In this document: in pieces, positions 1 to 64,000 of the stretch
How positions within the stretch are numbered: position 1 is the stretch's first letter
Layout: every line of letters starts with the position of its first letter
DNA from: Streptosporangium becharense
GTDB lineage: Bacteria; Actinomycetota; Actinomycetes; Streptosporangiales; Streptosporangiaceae
DNA length: 64,000 bases
NCBI RefSeq assembly: GCF_014204985.1
Contig: NZ_JACHMP010000001.1
Location: 1,054,001 to 1,118,000 of the forward strand
Direction of reading: 5' to 3'
Translations under genes and position numbers: made by a program
Notes under the pieces: generated by a model
Database searches by the model: none
The model's input: only the letters and a program-made list of their open reading frames with translations
Told to the model about the DNA's origin: nothing

Positions 1-3000
1 TTGTCGGTCACCGCCAGGGTGACCGTGTAGGTGCCGGCGGCGGTGAAGGCTCGCTCCAGCTTCCACTGCCCGGCGGTCTGCGTCAGCGGCCGGGGCCCGG
101 CCCCGTCGCCGTAGTCGGCGCTCACCGTCCAGGAGGTGGAGCCGGGGTCGGTGAAGGAGCCGCGGCCGACCCAGGTCGCGCCCTGGGCGACGGTGGCCGG
201 CCCCCACAGCGTCACCTTGGGCGCCTGGTTCGCGCCGGCCTCCTTGATCTCGTACGGGATGTACACGGTGCTGGTGCTGCGGGCGCTGTCGGTGACCATC
301 ACCATGACGGTGCCGGTCCTCGCCTGGGCGTAGGTGTGGGTGACGGTGAACGTGCCCCCGCCCTCGGTCCGGGTCACCCGGGGCGTATCCGGGGGCCCGT
401 CTCCCCAGGCCACCAGGGCGGTGTGGGTGTCGGCGGCGTCGGCGTCGGTGAACGACACCTTCAGCGTGACCTCCTTGCCCACCACCCCGGTCAGCGACGC
501 CGGCGCCTGGACGGCCGGGGCGGCGTTGGTCGTCCCGGTCCCCTCCAGCGTCACCGTGTGGACCGGGCCGCCGCCGTCGGTGCCGGTGGCGAACGTCAGC
601 GTCCCGGACGCGTCACCCGCCTGGGTGGGGGCGAATCTCACCTGCACGGTGCACCGCCCGCCCACCGCCAGCTCGGTGCCGCAGCCGTTGGTCTGCTTGA
701 ACGGTCCGGTGACCGTGATCGCCTTCAGCGTGATCGGCGCGTTGAGCCGGTTGGTCAGCGTCACCGCCTTCTCGGAGCTCTCCTGCCCGACCTTGACCTC
801 ATCGGCCCATTTGATGCCGGTCTTGTCCAGCCAGGGTCGCACCGTCGCGGTGGCCGCGACGCTGTTGTCGCCCGGCTCGGGGTCGGGTACCGCCAGGCTG
901 GCCGCGCCGGCTCGGGCCGTCAGCCGCGTGCCGTCCGCGGTGCCGGCCGGCACGGTCGCGGTCACCTTGACGGTGGCGCTCCAGCCCGGCTCCAGCACCC
1001 TGACCGTGTTGCGGAACCCCTCCTTGACCGGGGTGCAGACACCCCGCCAGGTGTCGCAGGCGGCGCCGGTCACCCCCGGCGGCACCAGCACGTCCAGCCG
1101 CACGTCGGTGGCGGCGTCGCCGCCCTTGTTGGTCACCGTGGCCGTCCAGGTCACCGTGGCCCCCGGACCCGGCTCGGCCGGCGACACGGTGTGGGCGACC
1201 TCCAGATCGGCCCGCGCGGTGGTGGGGGTGAGCAGGAACGACCGCGCTGCCTCAGAAAGCCCGGCCGAGGTGGTCGAGTGGTCACGGACGAACCCGCGCA
1301 CCAGTACCTGCCCGGCGGCGTTGACGTCCACCACGTCGTACACGCCCATGCACGGCGCGGTCGTGGCGTCGTCATCGTCGGGGCACAACGGGCGGGGCAG
1401 CAGATCGGCCAGCCGATGGGCGGTGCCGTCCAGCCACAGCGCGGGTGCCCAGTACCGGTCCGGCGACGCCTGCGCGATCATCCCGGCCACCAGGCCGGAA
1501 TGGTTGATCGCGCTGGCCCGGCCCGGCCCCAGCTCGATCCGCTTGCCGTCCTGCCACACCGCGGCGCGCGGGGGCTCGCTGCCGTTGATGCCGCAGTCGA
1601 GGTATCCGGCCGCCGTCCCGGCGTCGTTGACGGCGAAGGCGGTGCCGCGCGGGGACGCGCATCCGGTCACCGACAGCCTGGTCGGCTTCCCGTCCCGGTA
1701 GAGGGCCGGCTGCCAGGCCAGGGGCAGGCCCTCCAGGCCCCGCTCGGTCACGTACGCGCCGGCCACCTGGCCCCGGTTGTTGATCCGCCCGACCTGCAAC
1801 CGGGTGTGTGAGATGTCGCGGTCGGTGAACTCCGGCTCGGGCAGCCGCACCGCGGTCCCGTCCTCCCACACCACGTGGGGGTTGCGGGCGTAGGGCACCC
1901 CCATCCAGCCGAACACCTGCCCGCTGTCGTTGAGGTCGGCGGCCCGGCTGGTGGTGCCCGCCGCGGTCTCGGCCGGTTGCAGGTCGCGCACCGTCCCATC
2001 GGCGCGGAAGACCACCGCGTGCCGCTCGTTGCCGCGTCCGGTCGAGGCGACCGCCACGCCGGAGACCTCCCCGGCCGCGTTGATGCCGGTGGCCTCGGCC
2101 TGGCACACCAGGCCACCGTCGGTGCAGGGCAGCCCGCCCAGATCGGTGAACGCACCGGCCTGCCAGCGCACCGCGTGCTTGCGGCCGTCCTTGTCGGTCA
2201 CCGTGGCCGCGACCTGCCCGCGGTCGTTCAACGCCGTCGCCCAGGTCCCGGCCGGGTCCGCCCCGGGCGGCGCCCCGAGCTCGGTCACCGTGTAGGACCC
2301 GAACCGGGCCACCACCGTGTGCTCCTCGTCCATGGTGATCGTCAGATTCCCGGCCGGACGGTCCCGCCCGTCCACGGTCCACCCGATCGGAATCCGTCCG
2401 GACTCGGCCCTCGCGGTGAGCGTCACCTTGGTGCCGGAACGGTATCTCTCCTGCTTCGGCGATGCCTCCACCGACCCGCCCGGCTGCGCCGACAGGGTCA
2501 GCGCGAACTCCCGCAGATCCGGCTTGGCGACCCGCACGGCCGCCCGCGTGGTCCGGTCGCCCTGGGCGATCTCGGCGCGCACCCCGATCCCGTACGCCCC
2601 GTCGGCCAGCGCCTCGCTGGTCGCGGCGTACTTCCCGTCACCGGCGGCGCCGTCACCGCTCTTGCCGTCGTCGGCCAGCGTCAGCTCGCGCCGGGTGGCG
2701 TCCTCGGCCACCAGCACCGCCTTCACCGGTATCCCGGTGACCGGCGCGCCGTTCTCGGTGACCGTCGCGGACACCCGCACCCGGCCGTCGTCGCCGGCCT
2801 GCTCGGCCGCGGCCGTCACCGTGAGCGGGTTGCCGGCCACCCACGCGCTCAGGTAGGCGGTGACCGGCCCGGTGCCCGTGTTGGTGACCTCCACCTTCCA
2901 CGCCCCGGCCTGCGGTTCGGCCACACTCAGCCCCTGGATGGGCTGAGCGGCCTCCGTGCTGCCCGCCGGGTAGGAGGCGGCCGCCTTGCCCGACGGATCG

Positions 3001-5543
3001 CGCAGCAACATCCCGACGGTCGGCGGCAGCATCCCGACGACACCGAACCCGGTGCCCGCCGGCACCTGCAGCGGCACGCTCGCCGTCTCGCCCGCCTTCA
3101 CCGTCACCGACGGCGTCGCGAACGTCGACACCACGCCGGCGGCGGCCTCGGCGGTGACGTCCTTTCCGGCCTTCACGCCGTTCGTGCCGGACCTCACACC
3201 CTCCGGTTCCGCGGCGTCCCGCTCCTTCGCTCTCTTGAGATCCTCGGGATCCTGCGGCTCGGGCAGCTCACCGCTCGGGTTGCCGACGTCGGCCAGCCGC
3301 GACGCCAGCCGGGGCTGCACGTAGGCGAGGAAGTCGCCCGGCGACCTGGTCATCTCCGCGTGCGCGGTGGCGGTCTCGGGGTTGTCGTCGTAGGAGAAGT
3401 TCGCGCTCCACCCCGGCACCAGGGAGTCGCTGTCGATATCCAGTTCGGTGGGTCCGCCGTCCCCGCCGAGGGACGGGCACTTCACCTTGTGGTTCCAGCC
3501 CGTGAGGGTCGAGACCGGCACCCCGCTCAGGTCGGTGATCTCCTTGTTGAACTCCCGGGCGGCCGCCTCGCTCATGTACAGCAGCGCCGGCCAGAAGGGC
3601 ATCCTGTCGTCCGGTGACCTCCCGGCCATCCGGTCCATGACCAGGTCCGCGCAGGGCGTTCCCAGGTTCGGCACGCCCATCTGCAGCAGCCGATTCACCG
3701 ACGGCTTGCCGTCCAGCGGATTCTGTACGTCGTACTTGTGCAGGAAGACCCGGGCGACCAGACCGCCCAGGGAGTGGGTCAGCAGATCGACGCGCGAGGC
3801 ACCCGTCTTCTCCAGCACTCCCCGGATGTAGACGCCCAGCTCATGACCGTTACGCCCGTAGTTCAGCGTGGGCTGATACGGGTCGGACGGGTCGCCGAGC
3901 GACAGCTTTCCGGGCACCTGCCCGTCGCCGACCGCGAATCCCCTCAGCAGCGGATGCCCGGACGCCAGGATGGAGGCGTAGTCCCCCCACGCCGTCTTCG
4001 CGTCGGTCTTGAAACCGTGCACCAGGATCACCGGCTTGGGCCGGATGAGCAGCGGCGCGGTCCTGCCGTCCAGTTCGGCGCCGCCGGCGCGGAGCTTGGC
4101 GACCACGACCCGGTCCGAGCGGGCCCGGCCCTTCAGCCAGGCGAAACCCTCGGTGTCCCAGACCACCCGCTTGGTGACGGTCCCGTACGGGGGGATGATC
4201 TCCTCGAACATCCCGCCGGGCAGGAACCTGCCGGATCTCTCCTCGGTCAGCACCAGCTGCGCGGAGGCGGGAGTGCTGCCGGGGTTGGTGATCGAGACGG
4301 TGACCCGGACCTGGTTGCCGTCGAACGTCCCGTCCGGCGGCACCGGGATCCACTCCGCGGAGGGATACTTCTGCGTCTGTAGGGTGAGCGACGCAATGGA
4401 GGGTCTGCCGCCCAGGTCGAGCAGGAAGGCGTGGATCTTGCCGCCTGCCTTGGCCTGCATGAAACCGCCGATCTGACCGACGTCGTTGATGCCGGTGGCC
4501 TGGATGAGGGTGAAGGCCGTGTCGGCCGGCAGCAGGGTGTTCAGGTCGGTTCCCTGACCGTCCAGGTAGACGGCGGCGTGCTCGTCGGCGTACACGCCAC
4601 CGGGGGCGACGTGGTACAACCACCCCGCTCCGATGCCCGCGTTGTTGATCGCCAGCACCTTGCCGCCGTGCCGGGTCTTCATCGCGGTGGGCGTGCCGTT
4701 CTCCTGCCAGATGACGGGGACGAAACCGCCGCCCTCATCCGTCCCGAAACCGGCGGCCTGCCCCTTCTCCCCGCGGTCGTTGATGTCGTAGACGACGCTG
4801 CTGCGGTCCTTGAGATACGTCAGCAGGTTCTCGTCGACGTCGACGGGGAGGCCGGGATCGGTACGGAAGGCGGTGGTCCTGCCGCCCGCCGGGTCGGAGT
4901 AGTTCCTGAAGACCCCGCTCACCTGGCCGCGGTTGTTCACCGCGGTGGCGTGCACGGCGTCGGCTTTGAGGGATCCGTCGATCCTCAGCGTCGAGCCGTC
5001 GGACCGGTCGTACACCCAGTTGTCGCCCACGACCTGCCCGGCGTTGTTGACGTCCCTCGCGGCGCGCAGGGGCAACGTGGTCGCCGCGCCGTCTCCGAGG
5101 ATGAACGCGTTGCCGTCCGCGGGGGGCCTACCGGGTGTGCGCTCGCTGTAGTCGCCGACCACCACGCCGTCGTCGTTGACCCCCAGGGCCGCACTGGAGC
5201 TGTTCTCCCCCAGGCCGAGCCTCGCGTGGACATCGATGACGGTGCCTTCGGCGAGCAGGGCGGCCCGGGAGTACCCGTCGGTCCTGTTACCGATCCTCGC
5301 GGCGAGCTGCCCCTTGTTGTTGAGGAACCCGGTCGGCCTGATGTCCCCCCCTGCGACGGTGTCGAGGGGGCCGAGATCGACGAGTCTGGGGTGGCCGACG
5401 GCTGTCGCCGCCATGCCGGATCCGGGTGGTCGCGGCGGTGACGCGGTCACCGGCGGCACGGGAGTGGCCGCGGTGGCGACGAGCGCGGCGAGCAGGGGAA
5501 GCGCCGCCCGCCGCAGGAAGGTGTGAACGGGTAACCGGTTCAA
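1..5543 (-). CDS. Giant secreted multidomain lipase-like protein (C-terminus cut by window edge)
   Basis: The frame is open from a TTG at 5543 to the left edge, at least 1847 residues. GGAG lies upstream of the TTG, and the N-terminus is a signal peptide (RR, then an LPLLAALVATAA core), which supports this start. In order: HAF-type repeats of the LNxxGQVxG kind (about 40-390); an alpha/beta hydrolase with an ILVHGF motif, nucleophile elbow THSLGG (Ser591), an acidic SDSLVP segment and a candidate His in ATAHAEM; a divergent InlB-like repeat just before 1078; a second HAF block (about 1078-1440); a DUF11-like domain (about 1440-1563); an ASH/choice-of-anchor-D-like domain (about 1568-1667); and two PKD domains, the last cut off. 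It is probably an extracellular or surface esterase/lipase; substrate unknown. Codon 4 is the rare TTA. Confidence 0.8.
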   Translation of the reverse strand, partial: MNRLPVHTFLRRAALPLLAALVATAATPVPPVTASPPRPPGSGMAATAVGHPRLVDLGPLDTVAGGDIRPTGFLNNKGQLAARIGNRTDGYSRAALLAEGTVIDVHARLGLGENSSSAALGVNDDGVVVGDYSERTPGRPPADGNAFILGDGAATTLPLRAARDVNNAGQVVGDNWVYDRSDGSTLRIDGSLKADAVHATAVNNRGQVSGVFRNYSDPAGGRTTAFRTDPGLPVDVDENLLTYLKDRSSVVYDINDRGEKGQAAGFGTDEGGGFVPVIWQENGTPTAMKTRHGGKVLAINNAGIGAGWLYHVAPGGVYADEHAAVYLDGQGTDLNTLLPADTAFTLIQATGINDVGQIGGFMQAKAGGKIHAFLLDLGGRPSIASLTLQTQKYPSAEWIPVPPDGTFDGNQVRVTVSITNPGSTPASAQLVLTEERSGRFLPGGMFEEIIPPYGTVTKRVVWDTEGFAWLKGRARSDRVVVAKLRAGGAELDGRTAPLLIRPKPVILVHGFKTDAKTAWGDYASILASGHPLLRGFAVGDGQVPGKLSLGDPSDPYQPTLNYGRNGHELGVYIRGVLEKTGASRVDLLTHSLGGLVARVFLHKYDVQNPLDGKPSVNRLLQMGVPNLGTPCADLVMDRMAGRSPDDRMPFWPALLYMSEAAAREFNKEITDLSGVPVSTLTGWNHKVKCPSLGGDGGPTELDIDSDSLVPGWSANFSYDDNPETATAHAEMTRSPGDFLAYVQPRLASRLADVGNPSGELPEPQDPEDLKRAKERDAAEPEGVRSGTNGVKAGKDVTAEAAAGVVSTFATPSVTVKAGETASVPLQVPAGTGFGVVGMLPPTVGMLLRDPSGKAAASYPAGSTEAAQPIQGLSVAEPQAGAWKVEVTNTGTGPVTAYLSAWVAGNPLTVTAAAEQAGDDGRVRVSATVTENGAPVTGIPVKAVLVAEDATRRELTLADDGKSGDGAAGDGKYAATSEALADGAYGIGVRAEIAQGDRTTRAAVRVAKPDLREFALTLSAQPGGSVEASPKQERYRSGTKVTLTARAESGRIPIGWTVDGRDRPAGNLTITMDEEHTVVARFGSYTVTELGAPPGADPAGTWATALNDRGQVAATVTDKDGRKHAVRWQAGAFTDLGGLPCTDGGLVCQAEATGINAAGEVSGVAVASTGRGNERHAVVFRADGTVRDLQPAETAAGTTSRAADLNDSGQVFGWMGVPYARNPHVVWEDGTAVRLPEPEFTDRDISHTRLQVGRINNRGQVAGAYVTERGLEGLPLAWQPALYRDGKPTRLSVTGCASPRGTAFAVNDAGTAAGYLDCGINGSEPPRAAVWQDGKRIELGPGRASAINHSGLVAGMIAQASPDRYWAPALWLDGTAHRLADLLPRPLCPDDDDATTAPCMGVYDVVDVNAAGQVLVRGFVRDHSTTSAGLSEAARSFLLTPTTARADLEVAHTVSPAEPGPGATVTWTATVTNKGGDAATDVRLDVLVPPGVTGAACDTWRGVCTPVKEGFRNTVRVLEPGWSATVKVTATVPAGTADGTRLTARAGAASLAVPDPEPGDNSVAATATVRPWLDKTGIKWADEVKVGQESSEKAVTLTNRLNAPITLKAITVTGPFKQTNGCGTELAVGGRCTVQVRFAPTQAGDASGTLTFATGTDGGGPVHTVTLEGTGTTNAAPAVQAPASLTGVVGKEVTLKVSFTDADAADTHTALVAWGDGPPDTPRVTRTEGGGTFTVTHTYAQARTGTVMVMVTDSARSTSTVYIPYEIKEAGANQAPKVTLWGPATVAQGATWVGRGSFTDPGSTSWTVSADYGDGAGPRPLTQTAGQWKLERAFTAAGTYTVTLAVTD

Positions 5544-5890
5544 GGGAGGGTCTCCGAAGCTGAGACCGCGCCTGAGGACGCGGCGAGGGGACACGGAGCC
5601 GGATTCGGCCCGGTGCCGGAACCTCCCGACACGGGCTCGGGTCTCCGGGACCCGAGCCGCTCGAACTTCCCGTCCCACCGCGCATGGCCGCGAAACGAGA
5701 AGCACCCTGGACGGTCACCCGTCGAATCGGTCCTCTTCCGAAAGCAGGCCCGTCGTCTCTCGCCGTTCCCCGGGTGGTCGGCTGGTCCGGCCCCGGCCAT
5801 GCTGGCGACTCGCGCTTGGAAACCACATGAAGCGCCTTTAGACGATCAGTCGCGAGGCGGTTCCAGGGGACGGGCCGGACGGGAGACCGC
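5544..5890. other. Intergenic region between SARP gene end and lipase gene start, with hairpin
   Basis: This stretch of 347 bases has no convincing gene. It holds a terminator-like hairpin (10-bp arms at 5634-5643 and 5649-5658, 5-nt loop) and must contain the promoter and leader of the leftward lipase-like gene. The hairpin lies about 230 bases past the SARP stop, so it could end SARP transcription or be part of the lipase leader. Confidence 0.5.
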
Positions 5891-8800
5891 TTACGAGAAG
5901 ATCCCGGCGCGACCGGAGCGAGGCCGGAGCAGGACGGCGCCGGACCGGCCGGGATCTCCGTTCTCGTCGTCCGGCGGGGCCGGCCGGTCCTCCCCGCCGG
6001 GCGGCTCGCCGGCCGCCCGGCGCCGCGACGGGCCGGACGCGGGCGTGGGGAGCGCCTCCAGCGCGGCCTGTGCCCGGCCGCGCCACCAGGTGAGCCCGTT
6101 GCGCTCCGCCAGCCGCTCCAGCAGGACCAGGTGCCGGCGCGCGGCGTCGTGGTCGCCCACGGCCGAGGCGAGCAGGGCCAGGTACCAGTCGACGGGGCCC
6201 GAGGAGCAGTTTCCGGGAACCGCCGCGATGCGTCCGCTGTAAGGCAGCAACACGGCATAGCTCTCCCGGCATCCGGGCTCGCAGCCGAGGGTGGCCTGGG
6301 CCGATCCCTGCAGGCAGAGCGAGGCCGGCCACGCCCAGTCCTGCGGCGGCGGCGACCAGCTGTCCCCAACCGTCTCCCACGCCTCGTCGACGCGGCCCTG
6401 CGCGCACAGCTGCAGGATCCGTGTGTTACGCATCAGTGAGGGGTGGCTGCCGGCGATCGCGTCGACCAGCGGCTCGGACTCGGCCAGACGGCCCTGGTGG
6501 TACCAGGCGGCGAAGCGCGCCACGTCCGCGACCTGCCGCGCGTGCCACACACCGAGCCGCTCGGCCTGCCTGTCGGCCTCGTGGTACAGCGTCTCGGCGT
6601 CGTCGAACCGGCCGTCCAGGACGAGCCGGTTGGCCCGCCATACGGTGTGCTGGAAGCGCGGCCAGGGCAGCGGCGCTCTCTCCAGGATGGCGTCGCAGCG
6701 GGCGGCGGCCGCGTCGGCGCCGGGCAGGTCGAACATCTCCAGCCTGTTGTGGGTGTGCATCATGTGGGCGAGCAGCTCGAACCCGGGGGTCTGGGCACGC
6801 CCTGCCAGCTCCTCCAGCTCGCCGGAGACCTTCATCCGTTCGAGGGGAGAGTGAAGCACCGACAGGTAGCGCGCGTTGAGCGCCCACATCAGCAGGTGCG
6901 GGTCGTCCAGGCGGCGGGCCATCGCGACGGCCTCCGCCGACAGGGGGTGACAGCGCGGGTCGTCGATCCCGTCGTACAGCTCCTGGGCCAGGCCGCCCAG
7001 CAGCCGGACCCGTTCCGGGCTGTCGGTCTCGGGGAGCTCGCGCAGCGCGGCCTCGAAGCGGTGCACCAGCTGCCGTTCCACCGGGTCGTACGGGTTGCGG
7101 AGCGGCCAGAAGGCCGGGGCGTCGAGCGAGGTCAGGGCACGGAGCGTCAGCTCGGGCCCTCCTCCGGCCCGGTCGGCGGCGCGGATGGCCTCCGATCTGG
7201 CCAGGCGCGCGCCGATCGGGTCTCCCGCCTTCAGCAGGGCGTCGACCTGCCGCAGCAGCAGCTCCACGTGGTCGACGGGGTCGCCCGCGGAGCCGTCATG
7301 GGCCTTGATCGCCAGCTTCCACCAGGTGGCCGCCTCCTCGTAGGCCAGCCGCAGGCCCGCCTGCTCGGCCGCCGCACGGGCCCAGTGCGCCGCCTCGGCG
7401 TACGCCGTGGGCCCGGCCTCGACCGCGTGGTGGGCGATGACGGTCACCTCGGTGCCGGGCCGGGAGGACAGGCGGGTCATCACCTCGCGGTGGATCATCG
7501 CCTTGCGGAGCGGCGGGATGCCGGACACGAGGGTCTCCCGCACCAGGTCGTGGACGAAGGTCACGCGTCCGCCGTCCGAGACGAGCAGCCCGGCCTGGAC
7601 CGCCTGGTCGAGCAGGGCGTACGTGTCGTCGTGGCCGACCGCCGCGATGATCGCGGGGTCGCAGTCCCGGCCGACCACCGCGGCGATCCTGAGGGTCTCC
7701 TCCACCCGGGGCCCGAGTGCGGTGAGCCGCTGGCGGATCAGCTTCGCGACCGCGTCGGGCACCGTGTCCAGCGCGTGCCCCTGGGCGAGCAGCCGGACGC
7801 TCTCCTGGACGAAGAACGGGTTCCCGCCGGTGCGCAGGGTGAGCACGTGCGCCGTGTCGTCGTCCAGGTCCACGCCCAGTTCACCGGCGACGGCCCGCAC
7901 CTCGCGCGTCTCCAGGCCGGTCAGAGCCAGGCGGACCAGGCCGTACCCGGCCAGGCGGGCCAGGAGCTCGTCCGCCGGCAGGCCGGACGCGCCGTCGTGG
8001 GACGCGCTCCCGTGGGTGATCTCGTGCTGGGCCGGCGTGTCGCGGAAGGCCGTGACCAGAGTGAGAGGGGGGGCGTCCACCATGCCGCCCACCAGGACGA
8101 TCACGTCCCGGAGCAGTTCCAGCGACGCGGGGTCGGCCCAGTGCAGGTCGTCCACGACGATGACCAGGGGCTGTTCCCGGGCGGCCGTGGCGAGCCACTG
8201 GGCGATGGCCTGGTTCCGGCGGAGCAGCGCCTCCTCGGTCGCCCCGGAGGGTTCCCGATCGTCCAGGAGACCCGCCAGCGCCTTGCGGTCGGACGGCGGG
8301 TAGCGCTGGGCCAGCGCGCCGAGCACCTGCAACCACGGCCACAGCGGGGGAACCCCCTGGGTGTCGTGACACCGACCCCAGAGCACCAGGTAGCCGAGGT
8401 CCGCGCAGTGCTCGCGGAACGCCTCCAGCAGGCAGGTCTTTCCCATGCCCGGCTCGCCGCTCACCGCGGCGACGGTCACCCCGTCCGCCGCCGCCCGGAT
8501 CGGCAGCCTCTTCAGCTCCGCGAGCTGTCCCTCCCTGCCGTGCAGCGCCCGCCGCGGCGCGGAGGCGTCCTGGGACAGCAGGGTCATGGTGCCGCCGGCG
8601 GGTTCGAGCGACTCGACCTGCCGGAGGATGTCGGCCTTCAACGCCTGGAGCTCGGGGCCGGGGTCCAGGCCGAGCTGCTCGGCGAGCAGGTCGCCGGCGG
8701 TGCGTAACGCGGCGAGCGCGTCGGCCTGCCGGCCGGTGCGGTACAGGGCCAGCGCGAACAGGCACCACAGCCGCTCACGGAGGGGGTTCGCGGCCGTCTC

Positions 8801-9349
8801 GGCCTTCAGCTGGAGGATGACCGCCTGCGGGCGGCCGAGGGTCAGCAGGGCCTGCGCTCGCCGCTCGATCGCGACCAGTCGCAGTTCCCGCAGGCGGTTG
8901 ACCTCGGTGACCGCCCACGGCTCGTCGGCGAACTCCCCGTAGGGCGTCCCGCGCCACAGTCCCAGCGCCTTGTCCAGGCAGGCGATCACCTCCCCCGGCG
9001 GGCAGAACTCGGAACGGTTCACCAGCTCGGTGAAGCGGATCTCGTCGACATCGGTGGTGGCCAGTAGGTAGCCGGGTGGCCGCCCGATGAGCAACCGGGG
9101 TGGTGTCCGGGGGTTCCGCCCGGGTTCGATGACCCTGCGGAGGTTGGATATGTACGACTGCAGTGTGGGGAGGGCTGACGCCGGGGGTGCGCTGCCGTAC
9201 AGGTCGTCGATCAGTGTGTCAGTGGAGACCACCGTGCCCTGGGCCACCAGGAGCCGGGCGAGCACAGTGCGGGGACGCCGCCCGCCGAGGTCTGCGACGC
9301 CTCCCTCGTCGTCATGCGCTTCCAAAGGGCCGAGAACCCGGAATCTCAC
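5891..9349 (-). CDS. SARP-family transcriptional activator with ATPase domain (AfsR-like, large)
   Basis: A 1152-residue protein starting at GTG 9349 behind AGGTGG. Residues 1-95 form an OmpR-like winged helix (opening RFRVLGPLEA), and 100-250 a BTAD domain typical of SARP activators. An AAA/STAND ATPase follows with Walker A GEPGMGKT (about 296-303) and Walker B VIVVDDLHWAD (about 396-406). The C-terminal half is helical and TPR-like, with no LuxR-type HTH, so DNA binding must be N-terminal. SARPs activate antibiotic clusters by binding short direct repeats. It lies next to the diterpene operon and is likely its pathway regulator, though this is inferred from position. Leu215 is encoded by TTA (8705-8707), which suggests bldA-dependent translation. 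Three 22-bp-phased repeats lie upstream. Confidence 0.9.
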   Translation of the reverse strand: MRFRVLGPLEAHDDEGGVADLGGRRPRTVLARLLVAQGTVVSTDTLIDDLYGSAPPASALPTLQSYISNLRRVIEPGRNPRTPPRLLIGRPPGYLLATTDVDEIRFTELVNRSEFCPPGEVIACLDKALGLWRGTPYGEFADEPWAVTEVNRLRELRLVAIERRAQALLTLGRPQAVILQLKAETAANPLRERLWCLFALALYRTGRQADALAALRTAGDLLAEQLGLDPGPELQALKADILRQVESLEPAGGTMTLLSQDASAPRRALHGREGQLAELKRLPIRAAADGVTVAAVSGEPGMGKTCLLEAFREHCADLGYLVLWGRCHDTQGVPPLWPWLQVLGALAQRYPPSDRKALAGLLDDREPSGATEEALLRRNQAIAQWLATAAREQPLVIVVDDLHWADPASLELLRDVIVLVGGMVDAPPLTLVTAFRDTPAQHEITHGSASHDGASGLPADELLARLAGYGLVRLALTGLETREVRAVAGELGVDLDDDTAHVLTLRTGGNPFFVQESVRLLAQGHALDTVPDAVAKLIRQRLTALGPRVEETLRIAAVVGRDCDPAIIAAVGHDDTYALLDQAVQAGLLVSDGGRVTFVHDLVRETLVSGIPPLRKAMIHREVMTRLSSRPGTEVTVIAHHAVEAGPTAYAEAAHWARAAAEQAGLRLAYEEAATWWKLAIKAHDGSAGDPVDHVELLLRQVDALLKAGDPIGARLARSEAIRAADRAGGGPELTLRALTSLDAPAFWPLRNPYDPVERQLVHRFEAALRELPETDSPERVRLLGGLAQELYDGIDDPRCHPLSAEAVAMARRLDDPHLLMWALNARYLSVLHSPLERMKVSGELEELAGRAQTPGFELLAHMMHTHNRLEMFDLPGADAAAARCDAILERAPLPWPRFQHTVWRANRLVLDGRFDDAETLYHEADRQAERLGVWHARQVADVARFAAWYHQGRLAESEPLVDAIAGSHPSLMRNTRILQLCAQGRVDEAWETVGDSWSPPPQDWAWPASLCLQGSAQATLGCEPGCRESYAVLLPYSGRIAAVPGNCSSGPVDWYLALLASAVGDHDAARRHLVLLERLAERNGLTWWRGRAQAALEALPTPASGPSRRRAAGEPPGGEDRPAPPDDENGDPGRSGAVLLRPRSGRAGIFS

Positions 9350-9695
9350 CGGACCACCTACAACTTGCTACAACTCGGCACAGCCGGCGGGACCATCCGG
9401 CGGGATCGTCCTTCGGCTGTGTGCGGACACCATCAGTAACGCGATGAAGGATGATCTTCGGGGGCAGTCTACCCGAGACCACCCCCACAGCCGAGACGCT
9501 AAGCGCATCCTCCGCCGCGTTCGTCCGCCACGAGAGGGATTCGGAATCACCCTTACGGGTGATCCGCAACTCAGTCCGATGTGCTCGGTAAACCTCCATG
9601 GTCCTCTCGGTGAACCATGGCGGGCCTCCCGGTGAACCACCGCGGTCCGCGCGGGTCCGCGGGCCGTCCCGGGGCGTCGAGCGGCCCGGGCACCC
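9350..9695. promoter_or_regulatory. SARP upstream region / tail of terpene operon
   Basis: This stretch of 346 bases lies between the class II cyclase stop (9696) and the SARP start (9349), both leftward. It should hold the SARP promoter. Short open frames on both strands have no family features and no good ribosome sites, so I treat it as non-coding. The repeat array at 9586-9638 and an inverted repeat CCATGGT/ACCATGG (9596-9602 and 9614-9620) are the visible structure. Confidence 0.55.
9586..9638. repeat. Three direct repeats CGGTRAACC with exact 22-bp phasing
   Basis: CGGTAAACC at 9586-9594, CGGTGAACC at 9608-9616 and CGGTGAACC at 9630-9638 have start-to-start distances of 22 and 22 bases, two helical turns. 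The upstream flanks are also similar (CTC or CCC before CGG). SARP and related regulators bind direct repeats on one DNA face with 11- or 22-bp spacing, so this is a good candidate operator, possibly for autoregulation of the SARP gene 237 bases downstream. Confidence 0.6.
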
Positions 9696-11360
9696 CTACG
9701 GCCGCGTCTCCTCATCGGCCGCGGTGTGCTCCTCGACGAGGTGCAGCGCGGCCAGTCGTGTCGCCTCGCATATGGCGGTGGGTGCGTAGAGGTCCTTGTC
9801 CTGCCAGAGGGCGGGGTGCCGGCCTGTGTCCCGGCCGCGCAGGAACCGGCCGCCCCGGGCGGCGGCCCGGCGGGCCCGCGCGTCGGCCCGTCCGGGCCGG
9901 GTGCGCAGCAGGATGTGCACGGCGTACGCGGTCTCCTCGGCGGTACCGCCCCACATCCCCCAGGAGCCGTCGCTGTGCTGGGTGGCGAGGGTCCACTCGA
10001 TCGCCCGGCGCACCGCGTCGCCGGCCCGGTCGCCCGTCACCCCGTCCAGGGCCAGGGTGCAGTGGGAGGTGGCGTAGTAGGGGGAGGCGTGCCACTTGTC
10101 CGTCCAGGAGCCGTCCCCGTGCTGTGCCCCGGCCAGCCACGAGGCGACCTTGTCAATGGCGGCGTCAACGGCGGCGTCCATGGCGGCGTCCATGGCGGCG
10201 CGGTGGCGGGCGGCGTCGGCCGGCGCCCGCCTGAGGTGTTCCGTGAGGGCCTCCAGGACGTGCGCGTTGGCCGTCGGCGACGGGGTGCGTTCTCCCTGCC
10301 AGCAGCAGAAGTGGTCGTCCAGCTCGAACGCCCACAAGCGGTCGGGGCTGTGCGACCGGCCGAGCCGGGACAGCAGGGCCAGCCCGGCGCTCGTGGTGTC
10401 GGCGTCCGGCGGCAGGCCGGGTGCCCCTGCTATGGCGCCGGCCGCCAGGCGCTCCTCCAGGTCCGCCAGGAGCGACGGCGGGACGCGCACGTCGACGCCC
10501 GCTCCGACCAGCGTCCCGACGGCCCAGATCCGCTCGAAGTCGGTGATCGGCAGGACACTCGGCACCGCCCCGCCGTGGGGGGCCGCCGCGGCGTTCAGAT
10601 AGGCGACGGAGGAGGCGAGGCGCCCGGTGTCCGGCCGGGGGCCGAGCCAGGCCGCCGTGGCCGCCGGGGAGCAGCAGACGGCTCCGGCGGTGGGCCGCAC
10701 CGACCCGGCGGCCTCTGCCGGGTCGCCCACGATCTCCAGGGAGTGCCACAGCTTGGGCGGGATGTCCCCGCCCGCCTCCAGGCGTGCCCGGACCCGGGCC
10801 AGCGTCTCCGGGTCCGCGCCCGGGGGCGGGACCAGCCGGGCACCGGGGCCCCACGCGTCGAGACCGGTGACCGGGTCGTGCGCGAGCCGGTCGAGATGCG
10901 CGTTCACCAGCGCCACCAGCGCCGGCGCGATGAGCTCCGCCGCCACCGTGTCCGGCAGGCGCGCCGGATCGTTCCGGTCCCCCAGCCCCCGCAGGGCGGA
11001 CAGACCACGAGCGGCGGCGGCCGCCAGCCTCCCGGCGTCCAGACCGGCGGCGTCGGGAAGCGACCGCGACCGGTGACGGCTCAGGACGGTCAGCAGTGCC
11101 TCCGTCGCGCTCAGTGTGGGGACGATCGCGTATCCACCGGGGGCGCCCCAGGTGCCGTCGGGATGCTGGGCGTCGAGCAGGAAGCCGACCCTTCCGTCCA
11201 GTCCCGGCAGCCAGGGAGCCAGGGTGGTCACCCGGCCGGTCTCGTACACCGAGGCCGACGTCTGCCCCAGGGGGTGGGCGGTGAGCCCGGCCAGCACGCC
11301 GTCCGCGGCGGACGACGGGGTATGCGGGGCCCGAGGAGAGCGGGCTGCCCGGTTCGTCAT
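9696..11360 (-). CDS. Class II diterpene cyclase (DxDTT-type, prenyltransferase/squalene-cyclase fold)
   Basis: A 554-residue protein starting at ATG 11360 behind AGGGA. It contains DADTT near residue 318, the general-acid motif of class II diterpene cyclases in the DxDTT form also known from mycobacterial halimadienyl diphosphate synthase. Repeats of the squalene-cyclase kind are visible: QHPDGTWG near the N-terminus, QHGDGSW near 414 and QHSDGSWGMWGG further on. It has no class I DDxxD motif, so it should protonate GGPP to a bicyclic diphosphate such as a labdane or halimane skeleton; the exact product cannot be read from sequence. It is the last gene of the GGPP synthase/class I synthase/class II cyclase operon, 122 bases after the class I gene. 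Confidence 0.87.
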   Translation of the reverse strand: MTNRAARSPRAPHTPSSAADGVLAGLTAHPLGQTSASVYETGRVTTLAPWLPGLDGRVGFLLDAQHPDGTWGAPGGYAIVPTLSATEALLTVLSRHRSRSLPDAAGLDAGRLAAAAARGLSALRGLGDRNDPARLPDTVAAELIAPALVALVNAHLDRLAHDPVTGLDAWGPGARLVPPPGADPETLARVRARLEAGGDIPPKLWHSLEIVGDPAEAAGSVRPTAGAVCCSPAATAAWLGPRPDTGRLASSVAYLNAAAAPHGGAVPSVLPITDFERIWAVGTLVGAGVDVRVPPSLLADLEERLAAGAIAGAPGLPPDADTTSAGLALLSRLGRSHSPDRLWAFELDDHFCCWQGERTPSPTANAHVLEALTEHLRRAPADAARHRAAMDAAMDAAVDAAIDKVASWLAGAQHGDGSWTDKWHASPYYATSHCTLALDGVTGDRAGDAVRRAIEWTLATQHSDGSWGMWGGTAEETAYAVHILLRTRPGRADARARRAAARGGRFLRGRDTGRHPALWQDKDLYAPTAICEATRLAALHLVEEHTAADEETRP

Positions 11361-11482
11361 GCGTGTCCCTTGCTGTATGAACCTGTACGAGTGGTCATCG
11401 GAAGACGGGTGGTCGCGGCGGGGAGCCGCGCGGGCCGCCGGGCCGCCCGGCCGGCGCGGTCCGCGGCGGCGCCGGGCGCCGT

Positions 11483-12481
11483 TCAGCCGGTGTGGCCCGC
11501 GGCGAACCGCTGGTACATGCGCACGCCCCAGATCAGGTGCCTCTCCAGGGCCAGCACGGAACCGGGCAGGTCCCCGCCCGGCGTGCGGAGTCGCCGGCGG
11601 CAGCGGTCCAGGTGCTCGGTCAGCAACCCGGCGACGTCCCGGGGAGACAGGCCCAGGGCGAGGGCGTCGAGGGTGCCCTCGGCCTGTTCCCGCTCGTGCC
11701 CGCGCAGGTCGTTGGCCAGCCGCAGGGCGATTGAGGCGTCCTGGAGCGCGTCCTGCAGGGCGGGGAGCCGATCGGCCAGGCCCGGTTCGGCCATGGCCGA
11801 CCACGCCGCCGTGACGATCATGCCCAGGCCGATGCTGCCGCCGCCGTATCGCAGGTACTCCTCCAGCCGCGGTGGCGCGCCTCCCGCCGCGACGGCGTCG
11901 GCCGCCCGCCGTTCGAAGCGGGTGCCCACCAGCGAGGCGGCGGCGGCCCGCTGCCACCACGGGTACACGGTGGCGGCCGACGGCCCGCCCCGGACGTGAT
12001 CCCGGATCTCGGCGAGTGAGAGCGCCAGCGGGTCGCCGTCCCCGGGCTCCCCACCCCGGACGACCGCCAGACAGCGCGCCACGCCGTCCTCCACGGTCGC
12101 CGCGTCACCGCCGGGCCCGTCCGACCAGGCGTCGAGGGCGAGCAGCCAGGCCGCCGTCTGGGCGACCGGGTAGCAGGCGGACGCCGGCAGCCAAGGGGTG
12201 CCGTTGGCGGCGGTCAGGCAGCACAGCGTCGCCGTACCGGGCACGAAGGGAGGTCCCAGCCGTCGCATCCACCCCTGCATCCGGCCGGTCAGCTGGACGG
12301 CCACGACCCCGGTGTCCGCCGCCGCCACGATCTCCAGCGCCCGGTGCGCCTGCGCGGGGCCGGGGCGGGCGACGTCCAGGCCGAACCATCGCGCGTCCAC
12401 CGGGTCGGCGGCGGAGGCCGCCGTTCCCCCGTCCGCCCCCCGCGCCGGCAGCACACCCACCGGCGTCCCGTCAGTGGTCAC
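11483..12481 (-). CDS. Class I terpene synthase (diterpene synthase candidate)
   Basis: About 332 residues from GTG 12481; a GTG at 12520 is an alternative. The first metal-binding motif appears as DAWSD (about 117-121) rather than DDxxD. The second is NDLRGHERE (about 256-264), matching the NSE pattern NDxxSxxxE but with Gly at the Ser position. The roughly 140-residue spacing fits the class I terpene synthase fold. It overlaps the GGPP synthase end by 11 bases, implying translational coupling. The likely role is ionising the bicyclic diphosphate made by the neighbouring class II enzyme. Both motifs deviate from consensus, so activity is inferred. Confidence 0.75.
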   Translation of the reverse strand: MTTDGTPVGVLPARGADGGTAASAADPVDARWFGLDVARPGPAQAHRALEIVAAADTGVVAVQLTGRMQGWMRRLGPPFVPGTATLCCLTAANGTPWLPASACYPVAQTAAWLLALDAWSDGPGGDAATVEDGVARCLAVVRGGEPGDGDPLALSLAEIRDHVRGGPSAATVYPWWQRAAAASLVGTRFERRAADAVAAGGAPPRLEEYLRYGGGSIGLGMIVTAAWSAMAEPGLADRLPALQDALQDASIALRLANDLRGHEREQAEGTLDALALGLSPRDVAGLLTEHLDRCRRRLRTPGGDLPGSVLALERHLIWGVRMYQRFAAGHTG

Positions 12482-13580
12482 GGCGCACCACCCGCGACGC
12501 GAACAGGTCGAGTTCCTCACGCCCGGCGGGCGTCAGCTCGACGCGGTCCAGGCAGGCCAGGGCCATGGCGACCTGGCGCTCGGCCTCGGCCTCGACCGCG
12601 GCCCTGCCGCCGGCCTGCTCGATCAGGCCGGTCATCACCGCGCATTCCCGCTCGCCGGGACGGTCCGGCGAGCGGTACATCTCGGCCAGGCGCCGGCCCG
12701 CGCTCCCCCGATCGGTCAGGGCCGCGAGCACCGGGAACGTCTTCTTCCGCGCCGTCACATCGCTTCCCACCGGTTTGCCGGTGCGCTCCGGGTGACCCCA
12801 GATCCCCAACACGTCGTCGGCGCACTGGAAGGCGACCCCCAGGTGCCGGCCGAACAGCTCCAGCTGCGCCGCCTGGTCCGGGGACGAGCCGCCCAGCAGC
12901 GCCCCGATCGCGCAGGCACCCCCGAGCAGCGCACCGGTCTTGCCCTCGGCCATCGACAGGTACTCCTCGGCGGTGACGTCGTCACGGCTCTCGAACGCCA
13001 CGTCCTCGCTCTGCCCGCGCATCAGGTCCGCCATGGTGCGGATCAGGGTGTCCAGGGCGGCGGGGTCGCCCGCCCGGACCAGGATCTGCAACGCCAGCGT
13101 CCACAGCGCGTCCCCGGCCAGCACGGCCGCGCCGGTCCCGAACCGCACCCAGGCGGCGGGCCGGTGCCGCCGCAGCCGGTCTCCGTCGATCACGTCGTCG
13201 TGCAGCAGCGAGAAGTCGTGCACCAGTTCCACGGCCACGGCGCCGGGAACCGCCTGACGCGCTTGTCCGCCGACCGCGCGGGCCGCGGCGAGCACCAGCC
13301 CCGACCGCAGTGACTTGCCTCCGCCGGTGGGGCCGCGGTCGTCCGACCAGCCGAAGTGGTACTCCGCCACCTGGCGCACCACGGCGGGGAGTTCGGCCAC
13401 CGCCCGGCGGAGGGCCGGGCGCACCAGCTCGTCCACCTCACGCGCGGTGGTGAGGGGGGAGGGCCGGGCACCGGACTGCGGGAGCCGCTCCTGCGGCCCG
13501 TCCAGTACATCCGTGGCATCCGGGACATTCGATACGTCGGGCACGTCTGGGGACAGGGTTCTGCCTGGCTGAGGTGACAT
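12471..13580 (-). CDS. Polyprenyl diphosphate synthase (GGPP synthase candidate)
   Basis: A 369-residue protein starting at ATG 13580 behind GAAGGAGA; upstream in-frame starts lack a ribosome site. The first aspartate-rich motif is HDDVIDGD, and the second is DDVLGIWG followed by TGKP and GSD, the usual actinobacterial form. It condenses IPP with DMAPP, most likely to C20 GGPP given the partner cyclases; chain length is inferred. About 45 N-terminal residues are Asp/Pro/Val-rich and look disordered. It is the first gene of the leftward terpene operon, divergent from dxs across a 411-base regulatory region. Confidence 0.88.
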   Translation of the reverse strand: MSPQPGRTLSPDVPDVSNVPDATDVLDGPQERLPQSGARPSPLTTAREVDELVRPALRRAVAELPAVVRQVAEYHFGWSDDRGPTGGGKSLRSGLVLAAARAVGGQARQAVPGAVAVELVHDFSLLHDDVIDGDRLRRHRPAAWVRFGTGAAVLAGDALWTLALQILVRAGDPAALDTLIRTMADLMRGQSEDVAFESRDDVTAEEYLSMAEGKTGALLGGACAIGALLGGSSPDQAAQLELFGRHLGVAFQCADDVLGIWGHPERTGKPVGSDVTARKKTFPVLAALTDRGSAGRRLAEMYRSPDRPGERECAVMTGLIEQAGGRAAVEAEAERQVAMALACLDRVELTPAGREELDLFASRVVRRDH

Positions 13581-13991
13581 CGGACGGTCTCCTTCAGGAG
13601 CGGCCCCGTCTCGAGCGGAACCGGGTGGGTCAGACCCGACCACGCTGCCTTCCCGACCTTGTGATCCGCTCGAAGCGCCTACTGATGATCAGGTGTCGGT
13701 CTCCGCGCCGGCCCTGAGCGACGGGCCGCAGGCGCGGACCAGGTCGTCACGCCAGGTGCCGCCGCTCCGGCGGGGCGAATTCCGGCGGCACATCCGGCTC
13801 CCTCTCCCACCGTCGACACGACCTTGACCCGTCTTGTTCACCGTGTGAAAGCGACAAGTCACGTCAAGGGAATCACAAGCCCCGGGAGCGAGCGTGGACG
13901 GGCCCGAATCGCTCGCCTTCACAGGCCGGGCGGGAGCCCCATCCCCGGGCGGTCCCGGCGATGAGAAGTGAGCCGAAAGGAAAAGACGATC
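13581..13991. promoter_or_regulatory. Divergent control region between terpene operon and MEP operon
   Basis: This 411-base non-coding region drives the GGPP synthase operon leftward and dxs-ispH-ispG rightward. Its centre holds a nested dyad (13822-13869). An open frame at 13689-13922 on the minus strand has no recognisable domain and no convincing start, so I do not call it. The dxs ribosome site AAAGGA lies about 11 bases before GTG 13992. Confidence 0.6.
13822..13869. promoter_or_regulatory. Nested dyad symmetry, candidate operator
   Basis: Three inverted pairs share one centre: CCTTGAC (13822-13828) with GTCAAGG (13863-13869), CTTGT (13833-13837) with ACAAG (13854-13858), and TTCAC (13837-13841) with GTGAA (13845-13849). 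The minus strand also carries CGGTGAAC (13836-13843), the octamer found in the array upstream of the SARP gene. The position suits joint control of the two divergent operons. Confidence 0.5.
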
Positions 13992-15998
13992 GTGTTAGCC
14001 GATATTCGCTCGCCCCGTGACCTGAAGGACCTGACGCCGGCGCAACTGGTCCTGCTGGGCATGGAGATCCGGTCGTTCCTGGTGGAGTCGGTGTCGCGCA
14101 CCGGCGGCCATCTGGGGCCCAACCTCGGCGTGGTCGAGCTCACCCTGGCGCTGCACCGCGTCTTCGACTCCCCGCACGACCGCATCCTGTGGGACACCGG
14201 CCACCAGGCGTACGTCCACAAGCTGCTCACCGGGCGGCAGGACTTCTCCCTCCTGCGGAAGCGGGGCGGCCTGTCGGGATACCCCAGCCGCGCGGAGTCC
14301 GAGCACGACGTCATCGAGAACTCACACGCCTCCACGGCCCTCTCCTACGCCGACGGGCTGGCCCGGGCCGTGCGCCTGCGGGGGGTGACGGACCGGGTCG
14401 TGGTCGCCGTCGTGGGGGACGGCGCGCTGACCGGGGGCATGGCCTGGGAGGCGCTGAACAACCTCGCCGCGGCACCCGACCTGCCGGTGATCATTGTGCT
14501 CAACGACAACGGGCGCTCGTACACACCGACCGTCGGGGGGCTCGCCGGTCACCTGGCCGCGCTGCGCGCGGGCGGCGGCTACGCGGACGCCCCGCCCGGG
14601 GAGGGGGAACCGGCCGGGCGGGTGCCCGCGACCGGCGCGCCCGGGTGCGGGACGCAGTACGGCACCTCCGGGTCCTCCGGGTCCTCCGGGTCCTCCGCGG
14701 ACACGGTCACGCCCCGTGGGTGGTTCGGGGATCTGGGCCTGGCCTACATCGGCCCGGTCGACGGCCACGACATCGCCGCGACCGAGGCGGCGCTGCGTGC
14801 GGCGCGCGAGCTCGGCCGCCCCGTCGTCGTCCACTGCGTCACCCGGAAGGGACGCGGCTACCGGCACGCGGAAGAGGACCCCCGCGACCGCTTCCATGGG
14901 ATCGGCGTGATCGACGCGGAGACCGGCCGGCCGGTGGCGACGGCCTCACCGCGCACCTGGACGTCGGTGTTCGCCGAGGAGATGGTCCAGGTGGGCGCCG
15001 GACGTCCCGACGTGGTCGCGCTGACCGCCGCCATGCTCCACCCCGCCGGGCTGGACCGCTTCGCGGACGCCTACCCCGACCGGGTCATCGACGTGGGCAT
15101 CGCCGAACAGCACGCCGCCACCAGCGCGGCCGGCCTGGCGGCGGGCGGCCTGCACCCCGTCGTGGCGATCTACGCCACGTTCCTCAACCGGGCCTTCGAC
15201 CAGGTGCTGATGGACGTCGCGCTGCACCGCGCCGGGGTGACGTTCGTCCTGGACCGGGCCGGGGTGACCGGTGACGACGGGCCCAGTCACAACGGCATGT
15301 GGGACATGTCGATCCTGCAGGTGGTGCCGGGGTTGCGGCTGGCCGCTCCCCGCGACGCCACCCGGCTCAGGGAGCAGTTGTGGGAGGCCGTCGCGGTGCG
15401 GGACGCGCCGACCGTACTACGGTTCCCCAAGGGCCCCGCCGAGGCGGACGTGACGGCGGTGGACCGGATCGGCGGCCTGGACGTGCTCGCCCGGAGCGCG
15501 CCGGCCGAGGTCCGCCGTGACCTGCTGCTGGTGTCGGTGGGGGCGATGGCCGGACGGTGCGTGCAGGTGGCCGACCGGCTCACCGCCCACGGGGTCGGGG
15601 TCACCGTGGTCGACCCGCGCTGGGTCAAGCCGATCGACGAGGCGCTGCCCGCCCTGGCCGCCGAACACGCCCTGGTGGTGACCGTCGAGGACGGCGCGCG
15701 CGTCGGCGGCGTGGGTGCCGCGCTCGCCCAGACTCTGCACGACGCCGGCGTCACGGTCCCCTGTCACAACCTCGGGGTCCCCGCGGAGTTCCTCCCGGTC
15801 GCCGGTCGCTCCGAGCTGATGGAGGAGATCGGCCTGAGCACCGGGGCGCTGGAACGGGAGATCCTGCGCCTGCTCGCCCGCCGGACGGGCGCCGGGCGGG
15901 CGGTCCCCGCCGCCGGCCGGTGGCTGTCCGGTCGTTTCGTGAATCCGATTCCCCCAGGGCCGCCGGCGCGAACGGCCGGAACCCGGAAAGAGAGGTAG
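13992..15998 (+). CDS. dxs: 1-deoxy-D-xylulose-5-phosphate synthase
   Basis: A 668-residue thiamine-diphosphate enzyme that joins pyruvate and glyceraldehyde 3-phosphate in the first MEP step. I prefer GTG 13992, behind AAAGGA; the in-frame GTG at 13968 lacks one. It carries the TPP motif GDGALTGG with a downstream NDN, the GPVDGHD motif and the glutamate of DVGIAEQH. The normal flexible segment before GPVDGHD is a low-complexity stretch with three SGS repeats encoded by three 9-bp DNA repeats. Codon 2 is TTA, rare in such genomes and typical of bldA-controlled genes. It is followed 4 bases later by ispH. A second, housekeeping dxs probably exists elsewhere (inference). Confidence 0.93.
14667..14693 (+). 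repeat. Three tandem copies of TCCGGGTCC inside dxs
   Basis: Perfect 9-bp tandem repeats at 14667-14675, 14676-14684 and 14685-14693 encode SGS-SGS-SGS in the surface segment of DXS. Being in frame, copy-number change would alter the linker length without breaking the gene. Confidence 0.85.
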
Positions 15999-16002
15999 GG
16001 GC

Positions 16003-16980
16003 ATGGAAGGTGCCGGCAAGCGCGTCCTGCTGGCTAGCCCGCGCGGCTACTGCGCCGGCGTGGACCGCGCGGTCCAGACGGTCGAGAAGGCGCTGGAGGT
16101 GTACGGGCCGCCGGTGTACGTGCGCAAGGAGATCGTGCACAACCGGCACGTGGTCGAGACCCTGAAGGCCCGCGGCGCGGTGTTCGTCGAGGAGAACGAC
16201 GAGGTGCCCGAAGGTGCGACCGTCGTGTTCTCGGCGCACGGCGTGGCTCCGCAGGTGCACGCCTCGGCCGCGGCCCGCTCGCTGAAGACCATCGACGCGA
16301 CCTGCCCTCTGGTGACCAAGGTCCACCACGAGGCGCGCCGGTTCGCCGCCGCCGGCTACGACATCCTGCTCATCGGGCACCAGGGGCACGAGGAGGTCGT
16401 CGGCACCGCCGGGGAGGCGCCCGGCAGCGTGCACGTCGTCGACGGCCCCGACGACGTGGCCGCGGTCACGGTCCGCGATCCGGCGAAGGTGGCCTGGCTG
16501 TCGCAGACCACGCTGTCGGTGGACGAGACGATGTCGACGGTGGAACACCTCAGGAAACGCTTCCCGCTGTTGCAGTCTCCGCCGAGCGACGACATCTGCT
16601 ACGCCACGCAGAACCGGCAGCAGGCGGTCAAACAGATCGCCCCGTCCTGCGACGTGGTCGTCGTCGTGGGCTCGCGCAACTCCTCTAACTCCGTCCGGCT
16701 GTGCGAGGTGGCCCTCGAGGCGGGCGCCGGCGCCGCGCACCTCGTCGACTTCGCGCGCGAGATCGACGACGAGTGGCTCCGTGACGCCACGACGGTGGGC
16801 CTGACGGCGGGTGCCTCGGTCCCGAACGAGCTGGTCGAGGAGGTGCTCGCCCATCTGGCCGAACGCGGCTTCGCCGACGTCACGGAGGTGACCGGCGCAC
16901 GCGAGACGACCGTCTTCGCCCTGCCCCAGGAACTCCGCGCCGACATCCGCCGGCCCCGCACCGGGGACGCCGGGCTCTGA
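16003..16980 (+). CDS. ispH: 4-hydroxy-3-methylbut-2-enyl diphosphate reductase
   Basis: A 325-residue iron-sulfur enzyme for the last MEP step, giving IPP and DMAPP. It starts at ATG 16003 behind GAGAGG, 4 bases after dxs. The three cluster-binding cysteines lie in GYCAGV, ATCPLV and ICYATQNRQ, and the conserved histidines in IVHNRHVV and SAHGV are present. Full length for the family. As part of dxs-ispH-ispG it probably supplies the diterpene operon. Confidence 0.95.
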
Positions 16981-17043
16981 CCGTCCCGTCCGCCGGCCGG
17001 GCCGTCGCACCGGCCGGGCCGCTCCCATCAGACAGGTGACACC

Positions 17044-18159
17044 TTGACTTCTGTTGCTCTCGGAATCCCGTCCGTCAGGACCAGGCCGATCGCCGAGCGG
17101 CGCACCTCCCGTCAGATCATGGTCGGTTCGGTTCCGGTGGGCGGTGACGCGCCGGTCTCGGTGCAGTCGATGACCACCACGGTCACCGCCGACGTCAACG
17201 CCACACTGCAGCAGATCGCCGAGCTGACCGCCGCGGGCTGCCAGATCGTCCGGGTCGCGGTGCCGTCGCAGGACGACGCCGACGCGCTGCCGATCATCGC
17301 CCGCAAGTCGAAGATCCCGGTGATCGCCGACATCCACTTCCAGCCCAAGTACGTCTTCGCCGCGATCGCGGCGGGCTGCGCGGCGGTCCGGGTCAACCCG
17401 GGCAACATCAAGAAGTTCGACGACCGGGTCGGTGAGATCGCCAAGGCCGCCACCGAGCACGGGGTGCCGATCCGCATCGGGGTCAACGCCGGCTCGCTGG
17501 ATCCGCGGCTGCTGGCCAAGTACGGCAAGGCCACCCCGGAGGCGCTGGTGGAGTCGGCGCTGTGGGAGTGCTCGCTGTTCGAGGAGCACGGTTTCCGCGA
17601 CATCAAGATCTCGGTCAAGCACAACGACCCGGTCGTGATGATCCAGGCCTACCGGTTGCTGGCCGCGCGGTGCGACTATCCGCTGCATCTGGGGGTGACC
17701 GAGGCGGGGCCGGCCTTCCAGGGCACGGTCAAGTCGGCCGTCGCCTTCGGCGCGTTGCTGGCCGAGGGCATCGGCGACACCATCCGGGTGTCGCTGTCGG
17801 CGCCGCCGGTGGAGGAGGTCAAGGTCGGCAACCAGATCCTGGAGTCGCTCAACCTGCGCGAGCGCGGTCTGGAGATCGTCTCCTGCCCGTCCTGCGGGCG
17901 GGCCCAGGTCGACGTCTACACCCTGGCCGAGCAGGTCACCGCGGCCTTCGACGGCTTCCCGATCCCGCTGCGCGTCGCCGTGATGGGCTGCGTGGTCAAC
18001 GGGCCGGGCGAGGCCCGCGAGGCCGACCTCGGGGTCGCCTCCGGCAACGGCAAGGGGCAGATCTTCGTCAAGGGCGAGGTCATCAAGACCGTCCCCGAGT
18101 CGAAGATCGTGGAGACCCTGATCGAGGAGGCCCTCAAGCTGGTGGACGCGGACACGTGA
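17044..18159 (+). CDS. ispG: 4-hydroxy-3-methylbut-2-enyl diphosphate synthase (flavodoxin)
   Basis: A 371-residue [4Fe-4S] enzyme converting MEcPP to HMBPP. It starts at TTG 17044 behind AGGTGA; no better start is seen. The TIM-barrel part carries VSVQSMTTT and VRVNPGNI, and the cluster-binding C-terminal domain has ISCPSCGR and [11 protein letters not shown]. It is the short bacterial form with no insert domain. Third gene of the MEP operon, 63 bases after ispH, followed by short direct repeats and a strong hairpin. Confidence 0.95.
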
Positions 18160-18195
18160 CGGGCCTGCCGTAGCGGTGACGGGCCTGCCGTAGCG
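18156..18195. repeat. Tandem 20-bp direct repeat at the ispG stop
   Basis: GTGACGGGCCTGCCGTAGCG occurs at 18156-18175 and again at 18176-18195. A partial third copy (GTGACGGGCC) runs into the left arm of the following hairpin. The first copy includes the ispG stop codon, so it looks like a local duplication of the gene end. Confidence 0.85.
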
Positions 18196-18250
18196 GTGAC
18201 GGGCCGGGTGCGGCCGGGATGACGGCCCGGCCGCACCCGGCCCGTCACCG
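18194..18250. terminator. Bidirectional hairpin terminator between ispG and ubiA-like gene
   Basis: A perfect 24-bp inverted repeat (18194-18217 with 18227-18250) with a 9-nt loop lies between the convergent ispG and UbiA-family genes. There is no T-run, as is common for actinobacterial hairpin terminators. It would separate the MEP/terpene half from the PKS half of the locus. Confidence 0.75.
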
Positions 18251-18341
18251 GTCGCCCGTCACCGGCCGCCCGGCTCCCCATCCCGGAAGCGGGGCACGCG
18301 GACACCCCGCGGTTCACCGCCCCCCGCAAGCGGAGGGTACG

Positions 18342-19211
18342 TCAGGAAGCGGTGAGGGCGGTGCCCTGGGCGAGGAGCAGGACGACGTCGACCGCCGCCA
18401 CGGCGACGGCCGCGGCGAAGGGGACCCGGGGCGAACGCCCGCCGAGCACGAGCCCGGCGGCGGTGAGACCACCGGCCGCCGCGAGGGCGGCCCAGCCCCC
18501 CGCCCCTGGAGACCCCCCCGGGCCGAGGACGAGCAGCGCCGTCGCGGCCAGCAGCGGCAGCGGGACCAGCAACCGGACCCGGGCGGCGCCGAGCCGCTGC
18601 GGCCAGCCCCGGACCCCGGTGACCAGGTCGGCGGGGATGTCGGGGAGCACGTTGGCCAGGTGGGCCCCGCAGCCGAGCAGCGCCGCCGCCGGGATCGCCC
18701 ACCAGGCGGGCCAGGGCCCTCCCGGCAGCCCCAGGGTCACGAAGGCCGGCAGCGAGCCGAATCCCACCGCGTACGGCAGCCACGACAGCACGGTCGCCTT
18801 CACCCCGAGGTCGTAGGCCCAGGCCGCGGCGACGCCGGCCAGGTGGACGGCGCCGGCCGCCGGGCCGGAGGCCAGGGAGAGCGGGACGCACAGCGCCAGG
18901 GCCGAGACCGCGGCGACCCGGACCGTCCGGGCGCTCACCGTCCCGTCCACGACGGGTTTGCCGGTGCGGCCCGCAGCGGCGTCCCGGGCGGCGTCGACCG
19001 CGTCGTTGCACCAGCCGATCGACAACTGCCCGGCCAGCACCGCCACGCCCACCAGGGCGGCCCCCGCCGCGCCGCGGCCGCTCGCCACGGCCAGGGCGGT
19101 CACCAGCGCGGTGACCGCGGCGGTCGGACCGGGGTGGCAGGCCAGCAGCAGGCCCCGGGCGGCCCGCAGCGCGGTCCCGGTGGCCGGGGACGGATGCCCA
19201 CTCCTCGTCAC
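18342..19211 (-). CDS. UbiA-family prenyltransferase
   Basis: About 289 residues from GTG 19211. No clear ribosome site is visible, and a longer in-frame start at 19328 is possible. It is an integral membrane protein with about eight or nine hydrophobic segments. The first catalytic motif is NDAVDAARD (NDxxDxxxD) and the second DIPADL within LPDIPADLVTG; both bind prenyl diphosphate through magnesium. It transfers an isoprenyl chain to an aromatic or other acceptor. It is divergent from the type III PKS gene and close to GGPP synthase, so prenylation of the PKS product is a reasonable guess, not shown. Confidence 0.85.
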   Translation of the reverse strand: MTRSGHPSPATGTALRAARGLLLACHPGPTAAVTALVTALAVASGRGAAGAALVGVAVLAGQLSIGWCNDAVDAARDAAAGRTGKPVVDGTVSARTVRVAAVSALALCVPLSLASGPAAGAVHLAGVAAAWAYDLGVKATVLSWLPYAVGFGSLPAFVTLGLPGGPWPAWWAIPAAALLGCGAHLANVLPDIPADLVTGVRGWPQRLGAARVRLLVPLPLLAATALLVLGPGGSPGAGGWAALAAAGGLTAAGLVLGGRSPRVPFAAAVAVAAVDVVLLLAQGTALTAS

Positions 19212-19371
19212 CGGACCGATGGTAGGCGACGGTCCCGCCGGCCACCGGCAGGCGGAGGCCCGCCCCGGGGCCGGCGCGGGACGGATCGGTGAACGGTGAT
19301 CGCGCATGTCGCACAGGCGGCTGGGCAAGAGGGGGATATCCGCCGTTCCCTAGCCAGGGGGTAGTCACGAG

Positions 19372-20541
19372 ATGACGCGAATCGCCGCGGTCCGCGGCGC
19401 GCTTCCGCCCAACCGCTACCTCCAGGCAGAGATCACCGACGCGTTCGCGCGGGCGTGCCTGCCCGAGGGGGCGGACCGCCGGCTGCTCGACCGGCTGCAC
19501 TCCTCCGCGAAGGTGGGCTCCCGCCACCTGGCGCTCCCCCTCGACCAGTACGCCAAGCTGGACGGGTTCGGCGCCGCCAACGACGCCTTCATCGAGGCGG
19601 CCGTCGAGCTGGGTGCCGCGGCGGTCGGCGACGCGCTGGAGGCCGCCGGGATCGCGCCGGAGGAGGTGGACATGATCCTGTTCACCTCGGTGACCGGCCT
19701 CGCCGCGCCGTCCGTGGACGCCAGGCTGGCCGGGCGGCTCGGGTTGCGTCCCGACGTCAAGCGGGTGCCGGTGTTCGGCCTGGGCTGCGTCGCGGGGGCG
19801 GCCGGGATCGCCCGCCTCCACGACTACCTGCGCGGCTGGCCGGAGCACGTGGCCGTGCTGCTCTCGGTCGAGCTGTGCTCGCTGACCCTGCAACGCGGGG
19901 ACGCCTCCATCGCCAACCTGGTCGCAAGCGCGCTGTTCGGCGACGGGGCCGCGGCCGTGGTCGCCTGCGGCGACGCATGGCGGCCCCGGGCGCGAGGTGC
20001 TTCCCCGGCCCCGGCTCGCCCGGCCCCGGCTCCGGTTTCCCCGGTCCCGGCTCCCCCGGCCCCGGCCTCGGCCTCGGCTCCCCCGGCTCTCCCGGCTCTC
20101 CCGGCCGGGCCGGAGGTGGTGGCCTCGCGCAGCCGCCTCTACCCCGGCTCCGAGGGGGTGATGGGCTGGGAGGTGGGCGACACCGGTTTCCGGGTGGTGC
20201 TCGACGCCAGCGTCCCGGACGTGGTGCGCACCCACCTGGCCCGGGACGTCGGCGGTTTCCTCGCCGACCACGGCCTGACCGGTGCGGACGTGACGGCGTG
20301 GGTGTGCCATCCCGGCGGGCCGAGGGTGCTTGAGGCGGTGGCCGAGACGCTCGGGCTGCCCGAGGGGGCTCTGGACCTCACCTGGCGCTCGCTGGCCGAG
20401 GTCGGCAACCTGTCGTCCTCCTCGGTGCTGCACGTCCTGCGGGACACCCTGGCCCTGCGTCCGCCGCCCGCGGGCACGCCGGGGCTCCTGCTGGCGATGG
20501 GGCCGGGGTTCTGCTCCGAGCTCGTGTTGCTGCGCTGGTAG
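19372..20541 (+). CDS. Type III polyketide synthase
   Basis: A 389-residue homodimeric ketosynthase of the chalcone synthase fold, making pyrones or resorcinols from an acyl-CoA starter and malonyl-CoA. The catalytic triad is Cys139 (GLGCVAG), His313 (WVCHPGG) and Asn346 (EVGNLSS). The start is ATG 19372 behind AGGGGG. About 42 Pro/Ala-rich residues (about 206-247) interrupt the fold just after DGAAAVVACGD, which is unusual and accounts for most of the extra length over typical 350-residue members. It is first in an operon with an ICMT-like methyltransferase and an FAD oxidoreductase. Similar PKS-methyltransferase-flavoenzyme sets make methylated phenolic lipids or pyrones in other bacteria. 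Confidence 0.92.
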   Translation: MTRIAAVRGALPPNRYLQAEITDAFARACLPEGADRRLLDRLHSSAKVGSRHLALPLDQYAKLDGFGAANDAFIEAAVELGAAAVGDALEAAGIAPEEVDMILFTSVTGLAAPSVDARLAGRLGLRPDVKRVPVFGLGCVAGAAGIARLHDYLRGWPEHVAVLLSVELCSLTLQRGDASIANLVASALFGDGAAAVVACGDAWRPRARGASPAPARPAPAPVSPVPAPPAPASASAPPALPALPAGPEVVASRSRLYPGSEGVMGWEVGDTGFRVVLDASVPDVVRTHLARDVGGFLADHGLTGADVTAWVCHPGGPRVLEAVAETLGLPEGALDLTWRSLAEVGNLSSSSVLHVLRDTLALRPPPAGTPGLLLAMGPGFCSELVLLRW

Positions 20542-20551
20542 CGGAGGTCCG

Positions 20552-21100
20552 ATGTCCTGGCAGCTGTCGTCCTGGTACCTGCTCCTGGTGCTGCTCGTCG
20601 GCCTGGAGCGCCTCGCCGAGCTGGTCGTGGCCCGCCGCAACGCGCGTTGGAGCATGGCCCGCGGCGGGGTGGTGCACGGCCGGGGCCACTACCCCTGGAT
20701 GGTCGCCCTGCACACCGGCCTGCTGGCCGGATGCCTGCTGGAGGCGGGCCTGGCCGGCCGGCCGTTCGTTCCGGCGCTCGGCTGGCCGATGCTCACCCTG
20801 GTGGTCGCCGCGCAGGGGCTGCGCTGGTGGTGCATCACCGCGCTCGGCCCACAGTGGAACACCGAGGTGATCGTCGTGCCCGGCCTGTCGGTGGTCGAGC
20901 GCGGCCCGTACCGGCTGCCCTGGTTGCGCCATCCGAACTACGTGGCCGTGGCCGTCGAGGGGGCGGCGCTGCCGCTGGTGTACGGGGCGTGGGTCACCGC
21001 GCTGGTGTTCACCGTGCTCAACGCGGCGCTGATGGTGGTCCGGATCCGCTGTGAGGAGGCCGCGCTGGCCTCGCTCGCCCCCGGCCGGGCCACCGCGTGA
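20552..21100 (+). CDS. ICMT-family integral membrane methyltransferase
   Basis: A 182-residue membrane protein starting at ATG 20552 behind GGAGG, 10 bases after the PKS stop. It has four or five hydrophobic segments. The C-terminal RHPNYVAVAVE segment is the conserved SAM-binding part of isoprenylcysteine carboxyl methyltransferase relatives. Bacterial members next to type III PKS genes (for example YpbQ/BpsB in Bacillus) O-methylate alkylpyrones, so methylation of the PKS product is likely. It overlaps the next gene by 4 bases (GTGA). Confidence 0.85.
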   Translation: MSWQLSSWYLLLVLLVGLERLAELVVARRNARWSMARGGVVHGRGHYPWMVALHTGLLAGCLLEAGLAGRPFVPALGWPMLTLVVAAQGLRWWCITALGPQWNTEVIVVPGLSVVERGPYRLPWLRHPNYVAVAVEGAALPLVYGAWVTALVFTVLNAALMVVRIRCEEAALASLAPGRATA

Positions 21101-22110
21101 TCGACGTCCTGATCGCGGGCGGCGGACCGGCGGGGCTGGCCACCGCCGTCAACGCGGCGCTGGCCGGGATGGAGGCGGTGGTGGTCGAGCCACGGCCCGT
21201 ACCGGTCGACAAGGCGTGCGGCGAGGGGCTGATGCCCACCGGGGCCGCCGCGTTGCACGCGCTCGGCGTGCGGGTGGAGGGCCGGCCCCTGCGCGGTATC
21301 CGCTACCTCGACGGGCGGTGCGCGGCCGAGGCGCCGTTCCGCGACGGGCCGGGCCTGGGGGTGCGCCGGACCGCGTTGCACGCCGCGCTGGCCCTGCGGG
21401 CGAAGGAGCTGGGGGTGGAGATCGTCCCCGGCAAGGTGACCGAGGTCCGGCAGGACGACGGCGGCGTCGAGGCCGCGGGGCTGCGGGCCCGCTGGCTGGT
21501 GGCCGCGGACGGCCTGCACTCCCCGCTGCGCGCCCGGCTCGGGCTGGAGCTGCCCGGCCGCGGGCCCCGCCGGTACGGCCTGCGCCGGCACTACCCCGTG
21601 CCGCCGTGGACGGACTTCGTCGAGGTCCACTGGGCGGCCGACGGGGAGGCGTACGTGACGCCGGTGGGCGACGGCCTGGTGGGGGTGGCGGTGCTGAGCT
21701 CACGGCGGCGCGGCTACCCCGAGCACCTGGCGGACTTCCCGGATCTGGCGGAGCGGCTGCGAGCCCCCGCGGTGACCCCGGTGCGCGGCGCCGGGCCGTT
21801 GCGCCAGCGGGTGCGCACCCGGGTCGCCGGACGGGTGCTGCTGGTGGGCGACGCCGCAGGGTACGTCGACGCGCTCACCGGTGAGGGCGTCTCGCTGGCG
21901 CTGTCCTCCGCCCGGGTGCTCGTGGGCTGCCTGCGCGCCGGCGCCGCCGAGTCGTACGAGACCGCCTGGCGGCGGCTGTCGCGGCGGCACCGGCTGCTCA
22001 CGACGGCGCTGGTGGGCACGCGCCGTTTCGGACCGGCGGCCCGGCTGATCGTTCCGGCGGCACGGCGGATGCCCGCCGTGTTCGGTGCGGCGGTGCACGC
22101 CCTGGCCTGA
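21097..22110 (+). CDS. FAD-dependent oxidoreductase (geranylgeranyl-reductase-like / hydroxylase)
   Basis: A 337-residue flavoprotein starting at GTG 21097, coupled by a GTGA overlap to the methyltransferase. It has the N-terminal dinucleotide motif IAGGGPAGLA, a DKACGEGLMP motif like the KxCGxG segment of geranylgeranyl reductases, and the FAD ribityl motif LLVGDAAGYVDALTGEG. The role could be hydroxylation of the aromatic ring (as flavoproteins in phenolic-lipid operons do) or reduction of a prenyl chain; sequence alone does not decide. Last gene of the PKS operon. Confidence 0.85.
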   Translation: MIDVLIAGGGPAGLATAVNAALAGMEAVVVEPRPVPVDKACGEGLMPTGAAALHALGVRVEGRPLRGIRYLDGRCAAEAPFRDGPGLGVRRTALHAALALRAKELGVEIVPGKVTEVRQDDGGVEAAGLRARWLVAADGLHSPLRARLGLELPGRGPRRYGLRRHYPVPPWTDFVEVHWAADGEAYVTPVGDGLVGVAVLSSRRRGYPEHLADFPDLAERLRAPAVTPVRGAGPLRQRVRTRVAGRVLLVGDAAGYVDALTGEGVSLALSSARVLVGCLRAGAAESYETAWRRLSRRHRLLTTALVGTRRFGPAARLIVPAARRMPAVFGAAVHALA

Positions 22111-22177
22111 CGCCGCCGCGACCCCGTCCGGTGGACGGCGCGGCGGTGCACGTCCCGGGCCGGCGGTAGCCCCGGTT

Positions 22178-23182
22178 TCACTCCGCCCGGTGAACGGCGC
22201 TCAGGCCGGGGGCGTAGTGGCTCGTCCCGGCGAAGCGGATCCGCCACCGGCCGCCGGGGCGGATCGGCAGGGTGCGGCCGAAGCGCCCGTGGGCGTCGGT
22301 GGTGGCGGTGCCCACCTCCGCCCAGTCCTCCTCCCCGGTTCGGTGCAGGATCTCGACGGGCCGCTCGGGGAAGGGGGCGTAGTCGAGATAACCTTGCGGG
22401 TCGACCCGGTTGAGGACGCCGCGCACCCGCGTGCCCTCGCCCCCGGCCACCGCCCGGACCGCGCTGAACCTGGTCTGGCGTCTCAGCTGGAAGCCCCGGC
22501 GCCCGACGACCGTCCTGCCGCCGGTGCCCTTGGCGGTCACCGTGACGGTCCAGCGGCCGGCCGGGTACCAGCGGCTGAGAGTCTGCTCCGGGTTGAAGCG
22601 CCAGGTCTCCCAGCCGTCCGCCGCGCGCCGGACGACGAGGCCCGCGCGGGCCGCCGCGTGCCCCGGGACGGCCCGTCCCGGCCCCGTCGCCGGGGCGGGC
22701 GTACGGGACGGACCGGAGACCGGGCCTGGAAGCAGGGAGGGAACCTCGGTGGGAAGCGGGCCGGGGAGCACACCGGGAAGCGGAGAGGGGGCCGGGGTGA
22801 GGGGCGGAGAACCCCCCGGCCTCGGGTCCGGGCGCGGCGCGAGGGACGCTCCGGGACCCGGCCGCGGCTCGGGACCCGTTCCCGGACGGGGGCGTGGAGC
22901 CTGCGCGGCCGGGCGGGACACGCCGACCGGGAAGACCGTCTCCCCCGGCCCCGCCGCCCCGGGCTCGACCTGGACGGTCACCCCGGCGGGCCCGGCCACG
23001 CCACGGGCGACCACCTCGATCACCAGGCGTACCGTGTCGGCCGGCCCGACCACCGGGGCGGCGGGATGGATCGTGACCGAGCGGATCACCGGATCCTCCG
23101 CCGCGACGACCGGAGCGCCGGCGGGCACCGGCAGGGACGCGGCTCCCGCGACCAGGGACGCCAGAAGAACTCTCGTGGTCAT
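22178..23182 (-). CDS. Secreted proline-rich protein, function unknown
   Basis: A 334-residue protein starting at ATG 23182. It has a signal peptide (TTRVLLASLVAGAASLPVPAGA), then a beta-rich segment (about 28-75), a Pro/Gly/Arg-rich low-complexity region (about 85-170), and a C-terminal beta-rich part with repeated Trp and Tyr (YPAGRWTVTV, GGRWRIRFAG). The C-terminal pieces look Ig-like or carbohydrate-binding-like, but I do not recognise a family. Convergent with the FAD oxidoreductase. No catalytic motif seen. Confidence 0.7.
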   Translation of the reverse strand: MTTRVLLASLVAGAASLPVPAGAPVVAAEDPVIRSVTIHPAAPVVGPADTVRLVIEVVARGVAGPAGVTVQVEPGAAGPGETVFPVGVSRPAAQAPRPRPGTGPEPRPGPGASLAPRPDPRPGGSPPLTPAPSPLPGVLPGPLPTEVPSLLPGPVSGPSRTPAPATGPGRAVPGHAAARAGLVVRRAADGWETWRFNPEQTLSRWYPAGRWTVTVTAKGTGGRTVVGRRGFQLRRQTRFSAVRAVAGGEGTRVRGVLNRVDPQGYLDYAPFPERPVEILHRTGEEDWAEVGTATTDAHGRFGRTLPIRPGGRWRIRFAGTSHYAPGLSAVHRAE

Positions 23183-23453
23183 GTTTCCGGACGCTAGGCA
23201 GGCGCCGGTAAGGAGCGGGTAGCCGACACACGCCCGGTTGGCAAAACGGTACGGCTCGGCGCCCGGTATCTCCGCTTTCGCAGGAGAACGCCAGGTGCCT
23301 TCCGCGGTCCGGGGGGCACCCGGAGGCCCGGCCCCCGGACCGGGGATCGAGCCCCGGACCGGAGGCCGGGCCCTGAACCGGAGGCCGAGCCGGAACCGGG
23401 GCCCGGCGGACGGGGGCCGGGGCCCGGCGGCCCCGCGGAGGGCGGCGGCCGCG

Positions 23454-25289
23454 TCAGCCGGCGTACATGCCGTCGATGATCTCGGCGTACTTGGCGTGGA
23501 TGACGCGGCGCTTGAGCTTCAGGCTCGGGGTGAGCTCCGTGGTCTCGGCCGTCCACTCCACCGGAAGCAACCGCCACCGCTTGACCTGCTGGACCCGGGC
23601 GAGCCTCTCGTTGGCGGCGGCGACCGCGGTCTCCACCGCCTTGAGGACGTCGGGGTGCTCGGCGAGGTCGGCGAGGGTGGTGAACGCGATGCCGTGGCTC
23701 TGTGCCCAGCCGGGGGCCACCTCCCCGTCGAGGGTGAGGATCGCCACCGGGTACGGCCTGCCGTCGCCGTAGGCGAGGGCCTGGCCGATGAGCGGGTGCT
23801 CCTTGAGGTGGTTCTCGATGTTGGCCGGGGAGATGTTCTCACCGCCCGAGGTGATGATGAGCTCCTTCTTGCGGTCGACGATGCTGATGAAGCCGTCCTC
23901 GTCGATGGAGCCCACGTCGCCGGTGTGCAGCCAGCCGTCCTCGTCCAGCAGCTCGGCGGTGGCCTCCGGCCGGTTCAGGTAGCCGCGGGTGTTGGCCGGG
24001 CTGCGGGTGAGGATCTCGCCGTCCTCGGCGATGCGGACCTCGACCCCCGGACCCGCCGGGCCGACCGTGCCGAGCTTGAAGCGGTCGGGGGCGTTGGCGG
24101 TGAACGCGCCCGTCGTCTCCGTCATGCCGTAGACGTCGAGCACCTTCAGGCCGAGACCGGCGAAGAAGCGCTGGACCTCCAGCGGCATGGGTGCGGCCGC
24201 GGTGGCCAGCCAACCGGCGTTGTCGAAACCGATCAGCGACCGGATGATCGACAGCAGGGAGGCGTCGGCCTGCTCGTAGGCCGCCCGTACCTCGGGCGAG
24301 GGCGTGCGGCCGTACTGGCACGCCTCGATGTAGGCCAGACCCGCGGCCATCGCGGCGCGCACGTTCTCCTGCTGCTCCTCCGGCTGGGTGGCCAGCAACG
24401 CCTGCAGCCGGGCCATCATCTTCTCCCACACGCGCGGGACGCCGAAGAACAGCACCGGCTTGACCTGTCCGAGGACCGTGCCGAGCTGGGCGAGGTCGGT
24501 GCAGAAGTAGACGTGGGAGAGCTTGAAGAGCGGCAGGTAGAGGCTGAGCACCCGCTCGGCGATGTGGGCGTAGGTCAGATAGGAGACCTGGGTGCCCTTG
24601 GTGGGCAGGTTGGCCATCCGGTTGGTGGCCGCGACCTCGAAGAACACGTTGGCGTGGGTGAGCGGCACGCCCTTGGGGTTGCCGGTGGTGCCGGAGGTGT
24701 AGAGCACGGTGATGGTGTCTTCGGCGGTGACCGCCCGCCAGCGGGCCTCGACGGCGGCGGGGTCGGCGGCGAGCCGCTCCCGGCCCAGGGCCAGGAAGTC
24801 GTCCCAGGACAGGAACCGGTCACCGGACGGGGCGTCCTCGAGCATGATGATCCTGCGCAGGCCGGGGAGGTCGTCCAGCACCGGCTCCCACCGGGCCAGG
24901 TCGGCCGGGCCGCCGAGGACGGCGATCCCGGCTCCGACGTCGCCGGCGACGAAGGCGACCTGCTCGGGCGCGAAGGTGGAGTAGACCGAGCAGGGGACGC
25001 CCCCGGCGTGCACCGCGCCGAGGTCGGCGAGCACGTGCTCACTGCGGTTGACCATCATGAGGGCGACGGCCTCGCCCGGCTCCAGCCCGAGGGCGACGAA
25101 CCCCGCCGCGATCTCCAGGATCCGCTGCCGGGCCTCGGCGTAGGTCAGGGTGGACCACCCCTCCTCGACCGGGTCGGAGTAGGCCGGAGCGTCGGGATCC
25201 CCCTCGGCCGCCTCCTTCAGCCGGTCGCAGACCGTCCGTCCCGCGATCTCCCGCTCGATCTCCGCACGCTCCTCAAGGACACCGGTCAT
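23454..25289 (-). CDS. Long-chain acyl-CoA synthetase (AMP-binding, FadD15-like)
   Basis: A 611-residue enzyme starting at ATG 25289 behind AGGAGG; a longer frame upstream has no such site. It carries the AMP-binding P-loop YTSGTTGNPKG, the VYGMTETTG motif, the DGWLHTGDVG motif and ELIITSGGENISP with a C-terminal KLKRR. It activates fatty acids to acyl-CoA through an acyl-AMP intermediate. It could supply starter units to the nearby type III PKS, but such genes are common and may be plain lipid metabolism. Confidence 0.9.
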   Translation of the reverse strand: MTGVLEERAEIEREIAGRTVCDRLKEAAEGDPDAPAYSDPVEEGWSTLTYAEARQRILEIAAGFVALGLEPGEAVALMMVNRSEHVLADLGAVHAGGVPCSVYSTFAPEQVAFVAGDVGAGIAVLGGPADLARWEPVLDDLPGLRRIIMLEDAPSGDRFLSWDDFLALGRERLAADPAAVEARWRAVTAEDTITVLYTSGTTGNPKGVPLTHANVFFEVAATNRMANLPTKGTQVSYLTYAHIAERVLSLYLPLFKLSHVYFCTDLAQLGTVLGQVKPVLFFGVPRVWEKMMARLQALLATQPEEQQENVRAAMAAGLAYIEACQYGRTPSPEVRAAYEQADASLLSIIRSLIGFDNAGWLATAAAPMPLEVQRFFAGLGLKVLDVYGMTETTGAFTANAPDRFKLGTVGPAGPGVEVRIAEDGEILTRSPANTRGYLNRPEATAELLDEDGWLHTGDVGSIDEDGFISIVDRKKELIITSGGENISPANIENHLKEHPLIGQALAYGDGRPYPVAILTLDGEVAPGWAQSHGIAFTTLADLAEHPDVLKAVETAVAAANERLARVQQVKRWRLLPVEWTAETTELTPSLKLKRRVIHAKYAEIIDGMYAG

Positions 25290-25470
25290 GTCGCGCCTCC
25301 TGAAAGTGCTCACTTGCACGAGTGGCATGCATCGCACCACACCGGCTTCCCCCTCGACAAGACCTTGAAAGACAGAAGAAACACCACGTTTCCCACCCTC
25401 CGCGCACGGCCGGACGACGCGTTTACCTACAGTGGTGACCCAATCACACAAACGACCTCGGGGGGCGGCA

Positions 25471-26961
25471 ATGACATCGGGGGCACCCGCTCGGGAGAGG
25501 ACCTTCTTCGGGCATCCACGCGGTCTCGCCACGCTGTTCGGCACCGAGATGTGGGAGCGGTTCAGCTGGTACGGCCTGCGGGCCATCCTGGCCACCTTCA
25601 TGGCCGCCTCCCCCGTCACGGGCGGCCTCGGCATGTCGGAGCAGACCGCCCAGGCGGTCATCGGGGTGTACGGCGCGCTCATCTACCTCGTCGCCCTACC
25701 GGGCGGCTGGGTCGCCGACCGTGTCCTGGGCGCCCGCAGGGCGGTGCTCTGGGGCGGCTTCGTCATCATGCTGGGTCACATCAGCATGGCGATCCCGGTC
25801 ACCACGCCGGCCTTCGTCTGGCTGGGGCTGTTCCTCATCGTGATCGGGACCGGCCTGCTCAAGCCCAACATCTCCGCGATGGTCGGCAAGTTGTATCCCG
25901 AGGACGACGACGCGCGCCGCGACGCCGGGTTCTCGCTCTTCTACCTGGGCATCAACCTCGGCGCCTTCATCGCTCCGATCGTGGTGGGCTGGCTGGCCCG
26001 CGACGGTCGCTGGCACCTGGGGTTCGGCGCCGCGGCGGTCGGCATGGCGCTGGGCCTGACCCAGTACGTGCGGGGGCGGCGTCACCTGCGGGGCGTGGGC
26101 GACCGGCCCGGCCACCGGCTGACGGCGGCCGAGCGCAGGCACTTCACCATCGCCCTCGTCTCCGCGGTCGTCCTGGTGGCCGTGGCCATGGCCGTGTGGG
26201 TGGCCTCGGGAACGTTCAGCCTCGACGGGTTCGCGCTCGTGATGACCCTGGTCATCGTCGCGGTCCCGGTGCTCTACTTCGGCTACATCCTCCTCGGCGC
26301 GCACGGCCTGACCGAGGAGGAGCACGCCCGGATGCGGGCCTACGTCTGGTTGTTCGCCGCCGCCGCCGTCTTCTGGATGATCTACGATCTCGCCCCGACC
26401 GTGCTGTTGTTCTTCGCCGAGCACCGGACCGACCTGAACCTGCTGGGCCTGCGCGTCACACCGGCGACGACGCAGTCGTTCAACCCGCTGTTCATCATGG
26501 TCTTCGTCCCGGTCTTCGCCGCGCTCTGGGTGAAGCTGGGCGAGCGGGTGACCGCCCCGCAGAAGTTCGCCTTCGCGCTGTTCATGGTGGGGCTCAGCTT
26601 CGTGGTCATGGCTCTGGCGGCGCGGCTGGCCGCAAGTGGGCGGGTCAGCGTGTGGTGGCTGGTGCTGGTCTACCTCGTCCAGGTCTTCGGCGAGCTGGCG
26701 CTGAGCCCGGTCGGGCTCTCGGTCACCACCAAGCTGGCCCCCGAGGCGTTCAAGGGCCAGATGCTCGGCGTGTGGTTCATCGCCGTCTCGGTGGGGGACG
26801 CGGTGGGCGGGCAGACCGGCCGGCTGCGCGAGCACATGTCGGAGCCCGCGTACTTCCTGACCCTCGCGGCGATCGCCCTCGCGGCGGGTGCGGCGCTGCT
26901 GGCGTCGGCGGGCAGGCTGCGCGTCCTGATGCGGGAGCACGCGGCGCACCCCGGCGGGTGA
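25471..26961 (+). CDS. POT/PTR family proton-dependent peptide transporter
   Basis: About 496 residues from ATG 25471 behind GGGGGG; in-frame GTGs at 25432 and 25435 are alternatives. It has about 14 membrane segments, the motif GTEMWERFSWYG in helix 1 (the ExxER-type proton-coupling motif), GGWVADRVLGARR, and the PTR2 signature FYLGINLGA. It imports di- and tripeptides using the proton gradient. It is transcribed away from the acyl-CoA synthetase and ends at a 30-bp palindrome. Confidence 0.9.
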   Translation: MTSGAPARERTFFGHPRGLATLFGTEMWERFSWYGLRAILATFMAASPVTGGLGMSEQTAQAVIGVYGALIYLVALPGGWVADRVLGARRAVLWGGFVIMLGHISMAIPVTTPAFVWLGLFLIVIGTGLLKPNISAMVGKLYPEDDDARRDAGFSLFYLGINLGAFIAPIVVGWLARDGRWHLGFGAAAVGMALGLTQYVRGRRHLRGVGDRPGHRLTAAERRHFTIALVSAVVLVAVAMAVWVASGTFSLDGFALVMTLVIVAVPVLYFGYILLGAHGLTEEEHARMRAYVWLFAAAAVFWMIYDLAPTVLLFFAEHRTDLNLLGLRVTPATTQSFNPLFIMVFVPVFAALWVKLGERVTAPQKFAFALFMVGLSFVVMALAARLAASGRVSVWWLVLVYLVQVFGELALSPVGLSVTTKLAPEAFKGQMLGVWFIAVSVGDAVGGQTGRLREHMSEPAYFLTLAAIALAAGAALLASAGRLRVLMREHAAHPGG

Positions 26962-26962
26962 C

Positions 26963-26992
26963 GGCCCGCAGGCCCGGCCGGGCCTGCGGGCC
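26963..26992. terminator. 30-bp perfect palindrome after the peptide transporter
   Basis: Two 15-base arms (26963-26977 and 26978-26992) match perfectly with no spacer, starting 2 bases past the transporter stop. As RNA this would fold into a strong GC hairpin, probably the terminator. The stretch from 26988 to 27055 then repeats a roughly 30-bp unit (GGGCCGCGGCGGGTGCGCG...) twice, with a 2-base length difference. Confidence 0.65.
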
Positions 26993-27175
26993 GCGGCGGG
27001 TGCGCGCGGGAGCCCACCGGGCCGCGGCGGGTGCGCGGGAGCCCACCGGGCCGCGCCGCGGGCGGTCGTCGGCGGCTGCGCGTGCGGGCCCGCCGGGGTG
27101 ATCCCGCGCGGGCCGGTTCCCGGGCGGTGCGACCCGGCCGGGCGCGTCCGGGGCGGGCCGTGGGAGGGTTGGTCC

Positions 27176-27787
27176 GTGGACCATGTGCTCGACCTCGCCG
27201 GAATCTTCGTCTTCGCCCTCTCCGGCGCGCTGGTGGGCGTGCGCAGACGGCTCGACGTGGTGGGCATGGCCGTGCTGGCCGAGATGACCGCGCTGGGCGG
27301 CGGCATCCTGCGGGACCTGATCCTGAACGTGCGGCCCGCCGCCTTCTCCAGCGTCGGCTACGTGGTCGTCCCGGTCGCGGCGACGGTGATCGTGTTCTTC
27401 TGGCACCCGCACGTGGAACGGGTGATGCCCGCGGTGAACGTGCTCGACGCGGCCGGGCTGGGGCTGTTCTGCGCGGTCGGCACCGAGAAGGCGCTGGACT
27501 TCGGGCTCAGCCCGCTGCACGCGGCCCTGCTCGGGGTCATCACGGGGGTCGGCGGCGGCATGCTGCGCGACATCCTCTCCGGGCAGATCCCGAACCTGCT
27601 GTACGACCGCCAGCTGTACGCGGTGCCCGCCCTGCTGGGGTCGGCGGCCATGGCGGCGCTCTACACACTCGACCTGCACGGCTGGCCAGCCACCCTCGCC
27701 GCCGCGGTCCTCGCCTTCGGGCTGCGCGTGGCGGCCGTCCGGCTGCGCCTGCGCGCACCCCTGGCCAGGGGCCTGACGGCCGAGTAG
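27176..27787 (+). CDS. TRIC/UPF0126-family membrane channel
   Basis: A 203-residue membrane protein starting at GTG 27176 behind GGGAGG; the earlier in-frame start at 27098 adds only a basic, poorly conserved stretch. Two repeats of three helices each carry the family motifs ALGGGILRD and GVGGGMLRDIL, plus FALSGAL near the N-terminus. Prokaryotic TRIC proteins are trimeric cation channels. No operon partner. Confidence 0.88.
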   Translation: MDHVLDLAGIFVFALSGALVGVRRRLDVVGMAVLAEMTALGGGILRDLILNVRPAAFSSVGYVVVPVAATVIVFFWHPHVERVMPAVNVLDAAGLGLFCAVGTEKALDFGLSPLHAALLGVITGVGGGMLRDILSGQIPNLLYDRQLYAVPALLGSAAMAALYTLDLHGWPATLAAAVLAFGLRVAAVRLRLRAPLARGLTAE

Positions 27788-27809
27788 GCGGGACGCGGCC
27801 ACCGCGTGG

Positions 27810-29279
27810 CTAAAGGGTGGGGGTGAGCGACTCCGGCGGGCGGTTCCCGGACGCGCCTTCGACCCTGGCCTCGGCGATCCGCCGCACCGCCTCGGTCAGC
27901 ACCTGCGGCGGCTGGGTGAAGGGAAGACGCAGCCGGCTCTCCAGGGTGCCGTCCACACCGAACCAGCGGCCGGGTGCGAGCCGCACCCCGTGGCAGGCCG
28001 CCGCGTCGACCAGCGCGGTCGCCTCCGGGCTGGACAGCCGCACCCAGAGCGAGCCGCCGCCGGAGGGCACGGTGAAGTCCCAGTCGGGCATGTGCCCGGC
28101 CAGCGCGGTCGTCAGGACCTCGCGGGAGGCGCCCAGGGTGCGGGCCCGCTCGGCGCGCGACTCCTCGATGTCCTCGAACAGCCTGACCGTCACGAGCTGT
28201 TCGAAGAGCGGGCTGGCGATGTCGACGGCCGCGCGGAGCACGGCCAGGCGGCGGACCGTGGCGGCGGTGGTGCGGATCCAGCCGATGCGCAGCCCGCCCC
28301 ACCACAGCTTGGACGCCGACCCGATGGTGATCACCCGTCCGTCGGTGTCGAAGGCGGCCAGCGGCGCGACCCGGGACCGCCCGTCGTCCCCGTCGAGGGC
28401 CAGCTCGGCCCAGCTCTCGTCGGCCACCAGGGTGGTGCCGTACCGCCTGGCCGCCTCCGTCAGGCCCGCCCGGGTGGCCTCGTCCATCAGGTGCCCGGTG
28501 GGGTTGTGGAAGTCGGGTATCACGTACGCCAGCCGGGCGGCGGACTGGCGTATCGCGCAGGTCAGCAGGTCCAGGTGCCAGCCGCCGTCGGGGATGCCGA
28601 CCGGGACGATCCTGGCGCCGCGCATCCGGGCCAGGTCGATGGCGTGCGGGTAGGTGGGCGACTCCAGCAGCACCGGGTCGCCGCGGGAGAGCAGCAGGGT
28701 GGTCACCAGGTGGATGGCCTGCTGCGCGCCGGTGGTGACGAGGATCTGCTCGGGCCGGGTGGCGAGTCCCCGCTCCGTGTAGCGGGCCGCGATCGCCTCA
28801 CGCAGCGGGGCGATGCCGACCGGGTCGTAACCCATGCCCAGGGCGTAGCGGGGGTAGTGCTCGCCCGCGAAGGCGATCGCCGCGGGCAGCGTGGAGATGG
28901 CGCTCGGCGCGGCGGTGTGCAGCGGGAGCAGGCCGTCGTCCGCTGCGGCGATCCAGGGGTTGGCGGTGCCCAGGGAGCCGGCGTCGGGCAGCGCGGTCCA
29001 GCTTCCGGCACCCTGCCTGCTCTCCAGGTAGCCCTGTTCACGGAGCCGGTCGTAGGCCGCGGTGACGGTGGTCCGGCTGACGCCCAGGGCGTCGGCGAGG
29101 TGGCGCTCGGCCGGCACGCGCACCCGCACGGGCAGGCGCCCGTCGAGGATCAGCGACCGCACGGACCGGGCCAGCGCCCGGTAGTAGGGCCTGGCGCCCG
29201 GGTCGACCGCCGTGAGCCGGGCGAGCTGCGGTCCGCTGAGATACCTGTCCACCTCGCCCAGCATAAGGCCACTTTTCAT
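27810..29279 (-). CDS. MocR/YczR-type regulator (GntR HTH fused to aminotransferase fold)
   Basis: A 489-residue protein starting at ATG 29279. The first 100 residues form a GntR winged helix (VPAERHLADALGVSRTTV), and the rest is a fold-type I PLP aminotransferase domain with DFHNPTGH and a PLP-lysine in GSASKLWWGG. In this family the PLP domain usually senses an effector. It is divergent, with a 48-base gap, from a YczE-like membrane protein; regulators of this subgroup are known to sit next to and control yczE genes. Confidence 0.9.
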   Translation of the reverse strand: MKSGLMLGEVDRYLSGPQLARLTAVDPGARPYYRALARSVRSLILDGRLPVRVRVPAERHLADALGVSRTTVTAAYDRLREQGYLESRQGAGSWTALPDAGSLGTANPWIAAADDGLLPLHTAAPSAISTLPAAIAFAGEHYPRYALGMGYDPVGIAPLREAIAARYTERGLATRPEQILVTTGAQQAIHLVTTLLLSRGDPVLLESPTYPHAIDLARMRGARIVPVGIPDGGWHLDLLTCAIRQSAARLAYVIPDFHNPTGHLMDEATRAGLTEAARRYGTTLVADESWAELALDGDDGRSRVAPLAAFDTDGRVITIGSASKLWWGGLRIGWIRTTAATVRRLAVLRAAVDIASPLFEQLVTVRLFEDIEESRAERARTLGASREVLTTALAGHMPDWDFTVPSGGGSLWVRLSSPEATALVDAAACHGVRLAPGRWFGVDGTLESRLRLPFTQPPQVLTEAVRRIAEARVEGASGNRPPESLTPTL

Positions 29280-29327
29280 GATTGGCCCTTTGAAGGGGAT
29301 TCATTGGCCTGCACGATTGACGGCATT
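29280..29327. promoter_or_regulatory. Divergent mocR/yczE promoter with repeated ATTGGCC
   Basis: ATTGGCC occurs at 29281-29287 and 29303-29309 in the same orientation, 22 bases apart. MocR-type regulators bind direct repeats in such short divergent promoters, so this is a plausible operator. Confidence 0.5.
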
Positions 29328-29933
29328 ATGAGTGAACTCTCCCTACCGACCTTCGGCTCCCTCCCCAACCGGCTCCTCCGTCTCTACGCGGGTCTGGCGC
29401 TCTACGGCGTCGGCATCGCCCTGCAGATCCGCTCGTACCTGGGCGGCAGTCCCTGGGACGTCTTCCACCAGGGCCTCTCGGTGCACCTGGGCCTGTCGGT
29501 CGGCGCCTGGATCATCCTGGTCGGGGCCGCGGTCATGCTGCTGTGGATCCCGCTGCGGCAGCGGCCGGGCGTGGGGACCGTCAGCAACGTCGTGTTCGTG
29601 GGGTTGTTCGCCGACGCGGCCATGTGGCTGCTCCCGGCCCCGGGCGCGCCCGTGGTGAGCTGGGCCTACCTGGTGGCCGGCGTCGTCGTCACCGCCGCCG
29701 CGACCGGCCTGTACATCGGCGCCGGCCTCGGCCCGGGGCCCCGCGACGGCCTGATGACCGGCCTGAACCGGCTCGGGCTCTCCATCCGCGCGGCACGCAC
29801 CGCCATCGAGGTCACCGTGCTGGCCGTGGGCTGGCTGCTGGGCGGGACCGTGGGGGTGGGAACCCTGGTCTTCGCCCTGGCGATCGGACCGCTGACCCAG
29901 TTCTTCATGCCCAGGATGCGTCCCGGGGCGTGA
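29328..29933 (+). CDS. YczE/YitT-like integral membrane protein
   Basis: A 201-residue protein starting at ATG 29328, with about five hydrophobic segments. The family's conserved features are present: GGSPWDVFHQGL near the N-terminus and LGPGPRDGLMTGL in the middle. The function of YczE proteins is not settled. The divergent MocR-type gene is the likely regulator. Confidence 0.85.
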   Translation: MSELSLPTFGSLPNRLLRLYAGLALYGVGIALQIRSYLGGSPWDVFHQGLSVHLGLSVGAWIILVGAAVMLLWIPLRQRPGVGTVSNVVFVGLFADAAMWLLPAPGAPVVSWAYLVAGVVVTAAATGLYIGAGLGPGPRDGLMTGLNRLGLSIRAARTAIEVTVLAVGWLLGGTVGVGTLVFALAIGPLTQFFMPRMRPGA

Positions 29934-29996
29934 GGCCGGCCCGGCGGAGACTTTCCGGAGAGGTTAGAGACCTCGCTGTGGGGTTAGCGTCGAGCC

Positions 29997-31757
29997 ATGT
30001 GGATCGAGGACTACGCGCTCATCGGTGACATGCAGTCGGCCGCCCTGGTCGGCCGGAACGGCTCCATCGACTGGCTCTGCCTGCCGCGCTTCGACTCGCC
30101 CTCCTGCTTCGGGGCGCTGCTCGGCGACAGGAAGAACGGCCAGTGGTGGATCGGTCCCTCACACGCCGAACGGCCCCGCGCCGACCGGCGTCGCTACCGG
30201 GGCGAGACGCTCATCCTCGAAAGCGAGTGGGACACCCCCACCGGCACCGTCCGGGTGATCGACTTCATGCCCACCCGGCACGCCAACCCCGACCTGGTCA
30301 GGATCGTCGAGGGCGTGTCCGGGACGGTGGACATGGCCACCGAGATCCGCATCCGTTTCGACTACGGCCGCATCGTGCCGTGGGTGCGCCGCACCGACGG
30401 CCTGCTCCAGGCCGTCGGCGGGCCCGACTCGGTCTGGCTGCACTCCCCCGTCCCGCTGCAGGGCGGCGACTACGCGCACCGCGCGGGCTTCCGGGTCTCC
30501 GAGGGGGAGCGGCTGGCGTTCATCTTCACCTGGCACCCCTCCCACGAGCCCAAGCCGGTCGAGATCGACCCGTACGAGCAGCTGACCGCGACCGAGGAAC
30601 TGTGGGACGAGTGGGTGGCCCAGTGCACCTACCGGGGCCCGTGGCGCGAGGCCGTGGTGCGCTCCCTCATCACGCTCAAGGCGCTCACCTACGCCCCCAC
30701 CGGCGGGATCGTGGCCGCCCCCACCACCTCGCTGCCCGAGGACCTCGGCGGGGTCCGCAACTGGGACTACCGCTACTGCTGGCTGCGCGACGCCACCATG
30801 ACCCTGGACGCCCTCATCGGCGCCGGGTACCTGGACGAGGCCCGCGCCTGGCGGGCCTGGCTGCTGCGCGCCATCGCCGGCCGTGCCCAGGACCTGCAGA
30901 TCATGTACGGCGTCGCCGGGGAGCGCCGCCTGACCGAGCTCGAACTCGACTGGCTGCCCGGTTACGAGGACTCCCGGCCGGTCCGGATCGGCAACGGCGC
31001 GGTCGACCAGCTCCAGCTGGACGTCTACGGCGAGGTGATGAACTCCCTGCACCTGTCGCGCGTCTCGGGCATCGAGCCGGACCACCGGGCCTGGACCATC
31101 CAGCGTGAGCTCATCGCCTACGTCGAGGAGCACTGGGACGAGCCCGACGAGGGCCTGTGGGAGGTCCGGGGACCGCGCCGCCACTTCACCCACTCCAAGG
31201 TGATGTGCTGGGTGGCCCTCGACCGGGCCGTCAAGCAGGTGGAGTCCTTCGGCAAGGCCGGCCCGGTGGCGCGCTGGAAGGAGGCGCGCGACCGCATCCA
31301 CGCCGAGATCTGCGACAAGGCGTTCGACCCGGTGCGCGGCACCTTCACCCAGTCGTACGGCTCGCGGGAGCTGGACGCCGCCCTGCTGCTGATCCCCATC
31401 GTCGGCTTCCTGCCGCCGGAGGACCCGCGTGTGATCGGGACGGTCGAGGCGGTCCAGCGCGAGCTGATGGTCGACGGTTTCGTACTGCGCTACCCGGTCT
31501 GCGCCGACAACGACGTGGACGGCCTGCCGGGCGGCGAGGGCGCCTTCCTGGCGTGCAGCTTCTGGCTGGCCGAGGCACTGGCGATGATCGGCCGCAAGGA
31601 CGAGGCCGTCGAGCTGTTCGAGCGGCTGCTGTCGCTCCGCAACGACGTCGGGCTGCTCGCCGAGGAGTACGACCCGCGCTACGGCCGCATGGTCGGCAAC
31701 TTCCCGCAGGCGTTCAGCCACGTCCCGCTGATCCACGTGGCCCGCGCGCTCAGCTGA
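29997..31757 (+). CDS. Glycoside hydrolase family 15 protein (glucoamylase or trehalase)
   Basis: A 586-residue cytoplasmic protein starting at ATG 29997, with no signal peptide. The N-terminal beta-sandwich begins IEDYALIGD and GSIDWLCLPRFDS. The (alpha/alpha)6 barrel contains NWDYRYCWLRDA and a candidate catalytic Glu in the ELDWLPGYEDSRP region, with a second acid near AEEYDPRYG. Actinobacterial members of this architecture include trehalases and glucoamylases; substrate is not decidable here. Single gene. Confidence 0.9.
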   Translation: MWIEDYALIGDMQSAALVGRNGSIDWLCLPRFDSPSCFGALLGDRKNGQWWIGPSHAERPRADRRRYRGETLILESEWDTPTGTVRVIDFMPTRHANPDLVRIVEGVSGTVDMATEIRIRFDYGRIVPWVRRTDGLLQAVGGPDSVWLHSPVPLQGGDYAHRAGFRVSEGERLAFIFTWHPSHEPKPVEIDPYEQLTATEELWDEWVAQCTYRGPWREAVVRSLITLKALTYAPTGGIVAAPTTSLPEDLGGVRNWDYRYCWLRDATMTLDALIGAGYLDEARAWRAWLLRAIAGRAQDLQIMYGVAGERRLTELELDWLPGYEDSRPVRIGNGAVDQLQLDVYGEVMNSLHLSRVSGIEPDHRAWTIQRELIAYVEEHWDEPDEGLWEVRGPRRHFTHSKVMCWVALDRAVKQVESFGKAGPVARWKEARDRIHAEICDKAFDPVRGTFTQSYGSRELDAALLLIPIVGFLPPEDPRVIGTVEAVQRELMVDGFVLRYPVCADNDVDGLPGGEGAFLACSFWLAEALAMIGRKDEAVELFERLLSLRNDVGLLAEEYDPRYGRMVGNFPQAFSHVPLIHVARALS

Positions 31758-31917
31758 GACCCACCCCCTTTAGGGTACTTTGCCATCTTTTTACCGTTTT
31801 CAGCGGCACGTCGGCACAAGAGGCGAAAAAAGACCAAAAAATCTTGAACTTCTCTGCAACTATCGGACGCGTTCACGACTCTCATCCTGTGAACGAGCAC
31901 CCCGAAAGGAAACGAAC
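31758..31917 (+). promoter_or_regulatory. AT-rich leader with inverted repeat before the D-rich repeat protein
   Basis: This 160-base stretch is far richer in A and T than its surroundings, with runs such as TTTTTACCGTTTT and AAAAAAGACCAAAAAA. A 7-bp inverted repeat CGTTCAC (31870-31876) / GTGAACG (31889-31895) with a 12-base spacer lies just before the ribosome site. It could be an operator or an RNA hairpin. Confidence 0.5.
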
Positions 31918-32160
31918 ATGAGCGACTTCAGCGTCACCGACTCCTACGACACCAACGGCGACGGCGCGTACGACGTGGTGCTGGAGGACACCAACTTCGA
32001 CGGTGTGGCCGACACCGAGCTCTACGACACCAACTTCGACGGCAAGACCGACGTGCAGTACACCGACTTCAACGGCGACGGCATCACCGACGAGGTCCGC
32101 GTCGATCTCAACGGCGACGGTGTGACCGACTACACCGAGACGGGTCCCTTCTCCGCCTGA
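31918..32160 (+). CDS. Small acidic protein with D-x-N-x-D-G repeats (putative calcium binder)
   Basis: An 80-residue protein starting at ATG 31918 behind AAAGGA, no signal peptide or membrane segment. It has five repeats of the form DTNGDGAYD, DTNFDGVAD, DTNFDGKTD, DFNGDGITD and DLNGDGVTD, resembling calcium-binding loops of EF-hand, dockerin or thrombospondin type 3 repeats. It is strongly acidic with almost no basic residues. It sits 88 bases upstream of the GrpE-like gene in the same direction and may belong to the Hsp70/dynamin group. Function unknown. Confidence 0.75.
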   Translation: MSDFSVTDSYDTNGDGAYDVVLEDTNFDGVADTELYDTNFDGKTDVQYTDFNGDGITDEVRVDLNGDGVTDYTETGPFSA

Positions 32161-32248
32161 TCAGATCACCCGGCATAATCCCGTGTGATCCCACCGAGGG
32201 GGGAACCCGTACCCGGGTCACACGGGCGGCCGACCAGGAAGGCGACCG

Positions 32249-33379
32249 ATGAGGCATCGACGCGTGCTCCTTTCCCTGCTGCTCATCGCTCCACCGGTGC
32301 TGGCCGCCGGCGGCGTGGCGGCGGCGGATTCCCGCGGAAAGGGGCCCGGCGGGCCTCCGGCACCCCTGCGTCCCAGCGGAGGGCCTCTGCGGCCCGCCGA
32401 AGAGGATGCGGGGCTGCTGGGCGGGTTCGCCCCGCTGCCCCTGATGCTGCTGCTGGCCGCGGGCGGTCTGGTGCTGATCGCCGCCGCCTTCTACGTCTGG
32501 CACCGCAACCGCACCCCGGCTCCGGGAACCTGGCAACCCGGCGCCGCTCAGCCCGGCGCCGTCCCGCCCGGTGCCGTCCAGGCCCAGGGGGGAGCCGTCC
32601 CGCCCGCCGCACCCGGGACATGGCCCGCCGCCCCCGCCGTGCCCCCGGACGCGGTGACGCCCCCGAACCCGGCGATGCCCGCGGAGCACGCGGCCACCGG
32701 GACACCGGACGCCGAACACCGCCCGCCGCCCGCCGTAACCGAGCCGGCGGTGGCGGAACCCGGAACGTCCCAAGCCCCGGCCGGGGTACCGGCCGAGACG
32801 ACACCGGAGCCAGCGTCGGCGTCGGGCCCGACGCCGTCCGGCGACCCCGGCATGCCCTTCCCCCAGGTGGAGGAGGTGGAGGGCACTCCCCAGGGAACGC
32901 ACGGGCCGGGGGCGGACACCCCGCCGGAGACGGCGGAGGACGACCGGCGGGGACCGGCGGCGCCCGGCGGGGGCGACCCGCTGGCGCAGGCCCTGGCCGG
33001 GATCACGGAGAGCGGGATCAGCCCCGCGCTCGCGCAGCAGGTGGAGCGGCTCTTCGCCGACGGGCATCCGGGACGCGAGGCACTCGTCGCCGCCTGCATC
33101 GCCTACCGGGACCAGATCGCCGAACGACACCCCCAGCTGGCCGCGACGCTGCTGGAGGGGCTCGACCGCGCCGGCGTCCGGGAGCTCGTCGCGGACGGGC
33201 AGCGGTTCGACCCGCGTGCGCACGAGGCCTTCGGCGTCGAGCCGACCGATCGTCCCGAGCTGCACGACGTCGTGGCGGAGACCGTCAAGCGGGGGTACGC
33301 CGACGGCGAGCGGATCATCCGCGTGCCGCAGGTCGCCGTGTACCGGCACGATCCCTCCGGTGCGGGGCCGACACCGTGA
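32249..33379 (+). CDS. Membrane-anchored protein with GrpE-like C-terminal domain
   Basis: A 376-residue protein starting at ATG 32249 behind GAAGGCGA. It has a signal-like N-terminus (about 1-26), a membrane segment at about 59-80 (LPLMLLLAAGGLVLIAAAFYVW) followed by HRNR, a Pro/Ala-rich linker (about 85-240), and a C-terminal domain (about 250-376). The end, LVADGQRFDPRAHEAFGVE then VAETVKRGYADGERIIRVPQVAV, follows the pattern of the GrpE beta-head (FDPxxHEAV...GYxxxxRVLRPAxV). The long GrpE coiled coil is missing. I propose a membrane-tethered nucleotide exchange factor for the Hsp70-like protein at 38322-41006. Confidence 0.7.
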   Translation: MRHRRVLLSLLLIAPPVLAAGGVAAADSRGKGPGGPPAPLRPSGGPLRPAEEDAGLLGGFAPLPLMLLLAAGGLVLIAAAFYVWHRNRTPAPGTWQPGAAQPGAVPPGAVQAQGGAVPPAAPGTWPAAPAVPPDAVTPPNPAMPAEHAATGTPDAEHRPPPAVTEPAVAEPGTSQAPAGVPAETTPEPASASGPTPSGDPGMPFPQVEEVEGTPQGTHGPGADTPPETAEDDRRGPAAPGGGDPLAQALAGITESGISPALAQQVERLFADGHPGREALVAACIAYRDQIAERHPQLAATLLEGLDRAGVRELVADGQRFDPRAHEAFGVEPTDRPELHDVVAETVKRGYADGERIIRVPQVAVYRHDPSGAGPTP

Positions 33380-33456
33380 ACGCCGCGCTCCCGGTGCCCG
33401 CGCCGCCCCGTGGACCGGGCCCGCCCCGGAGGCCGGCTCGGCCCGGCGGGTCCGGC

Positions 33457-34014
33457 TCAGTTCTCGGCGACGCCCTCGGCGAGGGCGGCCCGCAGTCGCC
33501 GCCGGCCCCGGTGGATCCAGACCCGCACCGTGTTGAGCGGCACCCCGGTCGAGGCCGCCACCTCCTCGTAGGCCAGCCCGCCCGCCCGCAGCAGCAGCAC
33601 CTCGCGCTGCGGTGGCGGCAGCTCGGCCAGCGCCCGGCGCAGGTCGGCCAGGCCCGCCACCAGGTCCTCGAAAGGCTCGGCGATCACCGAGTCCTCGGCC
33701 ATCTCGGCGTGGAGCACCCCCTGGGAGCGGCGCCGCACCACCGTGTACGCGGCGTTGCGCGCGATGACGAGAACCCACGCCCGGAAGGACGAGCCGCCCC
33801 GGAAGGCGTGCAGGCCGCGCCAGGCGGCGAGCTGCGTCTCCTGGAGGGCGTCGAGCGCGTCGGCGCGGTGCCCCGTCAGGTGGTAGCAGAGGCCGAAGGC
33901 CGGACGTTGCACCGGGGCCCACAGCGCGCGGAAGGCGGTCTCGTCACCGGCGCGTGCCCCGGCGAGGAGAAGCGCCTCGTCGTCGAGTTCCGCGTCCAGC
34001 GTCCCGGTCGTCAT
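33457..34014 (-). CDS. ECF-family RNA polymerase sigma factor
   Basis: A 185-residue protein starting at ATG 34014 behind GGAGG; earlier in-frame starts lack a site. Region 2 spans about 15-90 (GDETAFRALW, DALDALQETQLAAWR), and region 4 has LPPPQREVLLLR, YEEVAASTGVPLNTVRVWIHRGRRRL. No anti-sigma gene is adjacent. It is convergent with the GrpE-like gene and divergent (54-base gap) from the small protein/dynamin operon, so it probably controls that operon. Confidence 0.88.
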   Translation of the reverse strand: MTTGTLDAELDDEALLLAGARAGDETAFRALWAPVQRPAFGLCYHLTGHRADALDALQETQLAAWRGLHAFRGGSSFRAWVLVIARNAAYTVVRRRSQGVLHAEMAEDSVIAEPFEDLVAGLADLRRALAELPPPQREVLLLRAGGLAYEEVAASTGVPLNTVRVWIHRGRRRLRAALAEGVAEN

Positions 34015-34068
34015 CGGTCGCCCATCCTCCACGGGTGGAAAGTCAGCCAATGACACCATGCCGGATGA

Positions 34069-34404
34069 ATGTCCGGTAAGAAGCGGCAAATCCTGATATT
34101 GGACCGTAACAATCTCTGGTTGGGGCCACCGTTGGAGGAGTCAGACGACCTGACTGAGCTGCGTCGGCTCCTTTTCACGGCGATCCCGTACCCCACCGAG
34201 GAGGAGAACCTGGCGATGCTCGCCCAGACGCTCTCGTCGAGCACCCCCGACCTGTCCCTGTTGCCCGGCCCTGATGGGTTCGGTCCCCCACCTCCGCAGA
34301 GCGCGGCAAGGCCGCTCGTGCCCTGTGCCCGGCGATCCGCGGACCGCGCGGGCGGCCCGGACGACGCCGACGGCACCGACCACGCGGCGGGGGGGCGGGC
34401 ATGA
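34069..34404 (+). CDS. Small conserved-looking protein coupled to dynamin-like gene
   Basis: A 111-residue protein starting at ATG 34069. The first 70 residues look folded (KRQILILDRNNLW, ELRRLLFTAIPYPTEEENLAML); the last 40 are disordered. The opening codons are less GC-rich than the neighbourhood (CTG-ATA-TTG, AAC-AAT). Its stop overlaps the dynamin start as ATGA (34401-34404), which implies translational coupling and argues it is real. I do not recognise a family; it may be a partner of the GTPase. Confidence 0.65.
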   Translation: MSGKKRQILILDRNNLWLGPPLEESDDLTELRRLLFTAIPYPTEEENLAMLAQTLSSSTPDLSLLPGPDGFGPPPPQSAARPLVPCARRSADRAGGPDDADGTDHAAGGRA

Positions 34405-36227
34405 CCGCCGGACCCGCCGAACTGCTGCGCGGCCTGTGCGACGCCACGGCGGCCAAGCTGGCCGGCGCCGAGCTGCGCGAACGGGTGGCGCAGGTGCGTG
34501 CCGACCTCGACGCGCCGCTGCGCGTCGCGGTCGCGGGCGCGGTCAGCAGCGGTAAGTCGACCCTGGTCAACGCGCTGCTCGGGCTGCCCGTCGCCCCGGT
34601 CGACGCCGGTGAGTGCACCTTCGTCGTCACCCAGTACGAGTACGGTGAGGACGACGGCCTGATCAGGATCGAGCTCAAGGACGGCGGCGTGGTCCACTCC
34701 CGGCTGCTGCCGGGTCACCGGCTCCCCTCCGAGCTGGGCGTCGACGTGGCCGTGATCCGGCGCCTGCGGGTCTCGCTGAACCTGCCGTCGCTGCGGACGG
34801 TCACCATCATCGACACGCCGGGCATGAACACGGTGACCGCCACCAACGAGCGGGCGGCCCGGAGCATGCTGTTCGGCTCCGGTGACGAGGACGACCGCGC
34901 GCAGGCGATGATCTACGTGCTGCGCTACGTCCAGAAGTTCGACGACACCACCCTGTCGGAGTTCCGCGGCCTGACCGACGCCTGCGGCATGAGCTGCGTC
35001 AACACCCTCGCCGTGCTCGGCCAGGTCGACCGGCGCGGCGACGAGGACGACCCGTGGCCCACCGCCAGGCGGCTGGCCGCCAAGGGCTACCAGGACCTGC
35101 GCACCTCGGTCTACGACGTGGTCCCGGTGATCGGCCTGCTGGCCGAGACCGCGCGCGCGTGCCCGCTGGACGCCGAGGAGATCGAGGCGCTGTCGGTGCT
35201 GGCCGGGCTCGACGAGGACGACCTGGAGGACTACCTCCTCGACCTGGAGGACTTCCGCACGGCGTCCGACCTGCCCGTGCCGGCCGAGGTACGGCGCCGC
35301 CTGGTCGAGCGGCTGCACCGCTACGGCATCGCCACCGCGGTGGAGGCGGTGCGCAACGGGGTCCGCGACGCCGGCGCGCTCACCGCCCACCTGCTGGAAC
35401 GGTCGGGATACGCCTCGGCGGGACGGGCCGCGACCGGCTCGGTGGCCGCGGGCATCGCCCACTTCGCCCGCCGCGCCGACCAGCTCAAGGCGCTCGACGC
35501 GCTGACCCGGCTGCGCAAGCTCGCCCGCACGCCCGCGCTGGGCGCGGACCGCGCCACCCTGGACGCGCTCGCGGCGCAGCTCGACGAGAACAAGCCGATC
35601 GCGACCGCGCTGGGCGGCCTGCGGATCTTCGCCGCGGCCGAGGCGCTCGGCCGCGGCACCCTGGTCCTGAACGAGGAGATGACCGAGGAACTGCTGCGCC
35701 TGTCCCGCCACGACGACCCCGCCGAGCAACTCGGCCTGCCCGCCGGGGCGCCGCGGCAGGAGATCGCCGCGGCGGCCGTGACCGCGTCGATGCGCTGGCG
35801 CACGCTCGCCATGATGAGTGAGGGCCGCAGCGCCGGGCACCGGGCCAGGGACGTGCTGACCGTCCTGGAGGACATCGTCACGGCGGCGCTGGACGAACCG
35901 GACACCCCGCAGGCCGCGGGCGGCGAGGCACTGCCCCCGCTCCGCGTCGACCCGGCCGCGGTCGAGGCCCTGCGCGCCTCCCCCATGGTCCCGGCCGACG
36001 ACCGGCGGGCGCTGGAGCTGCTGCTGTCCGGCACCGAGCTCGCCACCCAGCTCGGCGCACCGCCCGGCAGCCCGCGCGCCGAGGTGGCGGGCTACGCCGC
36101 CGCCCTGGGGGCCCGCTTCCGGACCCTCACCCACCGCCCGCTGTCCCTGCGGCAGCGCCGGGCGGCGGAGACCCTCTGCGAGGCGTACGAGACCGTCTGG
36201 TCGCGCTACCACCAGGAACAGCCCTAG
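34401..36227 (+). CDS. Dynamin-like GTPase 1
   Basis: A 608-residue protein starting at ATG 34401. The GTPase domain (about 38-260) has the G1 P-loop GAVSSGKS (46-53), a Thr in GECTF for G2, G3 DTPGM, and a G4-like VLGQVD. The remainder is helical with no clear membrane segment. Paired bacterial dynamins (IniA/IniC, DynA/DynB) often have one member without its own membrane anchor. It is followed 80 bases later by a second dynamin-like gene, and likely assembles with it at the membrane. Confidence 0.85.
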   Translation: MTAGPAELLRGLCDATAAKLAGAELRERVAQVRADLDAPLRVAVAGAVSSGKSTLVNALLGLPVAPVDAGECTFVVTQYEYGEDDGLIRIELKDGGVVHSRLLPGHRLPSELGVDVAVIRRLRVSLNLPSLRTVTIIDTPGMNTVTATNERAARSMLFGSGDEDDRAQAMIYVLRYVQKFDDTTLSEFRGLTDACGMSCVNTLAVLGQVDRRGDEDDPWPTARRLAAKGYQDLRTSVYDVVPVIGLLAETARACPLDAEEIEALSVLAGLDEDDLEDYLLDLEDFRTASDLPVPAEVRRRLVERLHRYGIATAVEAVRNGVRDAGALTAHLLERSGYASAGRAATGSVAAGIAHFARRADQLKALDALTRLRKLARTPALGADRATLDALAAQLDENKPIATALGGLRIFAAAEALGRGTLVLNEEMTEELLRLSRHDDPAEQLGLPAGAPRQEIAAAAVTASMRWRTLAMMSEGRSAGHRARDVLTVLEDIVTAALDEPDTPQAAGGEALPPLRVDPAAVEALRASPMVPADDRRALELLLSGTELATQLGAPPGSPRAEVAGYAAALGARFRTLTHRPLSLRQRRAAETLCEAYETVWSRYHQEQP

Positions 36228-36307
36228 GGGCCCAGGGCGCCCCGCGGACGGCGTCGCCGGCAAGGGACGGCGGCGCCGCACGATTCCCCCGACAGGAGAC
36301 GACGACA

Positions 36308-38266
36308 TTGACGACCCCCGACCCGAACGGCCCCGTGGCGCGGCTGCTGCGTTACGCCAACGAGGTCCACGCCCTGGCCAAGCAGTCCGGCAGGCAGGAC
36401 CTGGCGGAGATGCTGGCCACGTGCGCGAGCCGCTGGAAGGACGAGTGCACCGACATCGTGGTGGCCGGGGCGCAGAAGCGCGGCAAGAGCCGCCTGATCA
36501 ACACCCTGGTCGGCCGGCCCGACCTGGTGCCGGTCGACGCCGACGTGGCCACCAACTGCTTCCTGTCGCTGCGACGCGGCCCGCAGCTGGCCGCGGTGGT
36601 CCACCGCAACACCGACAAGGGGCTCGTGCAGACGCCGATCACGGTCGAGTCGATCCCCGACTACGCCTCGATGCGTGGTGACATCGGCAAGCGCCGCGAC
36701 GTCGTCAGCGTGGACATCACCCTCGACACCCCGCTGCTGGACGGCCTGCGGCTGCTGGACACGCCCGGCGTGGACAGTCTCACCGTGGGGCACCGCCAGG
36801 TGACCGTGGCGATGCTCCAGCGGGCCGACGCGCTGCTGTTCACCCTCAGCGCGCAGGACCAGCCGGTGCTCCGGCACGAGCTGGAGTTCCTCGCCGAGGC
36901 GGCCGAACGGGTCCAGGCGATCGCGTTCGTGCTGACCAAGGTGGAGGACTCGGCCAACTGGAAGAGCCTCATGGAGGAGAACAAGGCCCGGCTGCGGACG
37001 TTCGTCACCGAGGCGGTCGCGGCCGACCCGGGCAGGACGGCGACGCTGAGCCCGCTCCTGTCCGCGCCGTGGATCCCGGTGAGCGCCAAGCTCGCCGAGG
37101 CCGCCGAGGCCAAGCGCCGCGAGGGACGCCACGAGCGCGCGGCCGCACTGCGGGCGCGCAGCGGCATGGACGTCCTGGAGCGGCACCTGCGTGCCTTCGC
37201 CGAGGGCCGGGACTCGGCGCGGGGGGCCACCGTGGTCGCCGCCGCGCTGTCGGCGCTGGGCTCCCTGACGGCCGGGGCCAAGGACGACGTCGCCGTCGGC
37301 TCCGACGACGAAGGCGACCTGGCCGCCCGCCTCGCCGAGGTGGAGGCCGATCTGGAGAGCCTCGCCGAGCTGACCGCCAAGCGCCGGGCCGGCGCGGTGG
37401 CCAACACCTTCCTCGCCCGCGAGGTCGGCGGCATCGTGGCCGCCCGGTTGACCGAGATCCGTCAGCCGTACGAGAACACGATCGCCACCCTGAAGAGCCA
37501 GGCGCAGATCGACAAGTACATGGCGGAGATGCCGGAGAGCGCTCAGCGCTCGCTGGAGGCCGCCTGGTCGCAGATCGTCTACGACGTGGAGGCCCTGGCG
37601 CGGACCACCCTGGACGCCTTCGCCCGCGATCTCGGCCTCGACCCGGTGAACCTGGCCGCCGACCGGCGAACGGCGCCCAACCTGTCGCAGATCCAGGTCA
37701 GGGGTGACACGGCCGCCGACGAGCCGGTCAACGTGGACCTGGTGCGCGACGTGCTGCCGTCGGCGTCGATGGGCCTGTCGTTCGGCGGCCTCGCCGCCGC
37801 CGCGCTCGGCCCGGTGGGCTTCCTCCTGGTCGCCCCCGCCCTGGGGGCGGCCATCTACTTCGGGCGGCGCAAGATGGAGCAGGTCCAGCGCAGCCAGGCG
37901 GCGATCAGGAACGCGCTCCGCGACCAGTTCGCCCTGGTCACCCGGGAGATGACGCTCGACGTGGAGCGGATGGTCACCACCTGGCGGGTGAACGTCGAAC
38001 AGGCCGCCGACGACAGCCTGTCCCGGCGCCGCAAGGAGCTGGAGACCCGGCGCGCCGAGCTGAAGTCCGCCTCGGCGCGTTCGGCCGCCGAGCGGCGCAA
38101 GGCGCGTGAGTCGGGCCAGGAGCGCATCTCCAAGATCGCCGAACTCACCACCCGCGGCCACGCGCTCCGCAAGGAGCTCGCCACCGCCGTGGCCGCCCTC
38201 GGCGCCGCCCCGCCGGCCCCCGCCGGGACGCAGGGGGCCGTCCCCCCGGTTCCCGCCGGAGCCTGA
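36308..38266 (+). CDS. Dynamin-like GTPase 2 with hydrophobic hairpin
   Basis: A 652-residue protein starting at TTG 36308 behind AGGAGA. G1 is GAQKRGKS (54-61), G3 DTPGV, G4 LTKVED. Helical arms follow, and near residues 485-520 a hydrophobic hairpin (SMGLSFGGLAAAALGPVGFLLVAPALGAAIYFG) with charged flanks, like the paddle that inserts bacterial dynamins in membranes. After it comes a long coiled coil rich in Arg/Glu/Lys, then a Pro/Ala tail. Ends at a bidirectional hairpin facing the Hsp70-like gene. Confidence 0.87.
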   Translation: MTTPDPNGPVARLLRYANEVHALAKQSGRQDLAEMLATCASRWKDECTDIVVAGAQKRGKSRLINTLVGRPDLVPVDADVATNCFLSLRRGPQLAAVVHRNTDKGLVQTPITVESIPDYASMRGDIGKRRDVVSVDITLDTPLLDGLRLLDTPGVDSLTVGHRQVTVAMLQRADALLFTLSAQDQPVLRHELEFLAEAAERVQAIAFVLTKVEDSANWKSLMEENKARLRTFVTEAVAADPGRTATLSPLLSAPWIPVSAKLAEAAEAKRREGRHERAAALRARSGMDVLERHLRAFAEGRDSARGATVVAAALSALGSLTAGAKDDVAVGSDDEGDLAARLAEVEADLESLAELTAKRRAGAVANTFLAREVGGIVAARLTEIRQPYENTIATLKSQAQIDKYMAEMPESAQRSLEAAWSQIVYDVEALARTTLDAFARDLGLDPVNLAADRRTAPNLSQIQVRGDTAADEPVNVDLVRDVLPSASMGLSFGGLAAAALGPVGFLLVAPALGAAIYFGRRKMEQVQRSQAAIRNALRDQFALVTREMTLDVERMVTTWRVNVEQAADDSLSRRRKELETRRAELKSASARSAAERRKARESGQERISKIAELTTRGHALRKELATAVAALGAAPPAPAGTQGAVPPVPAGA

Positions 38267-38280
38267 CGGACTCCACCACC

Positions 38281-38315
38281 CGGCCCCCGCGGACCCGTCC
38301 GGTCCGCGGGGGCCG
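38281..38315. terminator. Bidirectional hairpin terminator between dynamin 2 and Hsp70-like gene
   Basis: A perfect 15-bp inverted repeat (38281-38295 and 38301-38315) with a 5-nt loop lies between the convergent stop codons (38266 and 38322). Confidence 0.8.
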
Positions 38316-38321
38316 TGGCGT

Positions 38322-41006
38322 TCACAGGGGCAGGTGCACCAGGGTGGTGGGCTGGTCCCGGGCGATCCCGCTGACGTCGGTGGGACGGTGCAGGCAGAGC
38401 AGGCCGGTGGCGACCCGGGCGACCGGCTCGAACATGCCCGGCGTGCGGTGCACCTCCCGGGCCCCTCCCGGGGTGACGTGCAGCAGCCGGCTGCGGCCGG
38501 CGTCCAGCATGGTCATCCACATCGAGTCGCCGTCGGCCACCAGGCGCGGACGCTCCCAGCGGTAGCGGGAGGTGAGGTGGCCGGCGAGGGTGGCCGACTG
38601 CTTGCCCATCAGGAACTCCAGCGTCTGGGTCCGCTGGTCGAAGATCCCGACCGACCAGCCGCGGGCGGGGCTGAGCTGGTCGGTGCCGACCGCGTAGATC
38701 TGGTTCCCGGCCGGGAACCAGCGCAGGGCCCCCGCCCGGGGACGCGGCATGACCAGCTTGGTCTGGCCGCCCGCGACATCGGTCTCCAGCCCCGCCGAGC
38801 TGGAGGTGAACCAGCGTCCCCGGTGCAGGACCACCTGGTGGAGCCAGGGGCGGCCGGGCTCGCGCACCGTCGGACGCACCACCCCGCCGGGGTCGACCAG
38901 GCACAGCACCTGCCACGGCCTGAAGTCCTGGTGCCGGTTCTGGAACATCGGCTTGTTGCTGCTGAACTGCCCGAGCACCACGGTGCAGCCGAGTGCCCCG
39001 ACGGAGGGCGACGGTTCGGCGCCGCTGGGCGCCTCCTGGTCGAGCAGGCGGCGCAGCCGGTTGTCCTCGTTCAAAAACCACTGGGCCTGCACGCCGAGAT
39101 CCCGCGGCGGGGGAGGCTGGAACGCGAAATTCCCGGCCAGATCGAACTCGATCATCGCCAGCTGCCCGATCTCCCCCCACGGCAGGCCCACCGTGGTGTC
39201 GACCGGGGTGGGCTGCCGTGACTGGAAGAAGACCCACGCCGTGCGGCCGTGGGCGATCGCGGTGGGGTTGCCCCACATCTGCATCGGGTAGGTGCCGCGG
39301 ATCGCCAGATCCGGGGTGAGCGTGCGGACCAGCACCTGCGCCGGACCGACCTGCTCCACCGTGACCAGGCCCTCGTGCGAGAGCGCCCACTCCACCAGCC
39401 TGCCGAACCCGAGCTCGCGGTCGTGGCGGCCGTCGAGACCGTCGAGCCTGCGCAGAAAGTGGCCGCTCTCGAACGCCTGGTGGACGAAGATCCGTCCCCC
39501 TTCGACCCGCGCGTCCAGCACGCCGTCCATGACCTTCTCGATGCCCGGAACGGTGGGCCCGCCCGCTCCGGCGCCCGCGGGCACCCCGCCCGCCGGAGCC
39601 GGAGCGGCCACGGGACCCGCGAATCCCTGCGGGCCGGTGTGCGGGGCGCCCGCCGGACCGGGGGGGATCTGGTGCCCGCCGGTGGCGCCGTCCGCCGGAC
39701 CGGTGAAGGCGCCGTGCCCTCCGGCCGGCGTCACGACCGGGCCCGCGGCGGGCCCGGCGAGGGCGTGCGGCCCCGCGACGGGGAAGGCGTGCCGTCCCCT
39801 GGACGCTTCGGCCGGGCCGGTCCCGGGTGCGACCGGCAGAGCATGGGAGGCGCTCAGCGAGCCGTCCAGGACGGCGTGGTCGGCGGCCCGCACCGGACCG
39901 GAGGAGTGGACGGGATCGCGGGACTCGACCTTCAGCTTCCAGGCGAGCTGGGCGGCGCCGTAGGCGACGACGATCTTCGGGTCGTCGTAGGTCCGGACCC
40001 GGTCGCCGAAGCGTTCGCGCACGACCTTCTGCACCAGCGGCATCCGGCTGGGGCCGCCGGTCATGAACACCGCGGCCAGCTCGTCGACCTGGACGCCCGC
40101 GCCGCGGATCGTCTCGTCCAGGATGTTGACCGTCCGGATGATCTCCTCGCCGATGAGATCCTCCAGGTCGGCCCTGGTGATGTGCACGTCCTCGTTGATG
40201 CCGACCACGTAGTGCGAGGAGGTGTCGAACTTCGACAGCGTCTCCTTGGCCTCCCTGGCCATCTTCAGCAGGTCCGCGGCGTAGCTGACGTAGCGGCGCT
40301 CGGGGTTGGTGGTGACCTGCTGCCACCACTCGGCGTCGATGCGCTCGATCTGCGTCCCGAGGAAGGCGAACACCTGCTCGTCGAAGCCCTCGCCGCCGAT
40401 CTCGTCGCTGCCGCCCGGCTCGCCGACGACCGCGAAGTCGCTCCCGTCGACGGTGAGCACGGCGGCGTCGAACGTGCCGCCGCCGAGGTCGTAGACGGCC
40501 AGGTGCGACCCGCCGCCCGCGGCCCGGCCCGCGGAGGCGAAGTAACGCGCCGAGGCGACGGGCTCGTCGACCAGCACGATCCGCACCCCCCGCACGACCT
40601 TCTTGGCCGCCGCCAGCAGCACCGCCTTGCGGTCGGCGCCCCAGGCCACCGGGTGGGTCAACGCGATGCAGTCGGGGTCGGCCCCGTCGAACCGCCGCCG
40701 CCCCTCGCTCACGAACAGTTCGAGCAGGGCGGCCATGGCGTCGACCACGTCCACCGGCACGCCGCCCAGCAGCATCCGCCCGCGGCCGACGTACCGTTTG
40801 GGGTTGCGCTCAACCCGTTCGGGACTGATGCCGATCCCCCGCTGGGCGATCCGTCCGGCCACGAGCGTCCCCCGCTCGTCGAGCATCACGGCGGAGGGAA
40901 CCCGCCGCTCCCCCTCGACCTCCAGCACGTCGAAACGCCCTTCGGCCGCTATCACCCCGGCGGAGAAACTCGTCCCCAGATCGACACCGAGGCACCACTG
41001 CGCCAT
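38322..41006 (-). CDS. Hsp70-like ATPase with linker and novel C-terminal beta-rich domain
   Basis: An 894-residue protein. Residues 1-360 are a complete Hsp70 nucleotide-binding domain: phosphate-1 LGVDLGTSFS, THPVAWG, phosphate-2 YDLGGGTFDAA, adenosine motif MTGGPSRMPLV. A Gly/Pro/Ala/His-rich linker spans about 364-482. The C-terminal 410 residues lack a canonical Hsp70 peptide-binding domain and lid. They instead contain repeated Trp/Phe-containing beta-strand units (AHGRTAWVFFQS, HRGRWFTSSSA, LRWFPAGNQIYAVG, ADGDSMWMTML) that look like a beta-propeller. It faces two dynamin-like GTPases and probably works with the GrpE-like protein. Role inferred from context. Confidence 0.85.
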   Translation of the reverse strand: MAQWCLGVDLGTSFSAGVIAAEGRFDVLEVEGERRVPSAVMLDERGTLVAGRIAQRGIGISPERVERNPKRYVGRGRMLLGGVPVDVVDAMAALLELFVSEGRRRFDGADPDCIALTHPVAWGADRKAVLLAAAKKVVRGVRIVLVDEPVASARYFASAGRAAGGGSHLAVYDLGGGTFDAAVLTVDGSDFAVVGEPGGSDEIGGEGFDEQVFAFLGTQIERIDAEWWQQVTTNPERRYVSYAADLLKMAREAKETLSKFDTSSHYVVGINEDVHITRADLEDLIGEEIIRTVNILDETIRGAGVQVDELAAVFMTGGPSRMPLVQKVVRERFGDRVRTYDDPKIVVAYGAAQLAWKLKVESRDPVHSSGPVRAADHAVLDGSLSASHALPVAPGTGPAEASRGRHAFPVAGPHALAGPAAGPVVTPAGGHGAFTGPADGATGGHQIPPGPAGAPHTGPQGFAGPVAAPAPAGGVPAGAGAGGPTVPGIEKVMDGVLDARVEGGRIFVHQAFESGHFLRRLDGLDGRHDRELGFGRLVEWALSHEGLVTVEQVGPAQVLVRTLTPDLAIRGTYPMQMWGNPTAIAHGRTAWVFFQSRQPTPVDTTVGLPWGEIGQLAMIEFDLAGNFAFQPPPPRDLGVQAQWFLNEDNRLRRLLDQEAPSGAEPSPSVGALGCTVVLGQFSSNKPMFQNRHQDFRPWQVLCLVDPGGVVRPTVREPGRPWLHQVVLHRGRWFTSSSAGLETDVAGGQTKLVMPRPRAGALRWFPAGNQIYAVGTDQLSPARGWSVGIFDQRTQTLEFLMGKQSATLAGHLTSRYRWERPRLVADGDSMWMTMLDAGRSRLLHVTPGGAREVHRTPGMFEPVARVATGLLCLHRPTDVSGIARDQPTTLVHLPL

Positions 41007-41248
41007 CTCACACTCCTCGAAATCCAGACCCCATCATCCCGCATCCGGCGACCACATCCCGGGCGCGGGCGGACATGCCGGGAACAATCCAGAAAGCGGA
41101 GCGAGGGCCGTCGGGGTGAACGCGGAGTGAGGACCGTCCCGGGCCCGCCCGCGGCGCACCGAGGCCGTCCCCGTCGCCCACCGTACATGTGCCGGACGGC
41201 AGGAGTTCCCACCGCCCACCGCACCGGGGACGCGCTCGCGATCGGCGG

Positions 41249-42181
41249 TCAGTTCCCGCCGGTCCCGGGATCGGGGCGGACGGCCAGGTCGGCGAGGACC
41301 CGGGCGAAGTCCGGCGGGGGTGCGACGACCAGGCGCGTCTGCCCGTCCTGGCTGACCAGGTCCGCCCGGATGAGGGTGAGCCGGTCGTCGTGCCACCAGT
41401 AGACCTGCGGGCTGAGCGCTCCGGCACGCAGGTCGAACTCCCGCTGGGCGAGCAGCCTCAGCCGCTCGATCGCCCGGACCACGCCGATGCCCTCGACCGG
41501 GTGGACGATGAGCGTCGCCGCGTCGGGGAGCGCCACCAGCACACCCTCCGGCGGAACGGGCAGGTAGTCGCCGAGCCGCCGCAGGTGGGCGGCGGCCCCG
41601 GCGGTGGTGCCGGTGAGCCTGCGGACCGCCACGCCACCGAGGTCGTCCTCGGTCATCGACAGCCGTTCGTCCTGCCGGACGTTGTCCAGGGCCAGGTCGA
41701 GCGCCTGGGCGGCGGTGATCGGCCAGCAGCCGACCTCCTCGGGCCGGACCGGGCGGCTGGTGACGTCATGTCCGATGGTCAGCACCTCGACCAGGTCGGC
41801 GGTGAGGTGCCGGCCGACCACGCGGGCCGACTCCAGGTCGTCGTCGAGCTGGATGCGAGTGCGCAGCAGCGGGCGGATCTGGTCCAGGTCGCACGCGTCG
41901 AGGGGCTCGTCGACGGTGGCCAGGGTGTGCGCGAGGTGCTCGGAGACGAGCATCGGCCAGTCCTCGCGCGAGCGCCGGCGGGCCTCGGCGCGCAGCCCGG
42001 TCAGCCGGACCACGATGTTCCGCGGGCCGGTGAGGGTGAGCGACTCCCCGCCGGGATCGAAGGAACAGGTGTATCCGAGGGTGTCGGCGACCAGCGCGAG
42101 CAGGGAGTCGAGGTCGACCTCCTCGATCGGACGCGGCGGTGTCTTGGCCCGCCGGTCACGGCTCCGCCGGAACAGCCTCAC
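41249..42181 (-). CDS. Conserved protein upstream of Hsp70-like gene (DUF1444/YtpQ-like?)
   Basis: A 310-residue protein starting at GTG 42181 behind AGGGGGGA. It opens with a basic tail (RLFRRSRDRR), then mixed alpha/beta sequence with GPRNIVVRLTGL, IRPLLRTRIQL, LTADLVEVLTIG, and ITAAQALDLALDNV. This order resembles DUF1444/YtpQ-type proteins, but I cannot verify it. No catalytic motif or membrane segment. It is in the same direction as the Hsp70-like gene, 242 bases upstream, and may be co-regulated. Confidence 0.65.
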   Translation of the reverse strand: MRLFRRSRDRRAKTPPRPIEEVDLDSLLALVADTLGYTCSFDPGGESLTLTGPRNIVVRLTGLRAEARRRSREDWPMLVSEHLAHTLATVDEPLDACDLDQIRPLLRTRIQLDDDLESARVVGRHLTADLVEVLTIGHDVTSRPVRPEEVGCWPITAAQALDLALDNVRQDERLSMTEDDLGGVAVRRLTGTTAGAAAHLRRLGDYLPVPPEGVLVALPDAATLIVHPVEGIGVVRAIERLRLLAQREFDLRAGALSPQVYWWHDDRLTLIRADLVSQDGQTRLVVAPPPDFARVLADLAVRPDPGTGGN

Positions 42182-42220
42182 GCGCGCGTCCCCCCTGCCG
42201 GTCTCCCCCTACGTTCGCAC

Positions 42221-43177
42221 TCAGCGTGCCTTGCCGACATCCCCCGTTGAGTAGGTCAGAGAGCACGATTTAGCATCAATAGCACCAAGTGCCCCCAGTA
42301 GTACGGAGAACTGCGGCGATCCGTGTCCTACCGGTAACCCTGCGAGAACGGGCACCCCCAGCGGGGCGAGCAACTCCTCCAGCACCGGGTAGGGATCGCC
42401 GCAGCCGACCCAGGAGCCCAGCGCGAACCCGGCCGCGCCGTCCAGCGCCCCCGACTGGAGCAACTGGGTAAGCATCCGGTCGATCCGGTACGGCGCCTCG
42501 CCGACGTCCTCCAGCAGGACGATCCGCCCCCGCGCCGACAGGGCATACGGGGTGCCGCAGAGCGCGGCCAGCAGGGTCAGGTTGCCGCCGGTCACCGGGG
42601 CGGTGACGTCACCGGGGACGATCATGCGGTCGCCCGCGACGGGCGCCGGGTCGCCGGCGAGCGCGGCCTCCAGGTGGCCGAAGGTGCGCGGCTCGGGGCC
42701 GCCGGGGTCGCTGATCGTGGTGCAGGCGGGCATCGGGCCGAACCAGGAGGCCAGGCCCAGCTCCGCGGCGAACGCGCTGTGCAGCGCGGTGACGTCGCTG
42801 GAGCCGACGAGCGCCTTGGGGCCGGCGGCCCGCAGGGCGTCCCAGTCGAGGAGGCCGAGGACCCGGGTGGCCCCGTAGCCGCCCCGGGCACAGAACACCG
42901 CGGACACCGCGGGGTCGCACCACGCCTCCTGCAGGTCCGCGGCCCGCGCGGCGTCGGCGCCGGCCAGGTAGCGGTGACGGTCGAGCACGTGGGCACCGGT
43001 GACGACCTTCAGGCCGAGCCCCTCCAGGACCCGGATGCCGCGGGCCAGCCGGGCCGGGTCGGGCGGGCCGCACGGGGTGACCACGGCCACCGTGTCACCG
43101 GGGCGGATCGGGGGCGGCGCCGCCGCGGGCATGGCCGGTTCGCTCACTCCGCAAACGGTGCCACACTGGGCTGACAT
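42221..43177 (-). CDS. LD-carboxypeptidase (peptidase family S66)
   Basis: A 318-residue protein starting at ATG 43177, behind GGAGG that lies inside the first codons of the divergent sulfotransferase gene; GTG 43147 is an alternative. The Ser-Glu-His triad is in GSSDVTALH (Ser), LLEDVGEAPY (Glu) and GLPVGHGSPQ (His). It removes the terminal D-Ala from muropeptide tetrapeptides or cleaves related peptides. The last 40 codons are much less GC-rich than the rest and include a TTA (codon 281), a local composition shift. Confidence 0.88.
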   Translation of the reverse strand: MSAQCGTVCGVSEPAMPAAAPPPIRPGDTVAVVTPCGPPDPARLARGIRVLEGLGLKVVTGAHVLDRHRYLAGADAARAADLQEAWCDPAVSAVFCARGGYGATRVLGLLDWDALRAAGPKALVGSSDVTALHSAFAAELGLASWFGPMPACTTISDPGGPEPRTFGHLEAALAGDPAPVAGDRMIVPGDVTAPVTGGNLTLLAALCGTPYALSARGRIVLLEDVGEAPYRIDRMLTQLLQSGALDGAAGFALGSWVGCGDPYPVLEELLAPLGVPVLAGLPVGHGSPQFSVLLGALGAIDAKSCSLTYSTGDVGKAR

Positions 43178-44059
43178 ATGCGACCTCCGCCCCACATCCT
43201 GGTGGTCAACGGCATCAAGGTCCACCAGCCGGTGTTCGTGCTCGCCGCTCCGCACTCCGGCGCGGGGCTGGTGGCCCGTGCCCTGAAACGCTCCCCCGGA
43301 TTCCACGTCACCATGGGGAAGGCGACGGTCTCACACGTCGCCCGCGCCTTCGCCCGGCGTCCCTCGATCGCCGGACGGGGCATGGGCGCCACCCGGGTGC
43401 TGCGCGACGCCATGGCCGAGTCGTGGCGGATCCTTCCGGACGCCTGCCGCCGGTGCCCGGCGCCGTGCCGGGAGGCAGGCGGTGTGACGGGGGCGGGCCC
43501 CTGCGCGAGCGCGGGCTCGGTGACCAGGTTCGGCGACGCCAGCCCCGACCTGCTCTACAGCGCCACGGTGCTGTTGCAGGCGTTCCCCGACGCCCGGTTC
43601 GTCCAGCTCATCAGGGACGGGCGTGACGTGGCCGCCGACATGATGGCCGACCCCGAGGCCCTGGCGTGGTTCAGGCCGGCCATGCTGACCGACGAGACGG
43701 AGTTCCCCAACCCGTTCCTGGGCGTCAACTCCGGCGAGCATCGGGAACGCTGGAAGGCGATGCCGACCGCCGGCAAGTGCGCGCTGCGCTGGCGCAGCGC
43801 CGTCCGGCTGTCGGCGTCGCTGCGTCGCGAACTGCCCCGCGAGCAGCTGCTGACCCTGCGGTACGAGGACGTGGCCGCCTCCTTCGCCGACACCGCCGAA
43901 CAGCTCACGGCCTTCCTCGGCACGCGCGTCTCCAGGATCGCCCTGTACGGCGGGAACGCTCCGCGGGTCGGCGTCTGGCGGAGCCGTCTGCGCGGCGCGG
44001 ACGCCGAACTGGTGGCGAAGGTCGCCCGCGAGGAGCTCACCCGCCTGGGTTACGCCTGA
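43178..44059 (+). CDS. Sulfotransferase family protein
   Basis: A 293-residue protein from ATG 43178. It has the PAPS 5'-phosphosulfate loop APHSGAGL (about 25-32) and the 3'-phosphate motif LIRDGRDV, typical of cytosolic sulfotransferases. A Cys-rich patch (CRRCPAPC, GPCAS; about 89-110) is unusual and could bind metal or form disulfides. The ATG directly abuts the divergent S66 start (CATATG), leaving no room for a private ribosome site, so the true start may be the in-frame GTG near 43201 or the mRNA may be leaderless. Substrate unknown. Confidence 0.82.
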   Translation: MRPPPHILVVNGIKVHQPVFVLAAPHSGAGLVARALKRSPGFHVTMGKATVSHVARAFARRPSIAGRGMGATRVLRDAMAESWRILPDACRRCPAPCREAGGVTGAGPCASAGSVTRFGDASPDLLYSATVLLQAFPDARFVQLIRDGRDVAADMMADPEALAWFRPAMLTDETEFPNPFLGVNSGEHRERWKAMPTAGKCALRWRSAVRLSASLRRELPREQLLTLRYEDVAASFADTAEQLTAFLGTRVSRIALYGGNAPRVGVWRSRLRGADAELVAKVAREELTRLGYA

Positions 44060-44206
44060 ACCCGCCCGCGGGGAGCCCACCCGGCCGCAGACCGCCCGAT
44101 CCCGCCCGCGCGGCCGGGAGCCCTCCTGACCCGTCCCGAGCTCACACTCGGCCCATCGCGCGGCCGGGGACCGCCCCGCGCTCGGCCCCGCCGGGTCCGG
44201 ACCGCG

Positions 44207-46081
44207 CTAACCAGCCTGGCTGAACTGGGTCCGGTAGAGCTCGGCGTAGACGGCGCCCGCGGCGAGCAGTTCCTCGTGACGGCCGCGCTCGACGACGCGG
44301 CCGTCCTGGATCACCAGGATCTGGTCGGCCTCGCGGACCGTGGACAGCCGGTGGGCGATGACCAGCGAGGTCCGTCCGGCCAGGGCCACCTTCAGGGCCT
44401 GCTGGACGGCGGCCTCGGACTCGGAGTCGAGGTGCGCGGTGGCCTCGTCGAGGACGACCACGCGGGGCGCCTTGAGCAGCAGCCTGGCCAGGGCCAGCCG
44501 CTGCTTCTCACCACCGGACAGCCGGTGCCCCCGATCGCCCACCACGGTGCGGAGCCCGTCGGGAAGCTCCTCGACGAGATCGGCGATCTGGGCGGCGCGC
44601 AGGGCGTCCCAGATCTCCTCCTCGGTGGCCTCGGGCCTGGCGTAGCGGAGGTTGGCCTCGATGGTGTCGTGGAACAGGTGGGCGTCCTGCATCACGACGC
44701 CCACGGTGTCGCGCAACGAGGCCAGGGTGGCGTCGCGTACGTCGAGGCCGTTGACGCGGACCGCACCCTCGCTGACGTCGTAGAGCCGGGAGACGAGGCC
44801 GGTGACGGTGGTCTTGCCCGCGCCGGAGTGGCCCACCAGCGCGACCATCTCCCCGGGCCGGGCGGTGAAACAGACGCCGCGCAGCACCTCGTGGCCGGGC
44901 CCGGCGTCGGGGCGGGCCACCGCCTCCAGCGAGGCCAGCGAGATCTCCGAGGCCGCCGGGTAGGTGAACCGCACGTCGTCGAACTCGATGGAGACGGGCC
45001 CGCCGGGAACCGGCCGGGCGCCGGGCCGCTCGGCGACCATGGGCTCCAGGTCGAGGACCTCGAAGACCCGGTCGAAGCTCACCAGGGCGGTCATCACGTC
45101 GACGTGCACGTTCGACAGGCTCGTCAGCGGGCCGTACAGGCGCATCAGCAGGGCGGCCAGCGCGACCAGGGTGCCGAGCTCGAAGACGTCGGAGACGGCC
45201 AGCACGCCGCCCACGCCGTATACCAGGGCGGTGGCCAGGGCCGCGACCAGGCCGAGCGCGACCCGGAAGACGGTCCCGTACATGGCCACGGTGACGCCGA
45301 CGTCGCGCACCCGCCCCGCCCGGCCGCCGAAGGCGGCGGCCTCCTCCTCGGGCCGCCCGTACAGCTTGGCCACCATCGCACCCGCCACGTTGAACCGCTC
45401 GGTCATCATGGAGCTCATCTCGGCGTCGAGCTCCATCTGCTCGCGGGTGAGCCCGGACATCTTCCTGCCGACCCACTTCGCGGGAAGGATGAAGACGGGC
45501 AGCAGCACGAGCGCGACGAGGGTGATCTGCCACGACAGGACCAGCATGGCCCCGAGCACGAGCACCAGCATGACCACGTTGGAGACGACCGACGACAGGG
45601 TGCTGGTCAGTGCCCGCTGCGCGCCGATGACGTCGGTGTTCAGCCGGGAGACCAGGGCGCCGGTCTGGGTGCGGGTGAAGAAGGCCACGGGCATGCGCTG
45701 CACGTGGTCGAAGACCTCGGTGCGCAGGTTGTAGATCAGGCCCTCGCCGACCCGCGCGGAGAACCAGCGCTGGACGAGCGTGAGCACCGCGTCGGCGAGC
45801 GCCAGGCCGGCGATGGCGAGCGCCAGGCCGACCACGATGTCCGTCCGCCCGGCCTCGATCCCGTCGTCGATGATCGCCTTCATCAGGAGCGGGTTGGCGA
45901 TCACGATGACCGAGCCGGCCACGACCAGCGCGAGGAAGGCGGCGATGTGCCGGGAGAAGGGCCGGGCGTAGCGGGCGATGCGCCGGACGGTGCCCGGTGC
46001 CAGGCGCGCCTCGGTCACCGAGCTGTCGCGTCGCATCGAACGCATCACCTGGGGACCGAAGCCCCCGCCCATCATCGCCAT
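44207..46081 (-). CDS. ABC exporter, fused permease and ATPase
   Basis: A 624-residue half-transporter starting at ATG 46081 behind GGAGG. Six membrane helices (about 45-350) form the type IV exporter domain. The ATPase has Walker A GHSGAGKTT, signature LSGGEKQR, Walker B VVVLDEATAHLDSE and the switch HRLS. It should act as a homodimer; substrate (lipid, drug or peptide) is unknown. Single gene. Confidence 0.9.
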   Translation of the reverse strand: MAMMGGGFGPQVMRSMRRDSSVTEARLAPGTVRRIARYARPFSRHIAAFLALVVAGSVIVIANPLLMKAIIDDGIEAGRTDIVVGLALAIAGLALADAVLTLVQRWFSARVGEGLIYNLRTEVFDHVQRMPVAFFTRTQTGALVSRLNTDVIGAQRALTSTLSSVVSNVVMLVLVLGAMLVLSWQITLVALVLLPVFILPAKWVGRKMSGLTREQMELDAEMSSMMTERFNVAGAMVAKLYGRPEEEAAAFGGRAGRVRDVGVTVAMYGTVFRVALGLVAALATALVYGVGGVLAVSDVFELGTLVALAALLMRLYGPLTSLSNVHVDVMTALVSFDRVFEVLDLEPMVAERPGARPVPGGPVSIEFDDVRFTYPAASEISLASLEAVARPDAGPGHEVLRGVCFTARPGEMVALVGHSGAGKTTVTGLVSRLYDVSEGAVRVNGLDVRDATLASLRDTVGVVMQDAHLFHDTIEANLRYARPEATEEEIWDALRAAQIADLVEELPDGLRTVVGDRGHRLSGGEKQRLALARLLLKAPRVVVLDEATAHLDSESEAAVQQALKVALAGRTSLVIAHRLSTVREADQILVIQDGRVVERGRHEELLAAGAVYAELYRTQFSQAG

Positions 46082-46285
46082 CTGGCCTCCTCTCCCGGTG
46101 CGAGCGCCGAAAGAGGCCTGCCCATTCCCCCCTCAGCTCGCGGCGAACACCACCGGCCCCCGCGGCGGGCCACGGAGGGCGGGCGGGACGACGTGCGCCG
46201 CGGGAAGCGCGGGGAGGCGCCGGTGGCCGCGCGGCGACCGCGAGGACGCGGGACCTCCGCAGAAGCGCTGCGACTACGGGAAAGA

Positions 46286-47089
46286 CTACGAGAAGAGAGC
46301 CTTGACGCGGGCGGCCTGCTCACGGGCCTCCGCCGCGCACTGCTCCTCCAGGGAACGCCCCGAAGCGCCCTGGAGCAGCCGTTTGGTCGCCACCGCCGCG
46401 TCGCGGTTGGTCGCCAGCAGGGCACCGGTCAGGTCGCGCACCGCGCCGGGCAGTTCCGCGCGGGCCACGACCAGCTCGGCCAGGCCGATCCTGGCCGCCT
46501 CCTCGGCCTTCACGGTGCGGGCCGTGAGGCAGATCTCGATGGCCCTTGACAGGCCCACCAGGTCGACCAGCGGCTTGGTGCCGGTCAGATCGGGGACCAG
46601 GCCCAGGGCCGGTTCCTTCATGCACAACTGGGCGTCGTCGGCCAGGATCCTCAGATCGCAGGCGAGGGCGAGCTGGAACCCGGCACCGATGGCGTGCCCC
46701 TGGACCGCGGCCACGGAGACGATGTCGGGGCGGCGCAGCCAGAGGAAGCCCCGCTGTGCCTGCGCCACTCGCTTCTCGAACGCCGAGCCGTCGAGCGTCG
46801 CGGAGGAGGCGAACGATCCCTGCCCGGGAACCCCCTCGGGCGTGAACATCCGCAGGTCGATCCCCGCCGAGAAGGACGGCCCCTCACCTCTGACCACGAC
46901 GACCCTCACCTGCTGCGGCAGGTTGTCACCGATATGCGCCAGAGCCGACCAGGTGGCGAACGTCTGTGCGTTCCGCTTCTCCGGACGGTCCAGCGTGATC
47001 GTCGCGATCTCGCCGTCCACCTCGTAGCGCAGACCGACCTCCTCCTCAGAGGTCTGCTCCGCACTCCCCCCGAACGCCGCTTCCGTCAT
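46286..47089 (-). CDS. Enoyl-CoA hydratase/isomerase family protein
   Basis: A 267-residue crotonase-fold protein starting at ATG 47089 behind GGGAGAACAGG; a longer upstream frame has no site. It has FSAGIDLRMF (oxyanion hole), VQGHAIGAGFQLALACDLRI (second oxyanion-hole strand) and CMKEPALGLVPD, the place of catalytic acids in hydratases. It acts on an acyl-CoA; exact reaction unknown. Confidence 0.88.
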   Translation of the reverse strand: MTEAAFGGSAEQTSEEEVGLRYEVDGEIATITLDRPEKRNAQTFATWSALAHIGDNLPQQVRVVVVRGEGPSFSAGIDLRMFTPEGVPGQGSFASSATLDGSAFEKRVAQAQRGFLWLRRPDIVSVAAVQGHAIGAGFQLALACDLRILADDAQLCMKEPALGLVPDLTGTKPLVDLVGLSRAIEICLTARTVKAEEAARIGLAELVVARAELPGAVRDLTGALLATNRDAAVATKRLLQGASGRSLEEQCAAEAREQAARVKALFS

Positions 47090-47225
47090 GACCTGTTCTC
47101 CCGCCTCTCGTTCCACCTCGCCCGAGCCTATCGATTCTCCAGAATGAGGTTCTATAGGTCCGGGCGGGACAGATGCCGGCGTGGAGGGAGGACGAGCCGC
47201 TGCGGTCGCGCGTTCCGAGGCGGAG

Positions 47226-47441
47226 TCAGCGCTTGGACTTGCCTCGGGTGGCACCACCGCGCCCGCGCAGAGTCACTCCGGACTCGCTCAGGATGCGGTG
47301 GATGAACCCGTATGAGCGACCGGTCGAAGCAGCGAGGGCGCGGATGCTCTCACCCGCGCTGTAGCGCTTCTTGAGATCGGCGGCCAGCTTTTCGCGGTCG
47401 GCCCCGGTCACCCGGGTGCCCTTCTTCAGAGTCTCGGCCAC
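47226..47441 (-). CDS. Small helix-turn-helix protein
   Basis: A 71-residue protein starting at GTG 47441 behind AGGAGG. It is very basic, with one HTH (SIRALAASTGRSYGFIHRILSESG) and a basic tail (RGRGGATRGKSKR). Small HTH proteins of this type are widespread in actinobacteria; it probably binds DNA. It lies between the enoyl-CoA hydratase and ABC-F genes on the same strand, each with its own ribosome site. Confidence 0.82.
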   Translation of the reverse strand: MAETLKKGTRVTGADREKLAADLKKRYSAGESIRALAASTGRSYGFIHRILSESGVTLRGRGGATRGKSKR

Positions 47442-47555
47442 GAGTACCTCCTGTAGTGCCAGACTTCCGCAGCGTTACACACGCCATGATCAGTCATTTC
47501 AACGAGATCGGCTACCTACTCCATGGGAAAAGATCCGTACCCGCTCAAATTAAGA

Positions 47556-49154
47556 TCAGGCAAGTGCCACAAGATCGGAAAATTCCTCGCTCCATGCGTC
47601 TTCAACTCCGTCAGGGAGCAAGATCACCCTATCGGGTTGTAGTGCCTCCACAGCACCCTCATCGTGCGTGACAAGCACAATCGCCCCAGAATAGGATCTT
47701 AGTGCCGAAAGTACCTGCTCGCGGCTGGCGGGGTCGAGGTTGTTGGTGGGTTCGTCCAGGAGCAGCACGTTGGCCGCGGAGAGCACGAGGGTGGCCAGCG
47801 CCAGCCGCGTCTTCTCCCCGCCGGAGAGCACCCCGGCCGGCTTGTCGACGTCGTCGCCCGTGAACAGGAAGGAGCCGAGGACCTTGCGCAGCTCCACGTC
47901 GGGCAGCTCGCCCCCGGCCGAGCGCATGTTCTCCAGCACGGTGCGACCGGGGTCGATCGTCTCGTGCTCCTGGGCGTAGTACCCCAGCTTGAGACCGTGA
48001 CCGGGCTTGACCTCGCCGGTGTCGGGCTCCTCCAGGCCCCCCAGGATGCGCAGCAGGGTGGTCTTCCCCGCGCCGTTCAGCCCCAGGATGACGACCCTGC
48101 TCCCGCGGTCGACGGCGGCGTCGACGCCCGTGAAGACCTCCAGCGAGCCGTAGGACTTCGACAGGCCCTCCGCCGAGATGGGGGTCCGCCCGCAGGGAGC
48201 CGGCTGCGGGAAGCGCAGCTTGGCGACCTTGTCGCTGCGCCGCTCCACCTCCAGGCCGGCGAGCAGGCGCTCGGCGCGGCGCTGCATGTCCTGGGCGGCC
48301 TTGGCCTTGGTGGCCTTGGCGCGCATCTTGTCGGCCTGCGACATCAGCGCCGCGGCCTGCTTCTCGGCGTTGGCGCGCTCACGCCGCCTGCGCTTCTCGT
48401 CGGTCTCCCGCTGGGCCAGGTAGGCCTTCCAGCCGACGTTGTAGGTGTCGATGACCGCGCGGTTGGCGTCCAGGTGCAGGACCCGGTTTACCGTCGCTTC
48501 AAGAAGGCCGACGTCGTGGCTGATAATGATCAAGCCGCCCTGGTGGGATCGTAAAAAATCCCGAAGCCACCCGATTGAGTCAGCATCAAGGTGGTTTGTC
48601 GGCTCGTCCAGCAGGAGAGTCTCCGCTCCGCTGAAGAGGATCCGGGCCAGTTCCACGCGCCTGCGCTGTCCTCCGGACAGCGTTTCCAGCGGCTGGCCGA
48701 GCACCCGGTCGGGCAGGCCCAGGCTGGAGGCGATGGAGGCGGCCTCCGACTCCGCGGCGTACCCGCCCAGCACGTGCAGGCGGTCTTCCAGCCGGCCGTA
48801 GGCACGCACCGCGCGGTCCCTGGTGCGGTCGTCGGCCGACGACATGCCGACCTCGGCCTCGCGCAGCTCACGCAGGACCTGGTCGAGCCCGCGGGCCGAC
48901 AGGATGCGATCACGGGCGATCACCTGCAGGTCGCCGTCACGGGGGTCCTGCGGCAGGTAACCCACCTCTCCGGCGATGGAGACGGTGCCGCCCGCGGGCA
49001 GCCCCTCGCCCGCGAGCACCCGGGTGAGAGTGGTCTTGCCGGCGCCGTTGCGGCCCACGAGCCCGATCTTGTCACCGGGGTTGACCCGGAACGAGGCGCC
49101 CTCGACGAGCAGTCGGGCGCCGGCGCGCAGTTCGATGTCAGAAGCTACGATCAT
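47556..49154 (-). CDS. ABC-F family ATPase (ribosome-associated)
   Basis: A 532-residue protein starting at ATG 49154. It has two ABC domains: Walker A GRNGAGKTT and GLNGAGKTT, signatures LSGGQRRR and LSGGEKTR, Walker B LLLDEPTNHLD and LLLDEPTNNLD. A charged coiled linker between them (about 230-310) is the P-site tRNA interaction motif region. There are no membrane segments. ABC-F proteins act on ribosomes, as translation factors or antibiotic resistance factors. Two segments after each Walker B have much lower GC, and codon 201 is TTA. Confidence 0.92.
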   Translation of the reverse strand: MIVASDIELRAGARLLVEGASFRVNPGDKIGLVGRNGAGKTTLTRVLAGEGLPAGGTVSIAGEVGYLPQDPRDGDLQVIARDRILSARGLDQVLRELREAEVGMSSADDRTRDRAVRAYGRLEDRLHVLGGYAAESEAASIASSLGLPDRVLGQPLETLSGGQRRRVELARILFSGAETLLLDEPTNHLDADSIGWLRDFLRSHQGGLIIISHDVGLLEATVNRVLHLDANRAVIDTYNVGWKAYLAQRETDEKRRRRERANAEKQAAALMSQADKMRAKATKAKAAQDMQRRAERLLAGLEVERRSDKVAKLRFPQPAPCGRTPISAEGLSKSYGSLEVFTGVDAAVDRGSRVVILGLNGAGKTTLLRILGGLEEPDTGEVKPGHGLKLGYYAQEHETIDPGRTVLENMRSAGGELPDVELRKVLGSFLFTGDDVDKPAGVLSGGEKTRLALATLVLSAANVLLLDEPTNNLDPASREQVLSALRSYSGAIVLVTHDEGAVEALQPDRVILLPDGVEDAWSEEFSDLVALA

Positions 49155-49368
49155 GATTGGAGAAGACTCCCAGGGGAGGAAACACACAGGCTCACATCAC
49201 TGTGACCGAACCCGCCGCGCGCCTGTGTCTCCCGGCTCTCGGCTCGGCCGTCTCGTTCGTGCCGGGACGCCGGTCAGTCGGGAGTGCGCATACCGATCAG
49301 TGTACGGGGCGCTACCGACCCGACTCTCCCCGTTTCCCGCCGACCGGGCCCAGGCGTCTTCCCGCCGG

Positions 49369-50031
49369 TCAGCCGGGGTCGTCGACCTTGATCCGGACCG
49401 CGCGGAACTGCGCGGGGGCATCCTTGAGCACCACCAGGCGCGGATCGGGGACGGTCAGGAAGGGACCGGTCTCCAGCGCGAAGACCGGGGCGAGCCTCCG
49501 ATCGGACCGCAGCGCGTCGACCGCGCGCCGGTCTCCGCCCAGCACGACCGCCTCCAGCTCCCCCACGTGCGGGCCGAGCACCCGCAGCGCCACCTCCGCC
49601 GCCACCTCGTGCGCCTGCCCCACCTGCTTCTCCCTGCGCCGGGCGAAGCGCCGCTGGGACCAGCCGCCCGCCGCGCTGCGACCGTGGACCGGCCGCGAGC
49701 CGACCTTAGAGGAGAGCAGCTCGTCACCGTGGAAGATCCCGGCCGCGTGACCGCCCAGCCGCACCAGGAGCACCCCGACCCTGCGTTCGGTCCGCACATG
49801 GGTGATCAGACGCCCCAGCGGGCCTCCCCCGGCGGAGGTCAGCGGCGGGAACGGCACCTGGCACTCGGCCGTGGCGCCGTCCGCGGCCACCAGCCGCACC
49901 ACGTCGGCGCCTGCGGAGACCGTCACGTCCGGTGGGCCGTGCCGGTCGACGAAGCCGTCGATCCAGCGTCCCAGGCGTTCGTGCCCCACCGAGACCCAGC
50001 GGCCCCCTCCCCTGGCCGGTCGTGACGTCAT
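49369..50031 (-). CDS. acVLRF1-family peptidyl-tRNA hydrolase/release factor
   Basis: A 220-residue protein starting at ATG 50031. The central segment SRPVHGRSAAGGWSQRRFARRREKQ is split here as GRSAAGGWSQ and RRFARRRE; it is the hallmark of Vms1-like VLRF1 release factors, with GGWSQ at the GGQ position. These proteins hydrolyse peptidyl-tRNA on obstructed 50S subunits in ribosome quality control. The ABC-F ATPase gene lies just downstream on the same strand, a sensible partner. Confidence 0.85.
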   Translation of the reverse strand: MTSRPARGGGRWVSVGHERLGRWIDGFVDRHGPPDVTVSAGADVVRLVAADGATAECQVPFPPLTSAGGGPLGRLITHVRTERRVGVLLVRLGGHAAGIFHGDELLSSKVGSRPVHGRSAAGGWSQRRFARRREKQVGQAHEVAAEVALRVLGPHVGELEAVVLGGDRRAVDALRSDRRLAPVFALETGPFLTVPDPRLVVLKDAPAQFRAVRIKVDDPG

Positions 50032-50101
50032 GGAAGGCGACCCTACCCGGTGGCGGCCCCGAGCCACGGACCGGCCGACTTCAACGAACAGCGAAATATC
50101 G

Positions 50102-51259
50102 GTGAACATCACCGCACCTGACTTCTGCCTGGGCGGAGTCCTGGTTCATCCTCTGAAGGTGTCGAGTAGAGCGCACGTCCTCACGCAGGCATCCGCGGCG
50201 GCCACCGCGGGCACCACGCCGATCGTCGACCTCGACACCGGAGGCGTCATCGCCCTCCAGGCTGCCGCCGAGGGCCACGGCAACATCTCCGCCACCGTCG
50301 AGACCCTCCTGCACGCCACCAGGAGCGAGGCCCTGCTTCCCCTGGTGCTCCCCCTGCCCACGGCGGCGGTGATCGGCGGCTCGGCCGCGATGGCGCCGCT
50401 CCACGAGGCGCTGCGCGTGTCCGGGCGCCGCCCCCGCGAGGTGATCCTCCTGGTGCGGGGCGACTTCGCGCAGATCGAGCGCCGCTCACTGCTCAGCGGG
50501 CTGGACGGCCTGCGCGCCATCGGCTACCTGATCGCGGTCGGCGATCTGGGCACCGGGCACATCCCGCTGGACCTGCTGGCCGACGCGGCGCCGTACCTGG
50601 CGGTGATGTCCCCCGACCTCGTCGCCCGGGTGCACCGCGATCCGCGCCGCGCCGCCCTCGGTGAGGGCCTGGCACGGCTCGCCAGGGGGACCGGCGCGCA
50701 CGTGCTGACCCCCGGGGTGACCGACGAGGGGCAGCTGGCCATGATCCGCGGCTGGGGGGTGCGGCTGGCCCAGGGACCGCTGCTCGTCCCGGGCCCCGGG
50801 GGGCGGGTCCACGTGCCGCTGCCGGTCGTCGAGTCCGAGCCCACCCGGCTCCTGCTGGGCCCCCGCGTCCAGGAGTTCCTGCTGCCCGCGGTGACCCTCC
50901 CCTACGAAGCGACCGCCGAGGAGGCGATCGACGCCTTCGGCAGCGAACCGTCGATCACCAGCGTGATCCTGGTCGACGAGTACCAACGCCCGCTGGGCAG
51001 CCTCGATCGCAGCCGCTTCCTGCTGATGATCGCCGGCCGCTTCGGCCACGCGCTGCACGGCAAGAAGCCGGCGGGGCGGCTGGCCGACCCCGCCCGCACG
51101 GTCCCCAAGACCACCCCGGCCATCGCCGCCATGCAGGTCGCCGGCCGCGATGCCGAACGCGTCTACGACGACCTGGTGGTCACCGACGAGGTCGGACGTT
51201 GCATGGGCGTCGTCCGCGTCGCCGACCTGATTCGCCAGTTCGCGGCCGTGCAACGCTGA
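50102..51259 (+). CDS. Degenerate EAL-domain protein with C-terminal CBS pair
   Basis: About 385 residues from GTG 50102; a GTG at 50159 is an alternative, as neither has a strong ribosome site. An EAL-like domain (about 25-245) begins TPIVDLDTGGVIALQAAAEG, where the EALxR motif has become IALQA, so phosphodiesterase activity is unlikely. Two CBS-like halves follow (about 265-385; SVILVDEYQRPLG and LVVTDEVGRCMGVV). It may bind c-di-GMP or adenylates as a sensor. It is divergent from acVLRF1. Confidence 0.78.
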   Translation: MNITAPDFCLGGVLVHPLKVSSRAHVLTQASAAATAGTTPIVDLDTGGVIALQAAAEGHGNISATVETLLHATRSEALLPLVLPLPTAAVIGGSAAMAPLHEALRVSGRRPREVILLVRGDFAQIERRSLLSGLDGLRAIGYLIAVGDLGTGHIPLDLLADAAPYLAVMSPDLVARVHRDPRRAALGEGLARLARGTGAHVLTPGVTDEGQLAMIRGWGVRLAQGPLLVPGPGGRVHVPLPVVESEPTRLLLGPRVQEFLLPAVTLPYEATAEEAIDAFGSEPSITSVILVDEYQRPLGSLDRSRFLLMIAGRFGHALHGKKPAGRLADPARTVPKTTPAIAAMQVAGRDAERVYDDLVVTDEVGRCMGVVRVADLIRQFAAVQR

Positions 51260-51401
51260 GGCCGGTGGAGACCGGCTGCCGTCGAGGACCCGGCGGGGAC
51301 GCGGAAGCCTTCGGGGATCCGGCCGGACGCTGGGACCCCCGGTCGCCGCCTTCTCCCCGGACGCGCATGGCCGATCGGGGCCAATGGGACAGACTGGGCA
51401 T

Positions 51402-51429
51402 TTGCCGTCTCACTTCCGTGACGTATGGT
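51402..51429 (+). promoter_or_regulatory. Promoter of siderophore-interacting protein gene
   Basis: TTGCCG (51402-51407), a 16-base spacer and TATGGT (51424-51429) form a plausible housekeeping promoter just upstream of the iron box. Confidence 0.5.
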
Positions 51430-51432
51430 ACG

Positions 51433-51450
51433 AGTTAGGGTTACCTAACT
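51433..51450 (+). promoter_or_regulatory. Iron box (IdeR/DtxR-type operator)
   Basis: AGTTAGG-GTTA-CCTAACT is a perfect inverted repeat matching the TTAGGTTAGGCTAACCTAA consensus in its outer part. It lies between the predicted -10 and the start codon, where a bound iron-loaded repressor would block transcription. Confidence 0.75.
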
Positions 51451-51472
51451 AGCGAGTCCGGGAGTGCGACAC

Positions 51473-52333
51473 ATGACAGACGACAAGCCCGCGCGCCGTG
51501 CGCGCACGGTGACACGCGGCCGGGTCGAGCGGGTCGAGCGACTCACACCCCACATGATCCGAATCGTGCTCGGCGGCGAGGGCCTCGCCGGCTTCCACGC
51601 GGGCGAGTACACCGACCACTACGTCAAGCTGCTGTTCGCGCCTCCCGGCGTGAGCTACCCGCAGCCGTTCGACCTGGAGGCGATCCAGCGCGACCTGCCC
51701 CGGGAACAGTGGCCGACCACCCGCACCTACACCGTCCGGCGCTGGGACGCCGAGGCTCGCGAGCTGACGCTCGACGTCGTCCACCACGGCGACAGCGGCC
51801 TGGCCGGGCCGTGGGCCGGCCGGGTCCGGCCGGGTGAGGAGATCTCCTTCTTCGGCCCGGGCGGCGCCTATGCCCCCGATCCGCACGCCGACTGGCACCT
51901 CCTGGCGGGCGACGAGAGCGCGCTGCCCGCGATGGCGGCCTCCCTGGAGCGCCTGCCCGCCGGCGCGCCGGCCTGGGTGTTCGTCGAGGTCGCCGGGCCC
52001 GAGGAGGAGCAGCGGCTCGACTCACCCGGCGACGTGAAGGTCGTGTGGCTCCACCGCGGGAGCGCCCCCGTCGGCGAACGGCTGGTCAGGGCGGTCCGAG
52101 AGCTCGACTTCCCCTCCGGCGACGTGCACGCCTTCGTCCACGGCGAGGCCGGGTTCGTCCGCGACCTGCGTCGCTATCTCCGCACCGAGCTGGGCATCCC
52201 GCTGGAGCGGCTGTCCATCTCGGGCTACTGGCGTCTGGGCCGCGACGACGAGTCCTGGCGCGCCGGCAAGCAGGAGTGGAACCGGCGGATCGAGGAGGAA
52301 GAGGCCGCCGCCCTGGCCGGGCGCGCCCGCTGA
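51473..52333 (+). CDS. Siderophore-interacting protein (FAD-dependent ferric reductase)
   Basis: A 286-residue protein starting at ATG 51473 behind GGGAG; a GTG 9 bases earlier is less likely. It has the FAD-binding segment TRTYTVRRWD, the HGDSGLAGPWA motif, GPGGAYAPDP and the C-terminal SGYWRLGRDDESW, all typical of ViuB/YqjH-type siderophore-interacting proteins that reduce ferric siderophores. The iron box upstream indicates iron-repressed expression. Confidence 0.92.
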   Translation: MTDDKPARRARTVTRGRVERVERLTPHMIRIVLGGEGLAGFHAGEYTDHYVKLLFAPPGVSYPQPFDLEAIQRDLPREQWPTTRTYTVRRWDAEARELTLDVVHHGDSGLAGPWAGRVRPGEEISFFGPGGAYAPDPHADWHLLAGDESALPAMAASLERLPAGAPAWVFVEVAGPEEEQRLDSPGDVKVVWLHRGSAPVGERLVRAVRELDFPSGDVHAFVHGEAGFVRDLRRYLRTELGIPLERLSISGYWRLGRDDESWRAGKQEWNRRIEEEEAAALAGRAR

Positions 52334-52360
52334 GGCCGGCGCGCCCGGGACCCGGCGGGA

Positions 52361-53206
52361 TCAGATGCGGCAGGCGAAGATCTCGGTCACCAGGATGGCC
52401 CTGGCGCCGAGCTCCCAGAGCTGGTCCATGACCTGCTGGTGGCCCTTGCGCCGGACCATGGCGCGCACCGCGACCCAGCCCTCCCGGTGCAGCGGGGAGA
52501 CCGTCGGCCCCTCCATGCCGGGGGTCAGGGCGATGGCCTCCTCGATCCGCTCGGCGCGGATGTCGTAGTCCATCATCACGTAGTCGCGGGCCGTCAGCAC
52601 GCCCTGCAGCCGGCGGACGAGCTGGCGCAGGCCCTGGGTCTCCTCGGCCCCGGCCCCTTTGATCAGCACGGCCTCGGAGTGGGTGATGGGCTCGCCGAAG
52701 ACCTCAAGCCCGATGTTGCGCAGGGTGGTGCCGGTCTCCACGACGTCGGCCACCGCGTCGGCCACGCCCAGCCGGATGGCGGTCTCGACCGCGCCGTCGA
52801 GCTTGATCACCCGGGCGTCCACGCCCTGCTCGGCCAGGTAGGACTCCAGCAGGCCGGCGTATGAGGTGGCGACGCGCCTGCCCTTGAGGTCGGACACGGA
52901 GGTGAACTCACCGGGGTTGGCGGCGAAGCGGAAGGTGGACCTGCCGAAACCGAGCGGGATGATCTCCTCTACCTCCGCGCCGGAGTCGTGGAGCATGTCG
53001 CGGCCGGTGATCCCGGCGTCCAGGGTGCCCTCGCCGACGTAGACGGCGATGTCCTTGGGACGCAGGAAGAACAGCTCGCAGGAGTTCTCCGGGTCGACGA
53101 CCACGAGCTCCTTGCTGTCCTTGCGGGCGCGGTAACCGGCTTCCTTGAGAATCGTCTGGGCCGCCTCGGTGAGGGCGCCCTTGTTGGGTACGGCGAGACG
53201 CAGCAT
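52361..53206 (-). CDS. hisG: ATP phosphoribosyltransferase (long form)
   Basis: A 281-residue enzyme, first step of histidine biosynthesis. It has a periplasmic-binding-like catalytic core with ETGTTLRNIGL (PRPP loop) and a C-terminal ACT-like regulatory domain (about 210-281) for histidine feedback. The start is ATG 53206. It lies 59 bases after hisE on the same strand. Confidence 0.95.
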   Translation of the reverse strand: MLRLAVPNKGALTEAAQTILKEAGYRARKDSKELVVVDPENSCELFFLRPKDIAVYVGEGTLDAGITGRDMLHDSGAEVEEIIPLGFGRSTFRFAANPGEFTSVSDLKGRRVATSYAGLLESYLAEQGVDARVIKLDGAVETAIRLGVADAVADVVETGTTLRNIGLEVFGEPITHSEAVLIKGAGAEETQGLRQLVRRLQGVLTARDYVMMDYDIRAERIEEAIALTPGMEGPTVSPLHREGWVAVRAMVRRKGHQQVMDQLWELGARAILVTEIFACRI

Positions 53207-53265
53207 GACTGGGTTTCCTTACATGGGGACGGGATCCACTGGGGCCGATCGCCGGGCGCACCGGC

Positions 53266-53529
53266 TCACAGATGCTTGTAGACCTCGTCCAGCCCGATCC
53301 CCTTGGCGATCATGAGAACCTGCACGTGGTAGAGGAGCTGGGAGATCTCCTCGGCGGCGCGTTCGTTCGACTCGTGCTCGGCCGCCATCCAGCTCTCGGC
53401 GGCCTCTTCCACGACCTTCTTGCCGATGGCATGGACCCCGGCGTCCAGCGCGGCCACGGTGCCCGAGCCCGCGGGCCGGGTGCGTGCCTTTTCGGACAGC
53501 TCGGCGTACAGCTCTTCGAAGGTCTTCAT
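53266..53529 (-). CDS. hisE: Phosphoribosyl-ATP diphosphatase
   Basis: An 87-residue all-alpha MazG-like protein, second step of histidine biosynthesis. The metal-binding motif EEAAES (in [15 protein letters not shown]) and EEISQLLYH are present. Here it is a separate gene, not fused to hisI. First gene of hisE-hisG. Confidence 0.93.
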
Positions 53530-53854
53530 GATCTCTCTCGGCGTCGTCGGATGTGCCCGTCAAGCCTAACGGGCCGTGCGGCGTGCGCGCGTGCGGGCCC
53601 GCGGGTCGGGGCCGGCCCGGCGCGAACGGATCCGGAACAGGGGGCCGGCGTCGTCGCCCCCGGGCGAGGCGGGCGGCTCGGCCGCGGCCGTGATCTGACC
53701 CAGACTTGGCGTGGCGAAGGTTGCCCCTCCCGAGCCGATTTTCGATAGCCTGTGCGAATAAAGCGAGGGAGTTCACCCGTCATCCGGCGGTCCGGCCGCG
53801 TGACCCCGCTGTTCCGGGCGTGCGCTCCCACGGCGAACCGGAAGGGAGACCGTC
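53530..53854. promoter_or_regulatory. Divergent region between hisE and BNR-repeat gene
   Basis: This 325-base stretch has no supported gene. It must carry the hisE-hisG promoter leftward and the BNR gene promoter rightward. TTGCCC followed by GATAGC after 17 bases (in 53722-53751) is a possible rightward promoter. Confidence 0.4.
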
Positions 53855-54934
53855 ATGCGCGACGCCCTGCTCGCGATCGGCACCCGCAAGGGCTTGTTCC
53901 TGGCCCGCTCCGTGAGGGGCGGCCCGTTCGAGGTGGAACCGGTGCGTTTCTCCACCGTGGGGGTGCCCGCCGTCGCGGTCGACACCCGCGGCCCCGTGCC
54001 CCGCGTCCTCGCCGGGATCGAGTACGGCCACTTCGGCCCGTCCGTCACCTGGTCGGACGACCTCGGCACGACCTGGCAGGAGGCTCCCCGGGCGCCCATC
54101 GCCTTCCCGGAGGAGACCGGCGCGTCGCTCACCCGCGTCTGGCAGCTCCACCCCTCCCCCACCGAGCCGGGCGTGGTCTGGGCCGGGGTCGAGCCGGGAG
54201 CGCTGTTCCGCTCCGAGGACGGGGGTGTCACCTTCTCCCTCGTGGACGGGCTGTGGAGCCATCCGCACCGGTCCCGGTGGCAGCCCGGCGGCGGCGGCCT
54301 GTGCCTGCACACCGTGCTGCCCCACCCGGACGACCCGAAGAGCATCTCGGTCGCCGTCTCCACCGGCGGTTTCTACCGCAGCACCGACGGCGGCCTCTCC
54401 TGGGAGGCCGCGAACCGCGGGATACGTGCCCCGTTCTTCCCCGAGGGATCGCAGTATCCGGAGTTCGGGCAGTGCGTGCACAAGGTCGCCATGCACCCCT
54501 CCCGGCCCGAGCGGCTCTTCCTCCAGCATCACTTCGGCGTCTACCGCAGCGACGACGCCGGCGGGTCCTGGACGTCCATCGGCGCCGGGCTCCCCTCCGA
54601 CTTCGGCTTCCCGGTGACCGTGCACCCCGAACGCCCCGACACGCTGTACGTCTTCCCGCTCGGCGCCGACCAGGACCGCACACCCGTCGGCCACCGCTGC
54701 CGGGTCTACCGCAGCGACGACGCCGGCGGGTCCTGGGAGCCCCTGAGCGCGGGGCTGCCCGAGGAGCCGGTGTACGCCACCGTCCTGCGCGACGCGATGC
54801 ACGCCTCGGCGGCCGGGATCTTCTTCGGCACCCGCGACGGCGAGGTGTACGGCTCCCGGGACGACGGCGACAGCTGGTTCCCCGTCGCCCGGCACCTGCC
54901 GGACGTGCTCACGGTGCGCGGCACCCTACTCTGA
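53855..54934 (+). CDS. BNR/Asp-box beta-propeller protein (sialidase-like fold)
   Basis: A 359-residue protein starting at ATG 53855 behind GGGAGA, no signal peptide. It has repeated Asp-box motifs: SDDLGTTW, SEDGGVTF, STDGGLSW, SDDAGGSW (twice) and SRDDGDSWF, which mark beta-propeller blades. It is a WD40/YVTN/BNR-like protein annotated as exo-alpha-sialidase in many genomes, but no sialidase arginine triad is evident. Function unknown. Ends at a strong hairpin. Confidence 0.8.
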   Translation: MRDALLAIGTRKGLFLARSVRGGPFEVEPVRFSTVGVPAVAVDTRGPVPRVLAGIEYGHFGPSVTWSDDLGTTWQEAPRAPIAFPEETGASLTRVWQLHPSPTEPGVVWAGVEPGALFRSEDGGVTFSLVDGLWSHPHRSRWQPGGGGLCLHTVLPHPDDPKSISVAVSTGGFYRSTDGGLSWEAANRGIRAPFFPEGSQYPEFGQCVHKVAMHPSRPERLFLQHHFGVYRSDDAGGSWTSIGAGLPSDFGFPVTVHPERPDTLYVFPLGADQDRTPVGHRCRVYRSDDAGGSWEPLSAGLPEEPVYATVLRDAMHASAAGIFFGTRDGEVYGSRDDGDSWFPVARHLPDVLTVRGTLL

Positions 54935-54971
54935 GCGGCCCGGAGAAGGCTCCGAAACGCTCGGAAAAAGA

Positions 54972-55006
54972 CGGACGGCGCCCCGCGGTGAGCGGGGCGC
55001 CGTCCG
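54972..55006. terminator. Bidirectional hairpin terminator
   Basis: A perfect 15-bp inverted repeat (54972-54986 and 54992-55006) with a GGTGA loop separates the convergent BNR gene and DEAD-box helicase. Confidence 0.8.
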
Positions 55007-55012
55007 GTGTGC

Positions 55013-56773
55013 TCAGCGGCCGTAGTGGTGACCACCGGAGTGGCCGCGGTAGCCGCCGCCACGCTGGCCGCGGCCGTCGGGGCGGCCCTCGGCGCGGAAC
55101 TCGCCGCCGCGGAAGCCGCCCTGGCGGTCGCCGCGGTAGCCGCCGGCCGGACGGTCGGAACGGTAACCGCCCTCACGGTCGCCGCGGTAGCCGCCCTCGC
55201 GCTGGTCGGCCCGGAAGGCACCGTTGCCGCGGTCGCCCGCCGGACGGTCGGAGCGGTAGCCGCCGGAGGGGCGGTCGCCGCGGAAGCCGCCCTGGCGGTC
55301 GCCGCGGTAGCCGCCGGCCGGACGGTCGGAGCGGTAGCCGCCGGAGGGGCGGTCGCCGCGGGTGTCGTCGCCGAAGGCGCGCTCACGCGGCTCGCGGGCC
55401 TCGCCGCCGTGCTCGGGACGCTCGCGGAACCGGCGCGGGCCGCGGCCGCCACCGCCGCCGCCGAAGCCCTCGCGGCCGTCACGACGCCGGCGCTGCTTGG
55501 CGACCGGGGCCGCGGGCTCCCAGACCGGGATGGGCTCACCGCTGGGCTGGCGGGCGCCGGCGGTCTCCTCCAGGCGCGGGTGGCCCGGGGTGGCCTTCAG
55601 GCGGAAGGGCTTGATGCCCGCGCGGCGGGTCATCGCGTCGGTGGAGCGGCGCTCGTTGGGGAGCACCAGCGTCATGACGGTGCCCTTCTCCCCGGCGCGG
55701 GCGGTGCGGCCACCGCGGTGCAGGTAGCTCTTGTGGTCCTGGGGCGGGTCGACGTGCAGCACGAGGCTGATGTTGTCGACGTGGATGCCGCGGGCCGCGA
55801 CGTCCGTGCAGACCAGGACGTTGATCTCGCCTTCCTTGAACTCGGCCAGGATGCGGGTGCGCTGGTTCTGGCGCTTGCCGCCGTGCAGGCCGCCGGCCTT
55901 GATGCCGACCTGGGCGAGCTGCTTGCAGAGCCGGTCGACGCCGTGCTGGGTCCGCACGAAGATGATCGTCCGGCCCTCGCGGTTGGCGATCTCGGCGGTC
56001 ACCGGGAACTTGTCGTCGCGGTGCACCTCGAGGAGGTGGTGCTCCATGGTGTCCACCGCGGAGGCGGCCGGGGCCATGGAGTGGGTCACCGGGTCGGTGA
56101 GGAAGCGGCGGACGAGCTTGTCGACGTCGCCGTCGAGGGTGGCGGAGAACAGCAGACGCTGGCTGTCTGCCGGGGTCTGCTGCAGGATGGCGCTGACCAC
56201 CGGGAAGAAGCCGAGGTCGCACATGTGGTCGGCCTCGTCCAGGACGGTCACCCGGACCTCGTCCAGGGTGCACTCACCCTGCTGGATGAGGTCGGTCAGC
56301 CGGCCGGGCGTGGCCACGACGACCTCGACACCGCGGCGCAGCGCCTCGATCTGACGGCCCATGGACATGCCGCCGACGACGGTCTTCATCCGCAGCGACA
56401 GGCCCCTGCCGAGCGGCTCGAGGGCGTCGGTCACCTGCATGGCGAGCTCGCGGGTCGGCACCAGCACGACGGCCAGTGGACGGCCCGGCCGGGCCTTGAC
56501 CCCGGCGACGCGGGCCATCATCGGCAGGCCGAAGGCGAGCGTCTTGCCGGAGCCCGTCTGGCCGCGGCCGAGGACGTCGTGCCCGGAGAGGATGTCGGGG
56601 ATGGTGGCCCGCTGGATGGGGAAGGGGCTGTCGATGCCCTGCCGGGAGAGGCCGGTCACGAGCGGCTTGGGCAGGCCGAGGAGGGTGAACTCCGACAGGC
56701 TCTCGGAGGCCGGGGAGAGGCCGTCACGGGCGTCGGAGATCTCGGTGATTTCGGGCAGGACAGCGTCAAGCAT
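55013..56773 (-). CDS. DEAD-box RNA helicase with repetitive Arg/Gly-rich tail
   Basis: About 586 residues from ATG 56773; a GTG two codons earlier is possible. The helicase core has the Q motif (FTLLGLPKPL...PIQ), motif I GQTGSGKT, PTRELA, motif II DEAD (VLDEADHM), motif III SAT, and motif VI HRGGRTARAG. The last 150 residues repeat GGYRSDRPAGGYRGDRQGGFRGDRP-like units (split here as GGYRSDRP and GGYRGDRQ), an RGG-like RNA-binding tail also prone to phase separation. It likely remodels RNA in cold or ribosome assembly. A long leader precedes it. Confidence 0.93.
   Translation of the reverse strand: MLDAVLPEITEISDARDGLSPASESLSEFTLLGLPKPLVTGLSRQGIDSPFPIQRATIPDILSGHDVLGRGQTGSGKTLAFGLPMMARVAGVKARPGRPLAVVLVPTRELAMQVTDALEPLGRGLSLRMKTVVGGMSMGRQIEALRRGVEVVVATPGRLTDLIQQGECTLDEVRVTVLDEADHMCDLGFFPVVSAILQQTPADSQRLLFSATLDGDVDKLVRRFLTDPVTHSMAPAASAVDTMEHHLLEVHRDDKFPVTAEIANREGRTIIFVRTQHGVDRLCKQLAQVGIKAGGLHGGKRQNQRTRILAEFKEGEINVLVCTDVAARGIHVDNISLVLHVDPPQDHKSYLHRGGRTARAGEKGTVMTLVLPNERRSTDAMTRRAGIKPFRLKATPGHPRLEETAGARQPSGEPIPVWEPAAPVAKQRRRRDGREGFGGGGGGRGPRRFRERPEHGGEAREPRERAFGDDTRGDRPSGGYRSDRPAGGYRGDRQGGFRGDRPSGGYRSDRPAGDRGNGAFRADQREGGYRGDREGGYRSDRPAGGYRGDRQGGFRGGEFRAEGRPDGRGQRGGGYRGHSGGHHYGR
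55030..55375 (-). repeat. Imperfect tandem repeats coding the helicase tail
   Basis: Units of about 24-27 bases encoding GGYRSDRP, GGYRGDRQ and GGFRGDRP recur about a dozen times. Several are near-identical at DNA level over 50 bases or more (around 55124-55165 and 55284-55330), so length variation by recombination is expected. Confidence 0.8.
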
Positions 56774-57136
56774 GGTCACGAAGAGTCGTGCCTTTCGATA
56801 GAAGAGCGGCACGTCACTCCTGCGAAAGGACGAGCCTGGAACGCACGGCCTGGAGGCCGTGCTCGATCGACGCCCATATGGGGCGGTGGTGCGGTGCAAG
56901 TCGAGGCGCACCGCACGGGGCGGGAGGATCTTACCCGCACGCAGTCAAACCACGATCAAGCATACCCGGCGTTCGCAGTGCCAGGTGAGTCGGGGCGGCC
57001 GACCGGGCCGGCCGCTTGTCCGTCAATGGGAGCCAACACTCCCGGCCGGGCTTTTCTTCCCGGCTCTGGAAATCTTCTCACACAATCCGGTACGGCTCGC
57101 ACCTCCGGGGGTGCGAACCGTACCGGGAAAGAGCTC
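56774..57136. promoter_or_regulatory. Long leader of DEAD-box helicase gene
   Basis: This 363-base stretch has no supported gene. It contains the upstream region of the leftward helicase and, at its right end, the SUF operon terminator. Long untranslated leaders are common for cold-induced helicases; I see no defined riboswitch. Confidence 0.45.
57087..57126 (-). terminator. Terminator of the SUF operon
   Basis: A 17-bp stem with one mismatch (57087-57103 with 57110-57126) and a 6-nt loop lies 10 bases past the sufT stop on the minus strand. Confidence 0.75.
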
Positions 57137-57502
57137 TCAGACGTTGAAACCGAGCATGCGGAGCTGCTCCCGCCCGTCGTCAGTGATCTTGTCCGGGCCC
57201 CACGGCGGCAGCCAGACCCAGTTGATCCTCACCTCGGACACCATGCCCTCCAGGGCGGAGTTGGCCTGGTCCTCGATGACGTCGGTCAGCGGGCAGGCCG
57301 CGCTGGTCAGCGTCATGTCGATGGTGGCGATCGGCGCGACGCCCTCCCCGGCCGGGTCGAGGTTGAGCCCGTAGATCAGGCCCAGGTCCACCACGTTGAT
57401 GCCGAGCTCGGGGTCGACGACGTCCCTGAGGGCCTCCATGACCTCGTCATGGGTCGTCTCACCGTCGTACGCCGTCGTCGGCGTCTCCACAGCCTTGCTC
57501 AT
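57137..57502 (-). CDS. sufT: SufT-like iron-sulfur maturation protein (DUF59/MIP18)
   Basis: A 121-residue protein starting at ATG 57502 behind GAGGAG. It has the DUF59 motif DPELGINVVDLGLIY and TSAACPLTDVI with the conserved Cys. It acts in late iron-sulfur cluster maturation or delivery. It overlaps sufU by 4 bases (ATGA) and is last in the SUF operon. Confidence 0.9.
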   Translation of the reverse strand: MSKAVETPTTAYDGETTHDEVMEALRDVVDPELGINVVDLGLIYGLNLDPAGEGVAPIATIDMTLTSAACPLTDVIEDQANSALEGMVSEVRINWVWLPPWGPDKITDDGREQLRMLGFNV

Positions 57503-57936
57503 GTCGTACTCCTCACGACCGCGTCCTTGTAGGCCATCCAGGCGAGCAGCGCGCACTTCACCCGGGCGGGGAACTTGGCGACCCCGGCGAACGCCACGGC
57601 GTCCCCGAGCACGTCCTCGTCCGGCTCGATCTTGCCCCTGCCCTGCATGAGCCGGGTGAACTCGTCCACGACGCCGAGCGTGTCCGTCACGGTCGAACCG
57701 GTGGCGAGCTCGTACAGCACAGAGGCGGCGGCCTGGCTGATCGAACAGCCCTGCCCGTCGTAGGAGACGTCTTCGACCTTGCCGCCGTCGCCGAGTTTCA
57801 CCCGCATGGTGATCTCGTCGCCGCACGTCGGGTTCACATGGTGGACCTCGGCGTCGTACGGGTCGCGCAGCCCCCGTCCCTGGGGATGCTTGTAGTGTTC
57901 CAGGATCAGCTCCTGGTACATGGACTCGGCGATCAT
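57499..57936 (-). CDS. sufU: SufU zinc-dependent sulfur acceptor / scaffold
   Basis: A 145-residue protein starting at ATG 57936. Three Cys ligands are in NPTCGDE, GQGCSIS and RVKCALL, with Asp at the usual fourth zinc-ligand position. It accepts persulfide from SufS. The 117-base gap from sufS is larger than elsewhere in the operon and is GC-rich. Confidence 0.92.
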   Translation of the reverse strand: MIAESMYQELILEHYKHPQGRGLRDPYDAEVHHVNPTCGDEITMRVKLGDGGKVEDVSYDGQGCSISQAAASVLYELATGSTVTDTLGVVDEFTRLMQGRGKIEPDEDVLGDAVAFAGVAKFPARVKCALLAWMAYKDAVVRSTT

Positions 57937-58053
57937 ATGGTCGCGCTCACCTTCTCGTTCACTGCACCGTACGCCCGTGCGTCACCGGCCGCCGTGCCGG
58001 GGGGCGTCCCGCCGGCCCGCTGCCCGCCCACCGGCCCGGCCGCCCGGCCACGG

Positions 58054-59312
58054 CTAGGCGAACACCTTCCGCACGTGGTGGAGGCCGCGGACCAGGGCGT
58101 CGATCTCGGCCGGTGTGTTGTACAGGTAGAAGGACGCCCGCGTGGTGGCGGGAATCCCGAACCTGAGGTGGAGCGGGCGAGCGCAGTGGTGTCCCACCCG
58201 CACGGCCACTCCGAAGCTGTCGTCGAGGATCTGCCCCACGTCGTGCGGGTGAATCCCGTCGAGGGTGAAGGAGACCGTTCCCCCACGGTCGGCCAGGTCC
58301 AGGGGGCCGATCACCTTCAGGCCGGGCACCTCCGCCAGGGCGCCGAGCGCGTGCGCGGTCAGCTCCCGCTCGTGGCGGACGATCTCGGCCATCCCGATGT
58401 CGCCCAGGTAGTCGACGGCGGCGCCGAGGCCGACGGCCTCGACGATCGGCGGGGTGCCGGCCTCGAACTTGTGCGGCGCGGGCGCGTAGGTCGAACGGTC
58501 CATCCAGACCGCCTCGATCATCTCGCCGCCGCCCATGAACGGGGGCATCGCCTCCAGCAGCTCGGCGCGGCCCCACAGCACGCCGATCCCGGAGGGGCCG
58601 ACGACCTTGTGGCCGGTGAAGGCCAGGAAGTCGACGCCCAGCGCGGCCACGTCGACCTGCTGGTGGGGCACCGACTGGGAGGCGTCGAGCATCATCAGCG
58701 CGCCGACCTCGCGGACCCTGGCCAGCACTGGGGCGACCGGGTTGACCGTGCCCAGCACGTTCGACTGGTGGGCGATGGAGACGATCCTGGTGCGCTCGGT
58801 GACGAGCTCGTCGAGGTTCGACAGGTCGAGGCGGCCCTCGTCGGTGACGGAGAACCACCGCAGCGTGGCGCCCGTGCGCTGCGCGAGCATCTGCCACGGC
58901 ACGATGTTGGAGTGGTGCTCCATCTCCGAGATGACGATCTCGTCGCCGGGGCCCATCCGGAAGCGGGGGTCGTCGCAGGCGCGGTTACCGAAGGAGTACG
59001 CCACCAGGTTGAGCGCCTCGGAGGCGTTCTTGGTGAACACCACCTCGCCCGGGGAGGGAGCGCCGACGAAGGCGGCGATCTTCTCCCGGGCGGTCTCGTA
59101 CGCCTCCGTCGACTCGGCGCCCAGCGCGTGCATGGCGCGGCCGACGTTGGCGTAGTGCATCGCCAGGTGCTCGCGCATGGCCTCGACGACCTGGGTGGGC
59201 TTCTGCGCGGAGTTCCCCGAGTCGAGGTAGATCAGCGGCCTGCCGCCGGGCAGCTCGCGGGAGAGGACCGGGAAGTCCTTCCTGATCCTCTCCACGTCAA
59301 AGCCGTTCGTCA

Positions 59313-59313
<1 letters not shown>
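58054..59313 (-). CDS. sufS: Cysteine desulfurase SufS
   Basis: A 419-residue PLP enzyme of the group II class. The PLP lysine is in AFTGHKVVGPSG (about 233), and the catalytic Cys in VGHHCARPLH (about 375). It removes sulfur from cysteine to form a persulfide for SufU. It overlaps the sufC stop by one base. Confidence 0.95.
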
Positions 59314-60086
<773 letters not shown>

Positions 60087-60088
60087 TG

Positions 60089-60406
60089 TTATGACTCCTT
60101 CGAGAGCGAGACGAGGACGTCATCGCCGTCGATCTTGACACGGTAGACGGGGACGGGCTTGGTGGCGGGCGGACCGGTGGGCTTGCCCGAGCGCAGGTCG
60201 AAGCACGAGCCGTGCAGCCAGCACTCCAGGGCGCCGTCGTAGACCTCGCCCTCGCTGAGCTTCACCTCCGCGTGGGAGCACACGTCGTGCAGCGCGTAGA
60301 CCTCCTCGCCCCGGCGGACCAGGGCGACGGGGGTCTCACCCACCTCAAGGCCGATCACACCCTCGTCGGGGATGTCGGCGACCTTGCAGACCTTCTCGAA
60401 CGTCAC
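60089..60406 (-). CDS. Rieske-type ferredoxin (non-heme iron oxygenase ferredoxin subunit-like)
   Basis: A 105-residue protein starting at GTG 60406, overlapping the sufD stop (GTGA). The Rieske motifs are CSHAEV (C-x-H) and CWLHGS (C-x2-H), binding a [2Fe-2S] cluster. A Rieske protein between sufD and sufC is typical of actinobacterial SUF operons; it may supply electrons. Confidence 0.92.
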
Positions 60407-61539
60407 TTCTCCAGCTCCGCCTCGACCTTGGCGAGCACGCGCTCGCGGAGCTCGGGGATCTCGATCTTCTCCAGCAACTGGGCGAAGAAGCCGTGGATGA
60501 CCAGGCGGCGCGCGTCGTCGAAGGGGATCCCGCGGGCCTGGAGGTAGAAGATGTGCTCGTCGTCGAGGCGGCCGGAGGCGCTGGCGTGACCGGCGCCGGC
60601 GACCTCGCCGGTGAGGATCTCCAGGTTGGGCACCGAGTCGGCGCGGGCGCCGTCGGTGAGCAGGAGGTTGCGGTTGAGCTCGTAGGTGTCGGTGCCCTCG
60701 GCCTCGACCCGGATGATCACGTCGCCGATCCAGACCGCGTGGGCGTCCTGGCCCTGCAACGCACCCTTGTAGACGACGTTGCTCTTGCAGTCGGGCTGCG
60801 AGTGGTCGACCAGGATGCGGTGCTCCAGGTGCTGGCCGGCGTCGACGAAGTACAGGCCGGTCAGGTCGGCGTCGCCGCCGGGGCCGGTGTAGGAGACCGA
60901 CGGCGACAGGCGCACCAGGTCGCCGCCGAGGGTGACGACGAAGCTGCGGAAGACCGCGTCCTTGCCGAGCAGCGCGTGGTGGTGGGAGACGTGCACGGCG
61001 TCGTCGGCCCAGTCTTGCAGGCTGACGACCCGGAGCCTGGCGCCCTCGCCGACGACGAACTCGACGTTGTCGGCGTAGACCGCGCTGCCCCGGTGGTCGA
61101 GGACGACCACGGCCTCGGCCATCGGCTCCATCCGCACGACCGTGTGGCCGTAGGCGGCGCCCTGGCCGGAGCCGGTGACGGTGATGGTGATCGGCTCCGT
61201 GACGACCGCCTCGCGGGCGACCGTGACGACGGTGGCCTTCTCGAAGGAGGCGTACGCCCGGGCGCTGACCCGGTCGGCGGGCACGTAGGCCCCGCCGACC
61301 CGCTCGTCCTCGCGGCCGGCGGTCTCCACGGTGACGCCGGGGCCGGCGTCGACCTGGACGACGACGTTCGCCGCGGCCGGGGCCGCGTCGTGCAGGCCCT
61401 TCAGACGTGACAGCGGCGTGAAGCGCCACTCCTCCTCGCGGCCGGTCGGGACCGCGAAGTCCGCCACGTCGTACGACGACCTCTCGTGGAGGGTCGACAG
61501 GGGCACCGGGGACACCGGGGACTTCGTGTCGAGGCCCAT
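60403..61539 (-). CDS. sufD: SUF scaffold subunit SufD
   Basis: A 378-residue right-handed beta-helix protein with the C-terminal helical domain and conserved GEVAGAGHASASGRLDDE-like segment (split here as AGHASASG and DDEHIFYLQARG). It partners SufB. It follows sufB by a 1-base overlap (stop/ATG at 61539). Confidence 0.94.
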   Translation of the reverse strand: MGLDTKSPVSPVPLSTLHERSSYDVADFAVPTGREEEWRFTPLSRLKGLHDAAPAAANVVVQVDAGPGVTVETAGREDERVGGAYVPADRVSARAYASFEKATVVTVAREAVVTEPITITVTGSGQGAAYGHTVVRMEPMAEAVVVLDHRGSAVYADNVEFVVGEGARLRVVSLQDWADDAVHVSHHHALLGKDAVFRSFVVTLGGDLVRLSPSVSYTGPGGDADLTGLYFVDAGQHLEHRILVDHSQPDCKSNVVYKGALQGQDAHAVWIGDVIIRVEAEGTDTYELNRNLLLTDGARADSVPNLEILTGEVAGAGHASASGRLDDEHIFYLQARGIPFDDARRLVIHGFFAQLLEKIEIPELRERVLAKVEAELEK

Positions 61540-62951
61540 CAGCCGACGGCTCCTTCCATCTGCAGCTCGATCAGGCGGTTCAGCTCAAGCGCGTACTCCA
61601 TCGGGAGCTCGCGGGCGATCGGCTCGACGAAGCCGCGCACGATCATCGCCATCGCCTCGTCCTCGCCCAGGCCGCGGCTCATCAGGTAGAAGAGCTGGTC
61701 CTCGGAGACCTTCGAGACCGTCGCCTCGTGCCCCATGGAGACGTCGTCCTCGCGGACGTCGACGTAGGGGTAGGTGTCGGAGCGGCTGATCTGGTCGACG
61801 AGCAGCGCGTCGCACTTGACCGTGCTGGCGCTGCCGTGCGCGCCTTCCTCGATCTGCACCAGGCCGCGGTAGGAGGTGCGGCCGCCGCCGCGGGCGACGG
61901 ACTTGGAGATGACGGAGGAGCTGGTGTGCGGCGCGAGGTGCACCATCTTGGAGCCGGCGTCCTGGTGCTGGCCCTCACCGGCGAAGGCGACGCTCAGGGT
62001 CTCGCCCTTGGCGTGCTCACCCATGAGGTAGACGGCCGGGTACTTCATGGTGACCTTGGAACCGATGTTGCCGTCGATCCACTCCATGGTGGCGCCCTCG
62101 TAGGCGACGGCGCGCTTGGTGACCAGGTTGTAGACGTTGTTCGACCAGTTCTGGATGGTCGTGTAACGACAGCGGGCGCCCTTCTTCACGACGATCTCCA
62201 CGACCGCGCTGTGCAGCGAGTCGGAGGAGTAGATCGGCGCGGTGCAGCCCTCGACGTAGTGCACGTAGGAGTTCTCGTCGACGACGATGAGGGTCCGCTC
62301 GAACTGGCCCATGTTCTCGGTGTTGATCCGGAAGTAGGCCTGCAGCGGGATCTCCACGGAGACGTTCGGCGGCACGTAGATGAAGCTGCCGCCGCTCCAC
62401 ACGGCCGTGTTCAGGGCGGCGAACTTGTTGTCGCCGACCGGGATCACGGTCCCGAAGTACTCCTTGAAGATCTCCTCGTGCTCCTTGAGGGCGGTGTCGG
62501 TGTCGACGAAGATGACACCCTTCTCCTCGAGGTCCTCACGGATCTTGTGGTAGACCACCTCGGACTCGTACTGGGCGGCGACACCGGCGATCAGGCGCTG
62601 CTTCTCCGCCTCGGGGATGCCGAGCTTGTCGTAGGTGTTCTTGATGTCCTCGGGCAGTTCGTCCCAGGACGCGGCCTGCTTCTCGGTCGAGCGCACGAAG
62701 TACTTGATGTTGTCGAAGTCGATGCCGCTGAGGTCGGAGCCCCAGGTGGGCAGGGGCTTCTTGTCGAACAGCCGCAGGCCCTTCAGGCGTAGGTCCAGCA
62801 TCCACTCCGGCTCGTTCTTCAGCGCGGAGATATTGCGGACGACCTCCTCGGACAGGCCGCGGCGGGCCGTCGCCCCGGCGGTGTCCGAGTCGGCCCAGCC
62901 GAACTTGTAATTCCCGAGGCCTTCCAGCTCCGGGCGGTCGGTGACAGTCAC
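61539..62951 (-). CDS. sufB: SUF scaffold subunit SufB
   Basis: A 470-residue protein starting at GTG 62951, overlapping the sufR stop (GTGA); AAGGAG lies upstream. It has [39 protein letters not shown] and the conserved Cys in STVKCDALL. It is the main scaffold on which the cluster forms with SufC and SufD. Confidence 0.95.
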
Positions 62952-63757
62952 CTTCCGGGCTCCTTGCTCGATGTGTCGATCGTTTCGTGGCTTGTGGAGG
63001 TTCGCGCCGGCCGAGAGGGCGGGGCGTCCGCGGGACGTTCCGCCGCGCCGGGTCCGGCCGACCGGTGGGGGCTTACGTGGGTGGTGCACACGCCGTCTCC
63101 GTGCGCGATGGTCGCGAGCCGCTGCACGGGGGTGCCGAGGATGCGCGCGAACGCCTCCGTCTCGGCCTCGCACAGCTGCGGGAACTCCGCGGCGACGTGC
63201 GCCACCGGGCAGTGATGCTGGCACAGCTGCTCGCCCCCGAGGCTGGCCTTGCTCGACGAGGCGGCGTAGCCGTCGGCGGACAGGGCCTCGGCGAGGACGC
63301 GCACTCGCTGGTCGGGGGGGACCTCGCTCATCCGTGGCTGCAGGCGGGCGACGAGGCCGGCCACCTGGGACCGGGCGAACTCCGCCACGGCCTGCTCGCC
63401 CACGCGGTCGGCCAGGAAGCGCAACGCGCTGCCCGCGAGGTCGTCGTAGGCGTGCTCGAAGGCGCTGCGACCGGCGTCGGTGATCGCGAACAGCTTGGCC
63501 GGCCGCCCGCGTCCCCGCTGGCCGCGCGGCCTGGCCGTGCGCGTCTCGGCCATCCCGTCGGCGAGCAGCGCGTCGAGATGGCGGCGGACGGCGGCCGGGG
63601 TGAGGCCGAGGCGCTCGCCGAGGGCCGCCGCGGTGACGGGCCCGTGCTCCAGGATGAGCCGGGCGACACGCGCGCGCGTGCTGCGCTCGGCGGAGACGCC
63701 GGCGGGCCGCACGGTGGCGGTCTCCTCGACTTCTCTCATCCCGGTCACGTTTTTCAC
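62948..63757 (-). CDS. sufR: SufR, iron-sulfur-responsive repressor of the SUF operon
   Basis: About 269 residues from GTG 63757; ATG 63739 is an alternative. The winged-helix domain (about 30-90) has [21 protein letters not shown], and a C-terminal half contains Cys ligands CQHHC, a later C in FPQLCEAE and another in DGVCTTH, which bind a [4Fe-4S] cluster. It heads the operon and represses it when clusters are sufficient. The 3' end overlaps sufB. The C-terminal 45 residues are Pro/Ser-rich. Confidence 0.93.
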
Positions 63758-63828
63758 AACATCAGTGTGCCGTAATTACTTCCCCGCTGACAAACCTGGG
63801 TTCGGCCCCCGGCAATGGGATGCGTCAC

Positions 63829-63847
63829 GCAGGCAAGGCTTACCTAA
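63829..63847. promoter_or_regulatory. Iron-box-like sequence near the sufR promoter
   Basis: On the minus strand TTAGGTAAGCCTTGCCTGC matches 13 of 19 positions of the IdeR/DtxR consensus. It lies about 72-90 bases upstream of sufR and overlaps the stop of the MFS gene, so it could serve the SUF operon. Confidence 0.5.
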
Positions 63848-64000
63848 GCTGGGACGACGTCCTTCTGTGATCTCCGCAGACCGGTGAAGGCGGCGAGCGA
63901 GACGAGGGTGAACGCGGCCAGGACGACGGCCATCGGCAGCGCCGACTCCCCGCTTCCGAGGCCGACCAGCGGGGCGGCGAACGCGCCGAGCGCGAACTGC
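63844..64000 (-). CDS. MFS drug/siderophore exporter, C-terminal end (cut by window edge)
   Basis: The last 51 codons are visible before the stop at 63844-63846. They encode two hydrophobic segments (FALGAFAAPLVGLG, then ALPMAVVLAAFTLVSLAAF) and a short tail (LRRSQKD), as in the last helices of Bcr/CflA-type MFS transporters. It runs in the same direction as sufR. Confidence 0.6.
   Translation of the reverse strand, partial: QFALGAFAAPLVGLGSGESALPMAVVLAAFTLVSLAAFTGLRRSQKDVVPA

Follow-up and report, generated by a model that had tools for sequence, protein, structure and literature searches.

The genes between positions 31918 and 42181 of the window (the whole stretch of 64,000 nucleotides of Streptosporangium becharense DNA that was analysed) raise the question of what an Hsp70-like ATPase and a GrpE-like protein do beside a pair of dynamin-like GTPases. 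The initial annotation had taken them for a candidate chaperone and dynamin system with its own ECF sigma factor, in which a membrane-tethered exchange factor suggested that the Hsp70 acts at the membrane, perhaps in assembly or disassembly of the dynamin coat. Every gene that it named was found in the block by ORF calling and profile searches, and the features are as follows:

31918-32160, + strand: Ca-loop-like repeat protein, small and acidic, 80 aa, with DxNxDGxxD repeats; the module begins with this gene (ORF call)
32249-33379, + strand: membrane-anchored GrpE-like protein, 376 aa, predicted nucleotide-exchange role (Pfam GrpE 3.8e-10)
32432-32500, + strand: transmembrane (TM) segment of the GrpE-like protein, aa ~62-84 (hydropathy and motif scan)
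33080-33349, + strand: GrpE head, short helices and beta-wing (AlphaFold2 and fold comparison)
33457-34089, - strand: ECF sigma factor, oriented divergently to the dynamin operon (Pfam Sigma70_r2/r4_2)
34069-34404, + strand: small protein, 111 aa (ORF call; no family in Pfam or profile searches)
34401-36227, + strand: dynamin 1, dynamin-like GTPase, 608 aa (Dynamin_N 5e-13)
36308-38266, + strand: dynamin 2, dynamin-like GTPase, IniA-like, 652 aa (Dynamin_N 2e-16)
38322-41006, - strand: Hsp70-like ATPase, 894 aa, made up of a nucleotide-binding domain (NBD), a Pro/Gly-rich linker and a C-terminal domain (Pfam HSP70 8.6e-32)
39915-41006, - strand: Hsp70 NBD, aa 1-364 (Pfam; invariant ATPase residues)
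38325-39599, - strand: C-terminal domain of the Hsp70-like protein, ~425 aa, subtype-specific (conserved within the subtype)
41249-42181, - strand: 310-aa protein, a neighbour (ORF call)

The Ca-loop-like gene is present in 12 of 12 syntenic relatives, at loci L160-L163 and at the Actinokineospora locus L188; the EF-hand_5 match of its product (E 0.0056) does not reach Pfam's cut-off. Conservation of the 111-aa protein is confined to its first ~53 aa, and its gene shares 4 bases with the start of the dynamin 1 gene.

The presence of a GrpE-like head in 32249-33379, on which the proposal depends, was assessed by structure prediction. The Pfam match lies at aa 298-364 and corresponds to profile positions 98-163 of 165, i.e. 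to the last third of the profile only. An AlphaFold2 model of the head, built from the sequence in the window together with 23 rows of other genomes, reached a pLDDT of 94-98 over model residues 41-130. The 12 leading Foldseek matches were all GrpE or GrpEL1, and the model aligned with GrpEL1 (9bls; VIA Z 11.0, rmsd 1.9 Å over 95 residues) and with E. coli GrpE (1dkg; VIA Z 10.8), the next unrelated fold scoring 5.4. The head was thus found, and the model gives solid support for a beta-head of the GrpE type, the fold expected to bind the Hsp70 NBD. The long N-terminal paired dimerisation helix is absent: the Pfam match misses it, and the head is preceded by a Pro-rich linker and a TM segment.

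The GrpE-like protein starts with an N-terminal signal segment, followed by one TM segment, a Pro-rich linker of ~160 aa and the head. The residues HRNR stand directly after the TM segment, and by this distribution of charge the C-terminal head is predicted to be cytoplasmic. A lipobox Cys follows the first hydrophobic segment in 12 of 12 close relatives and is missing from the window copy. A membrane-anchored exchange factor, as first proposed, is borne out in the window type, in Frankia and in several others but is not a general rule, because the tether depends on the lineage. In Pseudonocardiaceae and other lineages GrpE is soluble; at L161 and L162 a soluble GrpE head is accompanied by a separate gene for a small two-TM protein, located between the Ca-loop and GrpE genes; and in many Corynebacteriales the TM segment is carried by the Hsp70. 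No anchor was seen in the hydropathy and motif scan of loci L104, L166, L167, L170 and L172. Overall, the sequences point to a membrane-bound component in the units of many lineages, which is not always GrpE. No earlier description of a membrane-anchored GrpE was found in the open-licence literature.

The Hsp70-like protein matched the HSP70 profile up to position 372 of 599, where the NBD ends, and phmmer matched it to the NBDs of Hsp70 and DnaK at ~1e-26. The ATPase residues (DLGT, K70, P119, E148 and DLGGGTFD) are conserved, with K70, P119, E148 and DLGGGT invariant across 11 divergent Hsp70s of the module. Pfam and PDB sequence searches found neither a substrate-binding domain nor a lid following the NBD, and the canonical inter-domain linker was not seen. 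The C-terminal ~425 aa had no match in Pfam or, by sequence, in the PDB; they are well conserved inside the window subtype, and a single-sequence AlphaFold prediction gave a pLDDT of 42. At the same position the Hsp70s of other lineages carry different parts: a WD40 propeller, a PQQ propeller or a 9-TM domain in Frankia, and a TM segment with an external domain in Smaragdicoccus, Rhodococcus, Williamsia and Corynebacterium. A propeller was also considered for the window protein; the comparison with the WD40 and PQQ profiles of module Hsp70s was not significant, and a propeller is therefore not claimed. The NBD is of the Hsp70 type; the label of chaperone, in the sense of protein folding, is doubtful, because the lack of a substrate-binding domain and of any J-domain protein in the block argues against an ordinary folding role. 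Two further arrangements were observed in passing. In Frankia (L103 79-2274 and L067 3329-6454) an Hsp70 NBD is fused to about nine transmembrane segments, and in Geodermatophilus pulveris (L090 16365-19049) one long ORF adjoining the dynamin pair holds a stretch that by eye resembles vWA, followed by an Hsp70 NBD.

The closest solved relative of both dynamins is M. smegmatis IniA (for dynamin 2, E 8.7e-18 with 6j72). Dynamin 1 was matched by the shorter dynamin of the mycobacterial loci and, to judge from profile and size, would be IniC-like. Its G1 (GAVSSGKS) and G3 (DTPG) motifs are intact and its G4 is degenerate (GQVD), while dynamin 2 has GAQKRGKS, DTPG and TKVE for G1, G3 and G4. This division recurred in 13 of 13 loci compared, with GQVD or SQID as G4 of dynamin 1 and TKVE as that of dynamin 2. 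A hydrophobic stretch near aa 485-520 of dynamin 2 may serve as a membrane paddle. When the block was searched with PADLOC, only the dynamins matched (LeoA/LeoBC at 5e-14 to 5e-20); the similarity is generic to dynamins and falls short of a clear assignment to the LeoABC anti-phage defence system. At L173 (5882-7609) a broken dynamin 2-type gene, spread over several frames, lies beside an intact dynamin pair and a 372-aa Hsp70 NBD.

Linkage of these genes was then assessed within the family. Of 121 family genomes, 13 have the subtype-specific Hsp70 C-terminal domain; the same block was found in all 12 relatives. Three of the 12 (L025-L027) have the block but none of its GH15, LD-carboxypeptidase, ABC or 310-aa neighbours, and the module therefore moves as a unit. 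In a search of the 121 family genomes, with dynamin 2 alone as the query (E < 1e-18), 27 loci were selected; within 10 kb of them an Hsp70 NBD was present in 27/27, a GrpE head in 23/27 and an ECF factor in 19/27, so that the co-occurrence of Hsp70, GrpE-like protein and dynamins, proposed as a check on the initial annotation, holds. These loci are related and do not represent 27 independent events; the variety of gene orders and flanking contexts is the stronger argument for linkage. Two GrpE proteins and two clear Hsp70s are encoded in the genome of the window, besides a weak, partial Hsp70 match at 5771035. One Hsp70/GrpE pair belongs to the canonical dnaK-grpE-dnaJ operon and the other to the block. 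With these numbers linkage by chance at a single locus would be expected at ~1%, and chance is not an explanation.

Outside the family, a named-genome search with the dynamin 1 alignment as query yielded 52 actinobacterial loci with both dynamins. A GrpE head was present in 28 and a strong Hsp70 NBD in 12, six of which were without GrpE; two recurring Frankia genomes had been part of the profiles, and their hits, like that in Prauserella isguenensis, are by construction. Among the 21 remaining loci, which come nearly all from other phyla and of which several end at contig ends, none had an Hsp70 or GrpE beside the dynamin. Frankia, Geodermatophilus, Smaragdicoccus, Rhodococcus and an actinobacterial MAG have the dynamin pair with GrpE and Hsp70, in some cases also with an ECF factor, but arranged differently. 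An Hsp70 without GrpE was seen at L166, L170, L172 and L173, and also in Corynebacterium and Williamsia. Pseudonocardiaceae have a dynamin-GrpE-dynamin operon with tight spacing or overlap and no Hsp70 within 10 kb; most of the related Hsp70s checked in this family are encoded elsewhere in the genome, without dynamins. Actinokineospora enzanensis has this operon and, in addition, a complete block of the window type with the same gene order. Near the mycobacterial dynamin pairs (L106-L119, L129) a degenerate Hsp70-like NBD is joined to a TM segment and a Pro/Thr-rich external tail; the ATPase motifs of these proteins look lost, and no GrpE was found beside the pairs in the loci scanned. Overall, the distribution is patchy (13/121 and 7/395 genomes), and the family and other actinobacterial loci bear out that a dedicated, conserved unit of Hsp70, GrpE, dynamin pair and ECF factor exists.

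The sigma factor has both ECF regions (region 2, Pfam 3.9e-14; region 4, 6.3e-17). An ATG at 34014 is conserved in 10 loci, and the gene probably starts there rather than at 34089. A promoter-like block, TGYAAC-N17-ACTCT, is located upstream of the Ca-loop gene (31918) in 10 loci (the window and 9 relatives) and is a possible target of the ECF factor; comparison of the upstream regions of the loci revealed no shared promoter element before the Hsp70 or sigma genes. The conserved 310-aa protein, which had been counted as part of the system, has to be taken out of it: the gene occurs without the module in a same-genus genome, and the L025-L027 genomes have it on a contig other than that of the module. 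Of 121 family genomes 76 carry the gene, whose product matched no Pfam or NCBIfam family. In close relatives a GH15-type gene (29997-31757; glucoamylase/trehalase-like by sequence) is found directly upstream of the module. Trehalose is a cue for iniBAC in mycobacteria; the GH15-type gene does not accompany the distant copies and is probably a mere neighbour.

The reading of the block as one functional unit is supported by the domains, the GrpE head structure, the repeated linkage, the active-site motifs (conserved in the ATPase and mostly so in the GTPases) and the anchoring of GrpE or Hsp70 in the membrane, seen in many lineages. Counted against it are the Pseudonocardiaceae operon without adjacent Hsp70, the loci without GrpE, the soluble GrpE of several lineages, the missing J-domain protein, the degenerate G4 of dynamin 1 and the upstream comparison, in which no ECF-type promoter shared by the genes was found. 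With both sides weighed, we give about even chances to the block being a single unit that works as a chaperone-gated dynamin machine on the inner side of the cell membrane.

In such a machine the two dynamins would form a hetero-oligomer on the membrane, like other bacterial pairs; paired dynamins hetero-oligomerise and IniA cuts membranes (PMC6104087, PMC6715688). Since it has no substrate-binding domain, the Hsp70-like protein would serve as an ATP/ADP conformational switch rather than as a folding machine, and its variable C-terminal part would read a signal or dock on the dynamins. The GrpE head, on its anchor and long flexible linker, would open the Hsp70 cleft, so that the reset to ATP takes place only at the membrane. 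Assembly or disassembly of the dynamin coat could thereby be local and cyclic, by analogy with the action of Hsc70 on clathrin. The ECF sigma factor would turn the module on, most likely in envelope stress if the iniBAC literature is a guide (PMC5760070, PMC6715688). We infer a switch function of the Hsp70 on the dynamins and a resetting function of GrpE at the membrane. The wider form of this proposal is more tentative and in our estimate falls somewhat short of an even chance: the Hsp70, having lost its folding function, would be a dedicated ATP-driven dynamin switch reset by a minimal, membrane-confined exchange head, and the modules would make up a widespread actinobacterial class of which mycobacterial iniA/iniC are a reduced form.

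The alternative that survives best, although we regard it as unlikely, is that Hsp70 and GrpE form a sensor or signal switch for an invader or envelope damage with the dynamins as effector, i.e. a stress or conflict system like the DO-GTPase/HSP70/GrpE loci. The C-terminal parts of the Hsp70s are as variable as those of sensors would be (WD40 and PQQ propellers, external domains, 9-TM), the distribution is patchy (13/121, 7/395 genomes), and a comparable set of two GTPases with HSP70 and GrpE has been published (PMC7159879). However, neither effector domains nor a DO-GTPase match were found, the whole genome has no GAP1-N2, and PADLOC reported only the generic dynamin similarity to LeoA/LeoBC. 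An improbable explanation is that the Hsp70-like and GrpE-like proteins are a private folding or membrane-targeting chaperone, which stabilises the dynamins and does not regulate them. The genes are inherited together, and purified IniC was too unstable for study (PMC6715688); yet the substrate-binding domain, the canonical inter-domain linker and a J-domain protein are all missing. Dynamin pairs, moreover, occur without an adjacent Hsp70.

Even less probable is a developmental task of the dynamin pair, tuned by Hsp70 and GrpE, such as septation in sporulation (cf. Streptomyces DynA/DynB). Corynebacterium, Rhodococcus and Williamsia do not sporulate and have dynamin-Hsp70 loci, and most of the family members searched do not have the module. 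These points outweigh its presence in filamentous actinobacteria and the action of DynA/DynB in sporulation division (mentioned in PMC6104087). That the genes are mere neighbours or hitch-hikers on a mobile island, without joint function, would agree with the patchy distribution but is strongly disfavoured and the least probable of all, as the set is kept together across gene orders, families and flanking contexts and 0/21 loci outside the actinobacterial set have Hsp70 or GrpE beside a dynamin.

The proposed dynamin switch can be compared with several known systems. Like iniBAC, the module has paired dynamins, with IniA as the nearest solved relative of both, and divergent Hsp70-NBD-TM proteins occur near the mycobacterial pairs; in M. 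smegmatis a dnaK-like gene is located directly downstream of iniR (Boot et al., PMC5760070). In contrast to the module, no GrpE was found beside the mycobacterial pairs and their Hsp70-like ATPase motifs are degenerate, and iniBAC is controlled by IniR and not by an adjacent ECF sigma factor. Kaur et al. (2020) described actinobacterial DO-GTPase pairs with HSP70, GrpE and GAP1 (PMC7159879). These GAP1-N2 systems likewise combine two GTPases with HSP70 and GrpE, are membrane-proximal, and have HSP70s that sometimes lack the peptide-binding domain, as in the module (PMC7159879). The module differs in that its GTPases are dynamins, in that GAP1 and a DnaJ/FNIII protein are missing, and in having a minimal self-anchored GrpE, an ECF sigma factor and an Hsp70 C-terminus replaced by other domains. 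Membership of the GAP1-N2 DO-GTPase systems was therefore rejected (the GTPases match Dynamin_N, the Pfam scan found no DO-GTPase, and GAP1-N2, PF20013, had no match in the whole genome); by analogy, the module may nevertheless work on similar lines. Campylobacter Cj-DLP1/2 and Streptomyces DynA/DynB are also two different dynamins adjacent in an operon, but no Hsp70 or GrpE has been reported with them in the literature surveyed. The canonical DnaK-GrpE system has the same NBD and the same GrpE head fold. The module, unlike it, has no substrate-binding domain, and its GrpE is membrane-tethered and devoid of the long N-terminal helix; in the GrpE of M. tuberculosis this helix makes contact with DnaK (PMC10803776). 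Open-licence papers contained no description of a dynamin-Hsp70-GrpE system, the nearest published cases being the DO-GTPase/HSP70/GrpE loci, with other GTPases, and the dnaK-like gene next to M. smegmatis iniR.

The conserved set in soil-type actinobacteria suggests that a chaperone-like cycle controls membrane remodelling. If this is true, an Hsp70-GrpE pair is used outside protein folding. The Hsp70 switch, the membrane exchange factor and the sigma factor are concrete, purifiable candidates for the on/off regulation of bacterial dynamins, which bears on the role of IniA/IniC under isoniazid or ethambutol. Finally, beyond the 310-aa gene the called starts of an LD-carboxypeptidase-like gene (- strand) and a sulfotransferase-like gene (+ strand) overlap at 43178-43306, and one of the two is probably wrong.

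What the first reader, a model, noticed from the sequence alone, without database searches (positions are those of the whole stretch)
38322..41006. Hsp70 whose substrate domain is replaced by a linker and beta-propeller-like domain
The nucleotide-binding domain is complete with all phosphate and adenosine motifs, but after a 120-residue Gly/Pro/Ala linker the C-terminus shows repeated Trp-containing strand units instead of the beta-sandwich and helical lid. Such a chaperone would bind a fixed partner rather than unfolded peptides.
Basis: partly seen in the sequence, partly recalled or inferred. Interest (0 to 1): 0.65.

Follow-up and report, generated by a model that had tools for sequence, protein, structure and literature searches.

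The report
Hsp70 motor fused to a beta-propeller
A soil actinobacterium carries an Hsp70-type ATP motor whose peptide-gripping half has been replaced by a ring-shaped beta-propeller, and the gene travels with a pair of membrane-remodelling dynamin genes, which suggests an ATP-driven switch for bacterial dynamins rather than a protein-folding chaperone.

Summary
The 894-aa protein (38322-41006, minus strand) has a complete Hsp70 nucleotide-binding domain (residues 1-363), a disordered Gly/Pro/Ala linker (364-487) and a C-terminal domain that AlphaFold2 models confidently (pLDDT 90.2, pTM 0.89) as an all-beta propeller, probably eight-bladed. There is no substrate-binding domain, lid or DnaK-type interdomain linker.

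The C-domain is a family of its own (no Pfam or PDB sequence match). It occurs in 32 named actinobacterial loci, always behind the same Hsp70 domain. In 29 of 32 both genes of an IniA-like dynamin pair lie within 10 kb, and in 28 of 32 an ECF sigma factor does. Across 37 genomes of the family, the 12 with the Hsp70-propeller are exactly the 12 with each dynamin.

It belongs to a larger clade of Hsp70-type ATPases with swapped C-termini (WD40, PQQ and Vgb-type propellers, ricin lectin, membrane segments), separate from DnaK and often beside dynamin pairs.

Best explanation: an ATP-switched regulator of a membrane-remodelling dynamin pair, with the propeller as fixed docking or sensing platform. 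The partnership rests on genomics; the mechanism is inferred. I found no report of this fusion or module in nine searches.

The parts
38322..41006 (-). Hsp70-NBD / linker / beta-propeller gene, 894 aa
   Evidence: ORF and translation; 32 full-length named relatives
39918..41006 (-). nucleotide-binding domain, residues 1-363
   Evidence: Pfam HSP70; VIA Z 40.6 to DnaK; nucleotide-site motif residues invariant in 33 of 33
39546..39917 (-). low-complexity Gly/Pro/Ala linker, residues 364-487
   Evidence: pLDDT under 50 over 364-485; spacing between the two domain matches 2-133 residues in 32 relatives
38325..39545 (-). C-terminal beta-propeller, residues 488-894
   Evidence: AlphaFold2 pLDDT 90.2, pTM 0.89, 33 strands; VIA Z up to 19.2 over residues 1..407
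36308..38266 (+). dynB: IniA-like dynamin GTPase, convergent with the Hsp70 gene
   Evidence: Pfam Dynamin_N 2.4e-16; PDB IniA 6j72 E 8.7e-18
34401..36227 (+). dynA: second dynamin-like GTPase
   Evidence: Pfam Dynamin_N 5.2e-13; PDB IniA 9.4e-9 and 5owv 1.5e-8
34069..34404 (+). small acidic ORF (111 aa, start uncertain), 4-base overlap with dynA; recurs upstream of dynA in relatives
33457..34089 (-). ECF sigma factor, divergent from dynA (start probably near 34014)
   Evidence: Pfam Sigma70_r2 and r4_2; near the Hsp70 gene in 28 of 32 loci; in 9 of 12 genomes with the module and 0 of 25 without

Best explanation
The protein is a dedicated Hsp70-type ATPase, not a general chaperone. Shown by computation: an Hsp70 nucleotide-binding domain with intact nucleotide-site motifs; a flexible linker of variable length; and a beta-propeller in place of the peptide-binding domain, lid and allosteric interdomain linker. 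Supported by genomics: it works with the adjacent pair of dynamin-like GTPases (IniA-like dynB plus dynA), usually with an ECF sigma factor beside them. Inferred: the propeller docks one fixed ligand, either the dynamins themselves or a membrane or envelope signal, and the ATP/ADP state of the NBD controls when the dynamins assemble on, or are released from, the cytoplasmic membrane. Broadly this resembles the way Hsc70 acts on clathrin coats (recalled), but with target choice moved to a propeller. Relatives with WD40, PQQ and Vgb-type propellers suggest the propeller is an exchangeable sensing or docking module on a conserved ATP motor.
For: NBD fold and motifs. Propeller. No D-[VIL]-[LVI]3-D interdomain linker in any of 33 sequences, while the host's own DnaK has DVLLLD. 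C-domain always behind this NBD: 32 of 32 loci. dynA and dynB both within 10 kb in 29 of 32 loci; a 30th (L066) lies near a contig end while its genome's dynB match (45%) starts 258 bases from another contig's edge. Module kept where flanks change: ldcA-, sulfotransferase- and up310-like neighbours appear only in the 14 closest loci. Co-occurrence: of 37 family genomes the 12 with the full Hsp70-propeller are exactly the 12 with dynB and the 12 with dynA; 1/C(37,12)=5.4e-10 without phylogenetic correction. Wider clade: of 26 class genomes outside the orthologue set with an NBD match at E<=1e-30, 12 have a dynB match within about 5 kb (rough chance about 6e-25). NBD tree: 45 rows with swapped C-termini form one group (100/100) apart from DnaK. 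WD40, PQQ or Vgb-type propellers in 8 of 30 non-orthologous C-termini.
Against: No physical interaction, ATPase or membrane activity is shown anywhere. Two Actinokineospora genomes (L065, L069) have the Hsp70-propeller, but their best dynB match is only 26% identical and none is near it, so the partnership is not obligate. The Hsp70 gene is convergent with the dynamins in the window, so no shared transcript is implied. No shared promoter motif was found upstream of hsp70 and dynA. 22 of 42 wider-clade Hsp70s had no dynamin in the 9-20 kb fetched around them. The NBD-propeller orientation is not predicted (full-length pTM 0.50).
Confidence: 0.55

Rival explanations
1. A conflict (anti-phage or damage-response) module: the Hsp70-propeller is an ATP-dependent sensor or threshold device and the dynamin pair is the membrane effector, as proposed for GTPase-centred conflict systems that include Hsp70.
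For: Kaur et al. 2020 (PMC7159879, passages) describe GTPase-centred systems in actinobacteria with Hsp70, including Hsp70 'sans its peptide-binding domain'. The module is patchy within one genus: 10 of 16 genomes. PADLOC's Leo dynamin models match dynB (4.6e-20 and 7.7e-16). C-terminal domains in the wider clade are highly variable.
Against: The GTPases here match Dynamin_N and IniA/BDLP structures, and no GAP1, tubulin or vWA partner was recognised among the five window genes scanned. PADLOC has no match for the Hsp70-propeller. PADLOC Leo matches may only reflect general dynamin similarity.
Confidence: 0.2
2. An envelope-stress sensor that controls the neighbouring ECF sigma factor; the dynamins are downstream targets.
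For: ECF sigma gene nearby in 28 of 32 loci and in 9 of 12 module genomes against 0 of 25 others. dynB's best structural relative is IniA, from an operon induced by cell-wall drugs (PMC6715688, passages).
Against: Three of 12 module genomes lack a close sigma homologue, whereas the dynamins are never missing there. No shared promoter motif upstream of hsp70 and dynA beyond shuffled controls.
Confidence: 0.12
3. A chaperone with a divergent peptide-binding domain: the propeller binds many unfolded clients.
For: The NBD is close in fold to DnaK, and propellers can bind peptides (recalled).
Against: No SBD, lid or interdomain linker. C-domain strongly conserved in sequence among close relatives. 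Locked to one gene neighbourhood.
Confidence: 0.07
4. Two unrelated domains joined by a recent or mistaken fusion, next to dynamins by chance.
For: Linker length is very variable and low-complexity, as in young fusions.
Against: The fusion is kept in 32 of 32 loci from three actinobacterial families, and dynamin co-occurrence is perfect in 37 genomes.
Confidence: 0.02

Closest known systems
DnaK/Hsp70 chaperones
   Same: Nucleotide-binding domain, motifs and fold (Z 40.6 to DnaK)
   Different: No substrate-binding domain, lid or interdomain linker; a propeller in their place; NBD outside the DnaK clade
Mycobacterial IniBAC (IniA dynamin)
   Same: dynB and dynA match IniA by sequence; paired dynamin genes
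   Different: [quoted passage not shown] here the further partner is an Hsp70-propeller, with a sigma gene beside it
Cyanobacterial dynamin 'chaperone group' (DnaK-domain genes downstream of BDLPs, PMC5827413)
   Same: Genomic link of a bacterial dynamin to an Hsp70-type gene (passage)
   Different: No propeller fusion is mentioned in the passages seen
GAP1-N2 / DO-GTPase conflict systems with HSP70 (Kaur et al. 2020, PMC7159879)
   Same: GTPases plus Hsp70, including Hsp70 lacking the peptide-binding domain, in actinobacteria (passages)
   Different: Different GTPase family; GAP1, FNIII, GrpE and DnaJ-fusion partners were not recognised among the window genes scanned
DnaJ-like domain fused to the dynamin next to Nostoc BDLP1 (PMC6104087)
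   Same: Independent link of a bacterial dynamin pair to the Hsp70 machinery (passage)
   Different: There the J-like domain is on the dynamin; here an Hsp70 motor is a separate partner
WD40/PQQ eight-bladed propellers (Cdc4, BamB)
   Same: Fold, matched over the whole domain (Z 17-19)
   Different: No recognisable WD40 or PQQ sequence repeats

Membership tests
Hsp70 family (as an ATPase-domain homologue) | Actin-fold NBD with phosphate 1, phosphate 2, catalytic Lys/Glu and adenosine motifs | tested here: met
Hsp70 chaperone (DnaK type) | Substrate-binding beta domain and helical lid | tested here: not met
   C-domain model is all-beta with 33 strands and no listed helix of 4 or more residues; Pfam HSP70 best stretch lies in the NBD
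Hsp70 chaperone (DnaK type) | Conserved hydrophobic interdomain linker (DVLLLD-like) | tested here: not met
   pattern absent in 33 of 33 sequences; present in the host's own DnaK
Hsp70 chaperone (DnaK type) | Stimulation by J-domain proteins and nucleotide exchange factors | not testable with these tools
   needs biochemistry
Beta-propeller proteins | Circular array of four-stranded blades | tested here: met
   AlphaFold2 pLDDT 90.2; VIA Z 16.6-19.2 across residues 1..407; prediction, not a solved structure
WD40 repeat family | WD40 sequence repeats | tested here: not met
   no Pfam family for the window's C-domain at E<=10; no internal repeat by hhalign
Ini-like dynamin module | Side-by-side pair of IniA-related dynamin genes | tested here: met
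Ini-like dynamin module | IniB-type partner and induction by cell-wall drugs | not tested
   no IniB search and no expression data
GAP1/DO-GTPase conflict system | DO-GTPase plus GAP1 protein | tested here: inconclusive
   window GTPases match Dynamin_N and no GAP1 match was seen among five genes scanned; whether Pfam holds GAP1 models was not checked

The most novel reading that the evidence does not exclude
Actinobacteria possess a separate lineage of Hsp70-type ATPases that have given up peptide binding and carry interchangeable propeller, lectin or membrane modules. Together with paired dynamins they form an ATP- and GTP-driven membrane-remodelling machine, the Hsp70 part acting as a programmable, propeller-addressed switch for dynamin assembly.
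Probability: 0.4. Interest if true: 0.85.

Novelty: new variant of a known kind. Interest (0 to 1): 0.7.

Why it matters
Hsp70 is textbook for two-domain allostery between an ATPase and a peptide clamp. This clade would show the ATPase domain used as a portable switch on quite different receptors. It also offers a candidate answer to what regulates bacterial dynamins, whose physiological control is mostly unknown, and names gene sets in soil actinomycetes where this can be tested directly.

Tried and rejected
Internal sequence repeats in the C-domain: hhalign self-comparison gave nothing significant (best P 0.31), so the blade count rests on structure.

Sequence relatives of the C-domain in the PDB (0 matches at E<=10) and Pfam (none for the window's domain; one chance-level Kelch hit, 0.17, in one of 9 members).

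J-domain hypothesis for the dynA C-terminus, which holds two copies of a ~55-residue unit (hhalign 95.9%, E 6.4e-9): PF00226 rings at other places in the 16 genomes but not at the window's dynA position; Pfam finds no J domain in 25 members; profile comparison of unit 1 aligns only 18 columns at 21% probability (none of 60 column shuffles reached its score; for unit 2, at 1.7%, 1 of 60 did). Not claimed.

Shared ECF-type promoter upstream of hsp70 and dynA: best gapped motif scored 4 against 3-4 in five shuffles; rejected.

Defence-system membership: no PADLOC match for the Hsp70-propeller.

A wider profile search for the C-domain: only the window's own genome matched among 396 genomes drawn from the phylum, and 7 of 394 drawn from the class, so the domain is rare.

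Literature: searches; no report of an Hsp70-propeller fusion beside dynamins turned up. Subscription papers and preprints are not held, so absence is weak evidence.

Rows dropped: the NBD tree used 32 of 42 wider-clade Hsp70s and 15 of 33 family members; Pfam scans of C-termini covered 30 of 42, leaving out 12 that were mostly short.

Full report
What is there. The ORF at 38322-41006 (minus strand) encodes 894 residues. The window lies in a 7.8-Mb genome; its closest named relatives at this locus are Streptosporangium, Planobispora and Planomonospora. Residues 1-363 are an Hsp70 nucleotide-binding domain: Pfam HSP70 8.6e-32, and in the full-length model Z 40.6 to DnaK over 345 residues. D9, T12, K70, E148, the DLGGGTFD motif (173-180) and G317, G318, S320, R321 are invariant in 33 of 33 relatives; their roles as nucleotide-site residues are from recalled DnaK/Hsc70 biochemistry. 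Residues 364-485 are predicted disordered, and the linker is 62% Gly/Pro/Ala. In 32 relatives the distance between the two domain matches ranges from 2 to 133 residues, so the linker length is not conserved; in Planotetraspora it is essentially absent.

The C-terminal domain. AlphaFold2 with 33 sequences in the alignment gives pLDDT 90.2 and pTM 0.89, with 33 strands and no listed helix of four or more residues. VIA-align places 829 of 974 aligned PDB chains at Z 8 or more. The 50 entries listed score 16.6-19.2 and include Cdc4, Fbw7, TBLR1, BamB, NirN and designed eight-bladed propellers, nearly all over model residues 1..407. By sequence the domain stands alone: no PDB match, no Pfam match for the window's domain, no internal repeats. 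Nothing resembles the Hsp70 substrate-binding domain or lid, and the DVLLLD-type linker present in the host's DnaK is missing in all 33.

Distribution and neighbourhood. A scan of genome contigs returned 32 loci, placed in Streptosporangiaceae, Micromonosporaceae and Pseudonocardiaceae for those included in the tree, all with the NBD fused upstream. In 29 of 32 both dynamin-like genes lie within the 10-kb flanks, and in 28 of 32 an ECF sigma gene does. L057's dynA is split between two frames. L066 lies near a contig end, and its genome's best dynB match lies 258 bases from another contig's edge. L065 and L069 lack a close dynB in the genome (best 26% identity). Other neighbours (up310, ldcA, sulfotransferase) persist only in the 14 closest loci, so the module outlives general synteny. 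Among 37 whole genomes of the family the full Hsp70-propeller is in 12; dynB and dynA at E<=1e-20 are in exactly the same 12 and in none of the other 25; the sigma factor at E<=1e-35 is in 9 of the 12 and 0 of 25. The naive probability is 5.4e-10 for the whole set and 1.2e-4 within the genus (10 of 16), not corrected for shared descent.

The wider clade. With the NBD alone, 30 of 246 class genomes match at E<=1e-30, 4 of them with the orthologue. Of the other 26, 12 have a dynB match within about 5 kb. I fetched all 41 such Hsp70 genes plus one more from G036; 17 of 42 lie within 5 kb of a dynamin-like ORF, three more within 12 kb, and 22 had none in the fetched stretch. In L071 and L095 the Hsp70 gene follows dynA by 4 bases on the same strand. 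Of 30 C-termini scanned, none matched HSP70. Eight matched propeller families: WD40 in three (best 5.7e-85), PQQ in four (best 1.3e-41), Vgb/YncE in one (1e-20). One more had a weak BNR match (7e-5, below cut-off). Three matched ricin-type lectins and 18 matched nothing. In the NBD tree (57 rows) the window family is one clade (100/100); it and 30 other Hsp70s with other C-termini form one group (100/100) apart from seven DnaKs. Within that group closely related NBDs in the same locus carry different C-termini, for example PQQ and WD40 in L087. The tree is midpoint-rooted and some long branches (L095) are uncertain. Two rows that I had fetched as wider-clade members (L114, L115) fell on the DnaK side.

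Dynamins. dynB's best solved relative is IniA (6j72, 8.7e-18); dynA matches IniA and the 5owv dynamin-like protein, the latter being by recall the Campylobacter DLP of PMC6104087. IniA is reported to cut membrane tubes with GTP (PMC6715688, passages), and bacterial DLPs are said to come mostly as pairs (PMC6104087, passages). A small acidic ORF overlaps dynA by 4 bases in the window (34069-34404). A counterpart beginning M-I-[LF]-[DE]-R was found in 16 of 29 relatives examined, some of them short or truncated. The dynA C-terminus holds a tandem repeat of about 55 residues.

Mechanism. The loss of the peptide clamp and of the allosteric linker argues against general chaperone work. Locked co-occurrence with one dynamin pair argues for a dedicated partner. 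I therefore propose an ATP-switched regulator of dynamin assembly with a propeller for docking or sensing. Steps shown by computation: domain architecture, conserved nucleotide-site motifs, module conservation. Steps inferred: physical contact, ATPase-driven switching, membrane role, the sigma link. The main rival is a conflict system like those of Kaur et al. (PMC7159879, passages).

Prior art. A dynamin-Hsp70 gene linkage in cyanobacteria is in print (PMC5827413, passage), as is a DnaJ-like domain on the dynamin next to BDLP1 (PMC6104087, passage) and Hsp70 without its peptide-binding domain in GTPase systems (PMC7159879, passage). A survey of prokaryotic WD40 proteins (PMC5587647, passages) mentions an Hsp70 co-factor gene as a neighbour in cyanobacteria, with no fusion in the passages seen. 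PMC9950537 (passages) added nothing on this point. I found no description of Hsp70-propeller fusions beside dynamins in the searches.

Noticed in passing
window 34069-34404 (+): Small acidic ORF overlapping dynA by 4 bases; counterparts (M-I-[LF]-[DE]-R start, then LLF..PTEEE..MF) lie upstream of dynA in many relatives. Possible regulator of the dynamins or the sigma factor.
   Followed up: partly
window 35715-36227 (+), dynA C-terminus: Two copies of a ~55-residue unit (hhalign 95.9%) whose start faintly resembles J-domain helices I-II; J-domain membership not supported.
   Followed up: partly
L087 (G112:C124:34001-52000): One locus with three SBD-less Hsp70s, two carrying WD40 propellers and one a PQQ propeller, around a sigma-dynA-dynB set.
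   Followed up: partly
L104, L105, L106: Hsp70 nucleotide-binding domains followed by a hydrophobic, membrane-segment-like stretch and a ricin-type lectin domain; no dynamin in the fetched stretch.
   Followed up: no
L078 (G036:C56:38001-57000): A second locus in a genome that has the full module: a 375-aa ORF holding little more than the Hsp70 NBD, beside its own diverged dynamin pair and a dynB-like gene split between two frames.
   Followed up: partly
window 39546-39917 (-) and relatives L039, L044, L048: The linker carries imperfect repeats (TGGH...FTGP-like) that vary in number between species.
   Followed up: no
L065, L069: Two Actinokineospora with the Hsp70-propeller but no close dynB in the genome.
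   Followed up: partly
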